DNA of 64,000 nt from Lentzea tibetensis (lineage in GTDB: Bacteria > Actinomycetota > Actinomycetes > Mycobacteriales > Pseudonocardiaceae): NCBI RefSeq assembly GCF_007845675.1, contig NZ_VOBR01000012.1, positions 62,001 to 126,000 on the forward strand, written 5' to 3'. Every line of letters starts with the position of its first letter. The stretch's first letter is position 1. Below are positions 1 to 64,000 of this stretch, in pieces. The translations under genes and the position numbers were made by a program. The notes beneath the pieces are model-generated. The model was not told the DNA's origin, ran no database searches, and was given only the letters and a program-made list of their open reading frames with translations.

Positions 1-1005
1 ATCGCGCGGCAGCTCGGTTTCCGGGCGGACCAGATCGTGCTCAACGGGCTGGGCAGGGACGAGGCGTACGTCCGAGGCTGCATCGACGTCCCCGAAGCGC
101 TGAACGTGCTGGACACCTGGGACGACGTCGACGCGATCGCCCGTGCGGCACAACAGGCGCAGGTCGTGGTCGACGTGGCCGTCCGGGTCACGCCGTGGAT
201 GCCGCTGGAGCTCGACGGCGCGACGCCGCGGGACAGCAAGCTCGGCAACCACGTCGACGGCGAGTCGTTCTGGCGGCTGCTCCGCGCGGTGACGGACAAC
301 CCGTGGCTGAACCTCCGCGGGCTGCACGGGCACCAGTTCACCAGGGCCGCGTCGCTCGAGGACTACGGCCACTACCTCGAGGGCTTCGCCGATGTCGTGG
401 TGGAGGCGGACAAGCGCGGACACCGGTTCGCCGTGCTGGACATCGGCGGCGGTTTCGAGGCGCGGTCCGCACTCGAGGCGCGCGGCGTGCGGATCGACGA
501 CTTCGCCGCCGTCGCGGCCGAGAAGCTGGCCGTCGTGCCCAGCGGCTACCGGCTGGTCGTCGAACCGGGACGCTACGTGGCCGCGGACGCCGCGGTGGGG
601 CTCACCAAGGTCCGCGCCCGCAAACCCCGTGACGGCTTCACCTGGCAGATCGTCGACCTGGCCACCAACGTGCTCATCCCGGTTCCCGGCGCGGAGTACT
701 ACCCGGTCGTGCTCCAGGAGGACGCGGGCGACCGGACGACGATCGCCCGGATCGGCGACGGGACCTGCGCACCGTCGACGATGTGCGACGACGTCGAGCT
801 GCCCGACGTGCGCGGCGGTGCCGGCCTGGCGATGCTGAACTGCGGGGCCTACACCACGGTGTTCAGCCACGTCTGGGGTCCGCGGCCACCGGCGGTGGTG
901 TCGATGGACGGCGACGGCGTCGTCGAGGTGGTCGCGGGGCCCGCCGAGTTCACCGCGATCGCGAAGGCCATGTACGGCTACGACCTGGACCTGGGTGCGT
1001 CGTGA
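1..1005 (+). CDS. PLP-dependent decarboxylase-like enzyme (fold type III), 5' partial
   Basis: The frame is open from base 1, so the start codon and the N-terminal barrel with the PLP lysine lie outside the window; 334 residues are visible. Seen: HGHQF near residue 107, the PLP phosphate loop DIGGGF at 147, EPGRY at 188, and GDGTC (Cys near 257) followed by GAYTTVF near 283. These are the conserved blocks of diaminopimelate/ornithine decarboxylases and of the Y4yA-like relatives found in peptide and siderophore clusters. Family knowledge suggests decarboxylation of an amino acid or peptide-bound residue; the substrate cannot be read from sequence. It overlaps the next gene by GTGA, so it is translationally coupled to the peptide-modification operon that follows. 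Confidence 0.85.
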   Translation: MARQLGFRADQIVLNGLGRDEAYVRGCIDVPEALNVLDTWDDVDAIARAAQQAQVVVDVAVRVTPWMPLELDGATPRDSKLGNHVDGESFWRLLRAVTDNPWLNLRGLHGHQFTRAASLEDYGHYLEGFADVVVEADKRGHRFAVLDIGGGFEARSALEARGVRIDDFAAVAAEKLAVVPSGYRLVVEPGRYVAADAAVGLTKVRARKPRDGFTWQIVDLATNVLIPVPGAEYYPVVLQEDAGDRTTIARIGDGTCAPSTMCDDVELPDVRGGAGLAMLNCGAYTTVFSHVWGPRPPAVVSMDGDGVVEVVAGPAEFTAIAKAMYGYDLDLGAS

Positions 1006-1901
1006 CCATTCCACCACCCGACCTCGTCTCCTGGGCGCACGAGGAGATCGGGGCGATCCAGCTGGCGACACCTCTGTCCACTTCGAACAGTCGGGTGTGG
1101 AGGGCAGCCACCTCGTCGGGTGACTGGGTGCTGAAGCACCTGAGCGACCTGTCCAGCACGCCCGAGGTCGAGTCGTTCGTGCTCGCGGAGCTGCGCGACC
1201 GGCCGGACGTCCGGCCGATCAAGGCGTTCCGGTCGTGCGCGGACGGTTCGACCTACCTCATCGCCGAGTACGCGCACGGGCGGACCCTCGACGAGTGCCT
1301 CGCCACCGCGAAGCCCGCCGCGGCGGGCGGGTGGGCCAGTCAGCTCAACGACCTGATCGACGCGGTCAGCCGGATTCCCGTGACGGGCTACGGAAAAGTC
1401 CGGCTGGGACCGGACGGGCTGTGCGCCGAGCACGACAGTTGGCCTGGGTTCCTCGAGGACTACTTGGAAGGGCAGCGCGTCAAGGCGCCCCGCCTGGCGG
1501 AGCTGCGGTACGACCGGCTGCACCGGGCCCTGGTGGCCGCGCGCGCCGAGCTGGCCGCGGCCGCGCCACTCCCCCGCCTCGTGCTGGCGGACGTGAACCT
1601 GCGCAACTTCGTGGTCGGCACCTCGGGCCTGGTGTGCTGCAACATCCCGGTGCTGTGGGCGGGCGATCCGGCCGCGTCCCGCGGTGAGGCCCTGCTGCAC
1701 TGGGCGGGCACGGCAGGCGAGCCGGTGCTGACCTCCGCGTCCGGGCTGCTGCACTTCTACGCCGCGTTCCACGCCTACGTGATCCTCGCCTACGTCGAGC
1801 GCTTCTCGCCCGAACCGCTCGACCGCGCCACGCCGTGGGGATCCGACACGCCTCTGCTCCAGCTGCTGGACCGGCACCTGCTCGGTGCGGAAGGAGCGTG
1901 A
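1002..1901 (+). CDS. Aminoglycoside phosphotransferase-fold protein, degenerate active site
   Basis: A 299-residue protein starting at GTG in a GTGA overlap with the decarboxylase gene. It has the APH/choline-kinase layout: an ATP-lysine candidate in WVLKHL (near 46), an alpha-C Glu, the hinge AEYAHG (near 88), and a catalytic loop LADVNLRNF where Asp197 and Asn202 of the HGDxxxxN pattern remain but His-Gly has become Leu-Ala. The metal-binding Asp expected about 10-15 residues later is absent (VCCNIPV). It may therefore be a pseudokinase or a partner of the intact kinase encoded next. The fold assignment is good; activity is doubtful. Confidence 0.72.
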   Translation: MTIPPPDLVSWAHEEIGAIQLATPLSTSNSRVWRAATSSGDWVLKHLSDLSSTPEVESFVLAELRDRPDVRPIKAFRSCADGSTYLIAEYAHGRTLDECLATAKPAAAGGWASQLNDLIDAVSRIPVTGYGKVRLGPDGLCAEHDSWPGFLEDYLEGQRVKAPRLAELRYDRLHRALVAARAELAAAAPLPRLVLADVNLRNFVVGTSGLVCCNIPVLWAGDPAASRGEALLHWAGTAGEPVLTSASGLLHFYAAFHAYVILAYVERFSPEPLDRATPWGSDTPLLQLLDRHLLGAEGA

Positions 1902-1905
1902 GCAC

Positions 1906-2952
1906 GTGCCGGTCGCCCAGAAACCGAAGGCGCTGACGGGGTTCGACGACCGCCACCTGCACGCGCTCCGCGTCGCGTACGGGTTGGCGGACGTGGACGC
2001 GCTGCTGCCGGTGATCATGGACGGCGAGTTCGCCTCCCTGCTCGACGTGCGGACCGAGACGAGCCGCAAGGCGCTCCTCGAAGACGAGCTCGGCACGTGG
2101 TTCGTGAAGCAGGTGCCCTGGTACGCCGACGACGAAGCCGAACTGGCGCGCAGGCACGCGCTCACCCGCCAGCTGGCGAGCACCGGACTGGTGCCGCGGA
2201 AGAGGAAGACCGTCGACGGTCTCGGCTGGACCCGGATCGAGGGCGCCGCGTTCGAGGTCACCGAGTACCGCCGCGGGCACCGGTTCGACGGGTCCGCCCG
2301 GCAGGTGCGCGCCGCGGGCTCGGCGCTCGCCACCCTCCACGACTGCCCGATCTCCCACGACGGTCCGGCCGAGGACTACCGGTCGCTCGTCGCGAAGCAC
2401 GTGCGGCTGGCCGAGGAGGTCGGCGCGCCGCCGCGACTGCGCGCCGTGCTCCGGGAGTGCGAGGCAGCTCTGCCCGCACAGCTCCCGGACGACGTCTGGC
2501 ACGCGTTGCCGCAGACGTTCGTGCACGGTGACTACAGCCCGTGGAACGTCGTGTTCGGGCCCGGCGACGTGCTCGCGGTCGTGGACTTCGACAACAGCGA
2601 TGTCGGGTCCCGCCTGCGCGACGTCGTCGAGGGCGTGCTGACCGCGGCCGGTGTGCGCTACCAGGGCGACTCGACGAACTTCGCGCGGCCGTTCCGCTGC
2701 GAGCTCGACGAGGGTCTCGCCGCGGCGTTCCTGGCCGGTTACCTCGGCACCACGCTCACCCCGTTCACCGAGGCCGAGCTGTCGTGTCTCCGCGGTGTCG
2801 TCCGCGCCGTGCACGTCGAGCTCGTCGCGCTGGCGGTCCTGCGCGGCGAGATCGACGACGAGTCGGCGGACGAGGTCGCCGCGTGGCAGGCCGATCCACC
2901 CGATCTGGCGGCTCTCGTCGCTGACGTGCGCCGGATCGGGGTGTCCCCGTGA
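1906..2952 (+). CDS. Aminoglycoside phosphotransferase-family kinase
   Basis: A 348-residue protein. The GTG at 1906 was chosen because AAGGAG (1891-1896) sits 9 bases upstream. It keeps the full catalytic set: lysine in WFVKQV (near 68), HGDYSPWN at 207-214 and the metal-binding VVDFDN with Asp227. It belongs to the APH/HSK2 small-molecule kinase family and would phosphorylate a hydroxyl group using ATP. Its place in the peptide operon beside a hydroxylase-type JmjC gene makes a modified residue or released product a plausible substrate; self-resistance is the alternative. It overlaps the following ATPase gene by four bases. Confidence 0.8.
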   Translation: MPVAQKPKALTGFDDRHLHALRVAYGLADVDALLPVIMDGEFASLLDVRTETSRKALLEDELGTWFVKQVPWYADDEAELARRHALTRQLASTGLVPRKRKTVDGLGWTRIEGAAFEVTEYRRGHRFDGSARQVRAAGSALATLHDCPISHDGPAEDYRSLVAKHVRLAEEVGAPPRLRAVLRECEAALPAQLPDDVWHALPQTFVHGDYSPWNVVFGPGDVLAVVDFDNSDVGSRLRDVVEGVLTAAGVRYQGDSTNFARPFRCELDEGLAAAFLAGYLGTTLTPFTEAELSCLRGVVRAVHVELVALAVLRGEIDDESADEVAAWQADPPDLAALVADVRRIGVSP

Positions 2953-3620
2953 CCCGCGTGGTGCTCGTCGCGGGCAGCAAGGGCGGGGTCGGCCGGACCA
3001 CCGTGGCCGCCGGTCTGGCGTTCGCGCTCGCCCGCGAGCACGAGGTCGGTCTGCTCGACGCCGACCTGTCGTGCCCGAACCTGCCGGTGCTGCTCGGCGT
3101 GAGCGGCCCACCGCGCGTGCTCGACGGGAAGATGGTGCCCGCGAAGGCATCCGACGGCCCGGTGACGGTCTCGCTCATGTCGACCGGCCTGTTCGGCGGG
3201 CCCGACACCGTCTTCGCCTGGCAGGGCCCGTTGCTCCGCGGCGTGGTGCGGCAGTTCGTCCGGGACGTGGACTGGGGGAAACCCGACTACCTCGTCGTCG
3301 ACGTGCCATCGGGCACCGGGCCGGTGCACGCGGCGCTGATCGACGCGCTCGCGCCGGCCACCGCCGTCGTCGTGACCACCTCCGACCGGCTGGCGTTGAC
3401 GGACACGCGCCGCTGCCTGCGTTTTCTCGAGGACGTGGTGCCCGTGGCGGCGATCGTGGAGAACCGGGCGGACGCGGAACCGGCGACCACGGCCGCGTTC
3501 CGCATTCCCTCCGCGGCAGGCGATGGGCCGCCGTGGCGGGACGAACGCGTTTGCCGGGAGCTGGCTCGCTTGGCAACCCATCTCGTATCGAACCAGGGAG
3601 GAACCAATGCTCGACCTTGA
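2949..3620 (+). CDS. Mrp/MinD-like P-loop ATPase
   Basis: A 223-residue soluble protein starting at GTG. The deviant Walker A motif GSKGGVGRTT (residues 9-18) keeps the signature lysine at 11 but has Arg16 where the P-loop Lys normally sits. A Walker A' element LLDADLSCPN lies near 33 and a Walker B-like DYLVVDVPSG near 113. Family members (Mrp/NBP35, MinD, ArsA) are dimeric ATPases in metal-cluster transfer, positioning or protein delivery. In this operon it could power delivery or assembly of the modification machinery; that is inference. It overlaps the oxygenase gene by 14 bases. Confidence 0.75.
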   Translation: MTRVVLVAGSKGGVGRTTVAAGLAFALAREHEVGLLDADLSCPNLPVLLGVSGPPRVLDGKMVPAKASDGPVTVSLMSTGLFGGPDTVFAWQGPLLRGVVRQFVRDVDWGKPDYLVVDVPSGTGPVHAALIDALAPATAVVVTTSDRLALTDTRRCLRFLEDVVPVAAIVENRADAEPATTAAFRIPSAAGDGPPWRDERVCRELARLATHLVSNQGGTNARP

Positions 3621-4542
3621 CCTCGCGACGCTCGTGGCGCCACACACGATCGAGGGCTTCCTCGGCGGCGAATGGCCGCGCGACCCGTACATCAGCGTGG
3701 AGAGCGAGGAACGGGTCGCGGCGTTCGCCGAGGCCGTTCCGGAGCTCAACTCGGCGGAGGCCCTGCTGTCCGGCTGGCAGGACCGGGTCAGCCTGATGAG
3801 CCCCAAGGGGTTCCGGGCGTCCGTTCCGGACGGTCGCAGCGCACTTCCGTTCCTGCACCAGGGTTTCACCTGCTACCTGCGCAACCTCGAGAACCACATC
3901 CCGGTGCTGTCGAGCCTGCTGGACAACGTCGCCGTGCAGCTCGGCGTGCCGCGGAAGTACCTGATCTGCGAGGTGTTCTGCTCCGAAGGCGAGAGCGGCG
4001 TCGCGATGCACAGCGACTACGACCACAACTTCGCGCTCCTGCTGCGCGGCGCGAAGCGGTGGACGTACTCGCGCAACACCCACATCCGCCACGCCACGAA
4101 CACCATCATCGGTGGTGACCGCCCGCAGCGGGACCTGCGCCAGCTCGAGTTCGCGACGAGTCTTCCGCTGCCGCACAAGCAGGCCGACGACGCGTACGAC
4201 GTCACCGTGCGCGGCGGCGGCATGGTGTTCCTCCCGCGCGACTGGTGGCACCAGACCCAGGCCATCGGCGAGTGCATGCAGCTGAACGTCGCGGTGAAGG
4301 GCCCGATGTGGCTCACGGTGTTCCAGGAGTCGCTGACCGAGATGCTGCTGCCCGACGTCGAGTGGCGGGACATGGCCTACGGCATCGTCGGTGACGACAC
4401 CAGCCGTGAGGCGGCGCTCGCCACGTTCGCCGAGCTGATCGGCCGGTTCCGGAAGGAGACGTCCGGCGACAGCGACCTCGAGCTGGCCACCCGGCTGATC
4501 GAGGCCGCGGGTTACGGCCGCGAGGTCACGCCGGATGCCTGA
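3607..4542 (+). CDS. JmjC/cupin-8-type Fe(II)/2-oxoglutarate oxygenase
   Basis: A 311-residue protein with a strong GGGAGGA ribosome-binding site six bases before the ATG. The iron facial triad is visible as HSD (His135, Asp137) and a distal His215 in RDWWHQ, spaced as in JmjC and ROXA/FIH-like hydroxylases; RGAKRWTY after the first motif and LNVAVKG after the last match the double-stranded beta-helix core. Members hydroxylate side chains of proteins or peptides. Next to a peptide gene and a PqqD-type binding protein, the likely substrate is the 21-residue peptide (inference). The ATG of the next gene lies inside its end. Confidence 0.83.
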   Translation: MLDLDLATLVAPHTIEGFLGGEWPRDPYISVESEERVAAFAEAVPELNSAEALLSGWQDRVSLMSPKGFRASVPDGRSALPFLHQGFTCYLRNLENHIPVLSSLLDNVAVQLGVPRKYLICEVFCSEGESGVAMHSDYDHNFALLLRGAKRWTYSRNTHIRHATNTIIGGDRPQRDLRQLEFATSLPLPHKQADDAYDVTVRGGGMVFLPRDWWHQTQAIGECMQLNVAVKGPMWLTVFQESLTEMLLPDVEWRDMAYGIVGDDTSREAALATFAELIGRFRKETSGDSDLELATRLIEAAGYGREVTPDA

Positions 4543-5575
4543 GCACCCGAACGGCCTGCACCGGTACCGCTTCGCCTGCGGGAGGAGCGAGGTCGACGTG
4601 CGCACCGACGTGCGGACGGCCGCCGAGCTCGACGGGTTGAGCAGGCCGTTCTTCCAGCGCAAGCCGGTGAGCTCCGACAGTGCGCCCGCACCACTGGTGT
4701 GGGCCACGACGGCGCCACCGGCAGGCGAGGACTGGGAGCGGCTGACCTTCTCGTCGGAGACCGAGCCCGACCGGGTCCTGTGGGTGAACCACGCGCGGCG
4801 GGAGATCGCGTTCGTCGCTCCCCCGTCGGCGTGGCGCACGCAGCAACTGCTGCGCTCCGTGCGCAACCTGATCCGCTGGCAGGCCTACGAACGCGGTGAG
4901 CTCTTCGTGCACGGCGGCATGGTGGCCGTCGGCGACGTCGGCATCGCGTTCCTCGGCCGCAAGCGGGCGGGCAAGACCTCCAACATCCTCAGCGCCCTCA
5001 TCAACGCCGCGGCGGACTTCGTGTCCAACGACGACCTGGTGCTGGCGCCGGGCCCGGACGGTGTCGTCGGGCAGGGCTACCCGCGCGCGATCACCATCCG
5101 GCTCGACTCGCTGATGGCGGTCACCAAGGAAGACCAGCGGTTGCGCAAGCTCGTGCACGACGTGAAGCACCCGATCAACCACCACCGGGTGCAGGAGAGC
5201 CTGTTCGTGCGGTGCGCGGAGCTGGTCGTGGCCGCGGGAACCGAGCTGCGGCCACGGCATCCGCTCCAGGTCGTGGCCTTCCCGCAGTTCGTCGACGCCG
5301 GCGAGCGCACCGGTGTGGAAAAGCTCGACCGGGCCGAGGCCGCGGAACTGCTCGCGGAGCACACCGAGTCCGAGGCCACCGACCACGATCCTTTCCTGGC
5401 CTCGTGGTTCCCCTCGTACGACGCGGCCGCCCGCACCGCGGTCACCGACCAGCTGCTGGACTCGGCGACGTTCCTGCGGCTGAGGCAGGACTTCGACGAC
5501 ATGGGTTCGGCGACCTCGGCACTGCTCGAGGCCGCCGGCCTCGCGGCGCCGGTGCCGGCGGGGACCCGGCGGTGA
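4535..5575 (+). CDS. HPr kinase-like P-loop protein
   Basis: A 346-residue protein. The first ~110 residues resemble the variable N-terminus of HprK-like proteins of RiPP clusters. The P-loop GRKRAGKTS is at 141-149, after VHGGMVAVGD, and the acidic FVSNDDLVL near 166-175 fits the HprK nucleotide/metal site. Stand-alone HprK homologues in lasso-peptide clusters phosphorylate the C-terminal residue of the precursor (established for paeninodin-type systems). That makes this a candidate peptide kinase acting on the short precursor encoded downstream. It overlaps its upstream neighbour by 8 bases and its downstream neighbour by 4. Confidence 0.78.
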   Translation: MPEHPNGLHRYRFACGRSEVDVRTDVRTAAELDGLSRPFFQRKPVSSDSAPAPLVWATTAPPAGEDWERLTFSSETEPDRVLWVNHARREIAFVAPPSAWRTQQLLRSVRNLIRWQAYERGELFVHGGMVAVGDVGIAFLGRKRAGKTSNILSALINAAADFVSNDDLVLAPGPDGVVGQGYPRAITIRLDSLMAVTKEDQRLRKLVHDVKHPINHHRVQESLFVRCAELVVAAGTELRPRHPLQVVAFPQFVDAGERTGVEKLDRAEAAELLAEHTESEATDHDPFLASWFPSYDAAARTAVTDQLLDSATFLRLRQDFDDMGSATSALLEAAGLAAPVPAGTRR

Positions 5576-6462
5576 CCCGCGCGCTGCTCGTCGACCTGGA
5601 CGGGGTGCTGCGACGCCGGGACCCCCGCGTGGTGCACGGCTGCGAGGAGGAGGCCGGACTGCCCGCGGGCAGCATCCTGGCCGCCGCGTTCGAGCCGAAC
5701 CTGCTGACCGCGGCGGTGACCGGCCGCATCACCCAGAACCAGTGGGAGAACGCGGTCATCATGGAGCTGTCGGGCCGTCACCCCGACGCGGACACCCGGC
5801 CCGCGGTCCGGCGGTGCCTGGGGGACGTGGGTCACCTCGACCCCGAGGTGCTGGCCGTCGTGGACGCCGTCCGTCCACATGCGACTGTCTGCCTCGTCAG
5901 CAACGCCACCAGCAGGCTGCACGCCGACCTGGAGGCGCTCGGACTCACCGACCACGTCGACCACGTCGTGTCCTCGGCAGATCTCGGGGTGACGAAACCG
6001 GATCCCCGCGTCCTGGTCGCGGCGGCCCGGCTGTCCGGCGCACCACCGGAGCACTGCCTCGTGGTGGACGACGCGGCCGGGGTCACCGCGGCCGCCGAGG
6101 ACGTCGGCATGACCGGCCACACGTTCACCGCCACGACCGCGCTGGAGCAGGCGGTCGAGCACTGGCTCACGCGAGAAGCCCCAGGTGGCCGGGCTACCGG
6201 GGCGCTCTGCCTCGATCCTGACGATCGGGTGCTGCTCGTGCAGCGGCAGGACCCGGTCAGCGGCGACCTGCTCTGGGAGCCACCGGGCGGGCAGAACGAC
6301 GCCGTGCGCAGGTACCTCGACGTCCGGTGGTGGACGTGGAACGAGGTGCTCGGCGCGCGCGAACGGATCGAACCGGCCGAACTGGCCTCCCTCCTGCGTG
6401 CCACGGCGCCGTCCGGCCCGTGGCGTTCGGCGGGCCGAATTGCCGGCGACGCACTGCAATAA
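5572..6462 (+). CDS. HAD-family hydrolase with a truncated C-terminal Nudix-like region
   Basis: A 296-residue protein starting at GTG (GTGA overlap). Residues 1-200 are a HAD phosphatase: DLDGVL (nucleophile Asp8, Asp10), LVSNAT near 107, and TKPDPR plus VVDDAAG for motifs III/IV. Residues ~205-280 begin and end like a Nudix domain (GALCLDPDDRVLLVQR, EPPGG, then VRWWTWNEV). The segment that should hold the GX5EX7REUXEEXGU catalytic helix is gone: EPPGGQND runs into AVRRYLDVRWW. The HAD half looks competent; the Nudix half cannot be catalytic. It is the last gene before a hairpin-poly-T element. Confidence 0.8.
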   Translation: MTRALLVDLDGVLRRRDPRVVHGCEEEAGLPAGSILAAAFEPNLLTAAVTGRITQNQWENAVIMELSGRHPDADTRPAVRRCLGDVGHLDPEVLAVVDAVRPHATVCLVSNATSRLHADLEALGLTDHVDHVVSSADLGVTKPDPRVLVAAARLSGAPPEHCLVVDDAAGVTAAAEDVGMTGHTFTATTALEQAVEHWLTREAPGGRATGALCLDPDDRVLLVQRQDPVSGDLLWEPPGGQNDAVRRYLDVRWWTWNEVLGARERIEPAELASLLRATAPSGPWRSAGRIAGDALQ

Positions 6463-6494
6463 AAATGCAATGCGCCTGACTAGGGTTCTTAGTC

Positions 6495-6520
6495 GTGGCA
6501 GTTCGAACCGCCACTTTTTT
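6495..6520 (+). terminator. Hairpin followed by six T, terminator or attenuator ahead of the peptide gene
   Basis: GTGGC (6495-6499) pairs with GCCAC (6510-6514), the inner GTTCGAAC is self-complementary, and TTTTTT follows at 6515-6520. It can end the upstream operon. If a promoter exists just before it (TAGGGT at 6481-6486 is a weak -10 candidate inside the dyad GACTA-GGGTTCT-TAGTC), it would instead act as a leader attenuator for the peptide gene. Confidence 0.6.
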
Positions 6521-6547
6521 CAAGATGCAAGTTAGGGGGTGATTTTC

Positions 6548-6613
6548 ATGCGCAACTACTCCAAGCCGGCCCTCCGCAAGGTGAGCATCCGCAAGGCTGT
6601 CATCGGCATCTGA
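6548..6613 (+). CDS. 21-residue leader-like precursor or scaffold peptide
   Basis: The peptide starts at ATG 6548 behind AGGGGG (6534-6539, spacing 8) and ends at TGA 6611-6613. It begins MRNYSKPALRK and ends AVIGI. Tyr4-x-x-Pro7-x-Leu9 is the YxxPxL motif that PqqD-like recognition proteins (B1 proteins) bind in lasso leader peptides. In lasso leaders the Leu lies 12 residues before the cleavage site; applying that spacing here leaves only the final Ile as core. It is basic (three Lys, three Arg) and has no Cys, Thr or acidic acceptor. It sits in the only non-overlapping gap of the operon, just before the recognition protein. Reality of the gene is supported by RBS, position and motif; function is inferred. 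Confidence 0.72.
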   Translation: MRNYSKPALRKVSIRKAVIGI

Positions 6614-6623
6614 GGCTAAGCCC

Positions 6624-6657
6624 GAAATGGTGCCAGCAGGCCTGCTGGCACCATTTC
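6624..6657 (+). terminator. Perfect 34-bp palindrome behind the peptide gene
   Basis: GAAATGGTGCCAGCAGG (6624-6640) is directly followed by its exact reverse complement (6641-6657), giving a stem of about 15 bp with a tetraloop and only a weak T tail. It lies between the peptide gene and the PqqD-like gene. Such hairpins in RiPP operons often act as partial terminators or mRNA stabilisers, raising precursor levels over enzyme levels. Confidence 0.65.
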
Positions 6658-6681
6658 TCTCTGTAATGGAAAGGTGTAGTC

Positions 6682-6936
6682 ATGGACAAGCCGAACCAGG
6701 CATTCGACGTCCGGTTCAACAACACGCCGGACGGCCCCATCCTCGTGCGCGGCCACGACGCGTTCGAGCTCAACGACGTCGGCCTGGCGATCTGGGAGCG
6801 GTGCGACGGCGTGCACTCCCAGCAGGACATCGTCGAGGAGATCCAGGCCCTCTACGACGTCACGTACGACCAGGCCGAGGCGGACGTCGAGTTCTTCCTC
6901 ACCGAGCTGGGAAAGGCACACCTGCTCGATGAGTAG
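6682..6936 (+). CDS. PqqD-like peptide recognition protein (RRE)
   Basis: An 84-residue stand-alone PqqD/RRE domain. Seen: the first strands with DGPILVRG, the ELNDVGLAIW block (residues 29-38), CDGVHSQQDIVEEI, YDVTYDQAEADVEFFL and a closing LGKAHLLDE. This is the standard winged-helix RiPP recognition element that binds leader peptides and presents them to modifying enzymes. Its presence next to a peptide with YxxPxL is the main reason to treat the locus as a peptide pathway. It overlaps the following membrane-protein gene by 8 bases. Confidence 0.9.
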   Translation: MDKPNQAFDVRFNNTPDGPILVRGHDAFELNDVGLAIWERCDGVHSQQDIVEEIQALYDVTYDQAEADVEFFLTELGKAHLLDE

Positions 6937-7657
6937 CGGGCGGAGCCGGTCCGCCACCGCGGCCGGCGCGGTAGCGGTCGTGTCGATCGGCGCGATCCCG
7001 TTCGTCAGCGACTTCCCGGTCGCCGTCGCCGCGCTGGCCTACCTGGCGATCCTGGCGACCGGCAGAACGCGCTTGTCCTGGCTCGGCAAAGGGCTGGCCG
7101 GCCGGATCGTGCGCAGGCTGGTGCGCGTCGCGATCTTCTTCGTGCCGGTCCCGTTCGTCGCCACCGTGACGTGGTCGGGCGGTGTCGTCGAGTCGCTCGT
7201 CGCGGTCGCGTTCGCGTTCGCCCTCCTCGCCCCCGACCGCCGGAACATCGTGCGCGAGCTGAGCCCGGCGCGACTCGCCCTGCGGAGCTACCGCAGCGGG
7301 GACGAACCGCTCCGCGACTTCATCGCGTTCGCCGGCGCCGGTGTGGCCCAGGAGTACTTCTACCGCGGCGTGGTGCTGACGGCACTGCTGCCGCAGCTCG
7401 GCTGGTTCGCGATCCTCCCGGCCGCCGCGATGTTCGTCTTCGAACACGTCGCACAGGGCGGCGGACTGCACTTCGACCGCCGGGACCTGATCAACCAGAC
7501 CATCATGAGCATTGTTTTCGGCGCCTTGGCGATTCACGCGGGCTCCGTGCTCCCCGCCGTGATCGGTCACACGGTCTACAACCTGCCGAACGTCATTCAG
7601 ATTTTCGTTCGGATTCACGCCCAACGCTCTGATCGGAGGATTCGCCATGACGGCTGA
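6929..7657 (+). CDS. CPBP (CAAX-like) family integral membrane protein, catalytic Glu replaced
   Basis: A 242-residue polytopic membrane protein with hydrophobic segments near 10-45, 65-100, 130-155, 165-185 and 205-225. The three CPBP/Rce1 motifs can be located: QEYFYRG (EExxxR with the first Glu as Gln, near 136), FEHVAQGG near 168 and HTVYN near 214. Rce1-like members are intramembrane endopeptidases, and some serve in bacteriocin maturation or immunity. Here the Glu-to-Gln change at the general-base position makes proteolysis uncertain. Within the operon it could process, export or confer immunity to the peptide product. Confidence 0.78.
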   Translation: MSSGRSRSATAAGAVAVVSIGAIPFVSDFPVAVAALAYLAILATGRTRLSWLGKGLAGRIVRRLVRVAIFFVPVPFVATVTWSGGVVESLVAVAFAFALLAPDRRNIVRELSPARLALRSYRSGDEPLRDFIAFAGAGVAQEYFYRGVVLTALLPQLGWFAILPAAAMFVFEHVAQGGGLHFDRRDLINQTIMSIVFGALAIHAGSVLPAVIGHTVYNLPNVIQIFVRIHAQRSDRRIRHDG

Positions 7658-8450
7658 CCTGGGTAGGCCTGAACTGACCGGTGAAGTGTGGGCCCGGCGG
7701 ATCGCGGTCGGCAGGCAGATCGTCGAGCGCTACCCGGCGACCAGGATCAGCTTTCTGAGCGGATCGTTCCTCGACGGCTTCGCCACCCCCACCTCGGACC
7801 TCGACATCTTCGTGCTGGTCGACAACGGCGCGGAGGTGGCGAGCGCGGGATCGGCGAGTTTCGACGCCGACGGACGACGCATCGACATCGACTACGCGGA
7901 CGACGTCACGGTCGACACCGAGGTGTGGACGGTCGACTCGATCGTCTCCATCGCGACCGAGCTCGAGAAGATCGACCTCGCGAACTGGAACGCCGCGGGA
8001 GGCATCGAGGGGATCAAGCTGACCGTCGCGCACCGCCTGCGGATCGGCGAACCGCTGACCGGCGCGAAGGAGTTCGCCGCGCTGCGCGACCTCTTCGACT
8101 GGCCGCGGCTCAGCACGGTCATCAGGAACCGTTGCCTTGCGGCGTACAACAGTCTGGCGGACGACGCGATCGGCGCGATCAAGTCGGGTGACGGGATGAC
8201 GTCGGTCCTGATGTCGCGTGACGCGCTCGGCGCCGCGGCGGACGCGCTCACCGCGGCGTTCGGCCACACCAACGCGAAGTCGAAGTGGCGCTGGCGCAAG
8301 TTCGGAGTGCTGGGCCTCACCGAGGACGCCGAGTCGTACCGCCGGGCCGAGTTCACCACGGGCGACACGGACGCCGCCATGATCGCCAGCAGCAAGGCGA
8401 GGCTGCGCCTGGCATCCGAGTTCGCGGTCAAGGCGAGCGCCCGGCCATGA
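7647..8450 (+). CDS. Pol-beta/MNT-type nucleotidyltransferase
   Basis: A 267-residue protein with a GGAGG site before ATG 7647. SGSFLDGFATPTSDLDIFV (near residues 34-52) holds the GS...DxD core of polymerase-beta-like nucleotidyltransferases, and IDIDYADDV near 75-83 could provide the third acidic residue. The C-terminal half is mostly helical, as in aminoglycoside adenylyltransferases. It would transfer AMP or another nucleotide to a hydroxyl or phosphate. In this operon it could modify the peptide terminus or product, or act as self-resistance. It overlaps both neighbours (11 bases and 4 bases). Confidence 0.78.
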   Translation: MTADLGRPELTGEVWARRIAVGRQIVERYPATRISFLSGSFLDGFATPTSDLDIFVLVDNGAEVASAGSASFDADGRRIDIDYADDVTVDTEVWTVDSIVSIATELEKIDLANWNAAGGIEGIKLTVAHRLRIGEPLTGAKEFAALRDLFDWPRLSTVIRNRCLAAYNSLADDAIGAIKSGDGMTSVLMSRDALGAAADALTAAFGHTNAKSKWRWRKFGVLGLTEDAESYRRAEFTTGDTDAAMIASSKARLRLASEFAVKASARP

Positions 8451-9673
8451 GCCAGGCGGAGCTGCGCGAGGGGCCGAGCCGGCAACGAATGTTCTGGCTC
8501 GGCCGCGGCGTGTCGTTCTTCGGCAGCGAGTTCTCCACGCTGGGGATTCCGCTCTACTGCGTCGTCGTGCTCGGCGCGGGTCCCGCCGAGATGGGACTGC
8601 TCGTCGCGTGCGCCGGACTGCCCGCGCTGCTCGGCCCGTTCGTGGCAGGCCCCGTGGTCGACCTGTTCGACCGCAGGCTCCTGCTCGTCGTCACCGACCT
8701 CGTGCGCTGCGCCGCACTGCTCGCCGTCCTGCCGCTGCACTGGGCCGGGGCGCTCAACCTCACCGTCCTGTTGGGACTTCAGTTCGTGCTCGGCGCGGCA
8801 TCGACGTTGTACGACACCGCGTTGTTCGCGTTCCTGCCGAGCTACTTCCCGCCGCACCAGCTGGCGATGGCGAACGGCCGGAGCTCGGCCCTGCACAGCG
8901 CCGCGTCGCTGGCCGGTCCGAGCCTCGCGGGTGCACTCGTCCAGGCCGTCGGTGCCGTCGCCGCGATCGTCGTCGACGGCATCTCGTTCCTGGTGTCGGC
9001 GTTGACGATCGGCCACAGCACCGCGGAGGTGCCGACGACCAAACGGTCATCGGGCGGCTACAAGGCGTTCCTGGCCGACGGGTTCAGGGCCCTGCGGGAC
9101 ACGCCGCCGGTGTTGCTGCTCGGATTCTCCAGCTGCCTGTTCAACCTCGCCGCGGGCGCCTCCCAGGCCGTGATCGTCTACTTCGCGATCAAGGTGCTGG
9201 GTTTTCCGGCACTGCTGCTCGGCCTCGCCACCTCCGCCGGTCTCGTGGGCGGCCTGGTCACCGGACTCGTCGCCCGCAAGCTGTCCGACGCGCTGGGCCT
9301 GCGCACCATGCTCAGCGGCGGGATCCTCCTGGCGAGCGTGGCGGAGTTCGCCATCGCGGTGGCACCCGCCGACAAGGCCGTCGCCTTCGCCGTCATCGCC
9401 ACCGCGCAGTGCGTTGCCACCTCAGGCGCTGTTGCCTACATGACCGCCAACGCGACCCTGCGCCAGCACCTCGTGCCGGAACACGTGCGCGGCCGGGTGT
9501 TCGCGACGTTGCGCCTGTTGACGAGGGGCGTCATGCCGCTCGGCGCGGCCGCGGGCGGTCTGCTGGCGGCCGGGACGTCACCGAGGTTCGCGATCGCCGC
9601 CGCAGGGATGGGACAGCTGGTGGCGGCCCTGTGGTTGTTCACCCGCCGCCGGGTGCTCCCCGACCGCCTGTAG
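8447..9673 (+). CDS. MFS efflux transporter
   Basis: A 408-residue protein starting at the ATG in an ATGA overlap with the nucleotidyltransferase gene. About 12 hydrophobic segments, with DLFDRRLLLVVTD near 72-84 as the loop 2-3 MFS signature (DrxxRRxxl), place it with the EntS/MFS_3 exporters. As the last gene of the operon it most likely exports the pathway product or gives self-protection. It ends 7 bases before a convergent small gene. Confidence 0.88.
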   Translation: MSQAELREGPSRQRMFWLGRGVSFFGSEFSTLGIPLYCVVVLGAGPAEMGLLVACAGLPALLGPFVAGPVVDLFDRRLLLVVTDLVRCAALLAVLPLHWAGALNLTVLLGLQFVLGAASTLYDTALFAFLPSYFPPHQLAMANGRSSALHSAASLAGPSLAGALVQAVGAVAAIVVDGISFLVSALTIGHSTAEVPTTKRSSGGYKAFLADGFRALRDTPPVLLLGFSSCLFNLAAGASQAVIVYFAIKVLGFPALLLGLATSAGLVGGLVTGLVARKLSDALGLRTMLSGGILLASVAEFAIAVAPADKAVAFAVIATAQCVATSGAVAYMTANATLRQHLVPEHVRGRVFATLRLLTRGVMPLGAAAGGLLAAGTSPRFAIAAAGMGQLVAALWLFTRRRVLPDRL

Positions 9674-9680
9674 GGCCTGC

Positions 9681-9962
9681 TCAGGCCGCCTCGGCGACCG
9701 GTTCCGCCGCGGCCGCGGGCATACCGAGCAGCAGCCTGCCCGCGGCCGTGAGCTCCGCGGGCACCCAGGTCCACGGGCGACGCCCTCCGGACAACCGGAT
9801 GTACCCGGCGCGCACCAACTGGTGCGACGTCGCCTGGTCGCTGCACAACAGGCCGTCGACCCGCAGGTCGGGCTCGCAGCTGCAGGTCGCCTCGACCCTG
9901 CCCGCGGCAACGGCGCGCAACATCGCCATGCCCCTGTGCGTCACCGCATCCGGTTGGTTCAT
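9681..9962 (-). CDS. Small hypothetical protein, possible winged-helix
   Basis: A 93-residue protein with a GGGAG site five bases before its ATG. No family is recognised with certainty. The stretch after residue 40 (LVRAGYIRLSGG, then VPAELTAAGRLLL) looks like the wing and last helix of a small winged-helix domain. Two Cys (CSC, near 28-30) and a third near 40 have no obvious metal-site partners. It is transcribed away from the aromatic operon and convergent with the MFS gene. Confidence 0.6.
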   Translation of the reverse strand: MNQPDAVTHRGMAMLRAVAAGRVEATCSCEPDLRVDGLLCSDQATSHQLVRAGYIRLSGGRRPWTWVPAELTAAGRLLLGMPAAAAEPVAEAA

Positions 9963-10123
9963 CGTCGCTCCCCCGCTTTCGTCCCGCCGTGACTCCGGTC
10001 ACAACCATCCACCCATCCGGGGCGACTGGGCACCGGCAAACCCCCTAGATCCGGCGCGGCGCGCCACTAGGGGACAACCCCGGAGACCACCGCGCGTGCA
10101 GGGGATCGCGCCCCGACGAGGTG

Positions 10124-10747
10124 TCAGACCTTCAGCCACTCACGGGCCCGGCGGAACGCGTCCGCGGCGTCGGCCGGGCGGTGGGCAGGCCGGGAGGAGT
10201 CGTGTGCGAACCCGTGCGACGCCTCGTAGTACCGCACGACCGTGACGCCGAGTGCGTCCAGCGCGCGCACGTCCGAGCACATGATCAGCGGGTCGAGCCA
10301 GCCGACCAGTGCGAGCAGGCGGTCCCCGTTGCCCTCCAACGCGTCCAGCGCGCCGGGCTGCACCGGGCCGTAGAACGACACGAGCCGTTCGTAGCGGACG
10401 TCCGCCGCCGCCTTGTACGCGTATCCGCCGCCCTGGCAGAACCCGAGCAGCAACTGCCGCGCGCAGCCGGTGGCGTCCGCCGCCTCGCCGATCTGGCGCA
10501 GTTTCACCGAGTCCGGTGTGTCAGCGGCCAAGGCGAGCCGCGCGGTCACGTCGCCGGGATCGGCGATGCCGGGGTACGGGTCGGGCGCGCACACCGCGAC
10601 GTTCCACTCCTCGGCGAGGCGCGTGCACAGCTCGTCGAACAGCGGCCGCAGGCCGAAGATGTCGGTCAGCAGCACCAGTCCGGCCACCGGCTCGGCCGGC
10701 GAGACCAGGATCGCCTCCGTCCCCGAGGGCAGCAGGACCCTAGACAC
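10124..10747 (-). CDS. Dienelactone hydrolase family protein
   Basis: A 207-residue alpha/beta-hydrolase. The GTG at 10747 was chosen because it overlaps the end of the upstream gene by 8 bases; longer frames only add shadow sequence. The nucleophile motif is GFCQGG (Cys in place of Ser, as in carboxymethylenebutenolidases), with Asp in GWLDP and His in EASHGF completing a Cys-Asp-His triad. It is the last gene of the MarR-controlled aromatic operon and probably opens a lactone or acts on a ring-cleavage product. Confidence 0.85.
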   Translation of the reverse strand: MSRVLLPSGTEAILVSPAEPVAGLVLLTDIFGLRPLFDELCTRLAEEWNVAVCAPDPYPGIADPGDVTARLALAADTPDSVKLRQIGEAADATGCARQLLLGFCQGGGYAYKAAADVRYERLVSFYGPVQPGALDALEGNGDRLLALVGWLDPLIMCSDVRALDALGVTVVRYYEASHGFAHDSSRPAHRPADAADAFRRAREWLKV

Positions 10748-11714
10748 GGAAACCGTCCAGTGTCTCGGAGGCGAAGAGCTGCCGCGGCTCGAGCTGCCGC
10801 TCCGACAGGCCCTGCTCGAACGAGTACCGCAGGAACGTCCGCAGCACGGTGTCGTTGGCATCGACGCCGTACGGCCAGTAGTCCTCGCCCATGATCCGCC
10901 TGGTCCGCTCGACCTCCTCGTAGAGCCACGGCAGCGAGTAGCGCAGCGCGTTCGTCTCGCCCAGCGTGCTCATGGCCGAGGAACGGGCCTGCTCGAACGC
11001 CTTGTACAGCGAGCGGGCGAGCCATCGGTGCTGCTCGTGGAGCTCGCGGCGGATCACCACCGCGTGCATGATCGGGAAGACGCCGGTCGCGCGGAAGTAA
11101 TCCTCCTCGACCTGGCGCGGGTCGGCGAACAGCCTGCGCACCCGGTGATCGCCGTCGGCGTACGGCAACGGCATCCGCGCGGAGTACAGGGCGTCGATCT
11201 CGCCGTCGAGCAGCATCCGCGCCAGCGTCTGGGCCGGCCCGATCGGGGTGATGTCGGCGGTGACGCCGGACGGCAGCGGGATCTTCTCCGGGCGGCCCGG
11301 CTCGTGCAGGCCGCCGGTGCGGTAGCGCACGCTGTCGACCGGGACGTCGTGGTGCTCGGCGAGGATGCCGCGGATGAACACCGCGGCCGTCATCTGGTAC
11401 TCCGGGATGCCGACGACCCGGCCCTTGAGGTCGGCGGGCGAGGTGATGCCGGACGCCGCGCCGACGTAGATCGCGTTGTGCCGGAACGTCCGCGACGGGA
11501 AGACGGGGATCGCGACGAGCTCGGCGGTGTTCATGACGTACGACGAGAGCGAGAGCTCCGCGACGTCGAACTCGCGGTGCCGCAGCATCCGGTAGAAGAC
11601 CTCCTCCGGCGGCAGGGCCAGGTAGGTCAGGTCGACGCCCTCCGGTCGCACGGCGCCGGTGCGCAGCGCGTCCGTGCGGTCGTAGCGGCCGCAGGCGAGC
11701 GTGATCGGGATCAA
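10740..11714 (-). CDS. 4,5-dihydroxyphthalate decarboxylase-like / substrate-binding fold protein
   Basis: A 324-residue protein with a TTG start at 11714 (TTGA overlap with marR) behind AAGGAGG. The N-terminus (ACGRYDRTDALRTGAVRPEG) and AELSLSSYV match the family annotated as 4,5-dihydroxyphthalate decarboxylase, which adopts the periplasmic-binding-protein fold but has no signal peptide; none is seen here. It could decarboxylate an aromatic acid that feeds gentisate or protocatechuate. The name rests on family resemblance, and the true substrate is unknown. Confidence 0.7.
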   Translation of the reverse strand: MIPITLACGRYDRTDALRTGAVRPEGVDLTYLALPPEEVFYRMLRHREFDVAELSLSSYVMNTAELVAIPVFPSRTFRHNAIYVGAASGITSPADLKGRVVGIPEYQMTAAVFIRGILAEHHDVPVDSVRYRTGGLHEPGRPEKIPLPSGVTADITPIGPAQTLARMLLDGEIDALYSARMPLPYADGDHRVRRLFADPRQVEEDYFRATGVFPIMHAVVIRRELHEQHRWLARSLYKAFEQARSSAMSTLGETNALRYSLPWLYEEVERTRRIMGEDYWPYGVDANDTVLRTFLRYSFEQGLSERQLEPRQLFASETLDGFRV

Positions 11715-12178
11715 GTTCTTCCTCCTTCTCCGGATTCGCCCGCTTCCACGACCCGCTGCAGGATGCGCACGAGGTCACGGCGGTCGCCTTCGGTGAGGCA
11801 GCCGACGAGCTTGTCGGTCATCCGCAGCGCGCTCTCCGAGATCTCCTCGAAGACGCGGGCGCCCTCGTCGGTCAGGGTGAGCACGTTGCGGCGGCGGTCT
11901 TCGGGGTGCTTGGCGCGAGCGAGGAAGCCGCGGGCCGCGAGGCGGTTGACGACGTCGGCGACGGTCGACGTGTCGAGCGAAGCCTCGCGGGCCAGCGAGT
12001 TCTGGTCGGTCGCCGGGTTGACCGCGATCGCGCTCAGCACGGCGAACTGCGTCGACGTCACGTCCGACGACACCTCGGCCGCCCACAGCTGGTTGTGCAC
12101 CTGCTGCGCGCGCCGGATGAGATGACCGGGCTGCTGGTACATGTCGACCGCTGCGGCGTTGCTGCTGAACGGCTTCAT
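11711..12178 (-). CDS. MarR-family transcriptional regulator
   Basis: A 155-residue protein. The ATG at 12178 is preferred over 12193 because GGAGG lies 8 bases upstream of it. The winged-helix core is visible: TSTQFAVLSAI, ASLDTSTVADVVNRLAARGFL (recognition helix near residues 64-84), HPEDRRRNVLTLTDEG (wing). MarR proteins often repress aromatic-catabolism operons until the aromatic ligand binds. It lies inside the operon it probably controls; a 20-bp palindrome at 19518-19537 is a candidate operator. Confidence 0.85.
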   Translation of the reverse strand: MKPFSSNAAAVDMYQQPGHLIRRAQQVHNQLWAAEVSSDVTSTQFAVLSAIAVNPATDQNSLAREASLDTSTVADVVNRLAARGFLARAKHPEDRRRNVLTLTDEGARVFEEISESALRMTDKLVGCLTEGDRRDLVRILQRVVEAGESGEGGRT

Positions 12179-12183
12179 CGCGG

Positions 12184-12855
12184 TTACCTCCATCTTGGCC
12201 TGTCGTCGTACGGGATGGCCCCGTCCGCGCTGACCCCTGCTTCGAGCCTGCCGACACCGGAGATGTCGAGCACCACCTTGTCACCGTCGGCGAGCGGACC
12301 GACACCGGCGGGAGTACCGGTCGCGATCACGTCGCCGGGGTTGAGCGTCATGGCGGCACTGGCGTAGGCGATCAGCCGGGGCACGTCGTAGATCATCTTC
12401 GCCGTGGAGGTGTGCTGGCGGAGCTCGTCGTTCACCCAGCAGCGCAGCTCGAGGTCGCTCGGGTCCACCTCGTCGGCGGTGACGATCTCCGGCCCCATCG
12501 GGGTGAACGTGTCGAACGACTTGCGCAGCGACCTGTCCTCAGTGGACCGGACGGTGATGTCCAGCACGCAGGTGTAGCCGAACACGTGGTCCAGTGCCTT
12601 CTCCGGGCTCACGTTGCGCGCGAACCGCCCGATGACGACGCCGAGCTCGCCTTCCTGGTCGGTCCGCTTGTCCAGGTAGGGCAACCGGATCGTGCCGCCG
12701 TGCCCGATGATCGACGACGGGGCCTTGAGGAACAGCCCCCAGTCCACGACCGTGTGGCTGTCGGGCATCTCGTCGACGTGGTCGTAGTAGTTCGCGGGCG
12801 CGCCGATCACCTTGCTCGGCGGCGGTAACGGGTTGTCCGTGAAGTCGTAGCGCAT
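12184..12855 (-). CDS. Fumarylacetoacetate hydrolase-family protein (probable fumarylpyruvate hydrolase)
   Basis: A 223-residue protein starting at ATG 12855 (TGATG junction). It contains the FAH core: IGAPANYYDH, FLKAPSSI, the metal ligands in EGELGVVIG and in YTCVLDIT (Asp), and GDVIATGTPAGVGPL. In gentisate catabolism the FAH-type enzyme splits fumarylpyruvate (or maleylpyruvate) into pyruvate and fumarate/maleate. The neighbouring gentisate dioxygenase supports that role. No maleylpyruvate isomerase gene is recognised in the operon. Confidence 0.85.
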   Translation of the reverse strand: MRYDFTDNPLPPPSKVIGAPANYYDHVDEMPDSHTVVDWGLFLKAPSSIIGHGGTIRLPYLDKRTDQEGELGVVIGRFARNVSPEKALDHVFGYTCVLDITVRSTEDRSLRKSFDTFTPMGPEIVTADEVDPSDLELRCWVNDELRQHTSTAKMIYDVPRLIAYASAAMTLNPGDVIATGTPAGVGPLADGDKVVLDISGVGRLEAGVSADGAIPYDDRPRWR

Positions 12856-13931
12856 CAGCCCTTGATCTCCTTGATCAGCTTGATCGTGTTCTGCACCTCG
12901 GGGCCCTGCTGCTCGACCGGGATCTGCGGGATGACCCTGTCCTTGATCGAGTCCAGCGACGGCAGGTTCGGCGGCGCGCTGGTGCCGGGCCGGGCGCCGA
13001 AGACACCGGTCTTGGCGATCTCCTCCTGCGCCTCGGGGGTGAACATCCAGTTCGCGAAGAGCTTGGTGGCGCTGGCGTTCGGGCCGCCCTTGAGCAAGCA
13101 CAGGTACATCGTGTCCAGGCGCGCGCCCTCCGCGGTCGGGAAGACGAACTCGACCGGCAGGTTCTTCTTCTTGCTGGTGGTGAAGACGCCGGTGTTGTTG
13201 ACCGCCATCACCTCGCGCTCACCGCGGGCGACGGACTGCTCGGCGAGCGCGGCCGTGTCGACGATGAGCGGGTTGTTGCCCATCAGGCCGCGCACCCACG
13301 CCTGGTCGAGCTTGTTCTCCTTCATCAGGTTGGAGATCATCAGCGACGTCGCGCCCACGATGTTGGGGTCGGCGGCGACCAGCTTGCCGTTCCACTTGGC
13401 GTCCGCGAGCTCCTGCCAGCCCTTCGGGGCCTGGTCCTCGGTGAGCTTCTGGCTGTTGTACTCGATGCCCACGCCGAAGTGCGAGAACGCGTTGTAGGTC
13501 GCGGCGGTCTCGGCGCCGGTCTGGAAGTCGGCGGTGAACGGCTTGTAGATCTCGCAGCGGTCGGCCTTGACGGTGAGCGCGGTGCCGGAGCCGCCGTGCG
13601 TCTGGATGGAGCCGACGTGCTGGCCGCTCACGAACTCCTGGTCCAGCCGCGTGTTCAGCTTCTCGCCGAAGATCGGCTCCGCGACGACCTTGATCGCCGG
13701 GTAGCGCCGCATGAACGTCTTGTACGCGGGCTCGAAGAACTCCTGGCCGGGGCCGTAGACGACGACCTGCGCCTCCTTGGCGGCCTGCGCGGCGGTGTAG
13801 AGGTCGGCCATCTGCTTCTGCACCTCGGCGCCGCCGAGCGTGCCGGGGTCGGTGCCGGTGGTGGCACCGGGAGCGGTGTTGCAGGCGGTGGCGACGAGAG
13901 CGATCGCGGCAAGGGCGACACGAGCCTTCAT
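12855..13931 (-). CDS. ABC transporter substrate-binding lipoprotein
   Basis: A 358-residue protein with a lipoprotein signal peptide (lipobox VATAC, Cys17) and a Gly/Thr-rich linker. The mature part (VVVYGPGQEFFEPAYKTF; then AEPIFGEKL) is the iron/thiamine/2-aminoethylphosphonate-type class-F binding protein fold. It belongs with the ATPase and permease encoded immediately upstream. Within an aromatic operon the ligand may be an organic acid rather than iron; that is inference. Confidence 0.85.
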   Translation of the reverse strand: MKARVALAAIALVATACNTAPGATTGTDPGTLGGAEVQKQMADLYTAAQAAKEAQVVVYGPGQEFFEPAYKTFMRRYPAIKVVAEPIFGEKLNTRLDQEFVSGQHVGSIQTHGGSGTALTVKADRCEIYKPFTADFQTGAETAATYNAFSHFGVGIEYNSQKLTEDQAPKGWQELADAKWNGKLVAADPNIVGATSLMISNLMKENKLDQAWVRGLMGNNPLIVDTAALAEQSVARGEREVMAVNNTGVFTTSKKKNLPVEFVFPTAEGARLDTMYLCLLKGGPNASATKLFANWMFTPEAQEEIAKTGVFGARPGTSAPPNLPSLDSIKDRVIPQIPVEQQGPEVQNTIKLIKEIKG

Positions 13932-15041
13932 CTAGGACTCCTTGACTACCAGCAGGGAGTCCTGCTGGAGGACCACGGCGACCTGGTCGCCTTCGGCCCA
14001 TCGGACTGGGGAGGACATGCGGGACTTGAGGGTGTGCGCGCCGACCTTCACCTGGTACTCGACCTGGTCGCCGAGGTAGGCGACACCGGTGACCGTGGCG
14101 GGGATGCCGTCCGTGCCGGCCGACGTACTCGTCGCCGCGGAGGCCGCGTTGAAATCTGTGAGCGTGACGTTGTTGGCGCGCAACGCGAGCGTGACGTCGT
14201 CGCCGGGGTCGAAGGTGCGGTGCTTGCTCGACCGGGCGAGCAGCGCGGTGGGGAAGCCGTCGACCTTGACGACCGAGGTCCAGGTGTCGACGTCGACCAC
14301 GATGCCGGTGAGGAAGTTCTCGAAGCCGACGAAGTCCGCGACGAACCGGTCGACGGGGTCGGCGTAGATCTCCTCGGGGGTGCCGATCTGGTGGATGGCA
14401 CCGTGCTGCATCACCACGATCCGGTCGGACAGGGTGAGCGCCTCGATCTGGTCGTGCGTCACGTAGATCGACGTGGTGCCGACGCGTTCGTGCATGGCGT
14501 GCAGCTCGGTGCGCATGGAGGCGCGCAGCTTGGCGTCCAGGTTCGACAGCGGCTCGTCGAACAGCAGCAGCGACGGCCGGGCGACGAGCGCCCGTGCGAG
14601 TGCGACGCGTTGCTGCTGGCCGCCGGACAGCGCGCCGACGGACCGGTCGGCGAGGTGGTCGAGCCCGACCATCTCCAGCGCCTCCAGCACCGCGGACGTG
14701 ATCTCGGCGCGCGGCCTGCGGCGCATCTTCAGCGGATAGGCGACGTTGGAGCGGACCGTCATGTGCGGCCACAGCGCGTAGCTCTGGAACACCATGCCCG
14801 CGTCGCGCTTCTCCGGCGGCACGAACGTCCGGCCGGACACGACCACGCGCCCGTCGATGCTGATCTCGCCCGCGTCCGGCTTCTCGAGGCCGGCGACGCA
14901 GCGCAGTGTCGTCGTCTTGCCGCAGCCGCTCGGGCCGAGCAGGGTGAGGAACTCGCCGTCGGCGATGTCCAGGTCGAGCCCTTCGACGACGGTGTTGTCG
15001 CCGTAGCGCTTCGTCAGGCCTCGGATGGTGACAGCCGCCAT
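13932..15041 (-). CDS. ABC transporter ATP-binding protein
   Basis: A 369-residue importer ATPase. Walker A GPSGCGKTTT near 35, signature LSGGQQQRVALARAL near 134, Walker B LLLFDEPLSNLD near 155, and a C-terminal TOBE-like regulatory domain (FVGFENFLTGI onward) as in FbpC/PotA. The ATG at 15041 is inside the end of the permease gene (28-base overlap). It energises uptake through the two-domain permease. Confidence 0.9.
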   Translation of the reverse strand: MAAVTIRGLTKRYGDNTVVEGLDLDIADGEFLTLLGPSGCGKTTTLRCVAGLEKPDAGEISIDGRVVVSGRTFVPPEKRDAGMVFQSYALWPHMTVRSNVAYPLKMRRRPRAEITSAVLEALEMVGLDHLADRSVGALSGGQQQRVALARALVARPSLLLFDEPLSNLDAKLRASMRTELHAMHERVGTTSIYVTHDQIEALTLSDRIVVMQHGAIHQIGTPEEIYADPVDRFVADFVGFENFLTGIVVDVDTWTSVVKVDGFPTALLARSSKHRTFDPGDDVTLALRANNVTLTDFNAASAATSTSAGTDGIPATVTGVAYLGDQVEYQVKVGAHTLKSRMSSPVRWAEGDQVAVVLQQDSLLVVKES

Positions 15042-16723
15042 GACTTGGCCTCTCCAATCTTGAGGTGGGCGACGGAACGGGCGACGCCCCTGATCGCGAG
15101 GTGGAGCAGGCCACCTGCGGCGGCAGCGGCGAGCACGATGCAGAACAGGGCGGCGGCCTGCGTGGTCTGGCCCTGCGAGTTGAACTGGAAGACCATCACC
15201 GCGACGGTCTCGTTGGTCGGCAACGACAGCAGGATCGGGACCTCGAGGTTGCCCGCGATCTGGATGCCGGTGATGAGCCACGCCGCACCGCAGGCGGGCA
15301 GGATCAGCCTGGTCACGATGCCGAGCGAGGTGCGCAGCTGCGACGCGCCGCTGACCCGTGCGGACTCCTCGAGCTCCTTGCCCACCTGGGCGAGCGCGGC
15401 GTCGACGGTCCTGCTGGCCACCGGGGTCGAGGCGATGATCAGTCCGATGAGGACGATCCACACCGTGCCGAAGAGGCCGCGCAGGAACGGCACGGTGAGG
15501 AACGCCCACACCAGGCCGAGGCCGAGGATGATGCCGTGCGCGGCCCACGGCAGCCACGTCGCGAGCTCCAGCGTCCGGCGCATCCGGATGCTGCCGTGCC
15601 TGCCGACCACGCCGAGCAGCAACGAGATCGCGACCGCGAGCAGTCCGCCGACGAGCGCGAGCACCAGGGTGTTGCCGAGTGCGGGCAGCACCACCGGGTC
15701 GGCGAACAGCGCCTCGTAGTTGGTGAGGCTGAAGTCGTTGACACCGAACAGCGGCTGCAGCGAGCCGAGCACGATCTGCACGACCGGCAGCACGAACGCG
15801 AGCAGCGCGTACCCGGCGACGAAACCGTTGCAGGCCCACGTCCAGCGGCCGATGTCCCACGGCTCGGGCTTGGCGCCCTTGCCGGACACCGTGGTGAACT
15901 GACGCCGGTCGAGCAGCCGCCACTTGATCGCGACCAGCACGACCACCGCCACCACGAACAGCAGCGCGAGCGCGCTCGCCGCGGCGTAGTTCGGCGGGGT
16001 CTCGTTGGTGACGAACGCGTAGATCTGCGTCGACAGCACCTCGAAGCCGCCCGCGCGGCCCACGATCAGCGGGATCTCGAACGCGATCAGCCCGATGATG
16101 AAGTTGATGATGAACACGCCGAGCACCGCGGGGGCCATGACGGGCACGTTGATCCGGGCGAACGTGCCGAGCCTGCTCGCGCCGGAGATCAGCGACGCCT
16201 CCTCGAGCCTGCGGTCCATCGCGAGGAACGGTCCGATGAGGATGAAGTAGCCCAGCGAGCAGACCTTGAGGCTCAGCACGAACCAGGTGCCCCATCCGCC
16301 GCCGACGGACACCAGGTCTCCCGGCAGTCCGATCGAGCCGAGCAGCTGGTTGAGCAACCCGAACTCCGGCGTGCCGAGCAGGTTCCAGCTCAGCGAGAAG
16401 AACAGCGGCGGGGTGGCCAGCACGACCACCATCAGCGGGGTGATCACCTTGCGCAGCGCGGCGTTCGTGCGCGACACGATCCACGCGAACACGACCGCCA
16501 GCCCGGTGGCACCGATGCCGGTCATCACCGCGAGCCACAGCGAGCTGCCCAGCGTCTCGTAGGTGCGCCGGTCGGAGAACGCCTCGGCGAAGCCCGCGAG
16601 CGTCAGCGCTCCCGGCAGACCCGGCGCCGCCGTGCGGAACGCGCCGTAGAGGACCATCGCGAGCGGCAGCACGTACATCATCAGCACGAAGACGATCAGC
16701 GCCGGCTTGGCGAGGCGAGTCAT
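15014..16723 (-). CDS. ABC transporter permease, two fused membrane domains
   Basis: A 569-residue membrane protein with about 12 hydrophobic segments in two halves, each ending in an EAA-type loop (LEEASLISGASRLGTF near 190; LEESARVSGASQLRTS near 470). This is the fused FbpB/ThiP-type permease. It overlaps the dehydroquinase-like gene by ATGA and the ATPase gene by 28 bases, so the importer is co-translated with the catabolic enzymes. Confidence 0.9.
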   Translation of the reverse strand: MTRLAKPALIVFVLMMYVLPLAMVLYGAFRTAAPGLPGALTLAGFAEAFSDRRTYETLGSSLWLAVMTGIGATGLAVVFAWIVSRTNAALRKVITPLMVVVLATPPLFFSLSWNLLGTPEFGLLNQLLGSIGLPGDLVSVGGGWGTWFVLSLKVCSLGYFILIGPFLAMDRRLEEASLISGASRLGTFARINVPVMAPAVLGVFIINFIIGLIAFEIPLIVGRAGGFEVLSTQIYAFVTNETPPNYAAASALALLFVVAVVVLVAIKWRLLDRRQFTTVSGKGAKPEPWDIGRWTWACNGFVAGYALLAFVLPVVQIVLGSLQPLFGVNDFSLTNYEALFADPVVLPALGNTLVLALVGGLLAVAISLLLGVVGRHGSIRMRRTLELATWLPWAAHGIILGLGLVWAFLTVPFLRGLFGTVWIVLIGLIIASTPVASRTVDAALAQVGKELEESARVSGASQLRTSLGIVTRLILPACGAAWLITGIQIAGNLEVPILLSLPTNETVAVMVFQFNSQGQTTQAAALFCIVLAAAAAGGLLHLAIRGVARSVAHLKIGEAKSWRLSPSEA

Positions 16724-17154
16724 GACAACCGCCCGTGCAGTGCGTCGAGCGCGTACCGGTACCCGCGGCCGCCGGCGCCCGCGACGTACACCGCGGCGAT
16801 GCCCGCGAACACGTCCTGCCGGTTGGCGGCGTCGTGCGCGAACAGCTGCGACAGGTGGACGATCGCGATCGGGCGGCCGGTGTCCTCCAACGCGTTCGCC
16901 AGCGAGTAGCCCACCTTGGTGAGCCCGGAGGGGTTCAGGATGATCCCGCCGTCGAGCTCGTCCTGGCGCTGCTGGACGAAGTCGATCAGGTCACCCTCGT
17001 GGTTGGACTGGAAGTGCTCGACGGTGTCGCCGAGCTCCTTCGCCAGCACGTCGAGATCGGCCTGGATCTCGGCGAGGGTCTGGGTGCCGTAGCGCTCGGG
17101 GTCGCGCCTGCCGAGGCGGTTGAGGTTCGGGCCCTGCAGAACGAGGTGGTGCAT
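16720..17154 (-). CDS. Divergent type II 3-dehydroquinate dehydratase-like protein
   Basis: A 144-residue protein starting at a TGATG junction. LQGPNLNRLGRRDPERYGT keeps the catalytic Arg and Tyr (near 16 and 22) of type II dehydroquinases, and SNHEGDLIDFV and IVHLSQ also align. The substrate-binding block that reads GGLTHTS in Mycobacterium reads SGLTKVG here (His to Lys), and the ARExFRR element is lost (AHDAANRQ). It may convert dehydroquinate to dehydroshikimate, feeding protocatechuate, or it may have taken a new aromatic-acid substrate. Confidence 0.72.
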   Translation of the reverse strand: MHHLVLQGPNLNRLGRRDPERYGTQTLAEIQADLDVLAKELGDTVEHFQSNHEGDLIDFVQQRQDELDGGIILNPSGLTKVGYSLANALEDTGRPIAIVHLSQLFAHDAANRQDVFAGIAAVYVAGAGGRGYRYALDALHGRLS

Positions 17155-18284
17155 CAGGCATCCCCTTCCGCGTAGAGCCACTCGACGTGGGAGTAGTCGT
17201 CGGCGGCCCTGGTCGCGAGCACGTGGTCGCGCAACTGTGCGCCGACGCCGCCGAGGTGGCAGAGCTCGCCCATCAGCCGGGTGGTCCGCTGCACCCGGCT
17301 GGTGCGCGGGAACCTGGCCTCCTCGTACTTCTTGAACGCACCGGGAACGTCCACTCCGGACTCGCCGAGCACGTCGCCGAGCGCCACCGCGTCCTCGAGC
17401 GCCTGGCACGCGCCCTGCGCGAGGTACTGGTGCATCGGGTGGGCGGCGTCGCCGAGCAGCGTGATCCGGCCGTGCGCCCAGCCGCCCCTCGGTTCCCGGT
17501 CGCACAACGGCCACTGCCTGCTCAGGTCGAACTCGGCGATCGCGTCGCGGACGTACTCGCATGCGCCGGCGAACCGCTCGAGGAACTCCGCGGCGTCGCC
17601 GGTCCCCTGAGGTTTGAACGAGGCGACGCGGTTGAGCACCTGGCCGCCGCGCACCGGGTACTGCATGTAGTGGATGCCGTCGCCGACGTGGAGGGTCACC
17701 GCGTCCTCGACGCCGTCGGGACGCGGTCCGGGGCCGCGGTACACGACGTACGTGTCGACGACCGGCTGTTCGTCGTCCAGCACGAACCGGCGCACGGTCG
17801 ACCGCAGCCCGTCCGCGCCGACCAGCGCGTCCGCCGTGTAGGTCGAACCGTCGGAGCAGCGCACCGTCGCGTCGTCGCCGGTCTGCTCGACGTGCACGAC
17901 CTCCTTGCCCGCTTCGAGCCGCACGAGGCCGGTCGCCGCGCAGCCGTCGATGAGCGCGGACAGCAGGTCGGCGCGGTGCATGACGGTGTACGGCGCGCCG
18001 TAGCGCTCGACGAAGCCGGCGCCGAAGTCGAGCGAGGTGATCTCCTCGCCGGTGTAGATGTCCTTCATGACGGCGCGGGAGGGGCGCACGGCGGAGGCGT
18101 CGAGGCGGTCGATCACGCCGAGCCTGGTGAGCATGCGCCACGCGTTCGGTCCGACCTGCAGTCCCGCGCCGACCTCCTCGATGACCGGTGCGCGTTCCAG
18201 CACGGTCGCGGAGATGCCTCTGCGCGCCAGTGACAACGCGGTCGCGACACCACCGATGCCGCCGCCCACGACGAGGACGTCCAT
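17154..18284 (-). CDS. FAD-dependent aromatic hydroxylase (3-hydroxybenzoate 6-hydroxylase-like)
   Basis: A 376-residue flavoprotein monooxygenase. GGGIGGVATALSLARRG at residues 7-23 (GxGxxG Rossmann), the DG motif ADALVGADGLRS near 155, and GRITLLGDAAHPMHQYLAQGACQALEDA near 290 (GD motif). It lies between gentisate dioxygenase and the rest of the operon, so hydroxylation of 3-hydroxybenzoate to gentisate is the best guess; salicylate 5-hydroxylation-type chemistry cannot be excluded. It is joined to the neighbouring genes by TGATG overlaps on both sides. Confidence 0.85.
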   Translation of the reverse strand: MDVLVVGGGIGGVATALSLARRGISATVLERAPVIEEVGAGLQVGPNAWRMLTRLGVIDRLDASAVRPSRAVMKDIYTGEEITSLDFGAGFVERYGAPYTVMHRADLLSALIDGCAATGLVRLEAGKEVVHVEQTGDDATVRCSDGSTYTADALVGADGLRSTVRRFVLDDEQPVVDTYVVYRGPGPRPDGVEDAVTLHVGDGIHYMQYPVRGGQVLNRVASFKPQGTGDAAEFLERFAGACEYVRDAIAEFDLSRQWPLCDREPRGGWAHGRITLLGDAAHPMHQYLAQGACQALEDAVALGDVLGESGVDVPGAFKKYEEARFPRTSRVQRTTRLMGELCHLGGVGAQLRDHVLATRAADDYSHVEWLYAEGDA

Positions 18285-18506
18285 CAGCCGAGCTCCTCTC
18301 GGTGGGATCCGACGTACCGCGGGTGCTCGGCGCCGATCAGGTGCTGGCCGACGTATGCCTGCCGCGGTGCGGGCAGGAGGGCCGAAGCCGGGTAGTGGTG
18401 CACCCCCTTGGCGCCGGAGTAGGGGTCGCGCCCGCGGCGGGCGTCGGGGAGGTGCAGGTGCCGCGGTGTGGCGGTGGTGGTCGCCATCAGCCGAGCTCCT
18501 CTCGGT
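18281..18506. repeat. 23-bp direct repeat at two consecutive gene junctions
   Basis: The same 23 bases occur at 18281-18303 and 18484-18506, each spanning the end of one gene, its TGATG junction and the GAGGAG ribosome-binding site for the next. It suggests that the 67-codon gene arose or was inserted by a local duplication that kept translational coupling intact. Confidence 0.9.
18284..18487 (-). CDS. 67-residue hypothetical protein in the gentisate operon
   Basis: An open frame of 67 residues with TGATG junctions at both ends and a GAGGAG site eight bases upstream. It is rich in Pro, His, Arg and Tyr (RGRDPYSG, VHHYPASA, YVGQHLIG) with no recognised domain. Its last five residues, REELG, are identical to those of the gentisate dioxygenase, and the DNA there is a 23-bp direct repeat that also carries the ribosome-binding site of the following gene. 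Confidence 0.6.
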   Translation of the reverse strand: MATTTATPRHLHLPDARRGRDPYSGAKGVHHYPASALLPAPRQAYVGQHLIGAEHPRYVGSHREELG

Positions 18507-19506
18507 ACAGGTGGAAGGGCTCCAGCAGCGGGAGATCGCTCATGGAGAACAGGACGGCGTCGGGCGTCTCGGCGACGTGCTTGTGCCACGTCCACGACGG
18601 CACGACGAAGAAGTCGTTGCGGGACCAGTCGAAGCGCTGTCCGCCGAGGTAGCTGTGGCCCTCGCCCTGCACGACGCAGAAGATCGTGCTCGAGGTGTGC
18701 CGCAGCGGCCGCGTCTCCTCGATCTGCTGGAGGTAGCAGGCCATCGTGGGCAGCACGTGGCCGCCGGTCTGCGGGTTGCTGTACTCGACGCGCTGCCCGT
18801 GGTGCGGATCGGTCTCGGCGGCCTGCACGGCCCGCAGCGCGTGCTCGTACTTGTAGTTCATCAGCGGCGAGTGCGGGGTGGTGATCTCGTCGTTCGCCGG
18901 GCGCAGCCCTGAGCCGTAGCGGCGGATGCTCCAGCCCTCGGGCTTGGTCAGCGGCTGCAGCTGGTTGCCGGGGTAGTCCTCGTAGAACCCGGCGCGCATG
19001 GCCTTGACGAACGGCACGTCCAGCCCGTCGAGCCACACCATCGCCTCGGTGCCCTCGTGCCGGTGGTCGTGCCACGTCCAGCTCGGCGTGAGCACCAGGT
19101 CACCGGGCTCCATGAGCACCGGCTCGCCCTCGACGATCGTGTGGCCGCTGCCCTGCAGCATGAACCGGATGGCGCCGGGCGTGTGGTGGTGCGCGGGCGC
19201 GGTCTCGCCCGGTTCCACGAGCTGGTAGCCGGCCACCATCGTGTGGGTGGTGCCGAAGACCCGGCTCGGGTTGTGGGCGTTGAGCGCGCGGCGGTCGGCG
19301 TCCTCGCCGAGGTCCACCACCTCCGACGCCTCGAGCAGCAGCGGGTGGAGGTCGTTCCACCGCCACAGGTGCGGGACCTCGTCGACCTTCGGCTCGGGGT
19401 CCGTCGTGCCGGGGATCCGCCACAGCGGGGCGACCTTCACTTCTTCCAGGCGCTGGTAGTAGCTGTCCGCCCTCTTCGCCAGATCGTCCGTGTACTGAAG
19501 GTTCAT
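18487..19506 (-). CDS. Gentisate 1,2-dioxygenase
   Basis: A 339-residue bicupin. N-terminal cupin: AHHHTPGAIRFMLQGSG (metal His cluster near 107-110), with WTWHDHRHEG (His near 147) as the second motif; C-terminal cupin: LRHTSSTIFCVVQGEG and WTWHKH. This is the architecture of gentisate/1-hydroxy-2-naphthoate dioxygenases, which open gentisate to maleylpyruvate using Fe(II). It is the first gene of the operon. No ribosome-binding site precedes its ATG, and a promoter-like TTGACA lies about 32 bases upstream, so its mRNA may be leaderless. Confidence 0.9.
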   Translation of the reverse strand: MNLQYTDDLAKRADSYYQRLEEVKVAPLWRIPGTTDPEPKVDEVPHLWRWNDLHPLLLEASEVVDLGEDADRRALNAHNPSRVFGTTHTMVAGYQLVEPGETAPAHHHTPGAIRFMLQGSGHTIVEGEPVLMEPGDLVLTPSWTWHDHRHEGTEAMVWLDGLDVPFVKAMRAGFYEDYPGNQLQPLTKPEGWSIRRYGSGLRPANDEITTPHSPLMNYKYEHALRAVQAAETDPHHGQRVEYSNPQTGGHVLPTMACYLQQIEETRPLRHTSSTIFCVVQGEGHSYLGGQRFDWSRNDFFVVPSWTWHKHVAETPDAVLFSMSDLPLLEPFHLYREELG

Positions 19507-19513
19507 GCGCTGA

Positions 19514-19543
19514 AGGACATCACCACGGACGGTGATGTGTCAA
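19514..19543 (-). promoter_or_regulatory. Promoter with 20-bp palindrome, probable MarR operator
   Basis: On the minus strand TTGACA (19543-19538) is followed directly by CATCACC-6 bases-GGTGATG (19537-19518, perfect 7-bp arms) and a weak -10, TGTCCT (19519-19514). The palindrome fills the -35/-10 spacer, where a MarR dimer would block RNA polymerase. The predicted start falls at or next to the ATG of gentisate dioxygenase. Confidence 0.5.
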
Positions 19544-19643
19544 GCGCCACTTTTCCGATCTTTGCGCAGGTAGAGCCATTGTATGTGCCGTTTGACCGGC
19601 GAACATGTCGGAAACTTAGCGACCAGTTGATCACGGCCCGTCG

Positions 19644-19704
19644 TTGACCGACCTGCACGATCGGGCGTACGTTCGTAATACGGATGTGTGTTCGTATAGC
19701 GAAC
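19644..19704 (+). promoter_or_regulatory. pca promoter with GTTCGTA repeats, probable IclR operator
   Basis: TTGACC (19644-19649) and TACGTT (19668-19673) are spaced by 18 bases. GTTCGTA occurs twice, at 19671 and 19690, and the second copy is part of the inverted repeat GTTCG-TATAG-CGAAC (19690-19704). This resembles sites bound by PcaR/PcaU-type IclR regulators and lies 9 bases before the pcaI start. Confidence 0.5.
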
Positions 19705-19713
19705 GGAGGTCTG

Positions 19714-20514
19714 ATGACCGTCATCACCTCGCTGCCCGACGCCGTCGCCCTGGTCGTCCAGGACGGCGACACGGTCGCCTTCGAGGGCTTCACGCACCTC
19801 ATCCCGTTCGCCGCGGGACACGAGGTGATCCGTCAGGGCAGGCGTGACCTGACGCTGGTGCGGATGACGCCGGACGTCATCTACGACCAGCTGATCGGGG
19901 CGGGCTGCGCGCGCAGGCTGGTGTTCTCGTGGGGCGGAAACCCCGGTGTGGGCTCGTTGCACCGCTTCCGCGACGCGGTCCAGCACGGCTGGCCCGCGCC
20001 GCTGGAGATCGAGGAGAACAGCCACGCGGTGATGGCCAACAGGTACGTCGCGGCCGCGTCGGGTCTGCCGTTCGCGGTCCTGCGCGGGGCCGTGGGCACC
20101 GACCTGCCCGCGCACTCGGACTCGATCAGGCCGATCACGTGCCCGTTCACCGGTGAGGAGCTCACCGCGGTCCCCGCGCTGCGCCTGGACGCCGCCGTCG
20201 TCCACGCGCAGCGCGCGGACCGGGAGGGCAACGTGCAGCTGTGGGGCATCACCGGGGTGCAGAAGGAGGCGGTGCTGTCCGCCACCCGCTCGCTGGTGAC
20301 GGTCGAGGAGATCGTGCCCGTGCTGGAGCCGGTGCCGGGTGCGGTGGTGCTGCCCTCGTGGGTGGTCGACTGCGTGGCGCTGGCGCCGGGTGGCGCGCAT
20401 CCTTCCTACGCGGACGGTTACTCCGTGCGGGACAACGCCTTCTACCAGGAGTGGGACGCGATCAGCAGGGACCGTGCGACGTTCGGGGAGTGGCTGCGTG
20501 AACTACAGCGCTGA
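19714..20514 (+). CDS. pcaI: 3-oxoadipate CoA-transferase subunit A
   Basis: A 266-residue class I CoA-transferase alpha subunit. ATG 19714 has GGAGG upstream. Seen: DGDTVAFEGFTHLIPFAAGHEVIRQG near 17-42 (the glycine-rich N-terminus), VFSWGGNPGVGSLHRF near 71, LRGAVGTDLP near 122 and the CPFTGEELTAVPAL block. It transfers CoA from succinyl-CoA to 3-oxoadipate together with the next gene product (17-base overlap). It is the first gene of the protocatechuate operon. Confidence 0.9.
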   Translation: MTVITSLPDAVALVVQDGDTVAFEGFTHLIPFAAGHEVIRQGRRDLTLVRMTPDVIYDQLIGAGCARRLVFSWGGNPGVGSLHRFRDAVQHGWPAPLEIEENSHAVMANRYVAAASGLPFAVLRGAVGTDLPAHSDSIRPITCPFTGEELTAVPALRLDAAVVHAQRADREGNVQLWGITGVQKEAVLSATRSLVTVEEIVPVLEPVPGAVVLPSWVVDCVALAPGGAHPSYADGYSVRDNAFYQEWDAISRDRATFGEWLRELQR

Positions 20515-21190
20515 CGAGATGATGACCGTCGCCGCCGCACGGGCGCTGCGCGACCGCGCGGTGTGCTTCGTGGGCATCGGGATCCCGAGCACCGCGGCCA
20601 ACCTCGCCCGCCGCACGCACGCGCCCGGCCTGGTGCTGATCTACGAGTCCGGCTGCATCGGGGCGAAGCCGACGTCGCTGCCGCTGTCCATCGGGGACGG
20701 TGAGCTGGCCTCGTCCGCCGACGCCGTGGTGTCCGTCCCCGAGATCTTCAACTACTGGCTGCAGCCCGGCCGCGTCGACGTCGGCTTCCTCAGCGCGGCG
20801 CAGCTGGACCGGCGCGGCAACATCAACACGACGGTGATCGGCCCGTACGCCTCCCCCGAGGTCAGGCTGCCCGGCGCGGGCGGTGCCCCGGAGATCGCCT
20901 CCGGCTGCCGGTCCGTCGTCGTGGTCGTGCGGCAGTCGCTGAAGACCTTCGTGGACGGTCTGGACTTCGTGACCTCCGCGGCCGCGCCGCGGATGGTGAT
21001 CACCGATCTCGGCGTGCTCGAACCCTCGCCGTCCGGCGAGCTGGTGATGACCTCGCTGCACCCCGGTGTCTCCGCCGCCGACGCCCGTGCCGCCACCGGG
21101 TGGGATCTGGCGATGGCCGACGACCTGGGCGTCACCTCGCCGCCCTCCCCGCACGAGCTCGACGTGCTTCGTTCACTGACCCATCGCTGA
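20498..21190 (+). CDS. pcaJ: 3-oxoadipate CoA-transferase subunit B
   Basis: A 230-residue beta subunit starting at GTG 20498. The catalytic glutamate is seen in IYESGCIG (near 49), followed by the GDGELASSADAVVSVPEIFNYWLQPG block and GFLSAAQLDRRGNINTTVIG. It pairs with PcaI in the cytosolic step that makes 3-oxoadipyl-CoA. The thiolase (pcaF) that completes the pathway is not in this operon. Confidence 0.9.
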   Translation: MNYSADEMMTVAAARALRDRAVCFVGIGIPSTAANLARRTHAPGLVLIYESGCIGAKPTSLPLSIGDGELASSADAVVSVPEIFNYWLQPGRVDVGFLSAAQLDRRGNINTTVIGPYASPEVRLPGAGGAPEIASGCRSVVVVVRQSLKTFVDGLDFVTSAAAPRMVITDLGVLEPSPSGELVMTSLHPGVSAADARAATGWDLAMADDLGVTSPPSPHELDVLRSLTHR

Positions 21191-21200
21191 GGAGCCTGCC

Positions 21201-21920
21201 TTGAGGTTGCCCACCTACCGCCGCGACGAGGAGTCGCAGCCGCCGGTGCACTGGCCGGACTACGTCTCGAACCCCGGCCGCGCGCCGAAGCGGCCCCTGG
21301 TGCTGATGCCGCAACGGCTCACCGAGATCACCGGTCCCCTGCTCGGCGCCGAACGCGTCGGGCAGCACGACAACGACCTGACGGTCCAGCACGTCGGTGA
21401 GCCGCAGGGCCAGCGCATCGTCGTCACCGGCCGGGTGCTCGACGGCGACGGCCGCCCGATCCCGGACACGCTGCTGGAGATCTGGCAGGCCAACGCCTCC
21501 GGCCGCTACCACCACAACGGCGACCGGCACCCGGCGCCTCTCGACCCGAACTTCTCCGGCGTCGGCAGGTGCATGACCGATGCGGCGGGCCGGTACACGT
21601 TCACCACGATCCAGCCGGGCGCCTACCCGTGGCGCAACCACCACAACGCGTGGCGGCCAGCGCACATCCACTTCTCGTTGTTCGGCCAGGCCTTCACCCA
21701 GCGGCTGATCACGCAGATGTACTTCCCCGGCGACCCGCTGTTCGGCCAGGACCCGATCTTCAACTCGGTGCGCGACCCCAAGGCGCGCGAGTCGATGATC
21801 GCCTCGTTCGACCTCGACGCGACGGTGCCCGAGTGGGCGCTGGCCTACTCGTGGGACATCGTGTTGCGCGGCAAGAACCCGACGCCGTTGGAGAACGAGG
21901 AGGACGAGGACGATGACTGA
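21201..21920 (+). CDS. pcaH: Protocatechuate 3,4-dioxygenase beta subunit
   Basis: A 239-residue protein with TTG start, GAGGAG six bases upstream. The intradiol dioxygenase beta subunit holds the Fe(III) ligands: Tyr in SGRYHHNGDRH and in GAYPWRN, and two His in WRPAHIHFSLFG. EIWQANASGRY and TQMYFPGDPLF are also typical. It opens protocatechuate to 3-carboxy-cis,cis-muconate and overlaps pcaG by 8 bases. Confidence 0.93.
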   Translation: MRLPTYRRDEESQPPVHWPDYVSNPGRAPKRPLVLMPQRLTEITGPLLGAERVGQHDNDLTVQHVGEPQGQRIVVTGRVLDGDGRPIPDTLLEIWQANASGRYHHNGDRHPAPLDPNFSGVGRCMTDAAGRYTFTTIQPGAYPWRNHHNAWRPAHIHFSLFGQAFTQRLITQMYFPGDPLFGQDPIFNSVRDPKARESMIASFDLDATVPEWALAYSWDIVLRGKNPTPLENEEDEDDD

Positions 21921-22455
21921 GCCCCTGGTCACAACGTCTTCGCAGACCGTCGGCCCGTTCTTCGCGATCGGGCTGCCCTGGGAGGACGGGCCGTTCGTGG
22001 TGCCCGCGGGCACGCCCGGCGCGTTCCACATCGCCGGACGGATGGTCGACGGCACGGGCGAACCGGTGCCGGACGCGTTGATCGAGACCTGGCAGGCCGA
22101 CCCCGACGGGCGCTTCGACCACCCGGACGACCCGCGGGGCGCGGTCTCGTCGGGCTTCCGCGGGTTCGGCCGGTGCGCGACCGACGTGAACGGCCGGTTC
22201 GAGTTCCTCACCCTGAAGCCGGGGGCGCTGCCCGGACAGGCGCCGCACGTCGACGTGTCCGTGTTCTGCCGGGGCATGCTGCGCCGGTTGGTCACCCGGA
22301 TCTACTTCCCGGACTCGGACAACTCGGCGGACCCGGTGCTCGCGCTCGTGGACTCCGAGTTCCGGCACACGCTGATCGCGTCGGTCGCACCGTTCGGCTA
22401 CCGGTTCGACATCTGCCTGCAGGGCCAGGACGAGACCGTGTTCTTCGATGTCTGA
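21913..22455 (+). CDS. pcaG: Protocatechuate 3,4-dioxygenase alpha subunit
   Basis: A 180-residue alpha subunit. SSQTVGPFFAIGLPW at the N-terminus and LIETWQADPDGRF are the usual signatures; the iron ligands of the beta chain are not conserved here (for example APHVDVSVF in place of PAHIHF), as expected for the structural subunit. It overlaps pcaB by 8 bases. Confidence 0.92.
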   Translation: MTEPLVTTSSQTVGPFFAIGLPWEDGPFVVPAGTPGAFHIAGRMVDGTGEPVPDALIETWQADPDGRFDHPDDPRGAVSSGFRGFGRCATDVNGRFEFLTLKPGALPGQAPHVDVSVFCRGMLRRLVTRIYFPDSDNSADPVLALVDSEFRHTLIASVAPFGYRFDICLQGQDETVFFDV

Positions 22456-23695
22456 CCTCTTCGGACCGCTCTTCGGCAACCCGGCCGTCGACCGCGAGCT
22501 CTCCTCCGCGGCGTGGGTGCGGGCGATGCTCGACTTCGAGCGCGCGCTCTTCGCCGTGTCCGCACGGGCCGGGATCGTCCCGCCGGGCGAGTTCCCGTCC
22601 GTCGAGGTGGATCCGGCGGCGCTGGGCTCGGCGGCGCTGGCGTCCGGCAACCCGGTGGTGCCGCTGGTGAGCCTCCTGCGCTCCGTGCAGCCCTGGGCCC
22701 ACCACGGCGCGACCTCGCAGGACGTGCTCGACACGGCGATGTCGCTGGTGGCCAGGCGGGCGCTGGCGCCGCTGCGCGCGGACCTGGCCGCGGTGGCGTC
22801 GTCGTGCGCCCGGCTCGCCGCCGCGCACCGCGACACCGTGATGGCGGGCCGGACGCTCTACCAGCAGGCGGTGCCGACGACGTTCGGGCTGAAGTGCGCA
22901 GGCTGGCTGGTCGCGCTCGACCGAGCGACCGAGCGGCTGTGCGACGTGGAGCTCGCCGTGCAGTTCGGCGGCGCGGCCGGAACGCTCGCGGTGACCGGCG
23001 ATCTCGTCGGCGAGCTGGCCGCCGAGCTGGACCTGTCGGCGCCGCTGCTCCCCTGGCACACCGACCGCACGCGGGTGGCGGACCTCGCCTGCGCGCTGGG
23101 CACGGTCGCCGGGGTGCTCGGCAAGATCGCGGGTGACGTGCTGCTGCTGTCGCAGACCGAGGTGGGCGAGGTCGCCGAAGGCACGGGCGGCGGCTCGTCC
23201 GCGATGCCGCACAAGCAGAACCCGACCCGGTCGGTGCTGGTCAGCGCGTGCACCCGCCGGACACCCGGACTCGTGCAGACCCTGCTCGCCCAGATGCCCC
23301 AGGAGCACGAGCGGGCGGGCGGCGCGTGGCACGCCGAGTGGGAGACCGTGACCGAGCTGCTGCGCCTGGTCGGCGGCGCGGCGCTGCACGCCCGTGAGCT
23401 GCTGGCCGGGCTGCGCGTCGACGGTGAGCGGATGCGCCACAACCTCGGGCTGACCGAGGGCTTGGTGATGTCCGAGCACCTCGCCACCGTGCTCGGACGG
23501 GCCACCGCGCAGGCCGCCGTGGCCGAGGCCGCGCGGACCGGCAAGCCGTTGCGCGACGTCCTGCTCGCGGACCCCGGCGTGTCGCTCGACGTGCAGGAGA
23601 TCGACCGCGTGCTCGACCCCGGTGACGCGCTGGGCAGCGCGGGCGCGTTCGTCGACCGCGTGCTCGCGGGCCGCGGCGGGGAGGAAGCGACGTGA
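22448..23695 (+). CDS. pcaB: 3-carboxy-cis,cis-muconate cycloisomerase
   Basis: A 415-residue fumarase/aspartase-superfamily enzyme. The signature GGSSAMPHKQNPTRS is near 250, with HHGATSQDVLDTAMSL near 87 as the C1 block. It converts carboxymuconate to 4-carboxymuconolactone. The last 22 codons are duplicated downstream as part of a direct repeat; the native stop is in a GTGA overlap (23692-23695) that now starts a 120-codon insert frame rather than pcaD itself. Confidence 0.92.
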   Translation: MSDLFGPLFGNPAVDRELSSAAWVRAMLDFERALFAVSARAGIVPPGEFPSVEVDPAALGSAALASGNPVVPLVSLLRSVQPWAHHGATSQDVLDTAMSLVARRALAPLRADLAAVASSCARLAAAHRDTVMAGRTLYQQAVPTTFGLKCAGWLVALDRATERLCDVELAVQFGGAAGTLAVTGDLVGELAAELDLSAPLLPWHTDRTRVADLACALGTVAGVLGKIAGDVLLLSQTEVGEVAEGTGGGSSAMPHKQNPTRSVLVSACTRRTPGLVQTLLAQMPQEHERAGGAWHAEWETVTELLRLVGGAALHARELLAGLRVDGERMRHNLGLTEGLVMSEHLATVLGRATAQAAVAEAARTGKPLRDVLLADPGVSLDVQEIDRVLDPGDALGSAGAFVDRVLAGRGGEEAT

Positions 23696-24074
23696 TCGGG
23701 CACCACGAGCTCTCCCGCCCAGCCGTTGCTCACACGCTCGGCAACCCGCCGGACACCGCCGGCGCGTTCACCAACAGCGCGCCCGCCCGACCGCGGCCGG
23801 AAGGAGGCGACGTGATCAGACACCACGAGCTGCCCCGCCCCGCCGACACGCCCGCACTCGCCAACTCGCCGGGCACCGCCGGCGCGTCCGCCAACAGCGC
23901 GCCCGCCCGACCGCGGCCGGAAGGAAGCGACGTGATCAGACACCACGAGTTGCCCCGCCCCGCCGACACGCCCGCACTCGGCACCGCGCTGGGCAGCGCG
24001 GGCGCGTTCGTCGACCGCGTGCTCGCGGGCCGCGGCGGGGAGGAAGCGACGTGATCGGGCACCACGAGCTCTCC
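23626..24074 (+). repeat. Tandem duplication of the pcaB/pcaD junction
   Basis: A 90-bp block at 23626-23715 recurs without a mismatch at 23985-24074 (offset 359). Between them are units of 120, 120 and 119 bp beginning at GTG 23692, 23812 and 23932, each starting like pcaD (VIGHHEL or VIRHHEL) and ending with a GGAAGGA- or GGAGGAAGCGAC-type ribosome-binding site. The first two units share a nearly identical second half; the third ends with the pcaB tail. The unit is a fused copy of pcaD start plus pcaB end. Confidence 0.93.
23692..24054 (+). CDS. 120-residue repeat-derived open frame between pcaB and pcaD
   Basis: It is open from the GTG of the GTGA at the pcaB end to the TGA of a second GTGA at the pcaD start, so it can be translated by the same coupling that once joined pcaB to pcaD. 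It begins with the first residues of PcaD (IGHHELS) and ends with the last residues of PcaB (AGAFVDRVLAGRGGEEAT). The middle is low-complexity Pro/Ala/Arg sequence with APARPRPEG twice. It has no recognisable domain and may be translated only to bridge the insertion. Confidence 0.4.
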   Translation: MIGHHELSRPAVAHTLGNPPDTAGAFTNSAPARPRPEGGDVIRHHELPRPADTPALANSPGTAGASANSAPARPRPEGSDVIRHHELPRPADTPALGTALGSAGAFVDRVLAGRGGEEAT

Positions 24075-24797
24075 GGCCCAGCCGACGCCCCCGTACTGGT
24101 GCTGGGCAACTCGCTGGGCACCACCACGACCCTGTGGAACGGACTCGACCTGCCGTTCCGCCTGCTGCGCTACGACCACCGCGGCCACGGCAACTCCCCC
24201 GCGCCGCCAGGTCCGTACGCGATCGCCGACCTGGCGCAAGACGTGCTGGACCTGCTCGACCACCTGGATCTCGAGCGCGTGGCGTACGCGGGCGTGTCAC
24301 TCGGCGGAATGATCGGCATGTGGCTGGCCGCGCACACCGACCGGATCTCCCGGCTCACGCTGGTGTGCACGACCGCCCACTTCCCGGACAAGTCGTTGTG
24401 GGACAACAGGATCGACGCCGTCAAGAACCACGGGCTCGAGTCCATCGCGGACAAGGTCGTCGACCGCTGGTTCACGCCGCACTTCGACCAGACGCGCAAG
24501 CAGGAGTTCCGCGAGCAGCTGACGCGCGTCGACCGGCACGCCTACGCCGCGTGCTGCGAGGCGATCCGCGACATGGACCTGCGCCCGGACCTGCACCTGA
24601 TCAAAGCCCCGACCACGGTGGTCGCGGCGGCGCAGGACGAGGCGACGCCGCCGGAGTGCGGCCGCGCGATCGCCGAGGCAGTGCCGGACGCGGAGCTGCA
24701 CGTCGTGGACGGCGCGGCCCACCTGGCAGGCGTCGAGGCGCACGAGGCCGTGCGGAGGGTCCTCGCCCGTCACCTCGGAGGTGCCGATGTCCGCTGA
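24051..24797 (+). CDS. pcaD: 3-oxoadipate enol-lactonase
   Basis: A 248-residue alpha/beta-hydrolase. LGNSLGTTTTLWNGL near 20-34, YDHRGHGNS near 44, the nucleophile elbow GVSLGGM with Ser near 87, a late Asp and DGAAHLAGVE with the catalytic His near 227. It hydrolyses 3-oxoadipate enol-lactone. GTG 24051 was chosen because it reproduces the GTGA coupling and the GGAGGAAGCGAC site. It overlaps pcaC. Confidence 0.92.
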   Translation: MIGHHELSGPADAPVLVLGNSLGTTTTLWNGLDLPFRLLRYDHRGHGNSPAPPGPYAIADLAQDVLDLLDHLDLERVAYAGVSLGGMIGMWLAAHTDRISRLTLVCTTAHFPDKSLWDNRIDAVKNHGLESIADKVVDRWFTPHFDQTRKQEFREQLTRVDRHAYAACCEAIRDMDLRPDLHLIKAPTTVVAAAQDEATPPECGRAIAEAVPDAELHVVDGAAHLAGVEAHEAVRRVLARHLGGADVR

Positions 24798-25143
24798 CGG
24801 CATGCGGGTCCGGCGCGAGGTGCTGGGCAGCGCGCACGTCGACGGAGTGCGCGTCGACGAGTTCACCGCGGACTTCCAGGACCTCATCACCCGGTACGCG
24901 TGGGGCGAGATCTGGACGCGTCCCGGCCTCGACCGGCGCACGCGCAGCTGCATCACGCTCGCGATGCTCGCGGCACTGCACCACGACGACGAGCTGGCGA
25001 TGCACGTCCAGGCGGCACTGCACAACGGGCTGACCCACGAGGAGATCAAGGAGGTGCTGCTGCAGGTCGCGATCTACGCAGGCGTACCCGCGGCCAACCG
25101 CGCGTTCGGCGTCGCCAGGAAAGTGCTCGACCAGGTGGAGTGA
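24787..25143 (+). CDS. pcaC: 4-carboxymuconolactone decarboxylase
   Basis: A 118-residue AhpD-fold protein; ATG 24787 follows GGAGG by five bases. It carries VLGSAHVDGV, the ITRYAWGEIWTRPGLDRRTRSCITLAMLAAL core and NGLTHEEIKEVLLQVAIYAGVPAANRAF. It decarboxylates 4-carboxymuconolactone to the enol-lactone used by PcaD. It is a separate gene here, whereas pcaD and pcaC are fused as pcaL in many actinobacteria. Confidence 0.93.
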   Translation: MSADGMRVRREVLGSAHVDGVRVDEFTADFQDLITRYAWGEIWTRPGLDRRTRSCITLAMLAALHHDDELAMHVQAALHNGLTHEEIKEVLLQVAIYAGVPAANRAFGVARKVLDQVE

Positions 25144-25145
25144 TC

Positions 25146-25910
25146 ATGTCCGAGTTCGTCCAGTCCCTCGACCGCGGCCTGGCGGTGATCAAGGCCTTCG
25201 ACGCCGAGCACCCGTCGTTGACGCTCAGCGACGTCGCTCGCATCACCGGCCTCACCCGTGCCGCCGCACGCCGCTTCCTGCTGACCCTGGTCGAGCTCGG
25301 CTACGTGCGCACCGACGGCAAGCTGTTCTCCCTGCGGCCGCGCATCCTGGAGCTCGGGTACGCCTACCTGTCGTCGCTGACGCTGCCCGAGGTCGCCCAG
25401 CCGCACATGGAGAAGCTCGTCGCCGCCGTGCGCGAGTCGTGCTCGATGTCGGTGCTCGACGGCGACGAGGTCGTCTACGTCGCCCGCGTCCCCACGAAGC
25501 GGATCATGACCGTGTCCATCGACGTCGGCACCCGGTTCCCCGCCTACGCCACCGCCATGGGACGCGTCCTGCTGGCCGCCCAGCCCGGTGACCAGCTCGA
25601 CGCGTACCTGCGCGATGCGCGGCTCAAGCCGTTGACCCGCAACACCATCATCGACCCGGCCGTGCTGCGCGACACGCTGAAAGCCGTGCGGGAACAGGGA
25701 TGGGCACTCGTCGACCAGGAGCTCGAGGAGGGCCTGCGCTCGATCGCCGTACCCGTCCACGACGCCTCCGGTCAGGTCATCGCGGCGGTCAACACGTCCG
25801 CGCACGCGAACCGCGGCAACGCGACGAGCGTGCTCGAGGACCTGCTGCCGCAGTTGCGCGCCACCACGAAGCTGATCGAAGAGGACCTGTCCAGCTCCAA
25901 GGTCAGGTGA
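25146..25910 (+). CDS. pcaR: IclR-family regulator of the pca operon
   Basis: A 254-residue protein starting two bases after pcaC. The N-terminal winged helix (SLDRGLAVIKAF, LTLSDVARITGLTRAAARRFLLTLVELGYV) is followed by the IclR effector domain (RIMTVSIDVGTRFPAYATAMGRVLLA; GWALVDQELEEGLRSIAVPV). It matches PcaR/PcaU, which respond to protocatechuate or 3-oxoadipate. Its likely sites are the GTTCGTA repeats before pcaI. Confidence 0.9.
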   Translation: MSEFVQSLDRGLAVIKAFDAEHPSLTLSDVARITGLTRAAARRFLLTLVELGYVRTDGKLFSLRPRILELGYAYLSSLTLPEVAQPHMEKLVAAVRESCSMSVLDGDEVVYVARVPTKRIMTVSIDVGTRFPAYATAMGRVLLAAQPGDQLDAYLRDARLKPLTRNTIIDPAVLRDTLKAVREQGWALVDQELEEGLRSIAVPVHDASGQVIAAVNTSAHANRGNATSVLEDLLPQLRATTKLIEEDLSSSKVR

Positions 25911-25932
25911 ACAACCAGCGAAAGGGTCCGCT

Positions 25933-26391
25933 GTGCCCGATGCCGAACAGGCGATCGAACGCCTGGTCAACATCTACTTCCAGGGCGTCGACACGAAGGA
26001 CGAGGCGCTCTACCGCACGATCTGGGCCGACGACGCGGTGTTCACGATGTTCGCCGACCCGGACGGCACCGGCGGCGTCACGCACGTCGGCATCGACGCC
26101 TGCGCGGCGACCGTGCGCGGCGCGTTCGGGTTCGCCGCCTCGGTGCACGCCAAGGGGAACTTCGTCGCGAACGTCGCGAGCGGCCTCACCGCGACCGCCA
26201 GCACCCTCGCCGTGGCCAACGTCGTGCTGCCCGCGACCGCCACCGAGCCGTCGAAGGTGCTGGTGCGCGGCATCCACTACCGCGACGAGTTCGTCCGGAC
26301 CGCCGACGGCTGGAAGATCAGCAAGCGGATCCACGCCCCGCTCTGGCAGTTCGACCAGCTCGCCGTTCCCGTCGGGCTGCCACCCGCCTGA
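25933..26391 (+). CDS. NTF2/SnoaL-like protein
   Basis: A 152-residue protein starting at GTG 25933. The sequence follows the SnoaL-like cone fold: an N-terminal helix (AIERLVNIYFQGVDTKDEALYRTIWADDAVF), a central strand region and the closing YRDEFVRTADGWKISKRIH. Such proteins act as small dehydratases, isomerases or binding proteins, several in aromatic degradation. It follows pcaR by 22 bases and is probably the last gene of the operon. Confidence 0.8.
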   Translation: MPDAEQAIERLVNIYFQGVDTKDEALYRTIWADDAVFTMFADPDGTGGVTHVGIDACAATVRGAFGFAASVHAKGNFVANVASGLTATASTLAVANVVLPATATEPSKVLVRGIHYRDEFVRTADGWKISKRIHAPLWQFDQLAVPVGLPPA

Positions 26392-26719
26392 CGTCAGCCT
26401 GGCACTCCCCCGCCCGCGGCCGGGGCGTCCGACCGGCGGCGAACGTCCAGCCGGGCCGCGACCTGATCGTGAATGGGCGTGCTCATCACCAACTCCGGCG
26501 CGGGCTCAGGTGCCGGGCTTTCGTGAGCCCCGGTCGAGTACTCCGGTTCAACCACCGCGGTTTCCCCCTGCAGCGTTGGACATGTCAGGTAGAGGCTAGG
26601 TTTCGCGGACCCGCGACTCGCCCAGGAGCGGCGATTTCACCCGTGCGCGCGCCTGAACGTCGCTCGCTTCAGTGACCAAGACACTCTGGGTGGGCCGAAT
26701 TCACGAACGTGTGCTGCGG
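26392..26719. other. Intergenic stretch between convergent genes
   Basis: 328 bases with no convincing coding frame. Two small hairpins are visible: GGGCT-TTCGTG-AGCCC (26515-26530) and TCGCGG-AC-CCGCGA (26603-26616). Either could terminate the pca operon; neither has a T-run. Confidence 0.5.
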
Positions 26720-28855
26720 TCAGAGCAGATCGGCGAGCAAGGCGGCGGCACGCGAGGCACCATCGGTCTCGACGGGCCGGTAGCCGACCTCGCGGTGGAT
26801 CTCCTCCGCCATCGCGGCGGCGAGTGCCTCCGGTTCGACGACCTCGTCGTAGGTCATGCACCGGCCGGCTCCGTAGCGCGCGAGCCGGTGCCGGACGTGG
26901 AAGTTCTGCTCGAAGTGGTGGCGCAGGGGCACGAAGATGAACGGGCGCCGGTTCGCGGTCAGCTCCATGCACGTGGTCAGGCCGCCCTGCACCACGGCCA
27001 GGTCGCACGCGGCGAGGTGGCGGTGCAGGTCCGGTAGGTATCCGTGCACGGACACCTCGGGGTGCCGGGGCAGGGAAGCGGGATCGATGCGCGGCCCGGT
27101 GACGACGAGGAACCTCAGACCCGGCACCAGCCTGCGCGCGGCGGGCACCGCGTCGAGCATCCGGCGGAGCAACGACTCCCCCACACCGGAGCCGCCGACG
27201 GTGACCACGCACAGCCGCTCGTCCGGCCGGACGCCGATCTTCCTGCGCAACGTCTCGCGCTCGCTCTCGTCCGGCGGTTCGAAACCCGTTACGTAGCCGG
27301 AGAAGTCGAAGTTCTGCTCCGTCCACTCGCGAATCGCGGGCAGGCCCTCACCGAACGGCAGGGAGACCACGTCGTCCGGGTTGCCGACGAACACCGACCG
27401 GTCGCGCACGCGCCGCAGGCGGGCCCGCTGCTCGATCATCTCGAGGTTGTAGTCGGCGGTCAGGCGTTGCTCGCGGGCGCCGCCGTCGGGCATCGGGAGC
27501 CAGCCGACGAAGTCGGTCAACCAGGCGAACGCGGACCGCTTCAGCCGGGGATTCTCGTGCAGGAAGTAGTCGACGTCCCACGCCTCGTCGCCGATCACCA
27601 GGTCGTACTGCTCGACGTCGAGAACCTCGTTGAACACCATGAAGTTGTTCACCAGCACCGCGTCCAGCCGGCGGAACGTCTCGAACACGTGCAGGTCGTG
27701 CTCCCCCGCGTCGTCTTCCACGTGGGACGACTCGTTGGCCAGCCACGCGGACGCCGGGTGGATCCGCTCCCCCGCCGGACCGAGCACCTCGGTGACCGGG
27801 TGCTGCGCGAGCCAGTCGATCTCCAGGCCCGGCCGCAGCTTGCGCAGTTCGGAGGCGATGGCGAGGTCGCGCCGGGCGTGGCCGAGACCGATCGGCGAGC
27901 TCAGGTACAGCGCCCGCGGCGGCCTGCTGAGCGCCCTGGCCGGCCGCGTGTGCCGGACGACGGGGTGCACCCGGTCGACGAAGTCCTTGATCAGCAGGTT
28001 GACCAGCACCGGATCCCGCGCGGGCACCCCGTGCCCGGCGCCGTCGAGCAGCACCAGCGAACCGCCGGTCAGCTCGGCGAGGCGTTCACCGATCGCGTGC
28101 CTGCGGATCCGGTCGTCGGTGCCGTGGATCACCAGCACCGGGCACCGCACCCGCGGGCAGAGCTCCTCCACCGACACGCACACCGCGCCGTCGCAGCCGA
28201 GCCGGCCCGCCGTCGTGTCGGCCAGCGTCGCGGGCTCGATCTCGTGCGCCCACCGCACGGCGTCCTCGATCTGCTTGGTGGAGTGCGGTTCGGAGAACAT
28301 CTTGGCGAAGAACCACTCGACGAAGTCGTCGTACCCGCCCTCCAGCCAGTGGTGCCGGTTGTACTTCGCCCAGCCCTCGGTCGTCTCGTGCCGCTCGTCC
28401 CAGCGGTACTGCTCCCGGTCGGGCTGGCTGAGCTGGAACCCGCAGGCGGGACCGATGGCCACCAGCCCGTCGACCCGGCCGGGATGATCCGCAGCCAGGT
28501 GCACCGACCAGGTCACCCCGCAGGACAACGACACCAGCACGGCGCGGTCGGTCGAGGTGGCGTCCATGACCGCGATCGCGTCTGCGGCGTACTCGGAGTC
28601 CACATAGGACGCCGCGCCGGTCGGACGGCTCGACTCGCCGGACCCCCTGCCGTCGAACGTGACCACCCGGAAATGCCTGGCGAGGTAAGGCACCTGCACC
28701 TTCCAGAACCTCGACGGCACGATCGACCAGGTCGGCATGAGCAGAACCGTCGGCCTGCCAGGGTTCTCGTAGACCGCGAACGCGAGCCGCACCCCGGCGC
28801 GCTCGGCGAACCCGGTCCGGTCGGCCTCGCGCACCGGGCGCGGCTCGGTTCTCAC
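26720..28855 (-). CDS. Fused alpha/beta-hydrolase and UDP-glycosyltransferase-like protein
   Basis: A 711-residue protein starting at GTG 28855 (GTGA overlap with the methyltransferase gene). Residues ~15-290 are an alpha/beta-hydrolase: VVTFDGRGSGESS, the nucleophile elbow VSLSCGVTW (Ser near 118, SxSxG variant), VIHGTDDRI and DGAGHGVP (His). Residues ~305-700 form a GT28/MGT-like glycosyltransferase: LSSPIGLGHARRDLAIASEL near 310, VTVGGSGVGESLLRR near 560 and the donor-binding block AVVQGGLTTCMELTANRRPFIFVPL near 640. It likely glycosylates a small molecule of this cluster, with the hydrolase removing or transferring an acyl group. The fusion itself is unusual. Confidence 0.82.
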   Translation of the reverse strand: MRTEPRPVREADRTGFAERAGVRLAFAVYENPGRPTVLLMPTWSIVPSRFWKVQVPYLARHFRVVTFDGRGSGESSRPTGAASYVDSEYAADAIAVMDATSTDRAVLVSLSCGVTWSVHLAADHPGRVDGLVAIGPACGFQLSQPDREQYRWDERHETTEGWAKYNRHHWLEGGYDDFVEWFFAKMFSEPHSTKQIEDAVRWAHEIEPATLADTTAGRLGCDGAVCVSVEELCPRVRCPVLVIHGTDDRIRRHAIGERLAELTGGSLVLLDGAGHGVPARDPVLVNLLIKDFVDRVHPVVRHTRPARALSRPPRALYLSSPIGLGHARRDLAIASELRKLRPGLEIDWLAQHPVTEVLGPAGERIHPASAWLANESSHVEDDAGEHDLHVFETFRRLDAVLVNNFMVFNEVLDVEQYDLVIGDEAWDVDYFLHENPRLKRSAFAWLTDFVGWLPMPDGGAREQRLTADYNLEMIEQRARLRRVRDRSVFVGNPDDVVSLPFGEGLPAIREWTEQNFDFSGYVTGFEPPDESERETLRRKIGVRPDERLCVVTVGGSGVGESLLRRMLDAVPAARRLVPGLRFLVVTGPRIDPASLPRHPEVSVHGYLPDLHRHLAACDLAVVQGGLTTCMELTANRRPFIFVPLRHHFEQNFHVRHRLARYGAGRCMTYDEVVEPEALAAAMAEEIHREVGYRPVETDGASRAAALLADLL

Positions 28856-29925
28856 GGCCGGACTTCCAGCACCTGGTTGAACGGCGTCTGGGCCACCCCG
28901 GCGAACCGGGTGAACCCGCCGGCGAGCGCCACGTCGCGGATGCGCGCGGGCCCGGCCTGGGTGCCGAGTGCGAGGCCGACGTCCTGTGACAGCGAGGCGG
29001 GCGTGCACAGCAGCGTGGAGAAGCCGTAGTAGGCGCGGCCGACCGGGTTGAGGTTGTCCTCGACGTGGTCGCCCGCCATCGGCTCGACGATCATCCACGT
29101 GCCGTCGGGCGCCACCGCGTCCCGCACGTGGCGCGCCGCCCCGACCGGGTCGCCCATGTCGTGCAGGCAGTCGAACATGGTCACCAGGTCGTAGCCGGTG
29201 CCGCTGAACCCTCCGGCTGGCGACACCTCGAACGTCACCCGGTCACCGACGCCGGCGGCCGCCGCCCGTTCGCGTGCGATCTCGATCGACTCCGCGTGGT
29301 AGTCGGAGCCGATGAACGTCGAGTTCGGGAACGCCTGCGCCATCAGGATCGTCGACGCGCCGTGACCGCAGCCCACGTCGGCGATCGAGGCGCCGGCACG
29401 CAGCTTGGCGGCGACGCCGTCCAGCGCGGGCAGCCAGCTCTCGATCAGGTTCGCCTCGTAGTTCGGCCGGAAGAAGCGCTCACAGCCGAGGTGCACGTCG
29501 GAGCCGTGCTCGTGCCAGCCGACACCGGAACCGCTGCGGGCGGCCTCCAGGACGCGTCCGGCGTCGTGCACCGTGCCCAGCGCGATCTGGAACATCCCCG
29601 GCAGGAACGCGGGGCTGTCCTCGACCGTCAGCGCCACCGCGTGCTCGATCGGCAGGGTGTACCGCGCGGTGGCGGGGTCGTAGGTCACGTAACCACCGGC
29701 GGCCTGGGCGTTGAGCCACTCCCGGACGTAGGGCTCGGCGGTGCCGCTGCGGTCGGCCAGCTCGGCCGCGCTGATCGGCTCACCGGACGCCATGACGCGG
29801 TAGTAGCCGAGCTTGTCGCCCATGACGACGAGCGCGGCGTTCAGCGTGGCACCGACCTCGCCGACGGCCCGGAACACGAACTCCATGAGCTTGTCGGTGT
29901 CGACCTCGGGGCTGGTTGTCGTCAT
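28852..29925 (-). CDS. SAM-dependent methyltransferase with N-terminal winged helix
   Basis: A 357-residue protein with AGGAGGGAAGAG before its ATG. Residues 15-100 are a helical/winged-helix dimerisation domain (ISAAELADRSGTAEPYVREWLNAQAAGGYV). The Rossmann methyltransferase core follows with ASIADVGCGHGASTI near 183-197 (SAM motif I), FIGSDYHAESI and MFDCLHDMGDP. This resembles Rv2258c-like O/C-methyltransferases. It is co-transcribed with the hydrolase-glycosyltransferase gene. Confidence 0.83.
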   Translation of the reverse strand: MTTTSPEVDTDKLMEFVFRAVGEVGATLNAALVVMGDKLGYYRVMASGEPISAAELADRSGTAEPYVREWLNAQAAGGYVTYDPATARYTLPIEHAVALTVEDSPAFLPGMFQIALGTVHDAGRVLEAARSGSGVGWHEHGSDVHLGCERFFRPNYEANLIESWLPALDGVAAKLRAGASIADVGCGHGASTILMAQAFPNSTFIGSDYHAESIEIARERAAAAGVGDRVTFEVSPAGGFSGTGYDLVTMFDCLHDMGDPVGAARHVRDAVAPDGTWMIVEPMAGDHVEDNLNPVGRAYYGFSTLLCTPASLSQDVGLALGTQAGPARIRDVALAGGFTRFAGVAQTPFNQVLEVRP

Positions 29926-30025
29926 CTGCTCTTCCCTCCTGTGAGGGTCGGAACCTATGAGCGCCAGCGGGACGGCCGCATCAGGTGCCCCACCTAGTCC
30001 GCGAGGCACACCTAGACTCCCCTTC

Positions 30026-32707
30026 GTGCTGATGGGGCGCGAGTCCGAGCGTCGACAGATCGAGCGGCTCGTCGCGAGTGCGCGGATCGGGCACGGTGGC
30101 GTCCTGGTCATCACCGGGGAGCCCGGAGTCGGCAAGACCGCGCTGCTGCACGACGCGGCCGAGTGCGCCACGGGCATGAAGGTGCTGCGCGCGGCCGGGA
30201 GCGAGCCCGAGCGGGAGCTGCCGTTCGGCGCGTTGCACCAGGTGCTGCGGCCCGCGCTGGACCGAATCGACGAGATACCGGCGCCGCAGGCGCAGGCGTT
30301 GTCGGCCGCGCTCGCGCTGCGTCCCGGAGCGGCGGGCGACCGGTTCGCCGTCGGCGCCGCCACGCTGAGCCTGCTGTGCCGGTTCGCCGAGGACCAGCCG
30401 GTCGCGATCCTGCTCGACGACCTGCACCTGTTCGACCGGCCGTCCGCGGACGCGCTGGCGTTCGCGGCCAGGAGGCTGGTCGCCGACCCGATCGTCCTGC
30501 TCGCCACCTCGCGTTCCGCGGACCTCCAGCTGCCCGCGCTGCCGTTGTCCGGCATCGACCTGGCCGCAGCGGGAGAGCTGGTCTCACGCCGTGCGTCCGC
30601 CCCCATGTCGGCCGAGCTGGTCGCGCGGCTGCACCGGGCGACCGCGGGGAACCCGCTCGCGCTGATCGAACTGGCGGGCGCGGACCACCTGAACCTCTCC
30701 CCCGAGGCACCGCTGCCGGTGTCGGCCGCACTGGCGAACGAGTTCGCCGCCCGCGCTCGGTCGCTCGGTGCGGCCGGACGCGCGGCGCTCACCGTCGCCT
30801 CGGTGGCGGGCACCGACCTGCGGGTGGTCGCCAGGGCGTGCGAACTGCTCGGTGTCGGCGTCGACGCGCTGGCCGAGGCGGAGGGCGCCGAGCTGGTCCG
30901 GATCGCCGACGGGCACGTCGAGTTCCGCCATCCGCTGATCCGCGCGGCCGTGTACGGCGACGCGGCGCCGGAGCACCGCCGGTCGATCCACCGGGCCGTG
31001 GCCGAAGCGGTCGGGCCGCACGAGGCGGACCGGCACGCCTGGCACCTGGCGGAGGCGGCACTGGGACCCGACGCCCGCGCCGCCGAGCTCCTCGTCCGAG
31101 CGGCGATGCGGGCACACGAACGCAGTGCGCACGACATCGCCGCGGCCGCTTTCGAACGGGCCGCGCGACTGAGCCCGGACGTCGAACGGCACGCCCTGCT
31201 GTGCGTGGCGGCCGCGGAGTCGGCGTGGTTCGCCGGTGCCGCTCCGCGCGCCACCGCGTTGCTCGACGAGGCGGGCGACCTGGCCGAACCGAAGGCCCGG
31301 CTGCGGGCGCTCGAACTGCGCGGCGCGATCGCGGCGCGCACCGGGTCGCTGACCGAGTCGCGCGACCTGTGCCGGACAGCCGCCCGGCAGTCCGCGAGCG
31401 CCGACGAAGGCGTGGTGCTCCTCGCCGACGCGGTGAACGCCTGCTTCTACCTCGGTGACGTCACGACCGGTGTCGAACTGGCCCACGAGATAGAACAGCT
31501 GCTGGAGCAGGTGACCACGCCGAGGGCACGGGGACTCGGCCAGCTGGCCGCGGGCACGGCGCGGGTGCTCGCCAACCGCGGCGGCGCCGACCAGATCCGG
31601 GCGGGGACCGAGCTGCTCGCCGTCTCCGGCCTGCTGCGCGACGACCGGCGCAGGTTGCCGTGGCTGATGGTCGGACCGTTGTTCCTGCGCGACGCGGACT
31701 CCGGGGCGGAGCTTCGGCGCATCGTCGGAGAAGCCCGCGCGGAGGCGGCGGTGGGGACCCTGCCGACCCTGCTGTTCCACGTCGCACGGGACGAGGCCAC
31801 CACGAACCAGTGGGTCCGTGCCGAGGCGACCTACGACGAGGCCATCCAGCTGGCCAGGGAGACCGGCCAGAACACCGACCTGGCGCTGTGCCTCGCCGGG
31901 CTGGCGTGGCTGCAGGCGCGCCTCGGCAACGAGGCGCAGTGCCGCGCGCTCGTCGCGGAGGCGCTGCCGATCTGCCGCGCTCGCGACATCCACATCTGCC
32001 GGGTCTGGTCGCTGTTCGCGTTGGGAGAGCTCGAACTGGGGCTCGGCGACCCGCACAAAGCACTGGCACACCTCGAAGAACTCGCCGCCGTGCTCGACGA
32101 GCTCGAGCTGACCGACCCGGACCTGTCGCCCGCGCCCGAGATCACCGACGCGCTGGCGAGACTCGGCAGACGCGACGAGGCGTGGGAAGTCACGCGCCGC
32201 TACAGCTCCGCGGCGGCGGCGAAAGGCCAGCCGTGGGCGATGGGCCGCGCCGAGCGCACGCTCGGCGTGCTCAGCGAGGACTTCGACCCGCACTTCGAGG
32301 CATCACTCCGGTTCCACGAAAGAACACTCGACGACTTCGAGACCGCGCGCACCCGCCTGGCGTACGGTGCCCGGCTGCGGCGAGCCCGGCGGCGGGTCGA
32401 CGCCCGGCCGCAGCTGCACGCCGCACTCGAGACGTTCGAGAACCTGGGTGCGGTCGGGTGGGCCGATCTCACCGCGATCGAGCTGGCGGCGACCGGCGAG
32501 GCGATCCAGCGGCGCGCCCCGAGCGACGTGCAGGCACTCACCCCGCAGGAGCTGCAGGTGTCGCTCCTGCTCGCGGAGGGCAAGACCACCCGCGAGGTCG
32601 CCGCCGCGCTCTTCCTGAGCCCGAAGACGATCGAGTACCACCTGCGCAAGGTGTACACGAAGCTCGGCATCAGATCACGCGCCGAACTGGCCACCCGACT
32701 GCCGTGA
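30026..32707 (+). CDS. LuxR-family large ATP-binding (LAL) regulator
   Basis: An 893-residue protein; start GTG 30026 or ATG 30032. Walker A GEPGVGKTAL near 31-40, Walker B VAILLDDLHLF near 128, a long TPR-like helical middle, and a C-terminal LuxR helix-turn-helix (LTPQELQVSLLLAEGKTTREVAAALFLSPKTIEYHLRKVY region near 835-875). A TAGACT hexamer (30013-30018) lies 7 bases before the GTG and no ribosome site is seen, so the message may be leaderless. CACCTAG is repeated at 29991 and 30009. It probably activates the flanking terpenoid-type genes. Confidence 0.87.
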   Translation: MLMGRESERRQIERLVASARIGHGGVLVITGEPGVGKTALLHDAAECATGMKVLRAAGSEPERELPFGALHQVLRPALDRIDEIPAPQAQALSAALALRPGAAGDRFAVGAATLSLLCRFAEDQPVAILLDDLHLFDRPSADALAFAARRLVADPIVLLATSRSADLQLPALPLSGIDLAAAGELVSRRASAPMSAELVARLHRATAGNPLALIELAGADHLNLSPEAPLPVSAALANEFAARARSLGAAGRAALTVASVAGTDLRVVARACELLGVGVDALAEAEGAELVRIADGHVEFRHPLIRAAVYGDAAPEHRRSIHRAVAEAVGPHEADRHAWHLAEAALGPDARAAELLVRAAMRAHERSAHDIAAAAFERAARLSPDVERHALLCVAAAESAWFAGAAPRATALLDEAGDLAEPKARLRALELRGAIAARTGSLTESRDLCRTAARQSASADEGVVLLADAVNACFYLGDVTTGVELAHEIEQLLEQVTTPRARGLGQLAAGTARVLANRGGADQIRAGTELLAVSGLLRDDRRRLPWLMVGPLFLRDADSGAELRRIVGEARAEAAVGTLPTLLFHVARDEATTNQWVRAEATYDEAIQLARETGQNTDLALCLAGLAWLQARLGNEAQCRALVAEALPICRARDIHICRVWSLFALGELELGLGDPHKALAHLEELAAVLDELELTDPDLSPAPEITDALARLGRRDEAWEVTRRYSSAAAAKGQPWAMGRAERTLGVLSEDFDPHFEASLRFHERTLDDFETARTRLAYGARLRRARRRVDARPQLHAALETFENLGAVGWADLTAIELAATGEAIQRRAPSDVQALTPQELQVSLLLAEGKTTREVAAALFLSPKTIEYHLRKVYTKLGIRSRAELATRLP

Positions 32708-32718
32708 GGAGGAACGCC

Positions 32719-33498
32719 ATGGACACGCATGACGTGTGGGCCGCGGGCGACGCGTACGAGAGGTACGTCGGCCGGTGGAGCCGGGCCGTCGCCGAGGTGT
32801 TCGTGCGCTGGCTGGACGTGCCCGCGGGCCGGGACTGGCTCGACGTCGGCTGCGGCACGGGTGCGCTGACCGCCGCGGTCACCGCACTCGCGGCCCCCGC
32901 GCACACCACCGGCGTGGACCCGTCGGACGGGTTCCTCGACACCGCCCGCGCCACCAACCCCGGCTCGACGTTCCTCACCGGCGACGCCCAGGAACTGCCG
33001 CTGCCGGACGCGCACTTCGACGCCGTGATCAGCGGGCTGACGCTCAACTTCGTGCCCGACCCCGCCCGCGCGGTCGCCGAGTTCGCCAGGGTCACCAGGC
33101 CGGGCGGGATCGCCGCCGCCTACGTCTGGGACTACGCGGAGGGCATGGCGCTGATGCGCTACTTCTGGGACGCCGCGGCCGAGCTCGACCCCGAGGCGGC
33201 GGCGCTGGACGAAGGCGTCCGCTTCCCGTTGTGCCACCCGGAGAAGCTCGCGGAGCTGTGGTCCACTGTGGACGACGTCACCGTGCGCAGCATCGAGGTG
33301 CCGACGGTGTTCACCGGCTTCGACGACTACTGGGCGCCGTTCCTCGGCGGCCAGGGACCGGCACCCGGCTACGCGATGTCGCTGCCCGACGACCACCGCG
33401 GCGCGCTCGCGGACCTGCTGCGCGCCCGGTTGCCCATCGCGCCGGACGGGTCGATCAGGCTCACCGCGAGGGCGTGGGCCGTGCGCGGGTCGGTCTAG
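32719..33498 (+). CDS. SAM-dependent methyltransferase (class I)
   Basis: A 259-residue protein starting at ATG 32719 after GAGGAGGAA. DWLDVGCGTGALT near 37-49 is the SAM-binding loop; GVDPSDGFLD, GDAQELPLPD and LNFVPDPARAVAEFARVTRPGG follow as in UbiE-like enzymes. It may be the second methyltransferase of the terpenoid locus. Its 3' end overlaps the convergent thioesterase gene by four bases. Confidence 0.85.
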   Translation: MDTHDVWAAGDAYERYVGRWSRAVAEVFVRWLDVPAGRDWLDVGCGTGALTAAVTALAAPAHTTGVDPSDGFLDTARATNPGSTFLTGDAQELPLPDAHFDAVISGLTLNFVPDPARAVAEFARVTRPGGIAAAYVWDYAEGMALMRYFWDAAAELDPEAAALDEGVRFPLCHPEKLAELWSTVDDVTVRSIEVPTVFTGFDDYWAPFLGGQGPAPGYAMSLPDDHRGALADLLRARLPIAPDGSIRLTARAWAVRGSV

Positions 33499-33983
33499 GA
33501 CGGTCGGGCAGCGCGGAGCGGGTTGACCTCACCGAGGGCTTCGACCAGGCGGTCGGGCAGCGCGATGGTGCCGGATCCGTCGGCGGCGACCGTGGCGTAG
33601 ACGATGCCGCCCGCACAGGCGATCTCCCCGTCCCGGCGGAACGCGAAGTCGAGGGTGAAGCTCTTCCCACCGAGCCGGGACGTGCTGATCAGGACGACAG
33701 CCCGGTCGTGGTTCCTGACGCCCGCGCTGAAGTCGAGGTCCACGTGCACGACGTGCACGTCGAACCCGAGGCCGCGCCATTCCTTGTACGGCAGGCCGCG
33801 CTCGATGAAGAAGGCGTCGATGGCCTCGTCGAGGTAGCCCAGGTACCACATGTTGAACATGACGCCCTGGCCGTCGATCTCGTAGAAACGAGGGGTGAAC
33901 GAGTAGCTGGGCACCACACCGTCGCTCTGCGCCGTCATGAGCTCATTCAACCCGAAGTTCCACTCGAGACCGCGGAGGGTCAC
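33495..33983 (-). CDS. Hotdog-fold acyl-CoA thioesterase (4-hydroxybenzoyl-CoA type)
   Basis: A 162-residue protein from GTG 33983, chosen for its GTGA overlap with the P450 gene; ATG 33938 would give 147 residues and is a real alternative. FTPRFYEIDGQGVMFNMWYLGYLDEA carries the Asp-Gly-x-Gly/Asn of the 4HBT active-site loop, and SFTLDFAFRRDGEIACAGGIVYA is the later strand pair. It likely hydrolyses an acyl thioester; its role in a terpenoid operon is unclear. Confidence 0.8.
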   Translation of the reverse strand: MTLRGLEWNFGLNELMTAQSDGVVPSYSFTPRFYEIDGQGVMFNMWYLGYLDEAIDAFFIERGLPYKEWRGLGFDVHVVHVDLDFSAGVRNHDRAVVLISTSRLGGKSFTLDFAFRRDGEIACAGGIVYATVAADGSGTIALPDRLVEALGEVNPLRAARPS

Positions 33984-35317
33984 ACCGGACTGGTGACGCG
34001 TGCCCGGTAGCGGACGCGGCACGGCGAGGCGGGCCACTTCGCCCGGAACCCTCGGACGGGTTGCGGCGGGCCGTCCACGAGCTCCATGTCGAAGTGCGTC
34101 AGCAGCCGCGCCAGGACGATCTTCATCTCCAGGTGCGCGAAGTGCAGGCCGATGCAGCGATGCGTCCCGCCGCCGAAACCGATCAGCATCTGCCGGGCCA
34201 GCTTGCCCTCCTCACCCGCGAAGCGCTCCGGCCGGAACGCGTCCGGTTCGGGCCACAGGTCCGCGAGCCGGTGGGACACGGCCGGTGACACGAACATGAC
34301 GGTGCCCGCGGGGATCGTCGTGCCGTCGACTTCCAGCGGTGCCAAGGCTTCCCGCACCAGGAGGTTCGCGACCGGGTGCAGTCGTTCGGTCTCCAGCAGG
34401 CAGAGGTCGAGGTGGCGCAGCGGTTTGACGCTCGCGAAGTCGCAGAACCCGTTTCCCGCCAGCACCTCCGCGCTCTCCGACGTCGCCGAAGCCAGCTCAC
34501 GAGGGTTGCCGAGCAGGTCGAGCAGCGCCCACGACATGTGCCCCGCGGTCGTCTCGTGCCCGCCGACGATCAGCAGCAGGATGAGGTTGATCAGCACGAG
34601 GTCCGGCACCGGCGAGCCGTCGGGGTAGTGCGCTTCGGCGATCGTCTGGAGGAAGTCGGGCGGGTCGAGCGGAGCCTTCCGCCGCTCGGCGATCAGGTCG
34701 CCGAGGATGACGCGCAGCCGGTTCCGCGCCCGCTTGCCGCGGATGAACTTCGGCAGCGGCCAGTCGCCGCGTGGGAACGACGCGATGCCGCCGGAGAACC
34801 TGCGGAACTCGGCGAAGAAGTCCTGGTCGATCGCCGCCGCGAGGTCGCGACCGAGGAAGCAGCGGGCGGCGATCCGCGCGGCGAGCGGGGCGAAGTGGTC
34901 GGTCACGGTGAACTCGCCCGCGTCACCGAGCTGCTCGATCAACGCGACGGCCTCGGCGTCCATCGCGGTCACGTAGCCGTCGAGCTGACGGCCCTGGAAC
35001 CTCGGCAGGATGATCTGGCGCTGCCGCCGGTACTCGTCGAACGGCGCCACGAAGAAGAAGTCGGGCGCGAACATCCGGGCGATGAACGGGTACGCGGGCC
35101 GCACCGACAGCGCGCGGTCCGTCTCCGCGAAGAACAGCCGGCTGCGCTCGGGGCCGAGCAGCGCCACCGCCTTGTGTCCGCCGGGCAGGGCGAACGTGAA
35201 CATGTCGCCGTGCTCCGCGCGGCCGCGCCGGAACAACTCCTCGGGCGAGCGGTGGAACTCGGTGAGGTGACCGATCACCGGCTTCGCCCCGGACACCATC
35301 TTCGGCAGTCGGCTCAC
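33980..35317 (-). CDS. Cytochrome P450
   Basis: A 445-residue P450. The I-helix LLLIVGGHETTAGH near 245-258, the K-helix ExxR in LLETERLHP near 310, FRPERF, and the haem loop FGGGTHRCIG with Cys near 385. Class and length resemble CYP51/CYP120-like proteins rather than short actinobacterial CYP105s, but the CYP51 B' signature is not evident. It overlaps the cyclase fusion gene by ATGA, so oxidation of the cyclised triterpene is the obvious hypothesis. Confidence 0.87.
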   Translation of the reverse strand: MSRLPKMVSGAKPVIGHLTEFHRSPEELFRRGRAEHGDMFTFALPGGHKAVALLGPERSRLFFAETDRALSVRPAYPFIARMFAPDFFFVAPFDEYRRQRQIILPRFQGRQLDGYVTAMDAEAVALIEQLGDAGEFTVTDHFAPLAARIAARCFLGRDLAAAIDQDFFAEFRRFSGGIASFPRGDWPLPKFIRGKRARNRLRVILGDLIAERRKAPLDPPDFLQTIAEAHYPDGSPVPDLVLINLILLLIVGGHETTAGHMSWALLDLLGNPRELASATSESAEVLAGNGFCDFASVKPLRHLDLCLLETERLHPVANLLVREALAPLEVDGTTIPAGTVMFVSPAVSHRLADLWPEPDAFRPERFAGEEGKLARQMLIGFGGGTHRCIGLHFAHLEMKIVLARLLTHFDMELVDGPPQPVRGFRAKWPASPCRVRYRARVTSPV

Positions 35318-38300
35318 GAGGACGCCCCCTCAGAGTCGGCAACAGCAGACAACGCCCACAGCGGGAAAGCCCGCTGGTAGCCGTCGTAGTTCATGGCGGC
35401 GCAGCGCATCATCGCGCCGGACAGGTGGTCGTCCTGCCAGCCTCCGTCGGGCAGCTGCGCCCGCAGCAGGAAGTCCGTCGCCCTGCGCGCGGACGGGGAC
35501 GTGGCGCGGCCCGCGTCGGTGAGTGCGAGCAACGCCCACGAGGTCATGACCGCCTGGCTGGTCGCGGCGTGGACGTAGCGCTGGTTGCGGTTGCCCTCGA
35601 TCGTCTCGCCCCAGCCGCCGTCGGGACGCTGGTGCGCGAGCAGGAACTCACAGGCCCGGTCCACCGCGCCGCGGGCCCCCGGATGGCGGGAACCCTTGAG
35701 GCCCTTGACACCGAACCAGGTGCCGTAGGTGAAGCAGACGCCCCAGAACCCCTCCCAGGAGCCCTCGGCGCGCTGACTGTCCACGATGAACTGTTCGCCG
35801 CGCGAGACCGCGCGCTCGATCGCGGCGCGCGGGCCGTCGGGATGCCGCGCGAGATGACGCCGCAGTGCCGTGACGCAGGAGGCCGTCGGCTCGACGGTCG
35901 AGTAGTCGACCATGAGGTTGTCGAAGACGTCCGAGAAGTTGAGCTTCTCGAGCCACGCCGGTGTCGCGTTGGGCTCGTACGCGGGCCAGCCGCCGTCGGC
36001 GTTCTGGGTGGCCAGCAGGAACTCGACGGCCGCGAGCCTGCGCTCCGGCGTCACGTCGTCCGCGAGGCCCAGCTCGTCCAGCGCGAGCACCGCCTTGAGC
36101 GCCTCCGCGGTGCCGTCGGTGATCGACCACGCCTGTTCGGCGGTGGAGAGCGTCCAGCCGCCGCGGCCGGGCTGCCGGAAGTGACGTTCGGCGTCGGGCA
36201 CGTCGGTGAGGCGCTGGTTTCGTTCCAGGAAACCGGAAGCGGACCGCAGCGCCTCCCGCGCGCCGGGACTGCCCGAGGCCACCAGCGCCTGGACGGCGAA
36301 CGAGGTGTCCCAGGTCTCGGAGGAGTTGAAGCTCTGCACCCTCGTGCCGTCGGCCGAGTCCCACAGGTAGTCGGGGAGCCGTTTCGCGTGCGCCAGCACC
36401 GCGTCGCCACCGGGATCGGCGAAGTGCCACACGAGGGTGTCGAGGAACTTCGGGATCGGACCGTGCCCGACGTAGTTGGAGGTGCGGTTCTCGTGGTCGA
36501 CGTGGTCGAGCGCGGTCGCCATCGCCCGCTCGCGCAGCTTCGGCGACGGCCGCGCCTCGTAGATCGAGAGTGCGGCGAACGCGGCCTTGAGCAGCCACGA
36601 CCGCGGCCGCAACGAGTCCGTGGCGGCGATCGTCCCCCGAGACTTGCGCCAGTCGATGCGGTCGTACGGCACGGCGTAGAGCTCGTCGCGGAGCTCGCGC
36701 AGCACCGGGTCGTCGCTCCGCACCACCGCGCGCCGGGCGTACAACCAGCTCATCGACGTGAACACGACCCGCGGGTAGCACCACAGGCGACCGAGGTGGA
36801 CCGGCAGCCCGCGCGGCAGGAGCCACCCCTCGGGCGGGAACGGGTACAGCCCCTTCCAGTCGAACACACCGAGCACGGCGAGCATGAGCTTCGCCCAGTG
36901 CGGTGCGGCGAGCGCGCCGCCGTGCCGCAGGATGAACGCGCGGGCACCACGCGCGCACGGGTCGTCGGCGGGCACGCCGAGCAGGCGCAGCGCCGTGTAC
37001 CCCAGCGTGGAGGCCAGGACCATGCTGTCGGACTCGATGTCGATGCCCCACCCGCCGTCGGGGTTCTGCCGGACGCGGAAGTGGTGCACCATCCGCGCAC
37101 GCGTGTGCTCGTCGGGCATCGCGCCGACCACGTGGCACGTGATGACGTACTGGGCCAGGAACATCGGCATGCTGCCGTAGTCCTCGTGCCACGAACCGGT
37201 CGGGGACTGGGCGGCCACGAGCCGGGCCGCCGCCGCCTCGATGCCCTCGCCGAGCGACCGGCGCGTGCGTGCAGGCGGCGGTGCGGGCGCGTCGTGCGGC
37301 AGCGGGCCGGGCAACGACCGGCGCAGTGCGGTCAACATCGTGGTGAGCGCGGTCGGACGCGCCGCGGTCACACGGGTCGTCAGCATCGCGGCGGCGACCG
37401 TGCGCCTGCTGATCTTCACGGGCCGGACGCCGAAGACCTCGTCGCCGCGCCAGATCTTGCGCAGGGTCAGCACGGCCATCAGCAACGGCGCGGTGCAGAA
37501 CCGCCGGATGGCGGCGTCCGCGGCGTCGGCCGACGGCAACGCGTCGACGTACGCGACGGCGTCGACGAGCTCCCGGTGGGCGATCGCGATCATGCGGCGC
37601 AGCACGGCACGGGCGCGCGTGGCGTTCTCGGGGTCCCGCAGTCGCTCCGGGCTGTCGACACCGCAGTCGGCGAGCACGGTGCGGGGCAGCCAGCACCGGT
37701 TCGCGTCCAGGTCGGCCCGGACGTCCTTGATGATGTTGGTCAGCTGCAGCACCCGGCCGAACGAGTCCGCACGCGCCGTCAACGCGGGCAGCACCGCCGC
37801 CGCACCACCGGAGCGCCACGCGAACAACCCGGTGAGCATCCGTCCGACGGTGCTCGCGACGACGTCGCAGTAGGCGAGGACCTCGTCCACGTCCTCCAGT
37901 GCGGACTGACGGCGCGACAGCGTGTCCGCCATGCCGATCGCCATGTCCTGCAAGCACTCCTGGACGAGCCCGCGCGCCGCGCGTGGCAGGCGGGTGAAGT
38001 TCTCCAGCACCACGGGCAGCCCGGCGACGAGCCGCACCTCGTCTGCGGGCGTGCCGGAGCCGAGCAGGCCACGGGCGCGCTCCGCGGCGGCGGCGGACCG
38101 CTCCCGCCAGTCCGGCGGCAGCGCCGCCAGCGCCGCTAGCTCGGTGAGCAGCTGCACCCGGTCGGACACCGGGCTCCCGGACTCGTCCTCGACGGTGTCG
38201 ACCACCCGGCACAGCAGGTAGGCCGTGGTCACGATCTCGTCCAACGGGGACGGCAGCAGCGGGACGGTGAGCGCGAACGTCCGCGACGTCAGCGGCAGCA

Positions 38301-38343
38301 TCTCCCGGCAGAACGCCGCGGGATCGGGATGTAGGACGGCCAA
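35314..38343 (-). CDS. Squalene synthase - oxidosqualene/squalene cyclase fusion
   Basis: A 1009-residue protein. TTG 38343 was chosen because GAGGGG lies 7 bases upstream. Residues 1-~330 are a squalene/phytoene synthase: first Asp-rich motif RVVDTVED (near 47-53), YCDVVASTVGRML, and second motif TNIIKDVRADLDANRCWLP. After a Pro-rich linker, residues ~370-1005 are a triterpene cyclase: QW repeats (QNPDGGWG, QNADGGW, QRPDGGWG, QLPDGGW), WSITDGTAEALKAVL with Asp743 in the place of the oxidosqualene cyclase DCTAE acid, SSETWDTSFAVQAL, and EGFWGVCFTYGTWFGVKGL. These resemble eukaryote-type lanosterol synthases more than hopene cyclases (no DxDD). It could turn farnesyl diphosphate into a cyclic triterpene in one chain. 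Confidence 0.85.
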   Translation of the reverse strand: MAVLHPDPAAFCREMLPLTSRTFALTVPLLPSPLDEIVTTAYLLCRVVDTVEDESGSPVSDRVQLLTELAALAALPPDWRERSAAAAERARGLLGSGTPADEVRLVAGLPVVLENFTRLPRAARGLVQECLQDMAIGMADTLSRRQSALEDVDEVLAYCDVVASTVGRMLTGLFAWRSGGAAAVLPALTARADSFGRVLQLTNIIKDVRADLDANRCWLPRTVLADCGVDSPERLRDPENATRARAVLRRMIAIAHRELVDAVAYVDALPSADAADAAIRRFCTAPLLMAVLTLRKIWRGDEVFGVRPVKISRRTVAAAMLTTRVTAARPTALTTMLTALRRSLPGPLPHDAPAPPPARTRRSLGEGIEAAAARLVAAQSPTGSWHEDYGSMPMFLAQYVITCHVVGAMPDEHTRARMVHHFRVRQNPDGGWGIDIESDSMVLASTLGYTALRLLGVPADDPCARGARAFILRHGGALAAPHWAKLMLAVLGVFDWKGLYPFPPEGWLLPRGLPVHLGRLWCYPRVVFTSMSWLYARRAVVRSDDPVLRELRDELYAVPYDRIDWRKSRGTIAATDSLRPRSWLLKAAFAALSIYEARPSPKLRERAMATALDHVDHENRTSNYVGHGPIPKFLDTLVWHFADPGGDAVLAHAKRLPDYLWDSADGTRVQSFNSSETWDTSFAVQALVASGSPGAREALRSASGFLERNQRLTDVPDAERHFRQPGRGGWTLSTAEQAWSITDGTAEALKAVLALDELGLADDVTPERRLAAVEFLLATQNADGGWPAYEPNATPAWLEKLNFSDVFDNLMVDYSTVEPTASCVTALRRHLARHPDGPRAAIERAVSRGEQFIVDSQRAEGSWEGFWGVCFTYGTWFGVKGLKGSRHPGARGAVDRACEFLLAHQRPDGGWGETIEGNRNQRYVHAATSQAVMTSWALLALTDAGRATSPSARRATDFLLRAQLPDGGWQDDHLSGAMMRCAAMNYDGYQRAFPLWALSAVADSEGASS

Positions 38344-38505
38344 CAGAGTGCCCCTCGTCGTGTGTGTCCCCCCCGATTCATCCTCACCGGCCGGGCGCTG
38401 GCGGCGACGTTCGTGCCACTTAAGGCCCGTCTCATTTCCGGTATGTGGTCGAAAGGCCATGTCGCAGGCACCCGAGAATCACCACGCCCGACGACAGGAA
38501 CCCAC

Positions 38506-39681
38506 ATGACCACGACGAGACCGCCGTCCTATCCGGGCAGCCGGTCCGGCCGCTGCCCGTACGAGCAGCCCGCGGACTACGCCGCGTGGCGGGAGCGGGA
38601 AGGCCTGCAACGCGCGACGCTGGCCGACGGCCGCGAGGCGTGGGTCGTGACGAGGCACGCGGACGTCCGCGCGGCGCTGGCGGACCCGCGGTGCAGCGCC
38701 GACTCGCGGAACCCGAACCTGCCGGGCAACAACCTGGGCTTCAGGTCGATGGCGAGGATGGACGATCCCGAGCACGCCCGATTGCGCCGCACGCTCACCG
38801 GCCACTTCACGGTCAGGCAGGCGAACCTCGTGCGGCCCCGCATCGAGGAGGTGGTGCACCGGTTCCTCGACGAGATGATCGGCAAGGGCGCCCCAGCGGA
38901 CTTCGTGCGCGAGTTCGCGCTGCCCGTCCCGTCACTGGTGATCTCGATCCTGCTCGGGGTGCCCTACCGCGACCACGACTTCTTCCAGGAGAAGACCGCC
39001 ACCCTGTTCAGCAGCGAGTACCCGGACGTGGACAAGAAGTCGGCCGTCCACGCGCTCGTCGGATACCTGCACGAGTTGTTGGCTGGCAAGGGAACCGACC
39101 CCGCCGACGACATCGCGAGCCAGCAGGCCGCGCACGTGAGCCGGGGTGAGCTCACCGCGGACGAAGCGGCGATGAACTGCCTGCTCGTGCTGATCGCCGG
39201 GCACGAGTCCACCTCCAACATGCTCGCGCTGAGCGTGCTGGCCCTGCTGCAGCACCCCGTCCAGGCAGCCCGCCTCCGCGCCGCGGACGACGCACGCGCA
39301 GCCGTCGAGGAGCTGCTCCGCTACCTGTCCATCACCGAGAACAGCGTCGTCCGAGCGGCCACCGAAGACATCACCATCGGCGGACAGCTCGTCCGGGCGG
39401 GCGAGGGCCTCATCCTGTGCCTGCCCGCGGCCAACCACGACCCTGCGTTCGCCGACCAGCCCGGCACGCTCGACGTCGACCGCAACGCCCGCGGCCACCT
39501 CGCGTTCGGACACGGCGTCCACCAGTGCATCGGCCAGTCACTCGCCCGCGCGGAACTGCAGATCGCACTGCCCGCGGTGCTGCGCAGACTGCCCGATCTG
39601 CGCCTTGCCGTGCCGCCCGAGGAGATCAGGTTCCGGCGCAGCATCAACATCGGCGTCCACGAGCTGCAGGTTGCCTGGTAA
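38506..39681 (+). CDS. Cytochrome P450 (actinobacterial CYP105/107-like)
   Basis: A 391-residue soluble P450 starting at ATG 38506. The I-helix LLVLIAGHESTSNML near 225-240, ExxR in EELLRYL near 268, and the haem loop LAFGHGVHQCIGQSLAR with Cys near 340. It is transcribed away from the cyclase operon and may be a tailoring enzyme for the same product or belong with the ArsR operon that follows. Its stop codon touches the ArsR operator dyads. Confidence 0.88.
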   Translation: MTTTRPPSYPGSRSGRCPYEQPADYAAWREREGLQRATLADGREAWVVTRHADVRAALADPRCSADSRNPNLPGNNLGFRSMARMDDPEHARLRRTLTGHFTVRQANLVRPRIEEVVHRFLDEMIGKGAPADFVREFALPVPSLVISILLGVPYRDHDFFQEKTATLFSSEYPDVDKKSAVHALVGYLHELLAGKGTDPADDIASQQAAHVSRGELTADEAAMNCLLVLIAGHESTSNMLALSVLALLQHPVQAARLRAADDARAAVEELLRYLSITENSVVRAATEDITIGGQLVRAGEGLILCLPAANHDPAFADQPGTLDVDRNARGHLAFGHGVHQCIGQSLARAELQIALPAVLRRLPDLRLAVPPEEIRFRRSINIGVHELQVAW

Positions 39682-39682
39682 C

Positions 39683-39721
39683 ACTTAGCCCTTGCGCTAA
39701 GTATCGCGTCGTCGGATACTT
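39683..39721 (+). promoter_or_regulatory. Two overlapping inverted repeats, probable ArsR operator
   Basis: ACTTAGC-6-GCTAAGT (39683-39702) overlaps AAGTATC-9-GATACTT (39699-39721); all arms are perfect 7-mers. The site ends 6 bases before the GTG of the ArsR-type gene, the usual place for autorepression. Confidence 0.65.
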
Positions 39722-39727
39722 AGCCTC

Positions 39728-40063
39728 GTGGCACAGTATCTGGAGCTCGACGGGGTCTTCCTCGCTCTCGCGGACCCGACCAGGCGGGCGGTGATCCACC
39801 GGCTCGGACGCGGGCCGGCGAGCGTCGGCGAACTGGCGGGCGAGGCCACCATGACGCTCCCCTCGTTCATGAAGCACGTGCGGATGCTCGAGTCGACCGG
39901 CCTGATCCACACCGCGAAGTCCGGCCGGGTGCGCACCTGCGAGCTCAACCGGGAGCGGTTCGCGGTCGTCGAGAACTGGCTGGCGCAGCAGCGACGTCTC
40001 TGGGAAGAGCGCACCGACCGACTCGAGCGATTCGTCATCGCATCCACGGAGGACCCGACATGA
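39728..40063 (+). CDS. ArsR-family transcriptional regulator
   Basis: A 111-residue protein starting at GTG 39728. FLALADPTRRAVIHRLGRGPASVGELAGEATMTLPSFMKHVRMLESTGLI is the ArsR winged-helix core, of the subgroup that is paired with AHSA1-domain genes. No metal-binding Cys motif is present. There is no clear ribosome site, so translation may be leaderless. It overlaps the AHSA1 gene by ATGA and probably represses its own operon. Confidence 0.87.
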   Translation: MAQYLELDGVFLALADPTRRAVIHRLGRGPASVGELAGEATMTLPSFMKHVRMLESTGLIHTAKSGRVRTCELNRERFAVVENWLAQQRRLWEERTDRLERFVIASTEDPT

Positions 40064-40530
40064 ACCCCGATCTCGACCTCGGCATCGACCGCGTCATTCG
40101 CGCGCCCCGCAAGGTCGTGTGGAACGCGTGGACCGATCCGGCCGGCCTGGCGCAGTGGTGGATCCCCGCCCCGGCCGTGTGCCGGGTCGACCGCCTGGAA
40201 GTCCGCCCCGGTGGCGCGTTCATCACCAGGATGAGCGAAGACGGCGTCACGTTCGCCCCGCACTCCGACATGTGCTTCCTCGTGGTGGACGAGTTCGAGC
40301 GCATCGTGTTCACCAACGCCGTGGACAGCGGATGGCGGCCCGCGACCCCCGACCCGATCTCGATGACGGCCGAGATCACCCTGCACGACCACCCGGACGG
40401 CACCGACTACCGGATCGTCGTGCGCCACGGCGATCCGGCCGCCAGGGACCGCCACGCCGCGCTGGGCTTCGCCGACGGCTGGGGCACCGTCGCCGACCAG
40501 CTCATCCGGTTCGTGGAAGCCGCCCGATGA
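40060..40530 (+). CDS. AHSA1/SRPBCC-domain protein
   Basis: A 156-residue START-like domain protein: VIRAPRKVVWNAWTDPAGLAQWWIP at residues 11-35, a central FTNAVDSGW, and a C-terminal GWGTVADQLIRFVEA helix. It is the usual partner of this ArsR subgroup. It binds hydrophobic ligands in a deep pocket, and a role in stress response is typical. It overlaps the next gene by ATGA. Confidence 0.87.
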   Translation: MNPDLDLGIDRVIRAPRKVVWNAWTDPAGLAQWWIPAPAVCRVDRLEVRPGGAFITRMSEDGVTFAPHSDMCFLVVDEFERIVFTNAVDSGWRPATPDPISMTAEITLHDHPDGTDYRIVVRHGDPAARDRHAALGFADGWGTVADQLIRFVEAAR

Positions 40531-41153
40531 AGATCACGCTGACGCAGTTCGTCACCCTCGACGGCGTGAGCCAGGGCCCCGGCTCGAGCACCGAGGACAC
40601 GAGCGACGGTTTCACCAGCGGCGGCTGGCTCGTCCCGCACATCGACGAACTGTTCGTCCAGCGCGCGTCCGAGTGGCTCGACCTCGCCGACGGCCTGCTG
40701 CTCGGACGCCGGACCTACGAGGCGTTCGCGCGCGACTGGCCGCGGATCACCGACCCCGACGACCCGTTCACCGAGCGGATGAACGCCCTGCCGAAGTACG
40801 TCGTGTCGAACACGCTCACGACCGCGAGCTGGCAGCCGGCCACCGTGCTGCACGGCGATCCGGTGCAGACCGTCGGTGCGCTCAAGGAACGTCCGGGCCG
40901 GGAGCTCCAGATCCACGGCAGCGCCCGGCTCGGCGCCGCACTGCTGTCCACGGGCCTCGTCGACACCCTCCGCCTCGTAGTCGCGCCCGTCGTGATCGGG
41001 TCGGGGCGGCGCCTGCTCACGCACCCCGTTTCAGCGACCGGTCTGCGGCTCGTCCGGCACGAGGCCGCGAAACAGGGGCTGCTGCTGCTCGAGTACGAGA
41101 CCGCGGGGGCCGCCCGCACCGGCGACTACGAAGGCGTCACCGACCTGCGGTAG
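40527..41153 (+). CDS. DHFR/RibD C-terminal domain protein
   Basis: A 208-residue reductase-like protein: MKITLTQFVTLDGVSQGPGS, GLLLGRRTYEAFARDWP near 63-79, KYVVSNTL, ELQIHGSARLGAALLSTGLVDTLRLVVAPVVIGSGRRL near 135-170. These are the RibD_C/YyaP-type NADPH-binding blocks. It is the third gene of the ArsR operon; the physiological substrate is unknown. Confidence 0.85.
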   Translation: MKITLTQFVTLDGVSQGPGSSTEDTSDGFTSGGWLVPHIDELFVQRASEWLDLADGLLLGRRTYEAFARDWPRITDPDDPFTERMNALPKYVVSNTLTTASWQPATVLHGDPVQTVGALKERPGRELQIHGSARLGAALLSTGLVDTLRLVVAPVVIGSGRRLLTHPVSATGLRLVRHEAAKQGLLLLEYETAGAARTGDYEGVTDLR

Positions 41154-41397
41154 CCGCGGACCCGTCAGAGGTGCCGGTGTGCCGCGACGACGCCCGGTGC
41201 ACGAGCTGCCGCGGCACCGTGGTGTCGAATTGCAGACTGTTTTCGACCGACAACGTGTCAGACCGAAGCCGGATTCAGTCGAAGGCGGTCCGGCGTGCTA
41301 CGCGGATCGCCCGAGCCGGCGCGAGGGTTGAGGTTTCCCCGTGTGGGCACCCGAGAGGTGGGCATCAAGCCCGCGACTCAGGTCGAGGAAGGACCAC

Positions 41398-41574
41398 ATG
41401 GGCACCGACGACAAGTTCGACGCCAAGGCCGACGAGCTCAAGGGCAAGGTCAAGGAAGGCGTCGGCGAGGCAACCGACGACAAGGGCCTGGAGGCCGAGG
41501 GCAGGACCGACCAGGCCAAGGGCCACCTCAAGGAGTCGGTCGAGAAGGTCAAGGACGCTTTCAAGAAGGACTGA
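41398..41574 (+). CDS. csbD: CsbD-family stress protein
   Basis: A 58-residue, highly charged protein starting at ATG 41398 behind AGGAAGGA. KADELKGKVKEGVGEATDDKGLEAEGRTDQAKG is the complete CsbD signature. These small proteins accumulate under general stress, often controlled by alternative sigma factors. The 244 bases upstream contain no gene. Confidence 0.92.
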   Translation: MGTDDKFDAKADELKGKVKEGVGEATDDKGLEAEGRTDQAKGHLKESVEKVKDAFKKD

Positions 41575-41591
41575 CTCAGCCGTCTCCGCGT

Positions 41592-41622
41592 GCGGGCGTG
41601 CACCCAAGTGGTGCGCGCCCGC
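41592..41622 (+). terminator. Hairpin terminator after csbD
   Basis: GCGGGCGTGCACC (41592-41604) pairs with GGTGCGCGCCCGC (41610-41622), a 13-bp stem with one G-U/mismatch and a five-base loop, 17 bases after the csbD stop. Confidence 0.6.
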
Positions 41623-41841
41623 GCGCGTGTCGGCACGAGTTCGTTTCCGCGTCCAAATGAGATGGCTGGCTAACATTTTCGATTGCCGCCCAATGGTGGC
41701 CCGAGAGACGCCCTTCAGCCCTCAACGGGCGACGCGGCCGGTCTAACGGCCAACTTTTCCAACGGAGCGCGATGACCATGTCGCGTCTTATCTGGTGATC
41801 ATTCCAGTAACGTCGCGCCCCGCATAACTAAAGTCACGAAA

Positions 41842-42144
41842 ATGAGCGTCGACTCGAACGATTCGTCGTCATCTGGAAAACCTGTCAAGTTGACGGCGGT
41901 AATCGCCATTCGAACTGCGACGGAGCAGTTCGGTTCCCTGACCGGCAGGGCGCCCGAAGCTGTCACGGGAGTGCGCGCGCTGCCGGAAGGTGGCTGGTCG
42001 GTGCTGGTCGACGTGCTGGAACTGGAACGCGTACCGGCCACCACCAGCATCATGGCCACCTATCGCGTCGACGTCGACGCGACCGGGGAATTGTTCGCAT
42101 GCGAACGACTCAGGCGCTACACACGTGGGACGACCGACATGTGA
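41842..42144 (+). CDS. gvpO: Gas vesicle protein GvpO
   Basis: A 100-residue protein. After a Ser-rich start, AIRTATEQFGSLTGRAPEAVTGVRALPEGGWSVLVDVLELERVP and ATYRVDVDATGELFACERLRRYTRG match GvpO along its whole length. GvpO is needed for gas vesicle formation in haloarchaea and is usual in actinobacterial gvp operons. It is the first gene of the operon here. Confidence 0.9.
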   Translation: MSVDSNDSSSSGKPVKLTAVIAIRTATEQFGSLTGRAPEAVTGVRALPEGGWSVLVDVLELERVPATTSIMATYRVDVDATGELFACERLRRYTRGTTDM

Positions 42145-42164
42145 TGACAGGACGGTTGTAAGAG

Positions 42165-42470
42165 GTGGACAACAGACCCAGTTCGCTCGCCGACACACTG
42201 GAACGCGTTCTCGACAAAGGCGTGGTGATAGTCGGCGACATCACCGTCAGCGTCGTGGACATCGAACTGCTCACATTGCGGGTGCGTTTGTTCATCGCAT
42301 CCGCCCAGACCGCCCGCGAAATGGGGATGGACTGGTGGACGAACGACCCGTTCTTCACACCGAAAGCGGTGAACCGGGCGACCGAGGTGAACGAGTTGGA
42401 ACAGCAGAACACCGAACTGCGCGACCGCGTCGCCGCGCTGGAGCGGACGTTGGAGGAGAAGCGACCATGA
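42165..42470 (+). CDS. gvpJ: Gas vesicle protein GvpJ (GvpA family)
   Basis: A 101-residue protein from GTG 42165 with AAGAGG upstream. The GvpA-type core LADTLERVLDKGVVIVGDITVSVVDIELLTLRVRLFIASAQTA is followed by the GvpJ-type GMDWWTNDPFF and a heptad-like charged coil to the C-terminus. GvpJ is a minor shell/tip component. It overlaps the next gene by ATGA. Confidence 0.87.
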   Translation: MDNRPSSLADTLERVLDKGVVIVGDITVSVVDIELLTLRVRLFIASAQTAREMGMDWWTNDPFFTPKAVNRATEVNELEQQNTELRDRVAALERTLEEKRP

Positions 42471-43153
42471 GCTGCGGCTTGTACGCCTACGCGATCACCA
42501 GGGACCGCCTGGCCGACCTCGCCGGGCCCTGGCTGATCAGCTATCAGGGGCTGGCGCTCGTCGTGGCCGAGGTCGACCTCGACCGGTTCACCGGGATCGA
42601 GGCCGACGAGCCCGCCGAGGACGGCCCGCTCGCCGTGCTGGTCCGCGAGCACGACGCCGTGGTGCGCGCGGTGTTCCAGCACGAACCGGTGCTGCCACTG
42701 CGGTTCGGCACCGTCCTCGACGGCGCCGACGCCGCGCTGCGCCTGCTCCGCGCTCGCCACGAGGAGGCACTGGCCTGGCTGGACCGGGTGGAGGGACGGC
42801 GCGAGTGGGGCGTCCGGGTGCGCGCCGCCGCCGAGCCCGAACCCGTTGACCTGGACAGCGTGTCCGGGACCGGCTACCTGGCGCTGCGCCGTCAACGGCT
42901 GACCGCGGCCGAGGACGCCCGGCGCAGCGCCGAGGCGGTGCATCAGGCGCTGACCAGACGTGCCGCCGACAGCACGTGCCGCGACCACGCGAGCGACCTG
43001 CTCCTCGAAGCGGCGTACCTGGTCGACACGGAGAACGAGGACGACTTCCACGCCGAGATCGGCCGGCTGGCAGGCGAACTGGGCCAGCCGGTGGAGATCA
43101 CCGGGCCGTGGCCGCCGTACTCGTTCACGAACGTGGAGTTCGCCGATGCCTGA
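42467..43153 (+). CDS. gvpL: Gas vesicle protein GvpL/GvpF family
   Basis: A 228-residue protein. YAYAITRDRL at the start, [26 protein letters not shown] near 64-90 and a C-terminal EITGPWPPYSFTNVEF are the GvpF/L signatures. These proteins are accessory assembly factors. A second family member closes the operon; which is L and which is F cannot be fixed by sequence alone. Confidence 0.87.
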   Translation: MSCGLYAYAITRDRLADLAGPWLISYQGLALVVAEVDLDRFTGIEADEPAEDGPLAVLVREHDAVVRAVFQHEPVLPLRFGTVLDGADAALRLLRARHEEALAWLDRVEGRREWGVRVRAAAEPEPVDLDSVSGTGYLALRRQRLTAAEDARRSAEAVHQALTRRAADSTCRDHASDLLLEAAYLVDTENEDDFHAEIGRLAGELGQPVEITGPWPPYSFTNVEFADA

Positions 43154-43304
43154 GCACAGCGCCGCGAGCCTGGTCGACCTGCTCGACCGGGTGGTGCACC
43201 GGGGTGCGGTCGTGCGCGGCGACGTGGTCATCGCGCTTGCGGGCGTCGAGCTGATCCGGCTCGACCTGCGGCTGTTGCTCATCGGCATCGGCAGCTCCCG
43301 GTGA
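43146..43304 (+). CDS. gvpS: Gas vesicle protein GvpS/GvpM-like (GvpA family)
   Basis: A 52-residue protein: [41 protein letters not shown] is a short GvpA-fold core as in GvpS/GvpM. It overlaps gvpL by 8 bases and gvpK by 4, which fixes both ends. Confidence 0.85.
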
Positions 43305-43570
43305 GCAACGAGGAAGTGGGCCGGGGACTCGGCCGGATCGTCGTCGCAGTGCTGGAGATCGTGTGCGAACTGCTGGAGCGCCAAGCGTTGCGCCGGGTGG
43401 ACGCCGGCACGTTGACCACCGAGCAGGTGGAGAACCTCGGCCTGGCACTGATCTCGCTGCAACGCCAGTTCGCCGCACTGCGGGAAGCACTGGGAAAGCC
43501 GGATTCCTCCGGTGTCCGGCTGCCCGTGGACGTCGCACGACTGCTGGACCAAGAGAGGACATCATCGTGA
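43301..43570 (+). CDS. gvpK: Gas vesicle protein GvpK
   Basis: An 89-residue protein from GTG 43301. [49 protein letters not shown] is the GvpK core. It is an essential accessory protein of gas vesicle assembly. It overlaps both neighbours by four bases. Confidence 0.92.
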
Positions 43571-43884
43571 CCGCTCCCGCCATCCCGAACTCAGGCGGCG
43601 GCCTCGCCGACGTGTTGAACATCCTGCTGGACAAGGGACTCGTGATCGACGCGTCGGTGCGCGTCTCGCTGATCGGCATCGAGATCCTGGCCATCGAGAT
43701 CAAGATCGTGATCGCCAGCGTCGACACCTACATCCGTTACTTGGAGGCGATGCAACGGCTCGACGCGGCCCGCCGGGGCGTGCTGGCGGCAGTACCCGCC
43801 GCGCAGGGCATCGGCGGCACCCAGGGCCTGCTGGGCGCGGCGATCCCGGCCGTGGTCACCCAACCCCCGCGACTGCAGCCGTGA
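43567..43884 (+). CDS. gvpA: Gas vesicle structural protein GvpA
   Basis: A 105-residue protein from GTG 43567. [50 protein letters not shown] is the canonical GvpA rib-forming segment (residues 13-62). The ~40-residue Ala/Gly/Pro tail is longer than in classical GvpA. It lies late in the operon, after gvpK, rather than near the start. Confidence 0.92.
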
Positions 43885-44591
43885 GCCTGCACCTGCACGG
43901 CGTCGTGCGGGCCCGCCACCGGCTGCCGGACGGCTCACCACTGCGGCTGGCCGAGCTGGAGGACCTCGCCGTGGTGGTCAGCGACCGGCGGGCGGACCGC
44001 GCGCTGACCGAGGAGGAAGCCACCGCACACCTGGCCTGGTTGTGCGCGCTGGTGCCGAACGGCCCGGTGCTGCCGCTGCGTTTCGGCACCACCGCGGTGG
44101 ACACCGACGCCGCCCGCGCCGCGGTGCTCGCGCTGAGCGTGCCGGTGCTGCGGGGCCACCTGAACCGGCTCGACGGCCTGGCCGAGATGCACGTGCGCGT
44201 CGCGTTCGACGAAGACGCCGCATTGCGCGCGGTGTACGACGAACGCGAGTTCTCGAGGGGTGGTGGTACGGACCTGACCGGCACCATCCGGCAGGGCGAG
44301 GTGATCGCGCGGAAGATCGTGGCCTGGCGCCGCGGCCAGGCCGACGGCCTGCTCGCTCCCGCGTCGGCGATGGCCCGCGAGGTCGCACTGCTCGACGCGG
44401 CCGAGCACACCGAGGAACACCGCGCACTGCTGGTGTCACTCGGCGAAGTCGAGGCCGTGCGCGCCGCGGTCGCCGCGATCGACGGGGTCACGGCGACCTG
44501 CACCGGCCCGTTGCCCGCGTTCAACTTCCTCGGCGCGCCACCGGAACGCACCCGGTTCGAGCTCCAGCCCACGTCTCGTTGGGGCTGGTAG
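43881..44591 (+). CDS. gvpF: Gas vesicle protein GvpF/GvpL family
   Basis: A 236-residue protein from GTG 43881 (GTGA overlap). [25 protein letters not shown] near 50-75 and GPLPAFNFL near the C-terminus match GvpF/L. GvpF contacts GvpA during nucleation in other systems. It is the last gene of the operon, followed by a strong hairpin. Confidence 0.85.
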
Positions 44592-44636
44592 GTCCGGGTC
44601 GATCCAGGTTGCCACGACCCCGGCGCACTTCGGACG

Positions 44637-44683
44637 CGATCAGCCGGCCTGCCCGGCCGTGCACCGGGCAGGCCGGCTGATCG
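44637..44683. terminator. 20-bp perfect hairpin between convergent operons
   Basis: Bases 44637-44656 pair perfectly with 44664-44683 around a seven-base loop. It lies 45 bases after gvpF and 18 bases after the last minus-strand peptide gene, so it can terminate both operons. Confidence 0.85.
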
Positions 44684-44701
44684 ACTCACCGGATCAGGAC
44701 C

Positions 44702-44824
44702 TCACTCGTACGGCAGGATGTGGACGTCGTCCTGCCTGCCGATCTTCGCGGCGCCGCCGGCCACCTCCTCCAGGTCGGCCTCGGCGATGTCGACGACCTC
44801 GGGATTGACGGGGTTCTCGGGCAT
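44702..44824 (-). CDS. 40-residue Gly-Gly-leader peptide
   Basis: ATG 44824 is preceded on the minus strand by GGAGAAGGACC. It begins MPENPVNPEV; DLEEVAGG (residues 17-24) is a classic double-glycine leader end, followed by a 16-residue core AAKIGRQDDVHILPYE with no Cys, Ser or Thr. It is the last gene of the NHLP transporter operon. The C39 peptidase-ABC encoded upstream would be expected to cut after Gly24 and export the core. Confidence 0.72.
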   Translation of the reverse strand: MPENPVNPEVVDIAEADLEEVAGGAAKIGRQDDVHILPYE

Positions 44825-44856
44825 GGTCCTTCTCCATTCGTGGTTGATTTCGGGAC

Positions 44857-44964
44857 TCACAGGTACGGGGGGTACGAGCTCTGACCGCCGTCACCACCGG
44901 CGATCTCGTCCAGCTCCTCCTCGTCGATCTCCAGCAGGTCAGCCGGCTCGGTGTTCTCGGGCAT
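44857..44964 (-). CDS. 35-residue Gly-Gly-leader peptide
   Basis: ATG 44964 has AGAACGGAGAACGACC upstream. It begins MPENTEPADLLE; ELDEIAGG (17-24) ends the leader, leaving DGGQSSYPPYL as an 11-residue core with two Ser and no Cys. It shares the MPEN start and acidic leader with its downstream neighbour, so the two are paralogous precursors. Confidence 0.72.
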   Translation of the reverse strand: MPENTEPADLLEIDEEELDEIAGGDGGQSSYPPYL

Positions 44965-44979
44965 GGTCGTTCTCCGTTC

Positions 44980-45966
44980 TCATCGCGGGGAGATGCTGAT
45001 CGGCGCATCGGCGAAGGCGAGCACCTTCACCTGAGCCCCGGACGCCTTGGTGGGGATGTGGGTCAGGAACGCGTGCAGGCGGGTGATGGCGAAGGCCTTC
45101 GCACCGGTCTTGCCCGCGAGGGCGGCCTCGTTGGTCCCCGGCTCGAAGGTGACCAGCCCGCCCGGTGCCGACGCCTTGATCACGTCGACCACCGTGCTCG
45201 CCGTGAAGACCAGGACTCCCCCGTCCTCTGTGCGCAGCGCGTACCGGGGGAGCTCCGTGGCGCTCACCGTGCGCGTCAGCTCACGTCCCTTGGTACGCAA
45301 CACGTTCCGGCCGACCTTGAACCCGTTCGCGAGCTGGTCGTCTAGTGCCGTGCTCTTGGCGAAGTCGTCCTTGCCCGTCAGGTCCTTCGCGTAGTGGTCG
45401 AAGATGGCCTGGCCGAGGTTCTCCGGCCGGACGAGCAGATCGGCGACGTCGGTGACCGCGGTCGCCGCGGACGCGCCGTTCAACGCGGGCGCGGGTGCGT
45501 CTTCCATCGGTGCGAGCGAGTAGGCGACCAGCCAGGGTGCACCCGGTTGCTGCTGCGTGAACACCGAGTAGGTGGGGCGCGGGCTCGGCACACCACCCTG
45601 GACGCGGTTGGCCGTGGCCACGAACCAGCGCGGGTGTCCCGTGCCCGACGGCACGATGAACCGGGGGTCGTTGCTGGTGATCAGCGGAATGCTCCGCGCC
45701 TGCTGCTTCGTGATGCGCAACCACGCCTCGCTGGTGGTGCGCAGCGGCGGTGCCTCGATCCGGGCGAGCGCCTCCGCGTTCAGCGTCGCGTTGACCTCGT
45801 TGTTGGCCCGGTCGTAGCCGGCGACCACCTCCGCCGCCTCCGCCGCGGAGAGCACCGCGGGCTGCCCCACGGCCGCGGCGGGTTTCTCGGTGCCGCATCC
45901 CGCGAGTGCGGCTGTTCCCATCAACGCCGCGCCGGCCAGTGCCAGAGCGGGAACCAGTCTGCTCAT
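44980..45966 (-). CDS. Lipoprotein of the NHLP peptide operon
   Basis: A 328-residue protein from ATG 45966 (GGAG five bases upstream; a GTG at 45981 would add five residues). The signal peptide ends in the lipobox ALAGC (Cys24). The mature part has no recognised domain; SPRPTYSVFTQQQPGAPWLVAYSLAP near 125-150 looks like part of an alpha+beta fold. Its position between the exporters and two peptide genes suggests an extracellular role, such as immunity or product capture. Confidence 0.75.
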   Translation of the reverse strand: MSRLVPALALAGAALMGTAALAGCGTEKPAAAVGQPAVLSAAEAAEVVAGYDRANNEVNATLNAEALARIEAPPLRTTSEAWLRITKQQARSIPLITSNDPRFIVPSGTGHPRWFVATANRVQGGVPSPRPTYSVFTQQQPGAPWLVAYSLAPMEDAPAPALNGASAATAVTDVADLLVRPENLGQAIFDHYAKDLTGKDDFAKSTALDDQLANGFKVGRNVLRTKGRELTRTVSATELPRYALRTEDGGVLVFTASTVVDVIKASAPGGLVTFEPGTNEAALAGKTGAKAFAITRLHAFLTHIPTKASGAQVKVLAFADAPISISPR

Positions 45967-45977
45967 CGTTGCTCCGA

Positions 45978-48905
45978 TCACTGCATCTGACGTCGTACGA
46001 GCTGGTGGAAGAGGCCATCGGTGTCCGCGAGCAGGTCCGCGGGCGAGCCGAACTGCTCGACCTGGCCCGCGTTCAGCACGATGACCCGGTCGGCGTCCAT
46101 GACCGTCGACAACCGGTGGGCGATGACGATCCGGGTGGCGCGCAGGCGCTGGGTGCTCTCCGTCACGACGCGCTGGGTCTCGTTGTCCAGCGCGGAGGTC
46201 GCCTCGTCGAAGAACAGGATGCGCGGTTTGCGGATCAGCGCCTGCGCGATCACGAGCCGCTGCCGCTGACCACCGGACAGCGTTCCGCCATCGCTGAGGA
46301 TGGTGTGCATCCCCATCGGCATCGCCCTGATGTCGGCCTCCAGACCGGCCATCTCAGCCGCCGCCCAGGCGTCGTCGATCGTGAAGTTCTGCGCGCCCGC
46401 GATGGCCTGGTAGATCGTGCCGGTGGTGGGCTTCGCCTGCTGCAGCACCACACCGCACTGGCGGCGCACGGCCGCGGTGTCCAATGAGGACAGGTCCTGG
46501 CCGTCGTACAGCACGGTTCCCGACACCGGTTTCTCGAAACCGAGCAGCAGTCGCAACAGGGTCGACTTGCCGCAGCCGCTGGGGCCGACCACCGCGACGA
46601 ACTCGCCGGGCCGGATGTGGAACGACACGTCGTTCAGCACCGGAGGAGCGTCCTCGGCGTAGCCGAACGACAGGTGGTTCACCTCGATGTCGCCGGACAG
46701 CTCGCCGGGCACCGTGTTCGCCTCGGACACCTCGAGCGGTTCCGTGAGCACCGGCACGAGCCGCCGGTACATCGGCACGATCGCGATGACCGACGTGACC
46801 GAGCTGGTGAACTGCATCATCGACGTCAGCATGATGGCGAACGCGGCGTTGAACGCGAGGAACTCCGCCACGGACATGACGTCGCGCGCCGGCCCCGCGA
46901 GCGCGATGAACAGCAGCATCGTGCAGAGCGGCACGTAGGCCGCGTTGAACACGGTGACGATGTCCTGGTACCGGCCGACCTTCTTCTGGAACTCCTTCTC
47001 CCGCACGAAGTCGCCCGCCCAGTCGCCGTAGGCGCGGTTCTCCGCCGCGGCCACGCGCAGCTTCGGCAGCGCCCGCAGGGTCTGGAAGACCTTGTTCGCC
47101 AGCCTGTGGTCCAGCTCGAGCGCTTTGCCCTGCCAGCGCATCTGGCGCAGCCCCAGCACGACGAACACGACGATGCCGACCAGGACGAACAGTCCGGCGA
47201 GCAGCGCCAGCGGCACGCTGAACCAGAACAGCAGCAGGAAGTTGAACAACGCCAGCACACCCGAGTGCAGTGCCACCGAGCTGACACCCATCAGCACCGC
47301 GCGGATGTGCTTCACCCCGAGCGCCGCGCTCGCGAGCTCACCCGTCGAGTAGCGGGTGAAGAACCTGGCGGGCAACCTGAGCAACCTGTCCCACACCGCG
47401 GCTTGCAGGGTCGACTCGAACCTGCCCTCGATGCGCAGCAGTGCCACGTTCTCCAGCAACGCGAACGCCGCGGACACCAGGCTCGCCAGCACGAGCGCGA
47501 GGCACAGCTGGATGATGAGGCTGGTCTGCGCGTTCGGCACGAACTCGCCGAGCACCTGCCCCGTCGTGATCGGCACCAGCAGGCCGAGCAGCACCGCGAC
47601 CGCCGCGGCGGTGCACAGGTTCCGCACGTCGCGCAGACTGCCCTTCAGTCCGAACGCCATGAGCTGCCAGCTGCGCACGGGCTTCTCCGGCAGCGGGAGG
47701 TAGAACATCACCGCCCGGCTCTCGATCTCCCCGGCGGACTGCGCCGTGACCGCCGTGCGCGCACCGGTTTCCGGGTCCACAGCCTCGTAGCCACCGCGCC
47801 GCCACAACAGGGCGACCGGTGCGTGCCCTTCGGCGCGGAAACCGACCAGCGGGCCGACGTCCGCCTGCCACCACCTGTCCTTCAACGCGATCGTGCGGGT
47901 GCGGAAGCGCGAGCGCGTCGCGATCCGCTCGATCGGGCCCACCCGGCTGTCCGCCTGGTCGGACTCCGGTGCGACGACGGTGATGCCGAGCTCACCCGCC
48001 GCCAGCCGGCACGCCGCCACCACCGGGCTGTCGTCGGTACCCAGCACCTCGCCGCGCATCGAGCCGTCATCGGGCAGCAACACCGTGCGCAGCGCCTGGT
48101 TCGCCCGGTCCCTGACCGCTTCGCCGGTGGCACGGCCCGCGGCGATCAGGTCGTTGCCCGCGCGGTCCTGGCGCTCCACGGCGCGGTCGATCTGGTAGAG
48201 GATCCTGGCCTGGAGCTTGAGCAGGTTCTCCCAGAGCAGCCCGTCGGCGAGCAGCCCCTCGGTGTCCCTGACCTTGAGCGTCGCGAACAAGTCGCACGAC
48301 ACCCAGTCCTGCGGGCAGATGGTGACCGACTCACCGGCCTCGCGTTCTCGCGAGGTTCCGTGCCCGCCCGCGCGCATCCGTCCTTTGAGGACATCGACCC
48401 ACAGCACGCCGTCGACCGGCCGGGCGTCCTGCCCCGCGCTCATCTCGACCTCGGTGCCCGGCAGCAGCGGCACGAACTCCCTCGGCGGCAGACCGTCGCG
48501 GACGAAGTCCATGAGCACGACCAGGCCGAGGTCGATGCCGTGCGCCAGCGCCTTCTCCTCCGGGCTGAGCCCGCCGCCGTGACGTTCCCACCGGTCGCGT
48601 TGGGCCGCGACCAGATCGCCCACCCGCAGCCTGCTGAGCCCCGCGTCCCCGACCGGACGGGCGACCAGCGTGTGCTTCGGCCCGCGCACCGGCGCCGACA
48701 GGATGGTGCCCGCCCGGACCCTGCCGATGAAGTGCCACCTGCCGCCCTCGCCGGTGTCCACGGCGAACACGTCGAGCTCGCCACCGGTCACCAGCCACAG
48801 GGTGGTGCGGCCGTCCAGTGGCATGCGGTGCGCCGCGGGCAGAGCCACCTGCTCACCGAGGTGCCCGAGCAGTTCCACGGCGTCCGGGTGCACGAGCTGG
48901 GTCAT
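45978..48905 (-). CDS. NHLP-type bacteriocin export ABC transporter (permease/ATPase, no peptidase)
   Basis: A 975-residue protein. Residues 1-~390 are a soluble N-terminal region of the type found in NHLM system ABC transporters, with no C39 catalytic Cys. Six membrane segments span ~400-690 and an ATPase domain ~720-960: Walker A GPSGCGKSTLLRLLLG, signature LSGGQRQRLVIAQAL, Walker B ILFFDEATSALD. It pairs with the peptidase-containing ABC protein encoded two bases upstream. Confidence 0.88.
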   Translation of the reverse strand: MTQLVHPDAVELLGHLGEQVALPAAHRMPLDGRTTLWLVTGGELDVFAVDTGEGGRWHFIGRVRAGTILSAPVRGPKHTLVARPVGDAGLSRLRVGDLVAAQRDRWERHGGGLSPEEKALAHGIDLGLVVLMDFVRDGLPPREFVPLLPGTEVEMSAGQDARPVDGVLWVDVLKGRMRAGGHGTSREREAGESVTICPQDWVSCDLFATLKVRDTEGLLADGLLWENLLKLQARILYQIDRAVERQDRAGNDLIAAGRATGEAVRDRANQALRTVLLPDDGSMRGEVLGTDDSPVVAACRLAAGELGITVVAPESDQADSRVGPIERIATRSRFRTRTIALKDRWWQADVGPLVGFRAEGHAPVALLWRRGGYEAVDPETGARTAVTAQSAGEIESRAVMFYLPLPEKPVRSWQLMAFGLKGSLRDVRNLCTAAAVAVLLGLLVPITTGQVLGEFVPNAQTSLIIQLCLALVLASLVSAAFALLENVALLRIEGRFESTLQAAVWDRLLRLPARFFTRYSTGELASAALGVKHIRAVLMGVSSVALHSGVLALFNFLLLFWFSVPLALLAGLFVLVGIVVFVVLGLRQMRWQGKALELDHRLANKVFQTLRALPKLRVAAAENRAYGDWAGDFVREKEFQKKVGRYQDIVTVFNAAYVPLCTMLLFIALAGPARDVMSVAEFLAFNAAFAIMLTSMMQFTSSVTSVIAIVPMYRRLVPVLTEPLEVSEANTVPGELSGDIEVNHLSFGYAEDAPPVLNDVSFHIRPGEFVAVVGPSGCGKSTLLRLLLGFEKPVSGTVLYDGQDLSSLDTAAVRRQCGVVLQQAKPTTGTIYQAIAGAQNFTIDDAWAAAEMAGLEADIRAMPMGMHTILSDGGTLSGGQRQRLVIAQALIRKPRILFFDEATSALDNETQRVVTESTQRLRATRIVIAHRLSTVMDADRVIVLNAGQVEQFGSPADLLADTDGLFHQLVRRQMQ

Positions 48906-48907
48906 GA

Positions 48908-51124
48908 TCAGTGCTCCTTGATCAGCGCGGCGTACCTGCCGCCTGCCGCGACGAGGTCGGGGTGCCTGCCGCGCTCGACCACGACTCCCTTGTCCAGCAC
49001 GAGGATCTCGTCGCTGTCGCGGATCGTGGACAGGCGGTGCGCGATCACGATGCACGCGCAGCCGCGCCGCCGGACGTTGTCGGTGATCCGCAGCTCGGTC
49101 TCCGAGTCCAGCGCGCTGGTCGCCTCGTCGAGCACGAGCACGCTCGGGTTGCGCACCAGCGCGCGGGCGATCTCCATGCGCTGCCGCTGTCCTCCCGAGA
49201 AGTTGCGGCCGTCCTGCTCGACCCGGCTGTGGATGCCGCCGCGCCTGCCGGAGATCACGTCGTAGATCGCCGCGTCCTTCAACGCGGTGATCACGTCCTC
49301 GTCCGGGATGGACTGGTCCCACAGCGTCACGTTGTCCCGCACGGTGCCCTCGAACAGGCAGATGTCCTGGTCCACGAACGTCACCGACGCGGCCAGCACG
49401 CTGCGCGGAACGTCGGCGCGCGGCACGCCGTCGATCTGCACCTGCCCGCCCCACGGCCGGTACAGCCCGGAGATGAGCCGGGTCGCGGTGGACTTGCCGC
49501 TGCCGGACCCGCCCACCAGCGCCACCTGCTCACCGGGACCGACGGCGAACGAGAAGTCCTCCAGCAACGGCTTGCCCAGCGGGTTGTAGCCGAAGGTGAT
49601 CCGCTCGAAGCGGACGTGTCCGTTGAGCCGCTTGACGTCTTCGGGCTCCGGCACCGCGTCCAGCTCGTCGGGCGGGAAGTTCTCGACGTCCCGCAGCCGC
49701 GCGACGTCGACGCCGAAGTCCTGGATGCGGCCCGCGACGCTCGTCAGCCGGGCGATGGGCGCGCTGAACGACGTCACCAGCGTCTGGAACGCCACGAGCA
49801 CGCCGATCGAGATGTGCCCGCCCACCGCCTGCAGGCCGCCGATGAGCAGGATCATGGCGCTGTTCAACGCAGCCAGTGCCGGTGCGACGACCGACAGCAT
49901 GGCGCTGGGTGTGCCGAGCTTCTGCTGACCGGACAACACCTTCGCCTGCGCGCCCGCCCACTTGCGGAAGTACTCGTTCTCACCACCGGTCGCCTTGAGC
50001 GTCTCGATCAGCTCCAGCCCGTTGTAGGACACGGAGAGCAGGTGCGCCTCGTCGGCGGCGAGCTTGTTCACCCCGTTCGCGCGGATGCGGACCACCAGGC
50101 GCAACGCGACGATGTTGAGCAGTGCGATGGCCACGCCGAGCACGGTGAGCTGCGGGTTGTAGCTCCACAGCAGGCCGGCGTAGACCATCACGACGAGCGC
50201 GTCGATCACCACCGTCGACAGGTCGCGGGCCAGTATCTCCGCGACGTCGTCGTTGGACCGCATGCGGTTGGTGACGTCCGCCGGGCTGCGCTGGGTGAAG
50301 AACCCGACCGGCAACCTGAGCAGGTGCCGGAAGAACCTGGCGCTGCTCAGCGTCGCGCTGATCGTGCGCGCCCGCAGCTGGAACGACTGGCGCAGCGCGG
50401 TGGCGACGAGGGTGATCCCGATGGTCGCGGCCATCAACGAGAAGAACGGCAACAGGATCGAGGTGTCCCCGCCGAGCAGGACCGAGTCGACGTACGCGCG
50501 GGTGAACGCAGGAGTGGCGATGCTGACCACCACGAGCAGCAGGCTCGCCAGCACGCTGAGCGCCAGCAGGCCGCTGGTGCCGCGCATCCGGGCGGGCAGC
50601 CCCGCCAGCAGACCCGGTGGCTTGCCACCCGGCCGGAAGTCCGGACCGGGCTCCATGCCGAGCACGATGCCGGTGAAGCTCTCGTCGAACTCCGCGGCCG
50701 TGACCGTCCGCCGCCCCTGCGCGGGGTCGTTGAGGAACACGACCGGCTTGCCCCACCGCTTGCCGACCCCTTCCAGCACCAGGAAGTGGTTGAACTCCCA
50801 GAAGACGACGGCGGGTGGCTTGATCCCGGCCAGTGCGTCGGGGTCGGTCTGCAGGCCCTTGGCGACGAGGCCGTAGCTCCGCGCCGCCTTCAGCAGGTTC
50901 GACGCCTTCGACCCGTCGCGGGACACCCCGCAGACGACCCGCAGCTCCTCCAGCGGCACGTACCGCTTGAAGTGCGCCAGCACCATCGACAGCGACGCGG
51001 CACCGCACTCGACGGCTTCCATCTGCAGCACGCTCGGCGTCTTCACGGGCTGGTACGTCTTGCGCGGCTTCCCCTGCGGCACAGGCGGTTGAGCCGCCCT
51101 GGGCGGAGTGATCGTCGCGGTCAT
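48908..51124 (-). CDS. NHLP-type export ABC transporter with C39 peptidase
   Basis: A 738-residue protein. N-terminal C39 peptidase: QMEAVECGAASLSMVL (catalytic Cys near 38), FWEFNHFLVLEG (His) and FLNDPAQG (Asp). Six membrane segments (~185-470) and an ATPase domain with GGSGSGKSTATRL, FSGGQRQRMEIARAL and VLVLDEATSALD. Such proteins cut Gly-Gly leaders and export the core. Likely substrates are the NHLP precursor and the three small GG peptides of the locus. Confidence 0.92.
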   Translation of the reverse strand: MTATITPPRAAQPPVPQGKPRKTYQPVKTPSVLQMEAVECGAASLSMVLAHFKRYVPLEELRVVCGVSRDGSKASNLLKAARSYGLVAKGLQTDPDALAGIKPPAVVFWEFNHFLVLEGVGKRWGKPVVFLNDPAQGRRTVTAAEFDESFTGIVLGMEPGPDFRPGGKPPGLLAGLPARMRGTSGLLALSVLASLLLVVVSIATPAFTRAYVDSVLLGGDTSILLPFFSLMAATIGITLVATALRQSFQLRARTISATLSSARFFRHLLRLPVGFFTQRSPADVTNRMRSNDDVAEILARDLSTVVIDALVVMVYAGLLWSYNPQLTVLGVAIALLNIVALRLVVRIRANGVNKLAADEAHLLSVSYNGLELIETLKATGGENEYFRKWAGAQAKVLSGQQKLGTPSAMLSVVAPALAALNSAMILLIGGLQAVGGHISIGVLVAFQTLVTSFSAPIARLTSVAGRIQDFGVDVARLRDVENFPPDELDAVPEPEDVKRLNGHVRFERITFGYNPLGKPLLEDFSFAVGPGEQVALVGGSGSGKSTATRLISGLYRPWGGQVQIDGVPRADVPRSVLAASVTFVDQDICLFEGTVRDNVTLWDQSIPDEDVITALKDAAIYDVISGRRGGIHSRVEQDGRNFSGGQRQRMEIARALVRNPSVLVLDEATSALDSETELRITDNVRRRGCACIVIAHRLSTIRDSDEILVLDKGVVVERGRHPDLVAAGGRYAALIKEH

Positions 51125-51928
51125 CTAGAGCACCACCCAGTCGATCGGTTTCACGGAGCTCAGGTGCACGGCCCCGGTGACGAGGGTCCTGGAGTCGATC
51201 CGGTAGGGTGGACCGTTCTGCGTGGACCAGCGGTAGCCGCTGGCCGTCTCACCGTCGGTCAGCCGCACGACGACCTTCAACGGCTGCCCGAGCGAGGTGA
51301 ACCGCTCACCGAGCTGGTCGTCGCCGAGGAAGTCGGAGATCTGCTGCCTGCTCTCGGCGAACTGGCCGACCGACTGCACGGTTCCGCGCAGCACACCGAA
51401 CTCCTGCGCTGGTGCGGACTGCACGGACAGGTCCACGGTGCTGTCCTTGCGGATCAGCCCGGCCTCGCCCGCGGGCACGTACAGCACGGCGACGAGTCCA
51501 TCGGCCTGGTCCTCGACCCGCTCGATCACGGCGAGGTCGCTGCCCGCGGCGATGACCTGACCGACCTTGCCGAGCATCGCCGTGACGCGCCCGCCGGTCA
51601 CCGACCGGATGATCTCCGTGCGGTCGCCCGCCTGCACCGTGAACATGGGCGTGCCCTGCGGGAACGTGTTGCCCTGACTGACGAACACGCCCGTGATCTG
51701 CCCGGCCACCGGACTCTGCAAGGAGAAACTGCCCTGCAGGTGGGTGAGGATCCCTGACGCTCGCACCGTGCGCGGCAACGTGCCCACGGCGGCCCAGATG
51801 CCGCCGCTGACCACCACCGCCGCCACGACCGCGAGCGCGATCCAGCTCTGCGGCCGGGCCAGCCGGGCAGGCACGTCCAGTTCGTCCGGTGCCTGGAGCT
51901 TGGCCAGCGCCTTCTCGCGAAACCGCAT
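51125..51928 (-). CDS. HlyD-type secretion protein of the NHLP system
   Basis: A 267-residue protein with one N-terminal membrane segment (residues ~27-48) and a lipoyl/barrel-sandwich region SPVAGQITGVFVSQGNTFPQGTPMFTVQAG near 73-100. Its length and gene order match the NHLM bacteriocin secretion protein family. It sits directly upstream of the peptidase-ABC gene with no gap and would bridge the exporter across the cell envelope. Confidence 0.87.
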   Translation of the reverse strand: MRFREKALAKLQAPDELDVPARLARPQSWIALAVVAAVVVSGGIWAAVGTLPRTVRASGILTHLQGSFSLQSPVAGQITGVFVSQGNTFPQGTPMFTVQAGDRTEIIRSVTGGRVTAMLGKVGQVIAAGSDLAVIERVEDQADGLVAVLYVPAGEAGLIRKDSTVDLSVQSAPAQEFGVLRGTVQSVGQFAESRQQISDFLGDDQLGERFTSLGQPLKVVVRLTDGETASGYRWSTQNGPPYRIDSRTLVTGAVHLSSVKPIDWVVL

Positions 51929-51965
51929 CGCGGTTACTCCGTTCTTCTCGTCTGGTCGTTCGCGG

Positions 51966-52325
51966 TCAGACCGACTGACAGCAGCAGGGTGTGCAGCAGT
52001 ACCCGCTCACGCCGCCCGCGAGGTCGCCCAGTTCGTCGTCATCCAGTTCCCTGGTGTCCACCTGCGGGATGTGCGGCACGTAAAGCACGTAGCGACCGGT
52101 GAGGCGGCCGTTGTCCCAGAGGTGCACCTGCGTGTCGAGATCGGGATCGGCGTCGCGCGAACGGATGATCTCCACGCGCGTTCCCGGCGCGGTCACCAGA
52201 CCGTTCTCCGCCAGCACCGCCCGCGGATCCGACTCCAGCCGCTGCGAGAACTCCTCACTCGACCACGCCTGGGTCAGGATTCGCGTGTAGCCGCTGATGA
52301 AAGCGGCCTTGTCCCCGATGTCCAC
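51966..52325 (-). CDS. NHLP-leader RiPP precursor with Cys-rich core
   Basis: A 119-residue precursor. GTG 52325 has AAGGAG seven bases upstream. The leader resembles the nitrile hydratase alpha chain: EFSQRLESDPRAVLAENGLVTAPGTRVEII, VHLWDN and YVLYVPHIP. It ends DDDELGDLAGG (Gly104, Gly105), leaving the 14-residue core VSGYCCTPCCCQSV with five Cys, two Ser and one Thr. YcaO-type cyclodehydratase and SagB dehydrogenase genes lie downstream in the window, so the Cys residues are probable thiazoles. It is the first gene of the exporter operon. Confidence 0.88.
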   Translation of the reverse strand: MDIGDKAAFISGYTRILTQAWSSEEFSQRLESDPRAVLAENGLVTAPGTRVEIIRSRDADPDLDTQVHLWDNGRLTGRYVLYVPHIPQVDTRELDDDELGDLAGGVSGYCCTPCCCQSV

Positions 52326-52476
52326 AACCCAACTCCTTCGCCGGTGAATCGAACGCAATTCGAGCACCTGATTTCGCAGCCCACAACCGAAAGATTTGAG
52401 TTCGCCACACCGAGAGAACAGGAGATTGGCTCTGTTTCACCTTTTCTCGGTACGCCGATAAATAGCTTTCCTTCGG

Positions 52477-52505
52477 TTGACTCGTGCACCGATTTGGCGT
52501 TTTCT
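52477..52505 (+). promoter_or_regulatory. Candidate promoter for the divergent precursor gene
   Basis: TTGACT (52477-52482), 17 bases, then TTTTCT (52500-52505), about 60 bases before the precursor start at 52565. A nested dyad lies just upstream (ACCGAGA 52409-52415 with TCTCGGT 52445-52451, and AACAG with CTGTT inside it), which could bind a LuxR-type regulator of the locus. Confidence 0.35.
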
Positions 52506-52564
52506 TGTTTCACCGGCGCCGATTCGAAACGGCGAGGATGAACCACTCGAAATGGAGAACAATC

Positions 52565-52723
52565 ATGGCTGACAAGTCGAACGACATCGAGATCGACCCG
52601 ACGGCGCCCGAAGCGCAGGTCGAGCTGGACGAGACCGCTCTGGAGGACGTCGCAGGCGGCGGCTACGGCACGAGCACCAGGGTCGAGCACAACGACGCCG
52701 GCATCCCCAACGCCCGCATGTAG
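52565..52723 (+). CDS. 52-residue Gly-Gly-leader peptide, divergent from the NHLP operon
   Basis: ATG 52565 follows GGAGAACAATC. The leader ELDETALEDVAGG (residues 20-32) ends in a double glycine, and the 20-residue core GYGTSTRVEHNDAGIPNARM has no Cys. It is the only gene of the locus on this strand between the precursor operon and the regulators, and is followed by a 15-bp hairpin. It is probably a further substrate of the C39 exporter or an unrelated GG peptide. Confidence 0.75.
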   Translation: MADKSNDIEIDPTAPEAQVELDETALEDVAGGGYGTSTRVEHNDAGIPNARM

Positions 52724-52737
52724 TTCTCCTGGAGTCG

Positions 52738-52771
52738 GCGGTGGCCGTCCCGACCTCGGGACGGCCACCGC
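52738..52771. terminator. 15-bp perfect hairpin between convergent genes
   Basis: GCGGTGGCCGTCCCG (52738-52752), loop ACCT, CGGGACGGCCACCGC (52757-52771). It lies 14 bases after the peptide gene and 7 bases after the convergent LuxR gene, so it can serve both. Confidence 0.8.
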
Positions 52772-52778
52772 AGGTACT

Positions 52779-55478
52779 TCAGCCGGTGGCGCGTTCAGGA
52801 CGCGTCGAACGCCGCAGAGCGGACACCAGTCCGTCCCTACCGGCGATACCCAGCTTGCGATAAGCGTTGGTCAGGTGGATCTCCACGGTCCGGCGCTGAA
52901 CGAAGAGGACCTCGGCGATCTCCCGGTTGGTCCTCCCCTCCGCGGCCAGCGTCGCGGCACGGCGCTCCGACGCCGTAAGTCCATCCACATCGGACTGACG
53001 ACTCTTGAGCCTGCGCCCTCCCGCGGTGGCGAGCTCGGTGCTCGCACGACGGGCCAGCGTCGCCGACTGGCACTTCTGCGCCAGGTCGAGCGCGGTGTGC
53101 AGCACGCGGCGAGCCGGGACCGGCCGTCCTGACCGGCGCATCGCCGCGCCGTAGTCGGTCAGGCAGCGAGCGAGCGCCATCGGGGCGTCCGCCAGCGACA
53201 CGGCCTCTTCCAGCAGCGCCAACCCTCGCGGCCCGCCGACCACCACGCCGTGCGCCCGGAGCGCGAGGCCGAGCGGCTCGGCGGCACCCCAGCGGCGAGC
53301 GAGCTCCACCTCCTCCGCCGCGTGCTCGCGGGCCTCCTGCGCCTCTCCCAGCTCCAGCAGCGCGGTGGCCGCTTCGGACCGCCACGGCACGACGGCGGGG
53401 TTCGCCACCTCCCACGAGGCCAGGCGGGCACCGGCGGCGAGCAGGTCGCGCACCCCGGCGGCCGGGTGACCGGAGGCCACCCGCAGCCTGCCGCGGGCGA
53501 ACAGGAGCTCCACGCCCGCCCAGCTCCGGCGGATCTCCCCCATCAGGTCCGCGCGCTCCAGCAGACCGGTCGCCTCGTCGTAGCGGCCCATGTCGACGAG
53601 GATGTGCACCAGGCGCGCCAGGTACTCCACGGCCACGCCCCTTCGGCGGTCGGCACCGCAGTCGACCAGCAGATCCACACCCGCGTGGGCGTCCTCGAGC
53701 GCCGCGGCCGGCCTGCCGAGCCGCCGGATGACGACGGACCGCGCTGACCGGGCCGCGGCCAGTGCGGGCCGATGGCCCCAGCGTCGCGCGCCGTTGACGA
53801 GCGAGTCGCAGTGGGCGAGCGCGTCCTCCAGCCGATCGGCGGCCGCGAGCACCAGCACCGCGCGCACCGCGGACGTGGCCGCCTCGGCGTCGAACGGAAC
53901 GTCCGCGAGCGCCTGCTCGGCGAACGCCACCGCGGCCGTCCGCGACCGGCCCAGCCACAGTTCGCGCAGTGCGAGCAGGCTGAGCGACCGCGGGTCGCCC
54001 GGCGCATCCGCCCGCAGCTCGTCGAGCCGCTCGAGCGCGGATCCGGCAGCGGGTTCCAGGTGCAACCGCAGCGCGACCGACCGCGCGTCGTCGGTGTCGC
54101 CTGCCAGCTCGACGCCCTCGGGATACCGGCCAGTGAGAACGAGGAGATCGGCCAGCAGCACCCGCTCCGCCGACTCGCCGAGGTGCCGGACGGCCGCGGG
54201 GAGGTCGAGGTGCGCCTCGGCCTCGCCGAGGTCGGTGATCACAGCGGCGCGCTCGTCCGGTGGCAACGGCTCGTCGAGCGCCCGCCGCAGGTACGCGATC
54301 GCGATGTCGGGGTGGCCCGAGCCGAGCGCCTCCCCGGCCGCGTCGCGCAGGGCGCCGGACACCCAGGGCTGTGCGAGCGGTCGCGTCGCGAGCAGTCGTT
54401 CGGCCACCGAGGTCGCGGGCGCTCCGCTCTCCCACAACAACGCGGCCGCCTGGGAGTTCACCGCTTGCAACGCGGTGAACGGCAGCTCACCCGTGATCGT
54501 GTTGCGCAGCAACGAACACGTGAAGTCCAGCTGCTGCCCGGCCAGCCGGATCAGGCCCAACCGGCTCAGCGTCTCCGCCACCTCCGCCACCGTCGGCGGG
54601 TCGATGCCGGTGACGTCGGCGATCCGCAGCAGGTCGGCCTTCCCGTCCAGCGCCGCCAGGGCGCGTGCGATCGCCAGCGCGTGCGGGGAGACGCGCCGGA
54701 GCCTGGCTCTCAGCGCGGGTTCCAGCCCAGGAACGGCGATGTCCGCCACCGCCGCGTCGGCAGGCACGACCGAGCGCTCCGCGAGCGCCTCGGCCAGCGC
54801 CGTCAACAGCAACGGGTTCCCGCTGGTCGCGAGCAGGCAGGCCGTGACGAACGACGGTGCGGGGGTGGCCCCGAGCACGCGTTCGAGCACGGTCGCGGCT
54901 CCGGCCGGGCCGATGGCCGCCGGACGCAGCTCACGCGAGCTGCCCGCCAGCACCTCGTCCACCAGCGCGGGATCGGAGCACGGCTCGCCGGACGCGGTGG
55001 CGAGCAGCGCCACCGGCATGCGCTCGATCCGCTGCGGCACGGACGCCAGCCAGCGCAACGACGGGCAGTCGGCCTGCGGCACGTCGTCGACCGCGATGAG
55101 CACCGGCCCGGTGGTCGTCAGCTCGGCGAGCGCCTTGTTCAGTTCGTGGAGGTCGGCGAGCGCGGCGTCGGCGACGTGCGGCCGGTGACCGACGAGCACC
55201 GGTGCCGGGGAGAGCTGGGGCAGCACCGGTTCGAACAACCTGCCGACCAGCCCGAACGGCAGCTCCCGCTCCGCGTGGCTGCCGCGGGCCAGCAGCACCG
55301 TGAAACCCTCGCGCCGCGCGTTGCTCACCGCCGCGTCGAGCAACGCGGACTTGCCGCTGCCCGCACCGCCGTACGCGGTGAGCATGCGACCCTCGCCCCT
55401 CGCAGCGGCGTCGAGCAGCTCGGCGACCGCCGCGGTCTCGTGCTCGCGGTCCACCAGTCCTGCATTGCCTGTTCTCAT
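52779..55478 (-). CDS. LuxR-family large ATP-binding (LAL) regulator
   Basis: An 899-residue protein; ATG 55478 has GAGG five bases upstream. Walker A GGAGSGKSALLDAA near 35, Walker B VLIAVDDVP near 130, a long TPR-like central region and a C-terminal LuxR helix-turn-helix (LTASERRAATLAAEGRTNREIAEVLFVQRRTVEIHL region near 825-860). It is one of three large regulators flanking the NHLP genes and is likely a pathway activator. Confidence 0.87.
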   Translation of the reverse strand: MRTGNAGLVDREHETAAVAELLDAAARGEGRMLTAYGGAGSGKSALLDAAVSNARREGFTVLLARGSHAERELPFGLVGRLFEPVLPQLSPAPVLVGHRPHVADAALADLHELNKALAELTTTGPVLIAVDDVPQADCPSLRWLASVPQRIERMPVALLATASGEPCSDPALVDEVLAGSSRELRPAAIGPAGAATVLERVLGATPAPSFVTACLLATSGNPLLLTALAEALAERSVVPADAAVADIAVPGLEPALRARLRRVSPHALAIARALAALDGKADLLRIADVTGIDPPTVAEVAETLSRLGLIRLAGQQLDFTCSLLRNTITGELPFTALQAVNSQAAALLWESGAPATSVAERLLATRPLAQPWVSGALRDAAGEALGSGHPDIAIAYLRRALDEPLPPDERAAVITDLGEAEAHLDLPAAVRHLGESAERVLLADLLVLTGRYPEGVELAGDTDDARSVALRLHLEPAAGSALERLDELRADAPGDPRSLSLLALRELWLGRSRTAAVAFAEQALADVPFDAEAATSAVRAVLVLAAADRLEDALAHCDSLVNGARRWGHRPALAAARSARSVVIRRLGRPAAALEDAHAGVDLLVDCGADRRRGVAVEYLARLVHILVDMGRYDEATGLLERADLMGEIRRSWAGVELLFARGRLRVASGHPAAGVRDLLAAGARLASWEVANPAVVPWRSEAATALLELGEAQEAREHAAEEVELARRWGAAEPLGLALRAHGVVVGGPRGLALLEEAVSLADAPMALARCLTDYGAAMRRSGRPVPARRVLHTALDLAQKCQSATLARRASTELATAGGRRLKSRQSDVDGLTASERRAATLAAEGRTNREIAEVLFVQRRTVEIHLTNAYRKLGIAGRDGLVSALRRSTRPERATG

Positions 55479-55653
55479 CAACACCTCACGGCAGCAGCTT
55501 TTCCCAGAGGTCCGGAGGATGCGATGAAGTGTCACTAATCGCCATCAGGGTAACCCGCACTGTTACGACGACCGCCGCATTTCACCAAGTGAATTCGGTT
55601 CAGCAGCGCCAAACGAGATGGACTGGAAATGTGTTCGCGGCCATACCGAAAAA

Positions 55654-58014
55654 TTAGGGCCGCCCACCGAGAAAAACATCACCGACCCGGTCGGCCATCC
55701 ACGCCGCGACCTGCACGCGGGACCGAAGTCCCAACCTGTCCCGAACGCTGCGAACCTCTTTTTCGACTGTGCGCAGGGACACACCCAACTGATCGGCGAT
55801 GTCCTGGTTGGTATGTCCCAGTGCCACCAAAGTCGCGACCTGGTGCTCGCGTTGGGTCAATGGCAGTGCGGAATTCGTGACGGTGTCGACCGGCTGGATG
55901 ACATCGGGGTCGAGTGCGTACGCGACGACGCGTTCCACCTCGAACGCCCGGCCCTCGGCCACCGCAGCATCGGCGCGGCTGGTGGGCAGGGCCTCACGCG
56001 CCGCGGCCTCGGCTTCGCGCACCAGCGCGAGCCAGCGTTCGTCGGCCGGGCGGTTGTGCTCAGCACCGATGCGTTCGGCGGCCGCGATCAGGCGCAGGCC
56101 GCGGCGGGGATGCCCGGTGCGCACCGCGACGAGCGCGAGACCCTCGAGCGCGGGAGGGACGCGTCGCAGGTCCGCGGCGAGTCCGTCCCTGAAGTCCGCG
56201 GCGGCGCGGTCGGCGTCACCCAGCTCCAACGCCAACAGCCCGGCCGTGTGCCGCGCCGCGCTCACGGCACTCGGAGTCGCCGTGGCGCGGATGACCGGGA
56301 GCGCTTCGCCGAGCATCCGCGCCGCGTCGTCCAGCTCACCGGAGAGCAACGCCGACCAGGCCAGCGCGTGGAGACACGTCGCGGTGGCGAGCTCGTCACC
56401 GCGGCGCCGGGTGATCTCCAGGCACTCGCGCAGTGCCGCCAGCTCGGCCACCGAGTCGCCGCGCAGGCCCCGCTGTTCGGCCGCGGTCAGCAGCAGCCTG
56501 GCCAGCAGGGCAGGTCGATCCGACCGCCGCTCGAGCGCCACCCCCGTCTCCGCGAGCCGCACCGCGGTGTCGTGGTCGCCGCACGTCCAGGCCAGCTCGG
56601 ACGCCTCGAGCAGCGCCAGGCCTCGGTGGGGCGCACCGGGGGCGCACCGCTCCAGCGCATCCCGCGTCCGGTCCGGGGCTTCGCCGGTGCGCGCGAGCGC
56701 GGCGGTCAGCAGCAGCCGCTCGTCCGAACGCGCCCACCCCAGCGCGTGCACGAGGTTGTCCCGCTCGTCCCGCAGCCGCTCGACGAAGGCGGGCCGGAAC
56801 ACGGCCTGGTCGAGGAGCGAGCCCGCCAGGCCGGACAACCAGCCGGTCAGCCGGTCGCGTGTCGCGCCCTCCTCGCCGGCGGCGGCCAACCGCGCACACC
56901 CGAACAGCCGGATCGGCTCCGGCACGCGGAACCTGGTGCCGCTCGGCATCACCAGGGACTTGGTCCGCAACGCCGCGATGGTGCGGCACACCCGCTCGAC
57001 CGGCAGGCCGGGGCCCGCGCACACCGCCTCCGCGGCGTCGATCCCGAACCCGCCCGCGAACACCGACAGCCGGTGCAGCACCGTCCGCTCGTCCTCACTC
57101 AGCAGCTCGTAGCTCGACTCGATGGCGGCGTGCAGGCTGCGGTGGCGACCGTGCCCGGTGCGCGAGCCGGTGGTCAGCGCGAACAGCTCGTCGCCCAGCC
57201 GGTCGGCGATCACCGCGACCGGCAGCAGCCGCACCGTTCTGGCCACCAGCTCGACGGCCAACGGCAGACCGTCCAGCCGCTCGCAGATCTCCACGACCGA
57301 CGCGGAGTTGGCCGGGGTCAGCTCGAAGTTCACGGCGGACGCCTTGGCCCGCGTCAGGAACAGCTGAACCGCCTCGCTGCCCAGCAGGTCGGCCTCGGAC
57401 GCCCGCGCGGGCAGGCTCAGCCCGTGCAGCGCCAGCACCTCCTCGCCGGGCGTGCCCAGCCGCTGCCTGCTGGTGACCAGCACGACCACGTCCGGGCAGC
57501 CGCGCAGCAGATCCTCGACCAGCGCGCGGCACGCGTCCACCACGTGCTCGCACCCGTCCAGCACGAGCAACGTCCTGCGCTCCGCGAGTGCCGCCACCAG
57601 CGGCCCGGTCACCCCCACCACGTCAGCCACGGCGGCCGGTACACCACCGGGTTCGCGCGCTGAGACCACGTCGACGACGTGGACGCCGTCCGGGAACGAA
57701 CGATGCACCTGGCCCGCCAGCTCACCGGCCAACCTGCTCTTCCCGGCACCCGCGGTGCCCACCACGGTCACCAGCCGGGTCCGGCGCAGCAGCCGCGACA
57801 GCTCGGCCAGCTCGTGGTCCCTGCCGACGAAGCGGTCCGGCCAGGCGGGCGGGCGGCCCGCGGTGCCCTCCGCGTCACGACGTTGCCGGTAGGCGCGCTG
57901 ACGGCAGGCGTTCGAGCAGTACCGCTGCGGCCGGCCGAGGTGGGCCGGTGTCGTCATGCGAGCACCGCAACCATTGCACCTCAATGCATTGCCGTTCACG
58001 ACGTCGCTGGTCAT
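55654..58014 (-). CDS. Zinc-ribbon NB-ARC/TPR LuxR regulator
   Basis: A 786-residue protein from ATG 58014. The N-terminus has a small Cys cluster (CNGCGARM...RYCSNACRQRAYRQRR), a CxxC-CxxxC zinc-binding pattern seen in some AfsR-like actinobacterial regulators. Then a STAND/NB-ARC ATPase: VVGTAGAGKSRLAGEL near 75, LLVLDGCEHVVD (Walker B), ERLDGLPLAVELVA (GxP), a TPR-like region and a C-terminal LuxR HTH (LTQREHQVATLVALGHTNQDIADQLGVSLRTVEKEV). It is head-to-head with a paralogue. Confidence 0.85.
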   Translation of the reverse strand: MTSDVVNGNALRCNGCGARMTTPAHLGRPQRYCSNACRQRAYRQRRDAEGTAGRPPAWPDRFVGRDHELAELSRLLRRTRLVTVVGTAGAGKSRLAGELAGQVHRSFPDGVHVVDVVSAREPGGVPAAVADVVGVTGPLVAALAERRTLLVLDGCEHVVDACRALVEDLLRGCPDVVVLVTSRQRLGTPGEEVLALHGLSLPARASEADLLGSEAVQLFLTRAKASAVNFELTPANSASVVEICERLDGLPLAVELVARTVRLLPVAVIADRLGDELFALTTGSRTGHGRHRSLHAAIESSYELLSEDERTVLHRLSVFAGGFGIDAAEAVCAGPGLPVERVCRTIAALRTKSLVMPSGTRFRVPEPIRLFGCARLAAAGEEGATRDRLTGWLSGLAGSLLDQAVFRPAFVERLRDERDNLVHALGWARSDERLLLTAALARTGEAPDRTRDALERCAPGAPHRGLALLEASELAWTCGDHDTAVRLAETGVALERRSDRPALLARLLLTAAEQRGLRGDSVAELAALRECLEITRRRGDELATATCLHALAWSALLSGELDDAARMLGEALPVIRATATPSAVSAARHTAGLLALELGDADRAAADFRDGLAADLRRVPPALEGLALVAVRTGHPRRGLRLIAAAERIGAEHNRPADERWLALVREAEAAAREALPTSRADAAVAEGRAFEVERVVAYALDPDVIQPVDTVTNSALPLTQREHQVATLVALGHTNQDIADQLGVSLRTVEKEVRSVRDRLGLRSRVQVAAWMADRVGDVFLGGRP

Positions 58015-58158
58015 CGCAAGGGGAAAACGTATGACGCGGCAGAACCGTTCAGGGCCAGAACGTCTCATTTGGACGTGTTGCCAGGAGCGTCCACGGGCGA
58101 GCAAGGTGACCCGGAATCCCGAACGCGTTCCCGTTTCCCCGAGGAGCTGAGAGCAACC

Positions 58159-60387
58159 TTGCCGTCTGATCATTTCGTGGGCCGTGAGAGCGAGCTCGCC
58201 GACCTGTCCGGGCTGATGCGCGGCGAACGCCTGGTGACCCTCGCGGGTCCCGCGGGCGTCGGCAAGACCCGGCTGGCCGGGCAGCTCGTCGAGCGCGTGC
58301 GGCGCTCCTTCCCCGGTGGCGTGCACGTCGTCGAGCTCGCCTCGGTGTCCGACGCCGACCGGGTGGCCGACGCGGTGGCGACGGCGACCGGTGTCGAGGA
58401 ACAACGCGGCGTGCCGATGACCGAGTCGGTCGCCGCCGCGTTCGGCGATGGCAAGCTCCTGCTCGAGCTGGACAACTGCGAGCACGTGATCGATGCCGTC
58501 AGCGCGCTCGTCGAGACGCTGCTCCACCGGTGCCCGCGCCTGGTCCTGCTGACGACGAGCCGCGAGGTGCTGAACACCTCCGCCGAGGTCGTCTACCAGC
58601 TCGACGGACTCGCCGCGCCGGACGCCGTCCGGCTGTTCGCCGACCGGTCGGGCTCCGGATTCGAGCTGACCGAGGACAACGCCGAGGAGGTGGCGGCGCT
58701 CTGCGCGCGGCTGGACGGCCTGCCGCTGGCGATCGAGCTGACCGCGAGGTCGGTCCGGCACCGCCCGCTCCCCGAGCTCACCGCCCAGCTCGACGAACAC
58801 CTGCTCGCACTGACCAGAGACCCGTCCACACCGGACCGAAGACACCGCAGCCTGCGCGCCGCGATCGACTGGAGCTACTACCTGCTGAGCAGCGGCGAGC
58901 AGGCCGCTCTGCGCCGGCTCTCCGTGCTCGCGGGCGATTTCGGACTCGAGGCCGCGGACGCCGTGTGCGCCGACCTGGAGCTGTCCGTGCTGGAGACGCT
59001 GGCGAAGCTGGAGGCCAAGTCACTGGTGCACCCGGCGCCCGGAGACGGTGACGTGGCGCGCTTCCGGCTGCTCGACTCGATCCGCGTGTACGGCCGCGAG
59101 CGGCTGCGCGCTCACGACGAGGAAGCAGCGGCGCACGACCGTCTCGACAGCTGGCTGTGCGATCTGATCAGCAGGCTCATCGACCAGCGCGCGCACGCAC
59201 TCCGGCAGCAGCTCATCGACGAGCGCGAGAACGTCTGGAACGCGGTCGAGCGAGCCCGTGGCGACACGGGCGACCGCCAGGTCCTGCTGGCCTGCGCACT
59301 CGCCATCGCGACCATGTCCGTGCGCGCCAGGGACGTGCTGTCGCACGCGCTCGAGGTCACCGACCCGGAGTCGAAGTACCGGGGGTACGCCCTGCTGCAG
59401 GCGGCCTGGCTGGTCGACTGGCAGGCCGAACCCTCGGCGCCGCTGCGGTTCGCGCAGGAGGCGCTGGAGCTGGAACGCCGATGGGAACGGCCGTGGATGC
59501 TGACCCGGCTGCACACCGTCGCCGCCATGGGGTGGATCCACGTGGGGAACAGCGAGGCCTGCGTCAGGTCCCTGCGGGAGGCCGAGCGGATCGCCCGGTC
59601 GCTCGGCGACCACTTCAGCATCGCGGCCTCGCTCGAGCTGCTGACCTGGAACCTCCTGTGCGCCGGTGAAGTGGACCAGGCGGCGGAGCTGGTGGACGAG
59701 CTGCTCGCCGCCGCGGGCGCGTCCGACGACCCGGAGGCGATGTGGGAGACCCTGGGCACCGCGGGGATCATCGCGATGCAGCTCGGTGACCTCACGACCG
59801 CACACCACCGCTTCACCGAGTCGCTGCGACTGAGCGGCGTGTGGCCGCGGGTCGGTCTCATGGTCGAAGGGCTGGGACTGATCGCCGCCCGCTCCGGCCG
59901 GGCCGAGCGCGGCCTGTGCCTGCTGACCGCGGCGCGGGAGTCCCGGCGGCACGTCGAGAACATCCGCAGCGGTCCCGTCGGCACCTGGTGGCAGGACCTC
60001 GTGGCGGAGGGGGTCTCGGACGCTCTCCGCACGGTGCCCGCGGGCCTCGCCGACGCCGCGGTCGCACGAGGCCGGGCGCTGACCGCCGTCGAGATGGTCG
60101 AGTTCGCTCTCGACGCCGCCGCGAACCGCCCGAACGACACCTCCACCCACGCCGGAACGCCGCTCAGCCACCGCGAGCAGGAGGTGGCGGCACTGGTGGC
60201 GCAGGGACTGACCAACGCCCAGGTCGCCGGTCGGCTGGGCACCTCCCTGCGCACCATCGAGGCACAGGTCAGGAGCATCCGGTTCAAGCTCGACCTCGGC
60301 TCACGGGCAGAGGTCGCCGTCTGGGTGACGACTCACGCGGCGGGTGTGCCGAGCAGGAACTCGCCGACGCTCGACTCGCTCTCGTAG
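58159..60387 (+). CDS. NB-ARC/TPR LuxR regulator, paralogue of the divergent gene
   Basis: A 742-residue protein; TTG 58159 is the best in-frame start after GAGGAG (58141), although spacing is long. It has the same order as its neighbour but no Cys cluster: FVGRESELADLSGL, LAGPAGVGKTRLAGQL, LLLELDNCEHVID, ARLDGLPLAIELTA, TPR-like helices, and LSHREQEVAALVAQGLTNAQVAGRLGTSLRTIEAQV at the C-terminus. Its 3' end runs 55 bases into the convergent SagB gene. Confidence 0.83.
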   Translation: MPSDHFVGRESELADLSGLMRGERLVTLAGPAGVGKTRLAGQLVERVRRSFPGGVHVVELASVSDADRVADAVATATGVEEQRGVPMTESVAAAFGDGKLLLELDNCEHVIDAVSALVETLLHRCPRLVLLTTSREVLNTSAEVVYQLDGLAAPDAVRLFADRSGSGFELTEDNAEEVAALCARLDGLPLAIELTARSVRHRPLPELTAQLDEHLLALTRDPSTPDRRHRSLRAAIDWSYYLLSSGEQAALRRLSVLAGDFGLEAADAVCADLELSVLETLAKLEAKSLVHPAPGDGDVARFRLLDSIRVYGRERLRAHDEEAAAHDRLDSWLCDLISRLIDQRAHALRQQLIDERENVWNAVERARGDTGDRQVLLACALAIATMSVRARDVLSHALEVTDPESKYRGYALLQAAWLVDWQAEPSAPLRFAQEALELERRWERPWMLTRLHTVAAMGWIHVGNSEACVRSLREAERIARSLGDHFSIAASLELLTWNLLCAGEVDQAAELVDELLAAAGASDDPEAMWETLGTAGIIAMQLGDLTTAHHRFTESLRLSGVWPRVGLMVEGLGLIAARSGRAERGLCLLTAARESRRHVENIRSGPVGTWWQDLVAEGVSDALRTVPAGLADAAVARGRALTAVEMVEFALDAAANRPNDTSTHAGTPLSHREQEVAALVAQGLTNAQVAGRLGTSLRTIEAQVRSIRFKLDLGSRAEVAVWVTTHAAGVPSRNSPTLDSLS

Positions 60388-61664
60388 TCCAGTCCGGCCA
60401 CGCGACCGAACAGGTCGGAGTCCCCGCCTCCCAGTGCGCACGGCGCGAGGTTCATCGCGGTGGCCACCAGGTACATGGCCGACATCAGCACGCCGACGTT
60501 CTTCAGCGTGAGCGCGTAGCCCATGGACTCGTACTTCCACATCACGCGGCCGAACCTGGCGGTGATCACGAACAGCACCTGGGGTCGCGCGGCCGTGCCC
60601 GCCGCGGCCGCGGCGCCTCTCGCGATCCCGCGCACCACGGGGCTGTCGGCGGCCACCAGCGTGAGGTGGTGGAGGTTCGGGTCGTAGTGGTGCAGACCCG
60701 GCGGCACACCGGCTACGTTGCCCACCACGGGATAGATCTCCAGCTCGTGCAACGCGCCACCGGACGGGTGCGGCCGGTCGGCCAGCTCGACGCCGTCTCG
60801 CGTCACCGTGCTCCTGGTGCGCGCGGTGCGGTGGAGGAACTCGCCCAGCTGCGTGGCGGTCATCGGTGCGGCGTCATCGTGTTCCCGCACCGATCTCCTG
60901 GTCTCCATGACCTCGGTCAGCCGCGGGTCACGAGCGGCCACAGCGGCCGGATCGGGCCGCGGCAACCGGTGCACCCGCCCCGGCCGCACCGCGCGGTGGG
61001 CGGGCGGTGCCGGGAACCTCCGCGTGGCGCCCCACGGCAGGTCGTGGCGGCCCTGCCTGGTGCGGGCGTGGAACCACAGCTCGTGCGGGCTCCACTGGGC
61101 CAGTGCGACGTCGGTGTCCTCTTCGGACAGTTCCGGCACCGCGAGGCCGCACTCCGCCAGCACGGCGACCACCACGGGGTCGTCCAGCCGCAGCAGTGCG
61201 GGATCGTCCACCTCCACCGCGAACCCGCAGCGCGGTGACTCCACGACCAGCCGGGAACCGTTCCTGCGGACCAATGCGAACCGCGACAACACCGAGGTGC
61301 CCTTGTCGTTGCGGCCCATGGCCGCCCCCAGAACCGCGGCGGCCGTGCCGGTCGGCCGACCGGCGGGCACGACCGTCAGCACCGGACGGTCGTCGCGGAG
61401 CAACGTCGCGGCCAGCCAGTTCCCCCTGTGCAGCTGGGCGAGCAGCGCGTACGCGAGCGGCAGCTCCTCCACCGCCCCCGCGAGGAGCTCCTGCTCGTCG
61501 CACTCCCGTTCGGCGACGGCGTCGAGCAGCAGGCGCTGCCCCGAGGTCAGCACGCCGAAGGACTGCCCGCCCGACGGGCTCACCAGCCGGGTCGCCCCGT
61601 CCTCGCCGGTCCGCACCCGAGCGGCCGCGCGCAGCCGGATCACCGTGCGCAGGCGGGTGGTCAT
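60333..61664 (-). CDS. SagB-type azoline dehydrogenase
   Basis: A 443-residue flavin nitroreductase-fold protein from ATG 61664. ETRRSVREHDDAAPMTATQLGEFLHRTAR near 262-290 is the FMN-binding start of the SagB/ThcOx domain; RPHPSGGALHELEIYPVV near 308, WKYESMGYALTLKNVGVLMSAMYLVATAMNLAPCALGGGD near 378-415 complete it. It would oxidise azolines formed by the YcaO protein to thiazoles/oxazoles. It is 5 bases downstream of the cyclodehydratase gene. Confidence 0.9.
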   Translation of the reverse strand: MTTRLRTVIRLRAAARVRTGEDGATRLVSPSGGQSFGVLTSGQRLLLDAVAERECDEQELLAGAVEELPLAYALLAQLHRGNWLAATLLRDDRPVLTVVPAGRPTGTAAAVLGAAMGRNDKGTSVLSRFALVRRNGSRLVVESPRCGFAVEVDDPALLRLDDPVVVAVLAECGLAVPELSEEDTDVALAQWSPHELWFHARTRQGRHDLPWGATRRFPAPPAHRAVRPGRVHRLPRPDPAAVAARDPRLTEVMETRRSVREHDDAAPMTATQLGEFLHRTARTRSTVTRDGVELADRPHPSGGALHELEIYPVVGNVAGVPPGLHHYDPNLHHLTLVAADSPVVRGIARGAAAAAGTAARPQVLFVITARFGRVMWKYESMGYALTLKNVGVLMSAMYLVATAMNLAPCALGGGDSDLFGRVAGLDYESESSVGEFLLGTPAA

Positions 61665-61669
61665 CCCGT

Positions 61670-63943
61670 TCAGAAGAACACGCTGATCGGGTTGCACGCC
61701 GACTCCGCAACCGGCTCGTCCACCCAGCCGAGTGCGGCCGGAACGTCGTACAGGCGCCCCGGCGCGAGACGACGCCAGAAGTGCCGCAGGCCGGGGACGA
61801 CGACCTTGACGACGCTCAGCTCGATGTCCGGACGGCTCTGGTCGCACACGATCACCTCGAGCCCCGCCCGCCGCGCGAGCTCGACGCACGAGCGCACGTC
61901 CTCCGCGAGATCGCCGGTGCGGTCCAGGTCGTGCACGGGCACGTGCTTCGCCTCCGGATGAGGCGCGAGCCACGGCTGTTCGGCCACCAGGACGGTCCGC
62001 CACCAGTCCAATGTGGAGGAGTCGTCCTCCCGGTAGTCCGCACCACCACTGGAGGTGCGCCCGGACACCGCGGGCAGGAACTGGTTGTGCTCGGTCAACG
62101 CCCGCACCACGGCGACCCGCGCGTCCAGGTGCGCGCCGAAACCCACGAGCACGTCCTCGACCGGGTGATCGACTCGCCGCGACACGGCGGCGAACACCGG
62201 GATGCCCAGGTCGGCGGTGAGATCGAGCACCCACAGCTCGCGCCCCACTCCGGCGAGGTGGTCCCGCAGCGCGTCGACGTACGGATCGCCGAGACCGTCC
62301 AGATCGACCCCTGGGCGACGGGCCCGGTTGTACCACCACAGTGCGACGGCGTCGCGCTCGACCAATTCGCAGAACCCTTGCAGCACGGCCTCCGCGACGG
62401 TGTTGCCCGCGGCGTTGCCGTTGGCGTCGGGCGAGCAGAACGCGGACTCCACCAGATCCGGGTGCCCGAACCAGGTGTGGGCCGCCGGCAGCAGCCGTTC
62501 CCGTTCGTGGGTGAGCGACCACGCGGACGTCCACGAGATCGGCCGCGCGGGATCCAGCCGCTCGGGCACCTGGTGCAGCCTGCCCGCTGCGGAGCTGTTC
62601 CACTGCTCCCGGTCCGCGTACTGGCGCGGCGAGAACAACAACAGGTCGTCGACCCCGACCGCCTTCTCGCGCCCCAGTTCGGCGAAGCTCCCGCGGATCA
62701 CCGGGTAGTTGTCGCGCCACACGCCGCAGTACCGCTCGATCGCCTCGCAGACCGCGCTGGCCTTGGCCTGGGCCTCGGTCGGCCCCTTGCCGCCGCTCTG
62801 GCCGCGCAGGGTGCGCCGCAGCCCGTCGACGCTGTCGCCCTGCACCGCGAAGTTGTGCCCGGCGGTGTAGCTGAAGATCAGCTCATCGTCCACATCGGAC
62901 AGTTGCCGCACCGAGCTCACCACGCCGAGCAGCCTGCCGACGTGCTTCTCCAGTCGCCGGGAAGTCGACTCCGGAGGTTCGACCCGGTAACCGCCGTCGG
63001 TGGTGAACCACGCGGGCCGCGACGAGAGCCGCACCTCAGCGGGCCGACGCATCAGGTCCGGCTCGCCGCACCCCGCGCACTGCGGCTGCTGGATCAGCTG
63101 GTGCCGCTCGGAGGTCAGTCCGGCGACGTCGAACGACAGCAGCACCCCGTCCAGCGCGGGCAGCTCACCGGTCACGACCGCGGTCACCGCGGCACCGGCG
63201 ATCAGGTGCGTCGCCACGCCGATCGAGTGCGGCAGCGCCGCGCGCGACGTGCGCGGCGCGTCCTCGCCGGTGGAGCGGCGCAGGTACTGCCCGACCGGCC
63301 GGTTGCCGTCCAAGCGCTCGCGCAGGCACCACCAGCACCCGGTGACGCCAGGCCGGAAGTGCGGCCCCACCCAGATCTCGGCACCGACGGGTTTGGCGAG
63401 CAACCACGACCGCCCGGCCGTGCGCATCGCGGCGTCGAGCTCTCCCAGCCGCGGATCCAGGTAGTCGTCCGCGAGCACGATCGTGAAGTCCGCCGCGGCC
63501 ACCCGCTGCCATGGCGTTATCCGACTCCGCACCCCCTCGACCGCCAAAGCGCCTGCCGTGCCGAGGACGTCGACCTCGCCGACCGCCGTCAGTGCCACCG
63601 TCGCGCCGCCGAGCACGCGGGCGGCCAGGCCGGGGTCGACGCCACGGGCGTCCCACGCGGCCGTCGCCTGGACGGAGACACCGTCGGGCAGGCCATCGGC
63701 GAGCAGGCCGAGGCGCCGGAACTTCGCCAGCGCACGCAGGCACTCGGCCAGGCTGGCCCGGTCGCCCACCGCGGCCGCGATCTCGCCGACGCTGCGCGTG
63801 CCGTCCAGCAGCGGGACGACGGCCACCTCGCCCTCCCCGCGCACAAGGTGGTGACCGCTCTCGGAGAGCAGGAAGACCTCGTCCGGAGCCACCACTCGTA
63901 CCGCGAGATGCGACCTCAGCCGCGGTCGATCGTCGGGGTGCAC
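61670..63943 (-). CDS. Fused leader-binding (C) - YcaO (D) cyclodehydratase
   Basis: A 757-residue protein from GTG 63943 (GGGAGGA upstream). Residues 1-~330 are the E1-like/peptide-binding part with two zinc-type pairs, CWWC near 205 and CAGC near 297. Residues ~345-757 are YcaO: SGGKGPTEAQAKASAVCEAIERYCG near 385-410 (ATP/Mg site), FCSPDANGNAAGNTVAEAVLQGFCELVERDA near 500 and LTEHNQFL near 617. It would cyclise Cys/Ser/Thr of the precursor core using ATP. The C-terminus is NPISVFF, not the usual PxPxP. It acts with the SagB encoded downstream. Confidence 0.9.
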   Translation of the reverse strand: MHPDDRPRLRSHLAVRVVAPDEVFLLSESGHHLVRGEGEVAVVPLLDGTRSVGEIAAAVGDRASLAECLRALAKFRRLGLLADGLPDGVSVQATAAWDARGVDPGLAARVLGGATVALTAVGEVDVLGTAGALAVEGVRSRITPWQRVAAADFTIVLADDYLDPRLGELDAAMRTAGRSWLLAKPVGAEIWVGPHFRPGVTGCWWCLRERLDGNRPVGQYLRRSTGEDAPRTSRAALPHSIGVATHLIAGAAVTAVVTGELPALDGVLLSFDVAGLTSERHQLIQQPQCAGCGEPDLMRRPAEVRLSSRPAWFTTDGGYRVEPPESTSRRLEKHVGRLLGVVSSVRQLSDVDDELIFSYTAGHNFAVQGDSVDGLRRTLRGQSGGKGPTEAQAKASAVCEAIERYCGVWRDNYPVIRGSFAELGREKAVGVDDLLLFSPRQYADREQWNSSAAGRLHQVPERLDPARPISWTSAWSLTHERERLLPAAHTWFGHPDLVESAFCSPDANGNAAGNTVAEAVLQGFCELVERDAVALWWYNRARRPGVDLDGLGDPYVDALRDHLAGVGRELWVLDLTADLGIPVFAAVSRRVDHPVEDVLVGFGAHLDARVAVVRALTEHNQFLPAVSGRTSSGGADYREDDSSTLDWWRTVLVAEQPWLAPHPEAKHVPVHDLDRTGDLAEDVRSCVELARRAGLEVIVCDQSRPDIELSVVKVVVPGLRHFWRRLAPGRLYDVPAALGWVDEPVAESACNPISVFF

Positions 63944-64000
63944 GTTTCCTCCCTCGCCCGGCGCGTCACCAGCACATCGCGCTCCGTCAGCGGAGAACAA
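63916..64000 (-). CDS. Possible 3' end of an upstream gene cut by the window edge
   Basis: A minus-strand frame is open from the window end to TGA 63916-63918, in a frame different from the cyclodehydratase and overlapping its first 28 bases. It reads SPLTERDVLVTRRAREETC before its final residues. Overlap of this kind is usual in this window, but 27 codons are too few to identify a product. Confidence 0.25.
   Translation of the reverse strand, partial: CSPLTERDVLVTRRAREETCTPTIDRG

Follow-up and report, generated by a model that had tools for sequence, protein, structure and literature searches.

Can a peptide of only 21 residues, nearly all of it leader, be a genuine gene product, and what would it be made for? 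The question was raised by a preliminary description of the window, the whole 64,000-nucleotide stretch of Lentzea tibetensis DNA analyzed here, which singled out a 21-residue ORF directly before a PqqD-like gene. The ORF lies where it was placed and the named residues, Tyr4, Pro7 and Leu9, are present: the leader-only peptide MRNYSKPALRKVSIRKAVIGI is encoded on the plus strand at 6548..6613 by 21 codons, with an ATG at 6548 and a TGA at 6611-6613. It is preceded by a ribosome-binding-like AGGGGG (6534..6539, plus strand), and its stop codon is followed by a perfect 30-base palindrome predicted to form a hairpin (6626..6655, plus strand; fold z -5.5). Between the peptide and the gene cassette upstream of it, a weak terminator-like stem with a T run could be read by eye (6495..6520, plus strand). 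This stem appears in the predicted fold, yet the fold of the 85-base gap is ordinary (z -0.36), and a consensus terminator scan did not report it.

We ranked 1139 small ORFs of the window, counting every start codon, with a profile of nine relatives that excluded the window peptide. The window peptide came first (E 0.0033) and the runner-up among distinct ORFs scored E 0.21. A scan blind to peptide sequence, requiring an ORF of 15-45 aa, a ribosome site and a stem of at least 11 bp after the stop, returned the peptide at 6548-6613 as the single match in the 64-kb window. The same scan gave 15 matches in 1.49 Mb (80 AsnRS-type loci) and recovered the peptide in six of the seven peptide loci submitted, missing that of genome G187. 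The ranking, the scan with its base rate and the strong fold after the stop lead us to reject a chance ORF and confirm that the peptide is a genuine gene. Two other small ORFs with a ribosome site and a hairpin were considered and discarded: one at 4764-4895 of locus L003 lies inside a large minus-strand ORF, and one at 41398-41574 of the window (plus strand) encodes a 58-aa CsbD-like stress protein before a strong hairpin. A longer precursor in the operon, which the preliminary description had named as evidence against its reading, was absent from the stretch read, and no YxxP ORF resembling a gene was seen in L003.

The peptide has ten relatives of 22-23 residues, giving a family of 11 peptides of 21-23 residues from clusters in eight genera and three families (by genome handles). 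All clusters were located through the nucleotidyltransferase (NT) gene of the module described below, so that the presence of NT in 11 of 11 clusters is by construction. Searching the window NT in 298 genomes of the family led to G187 and other NT loci. The G187 peptide, MRKYRKPVLRRIDVVKAPISPTI (23 residues), is followed by PqqD, CPBP, NT and MFS genes in the same order as in the window. The same 298 genomes yielded, through their NT loci, the peptides of G115 (MKKYAKPTVSTVSQATVLKANV), G054 (MKKYAKPAVSKVSQATVLKDNT), G010 (MKKYAKPAAAKVSQSTVLKAHT) and G279 (MKKYRKPVAKKVTFGVILGSTP, with a GTG start codon). NT alignments were then searched in 394 genomes of the class and 239 genomes of a further family (f21, which we take to be Streptomycetaceae), as well as in sets of 1, 80 and 25 genomes; the class and f21 searches added the peptides of G303 (MKKYTKPEATKVSFGAVLGLKV), G933 (MKKYTKPATKKVAFGTVLSTVV), G913 (MRKYTKPVAKKVVFGTVLTNVC) and G813 (MKRYIKPTVKKVGAGAVLAAEV). 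The last member, from G832 (MRKYAKPAAKSVTQGTVLRGTA), was matched with E 1.5e-9 by a profile not trained on it. With a profile of the nine 22-mers, the G187 peptide ranked first among 633 small ORFs (E 0.00038). A ten-peptide profile returned, at E < 0.01 among 16387 small ORFs, only the 11 peptides and their alternative starts, and its best score among 28958 small ORFs of 80 control loci was E 1.8. Plasmid searches gave one weak PqqD match and no NT.

All 11 peptides share the beginning M-[KR]-[KRN]-Y-x-K-P. Tyr4, Lys6 and Pro7 are identical throughout and Val12 is found in ten (Ile in G187); the Tyr and Lys codons are invariant, and those of Pro and Val vary. The motif first noted, Tyr-x-x-Pro-x-Leu, therefore survives in its Y-x-K-P part and not in its leucine, which occupies position 9 only in the window and G187 peptides, the other nine having Ala, Val or Thr. 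The window peptide ends 12 residues after Leu9, and since neither Leu9 nor its spacing is conserved, the one-residue core once deduced from lasso spacing is not a property of the family. The end of the peptide behaves differently from the rest: mean pairwise identity among the nine 22-mers (36 pairs) is 0.61 over residues 2-18 and 0.12 over residues 19-22.

Could the peptide be a degenerate lasso precursor that has lost its core? A lasso core has some 15-20 residues, starts with Gly or a similar residue and carries an acidic residue at position 7-9. The window peptide, unlike lasso peptides, has no foldable core, and the 15 window operon proteins scanned include neither B2 (PF13471) nor a cyclase (PF00733). 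The AsnB proteins of two other clusters reach 193 and 175 bits, against a lasso cyclase cut-off of 525. The resemblance to lasso clusters lies in the YxxP(xL) leader motif, the discrete PqqD-type B1 and the presence of kinase and predicted nucleotidyltransferase genes, especially as in bsf, where, in the available text, a kinase acts on the precursor with the help of an RRE and the cluster also includes a predicted nucleotidyltransferase (PMC10368454). YxxP is given as the lasso recognition motif in the accessible part of an RRE survey (PMC12710340), and the window peptide has an Ile at the lasso-type penultimate place (compare the available text of PMC10368454). The ten relatives, however, are nearly equal in length, and a 38-residue lasso-like precursor candidate lies elsewhere in the same genome with B1 and B2 (PF13471), at a locus without a family-profile match (best E 1.6 with the profile of nine 22-mers). 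We rejected the lasso reading, there being no core, no B2 or cyclase among the 15 scanned proteins and no conserved Leu9, and consider a degenerate lasso precursor hardly credible.

Downstream of the peptide lies a compact block of plus-strand genes. It comprises an 84-aa PqqD-like peptide-recognition protein (6682..6936; PF05402, E 4.9e-16), a CPBP/CAAX-type membrane protease (6929..7657; PF02517), an aminoglycoside-nucleotidyltransferase-like NT (7647..8450) and an MFS exporter (8447..9673; PF07690, E 2.7e-39 over 8453-9673), the start of which was placed at 8447 from the reading frame and overlaps the NT stop. The ends of the PqqD, CPBP and NT genes overlap as well, and the family PqqD profile finds PqqD and lasso B1 chains of known structure. 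All 11 peptide clusters contain PqqD and an exporter (nine by tblastn, two by Pfam). Judged by gene content, the constant companions of the peptide are PqqD, NT and an exporter, joined by CPBP in 4 of 11. The ORF thus combines a translation signal, conservation across species and an RRE neighbor, which would class it as an RRE-dependent precursor, a RiPP in the wide sense.

Of the 16 NT loci with PqqD, 11 have the peptide, and of the 19 without PqqD none has it (35 loci in all; Fisher 1e-5, a guide only, since the loci are related, their selection went through NT, and some of them served to train the PqqD and peptide profiles). The remaining five loci with PqqD (L171, L172, L226, L227, L228) have no such peptide within the stretch read. 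The initial interpretation is partly borne out: the peptide is nearly all leader and belongs to a family of such peptides linked to PqqD. We also weighed a regulatory role, in which a short translated ORF and its hairpin would attenuate downstream transcription and the peptide would be chemically idle. A ribosome site, a short ORF and a strong fold after the stop are indeed found in 8 of the 11 members (z <= -3.4 over the 70 bases 3' of the stop). This reading is very improbable, as three families conserve residues 2-18, no NT locus without PqqD has the peptide, and binding of such motifs by PqqD-type proteins is known (available text of PMC12710340). Moreover, no strong 3' fold is found in G115, G054 and G010 (z 0.4, -1.3 and -0.1), where some 7 kb separate the peptide from PqqD, which is on the opposite strand.

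The NT carries a GS...DxD catalytic motif, has the fold of antibiotic-inactivating enzymes, and its model aligns over the full length with ANT(4'), AadA and LinB. PqqD, NT and MFS could accordingly be a resistance and export block to which the neighboring cassette is unrelated. NT would then inactivate the product in the way of aminoglycoside nucleotidyltransferases and the peptide would be a minor helper; APH-like proteins encoded nearby would suit such a block. The NT and PqqD genes, however, touch or overlap in the seven clusters compared (G115, G054, G279, G303, G832, G933 and G913), and simple drug modification offers no evident task for a peptide-recognition protein, so that we consider this explanation improbable. 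Elsewhere the two genes are further apart: CPBP sits between them in the window and G187, and the gap in G813 is about 2 kb. A universal kinase cascade feeding NT was also considered and dropped, because the G279 cluster on C17 and that of G813 show no such genes in the stretches read. In these stretches, NDK-, pyruvate-kinase-, TMP-kinase- or similar genes occur in 9 of the 11 peptide clusters, a count that includes an NDK-type gene about 12 kb from the peptide in G832 and a window NDK match below the Pfam cut-off. Four of the 15 control loci, each of these four an NT locus, have NDK-like genes as well, and the link is at most one with NT. Genes for NDK-like proteins of some 320-330 aa are repeatedly found close to members of this NT family, with or without PqqD (L171 15875-16849, L172 5283-6242, L221 17375-18361 and others).

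What, then, of the enzymes upstream? The plus-strand cassette before the peptide encodes the C-terminal part of a DapDC-type decarboxylase (1..1005), an APH-like protein (1029..1901), an APH/homoserine-kinase-like protein (1885..2952), a ParA/Mrp-type P-loop protein (2949..3620), a JmjC/Cupin_8 protein (3595..4542), an HprK-like protein (4535..5575; no Pfam family, HprK_rel_B at E 0.0011 being below cut-off) and a HAD plus Nudix-like protein (5575..6462; HAD over, Nudix below cut-off). The decarboxylase, which starts upstream of the window, is what had been called simply a PLP enzyme. Beyond the window on the same strand lie genes for a methyltransferase, an S66 peptidase, an AsnRS-like ligase and a weakly NDK-like protein (below cut-off).

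The JmjC, kinase-like, HprK-like and PLP enzymes had been judged suited to chemistry on a terminal residue, and this link to the peptide was the weakest part of the preliminary description. The closest HprK-like relatives among the 298 family genomes, in G215 (54%) and G082 (46%), have much of the cassette in the same neighborhood. An initial search of genome contigs with the JmjC protein gave no relative, and one (59%) was seen at the G215 cassette locus. Neither cassette has PqqD nearby (the PqqD matches of these genomes lie elsewhere) or a peptide-profile match in the stretches examined. Likewise, PqqD, NT and the peptide are absent from all 80 AsnRS-type loci (80 of 93 relatives kept). For these reasons the presence of these enzymes in the cassette is not sufficient ground for regarding them as acting on the peptide, the idea that all of them act on it is weakened, and the upstream cassette is, by its distribution, separable from the peptide. 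Homologous operons without the peptide, named beforehand as grounds for doubt, thus exist for the cassette and not for the PqqD-NT module.

The AsnRS-like ligase (PF00152) has a class II core without the N-terminal anticodon-binding domain. Its profile matches AsnRS 1x54 only at residues 134-428 and also matches archaeal asparagine synthetase A 3p8t. In very diverse bacteria (L060-L139), this ligase often occurs with an S66 peptidase and ATP-grasp/methyltransferase proteins. S66 cluster members were found in 64 of 88 stretches and relatives of the ATP-grasp and methyltransferase frame in 47, for which reason the AsnRS-like ligase with S66 is, on genomic context, a widespread pairing in its own right. 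We found no paper on it in the open-access literature.

Next to the peptide module, the chemistry changes from cluster to cluster. AsnB and AurF accompany it in 9 of 11 clusters, a GATase-QueC cluster with kinases in one (G187), and the AsnRS-like/S66/kinase cassette in the window. The G187 region (L166 9271-16587, minus strand), in which a GATase fused to QueC is found with kinase, HIT and radical-SAM genes, is likely a 7-deazaguanine nucleotide cluster. The smallest cluster, on C17 of G279, holds the peptide, AsnB, CPBP, NT, PqqD, ABC and AurF. The clusters of G115, G054 and G010 are syntenic and contain the same listed enzymes.

Other short ORFs were seen in these regions. In G227, a 20-residue acidic peptide, MQPTKTEEVVDVEALFAVVA (L217 6738-6800, plus strand), has a hairpin and lies directly 5' of AsnB, in an AsnB/AurF/NT cluster with only a weak PqqD match. 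In G082, the 22-residue MTRNHSTGLRPRINKLVVKKAA (L035 17245-17313, plus strand), with a ribosome site and a 15-bp hairpin, lies just 5' of an M16 peptidase gene and divergent from the AsnRS cassette; it is similar to a 20-mer of G279, MTRKHTATLRPKLVIKGKGK (L194 11880-11942), and the two possibly represent another short-peptide family. Small ORFs at L171 8753-8965 (plus strand; no Pfam match) and L194 242-322 (minus strand) share a near-identical tail, VPASKHGLE-(A/T)-I-(T/C)-GASCETGAQ, and look like precursor peptides of another kind.

The best reading of these data, for which we put the chance a little below even, is that PqqD holds the peptide as a carrier or precursor on whose C-terminus chemistry takes place, in the manner of pearlins but without PEARL. 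The peptide would be the ribosomal handle of a small module formed with PqqD, NT, an exporter and sometimes CPBP. PqqD would bind the N-terminal Y-x-K-P segment and present the C-terminus to the enzymes of the neighboring cassette. An adenylate-forming amide-type ligase (AsnB in nine clusters, the AsnRS-like enzyme in the window, the GATase-QueC protein in one) would act at or near that C-terminus, as would NT together with the ligase, and the finished small molecule would be cleaved off, with CPBP as the protease in clusters that have it, and exported. At the level of sequence, there is a peptide family whose N-terminal part is conserved and whose C-terminus is free, most members have the hairpin, NT clusters tie the peptide to PqqD and an exporter, and the neighboring enzymes differ. 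The occurrence of one module beside unrelated chemistries fits the reusable scaffold first proposed, which is plausible rather than proven. Several observations speak against a carrier. The window operon has no known loading enzyme, as no PEARL was found among its 15 proteins (Pfam); only 4 of 11 clusters have CPBP; the two closest relatives of the window cassette have no PqqD nearby; 5 of 16 PqqD-bearing NT loci lack the peptide in the stretch read; and the fold of NT would also suit self-resistance.

The variable C-terminus, too, suits a ribosomal core, and here the carrier meets its main rival, in which residues 1-18 would be the leader and the last two to four residues the core. Ligase, NT and oxygenase would modify this core (AsnB plus AurF, for example, turning its C-terminus into an amide or hydroxamate), and a di- to tetrapeptide would be freed by a protease. 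We rate it as somewhat unlikely, though as real a possibility as the scaffold, because the last four residues vary so strongly; hypervariable against the conserved leader (12% versus 61%), they show the usual leader/core pattern. The smallest cluster, with no obvious small-molecule cassette in our ORF reading, is in line with such a core, and AsnB-AurF pairs are the proposed source of the hydroxamates of actinonin and matlystatin (available text of PMC5719088). On the other side, the syntenic clusters of G115, G054 and G010 keep their enzymes while the tails change (KANV, KDNT and KAHT), and several clusters hold genes that seem superfluous for a tetrapeptide: PKS-like genes in the three syntenic clusters and an aminotransferase-like gene in G303 (both from ORF reading only), ATP-grasp in G933 and QueC in G187 (both by Pfam). 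Hypervariable last residues favor the core, and changing tails in syntenic clusters with complex neighboring chemistry favor the handle.

The carrier reading has its nearest precedent in the pearlins, where C-terminal chemistry on a carrier peptide is accompanied by an RRE protein, a transporter and a membrane protease (available text of PMC9303977). A pearlin pathway attaches an amino acid to the C-terminus of the carrier, modifies it there and then sets it free. As in the pearlin pathways of 3-thiaglutamate, 3-thiahomoleucine and ammosamide, the window has a short peptide with an RRE protein (PqqD), a protease (CPBP) and a transporter (MFS), and the protease is found in 4 of 11 clusters family-wide. 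Unlike them, it has no PEARL (LanB-like and tRNA-dependent) among the 15 operon proteins searched with Pfam, NT stands beside PqqD, and the ligase is AsnB, AsnRS-like or GATase-QueC. The family peptides have 21-23 aa, compared with 50 for TglA (accessible text of PMC9016710). AS-like enzymes acting on the C-terminal carboxylate of a precursor are described in the available text of PMC13060819, and nitrilobacillins, TsrC and ScdTA likewise combine an AsnB-type enzyme with a short precursor. The nitrilobacillin BGC differs in having MNIO and HExxH enzymes, with PqqD unmentioned in the main text of that paper, and the window has an AsnRS-like ligase in place of the AsnB-type enzyme. The actinonin and matlystatin pathways share the AsnB-like plus AurF-like pair, but use NRPS/PKS-type and CoA-bound substrates, and the accessible text does not mention a peptide, PqqD or NT (PMC5719088). 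A new short-peptide system in the available text of PMC12710340 differs from ours in being Pro-rich and having other neighbors. The open-access literature, which leaves most subscription papers outside its coverage, yielded no paper on the combination of peptide, PqqD and NT.

The observation at this locus was right and is more interesting than one locus shows. In a broader version, which we advance tentatively and with some doubt, leader-only peptides of 21-23 residues, bound by PqqD and served by a dedicated NT, would form a general PEARL-free system of exchangeable handles for unrelated pathways, in the manner of a minimal acyl carrier protein. Pathways of hydroxamate-type AsnB/AurF chemistry, of 7-deazaguanine nucleotides and of AsnRS-like amino-acid chemistry would load small molecules onto the peptide, activate them by phosphoryl or nucleotidyl transfer and release them. 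Genes as short as these easily stay unannotated. If the variable tail is a ribosomal core, they would define a RiPP family with cores of two to four residues and AsnB/AurF/NT chemistry. If the carrier reading is true, several mutually unrelated chemistries of natural products would use very small ribosomal peptides as their handles, with no tRNA-dependent loading.
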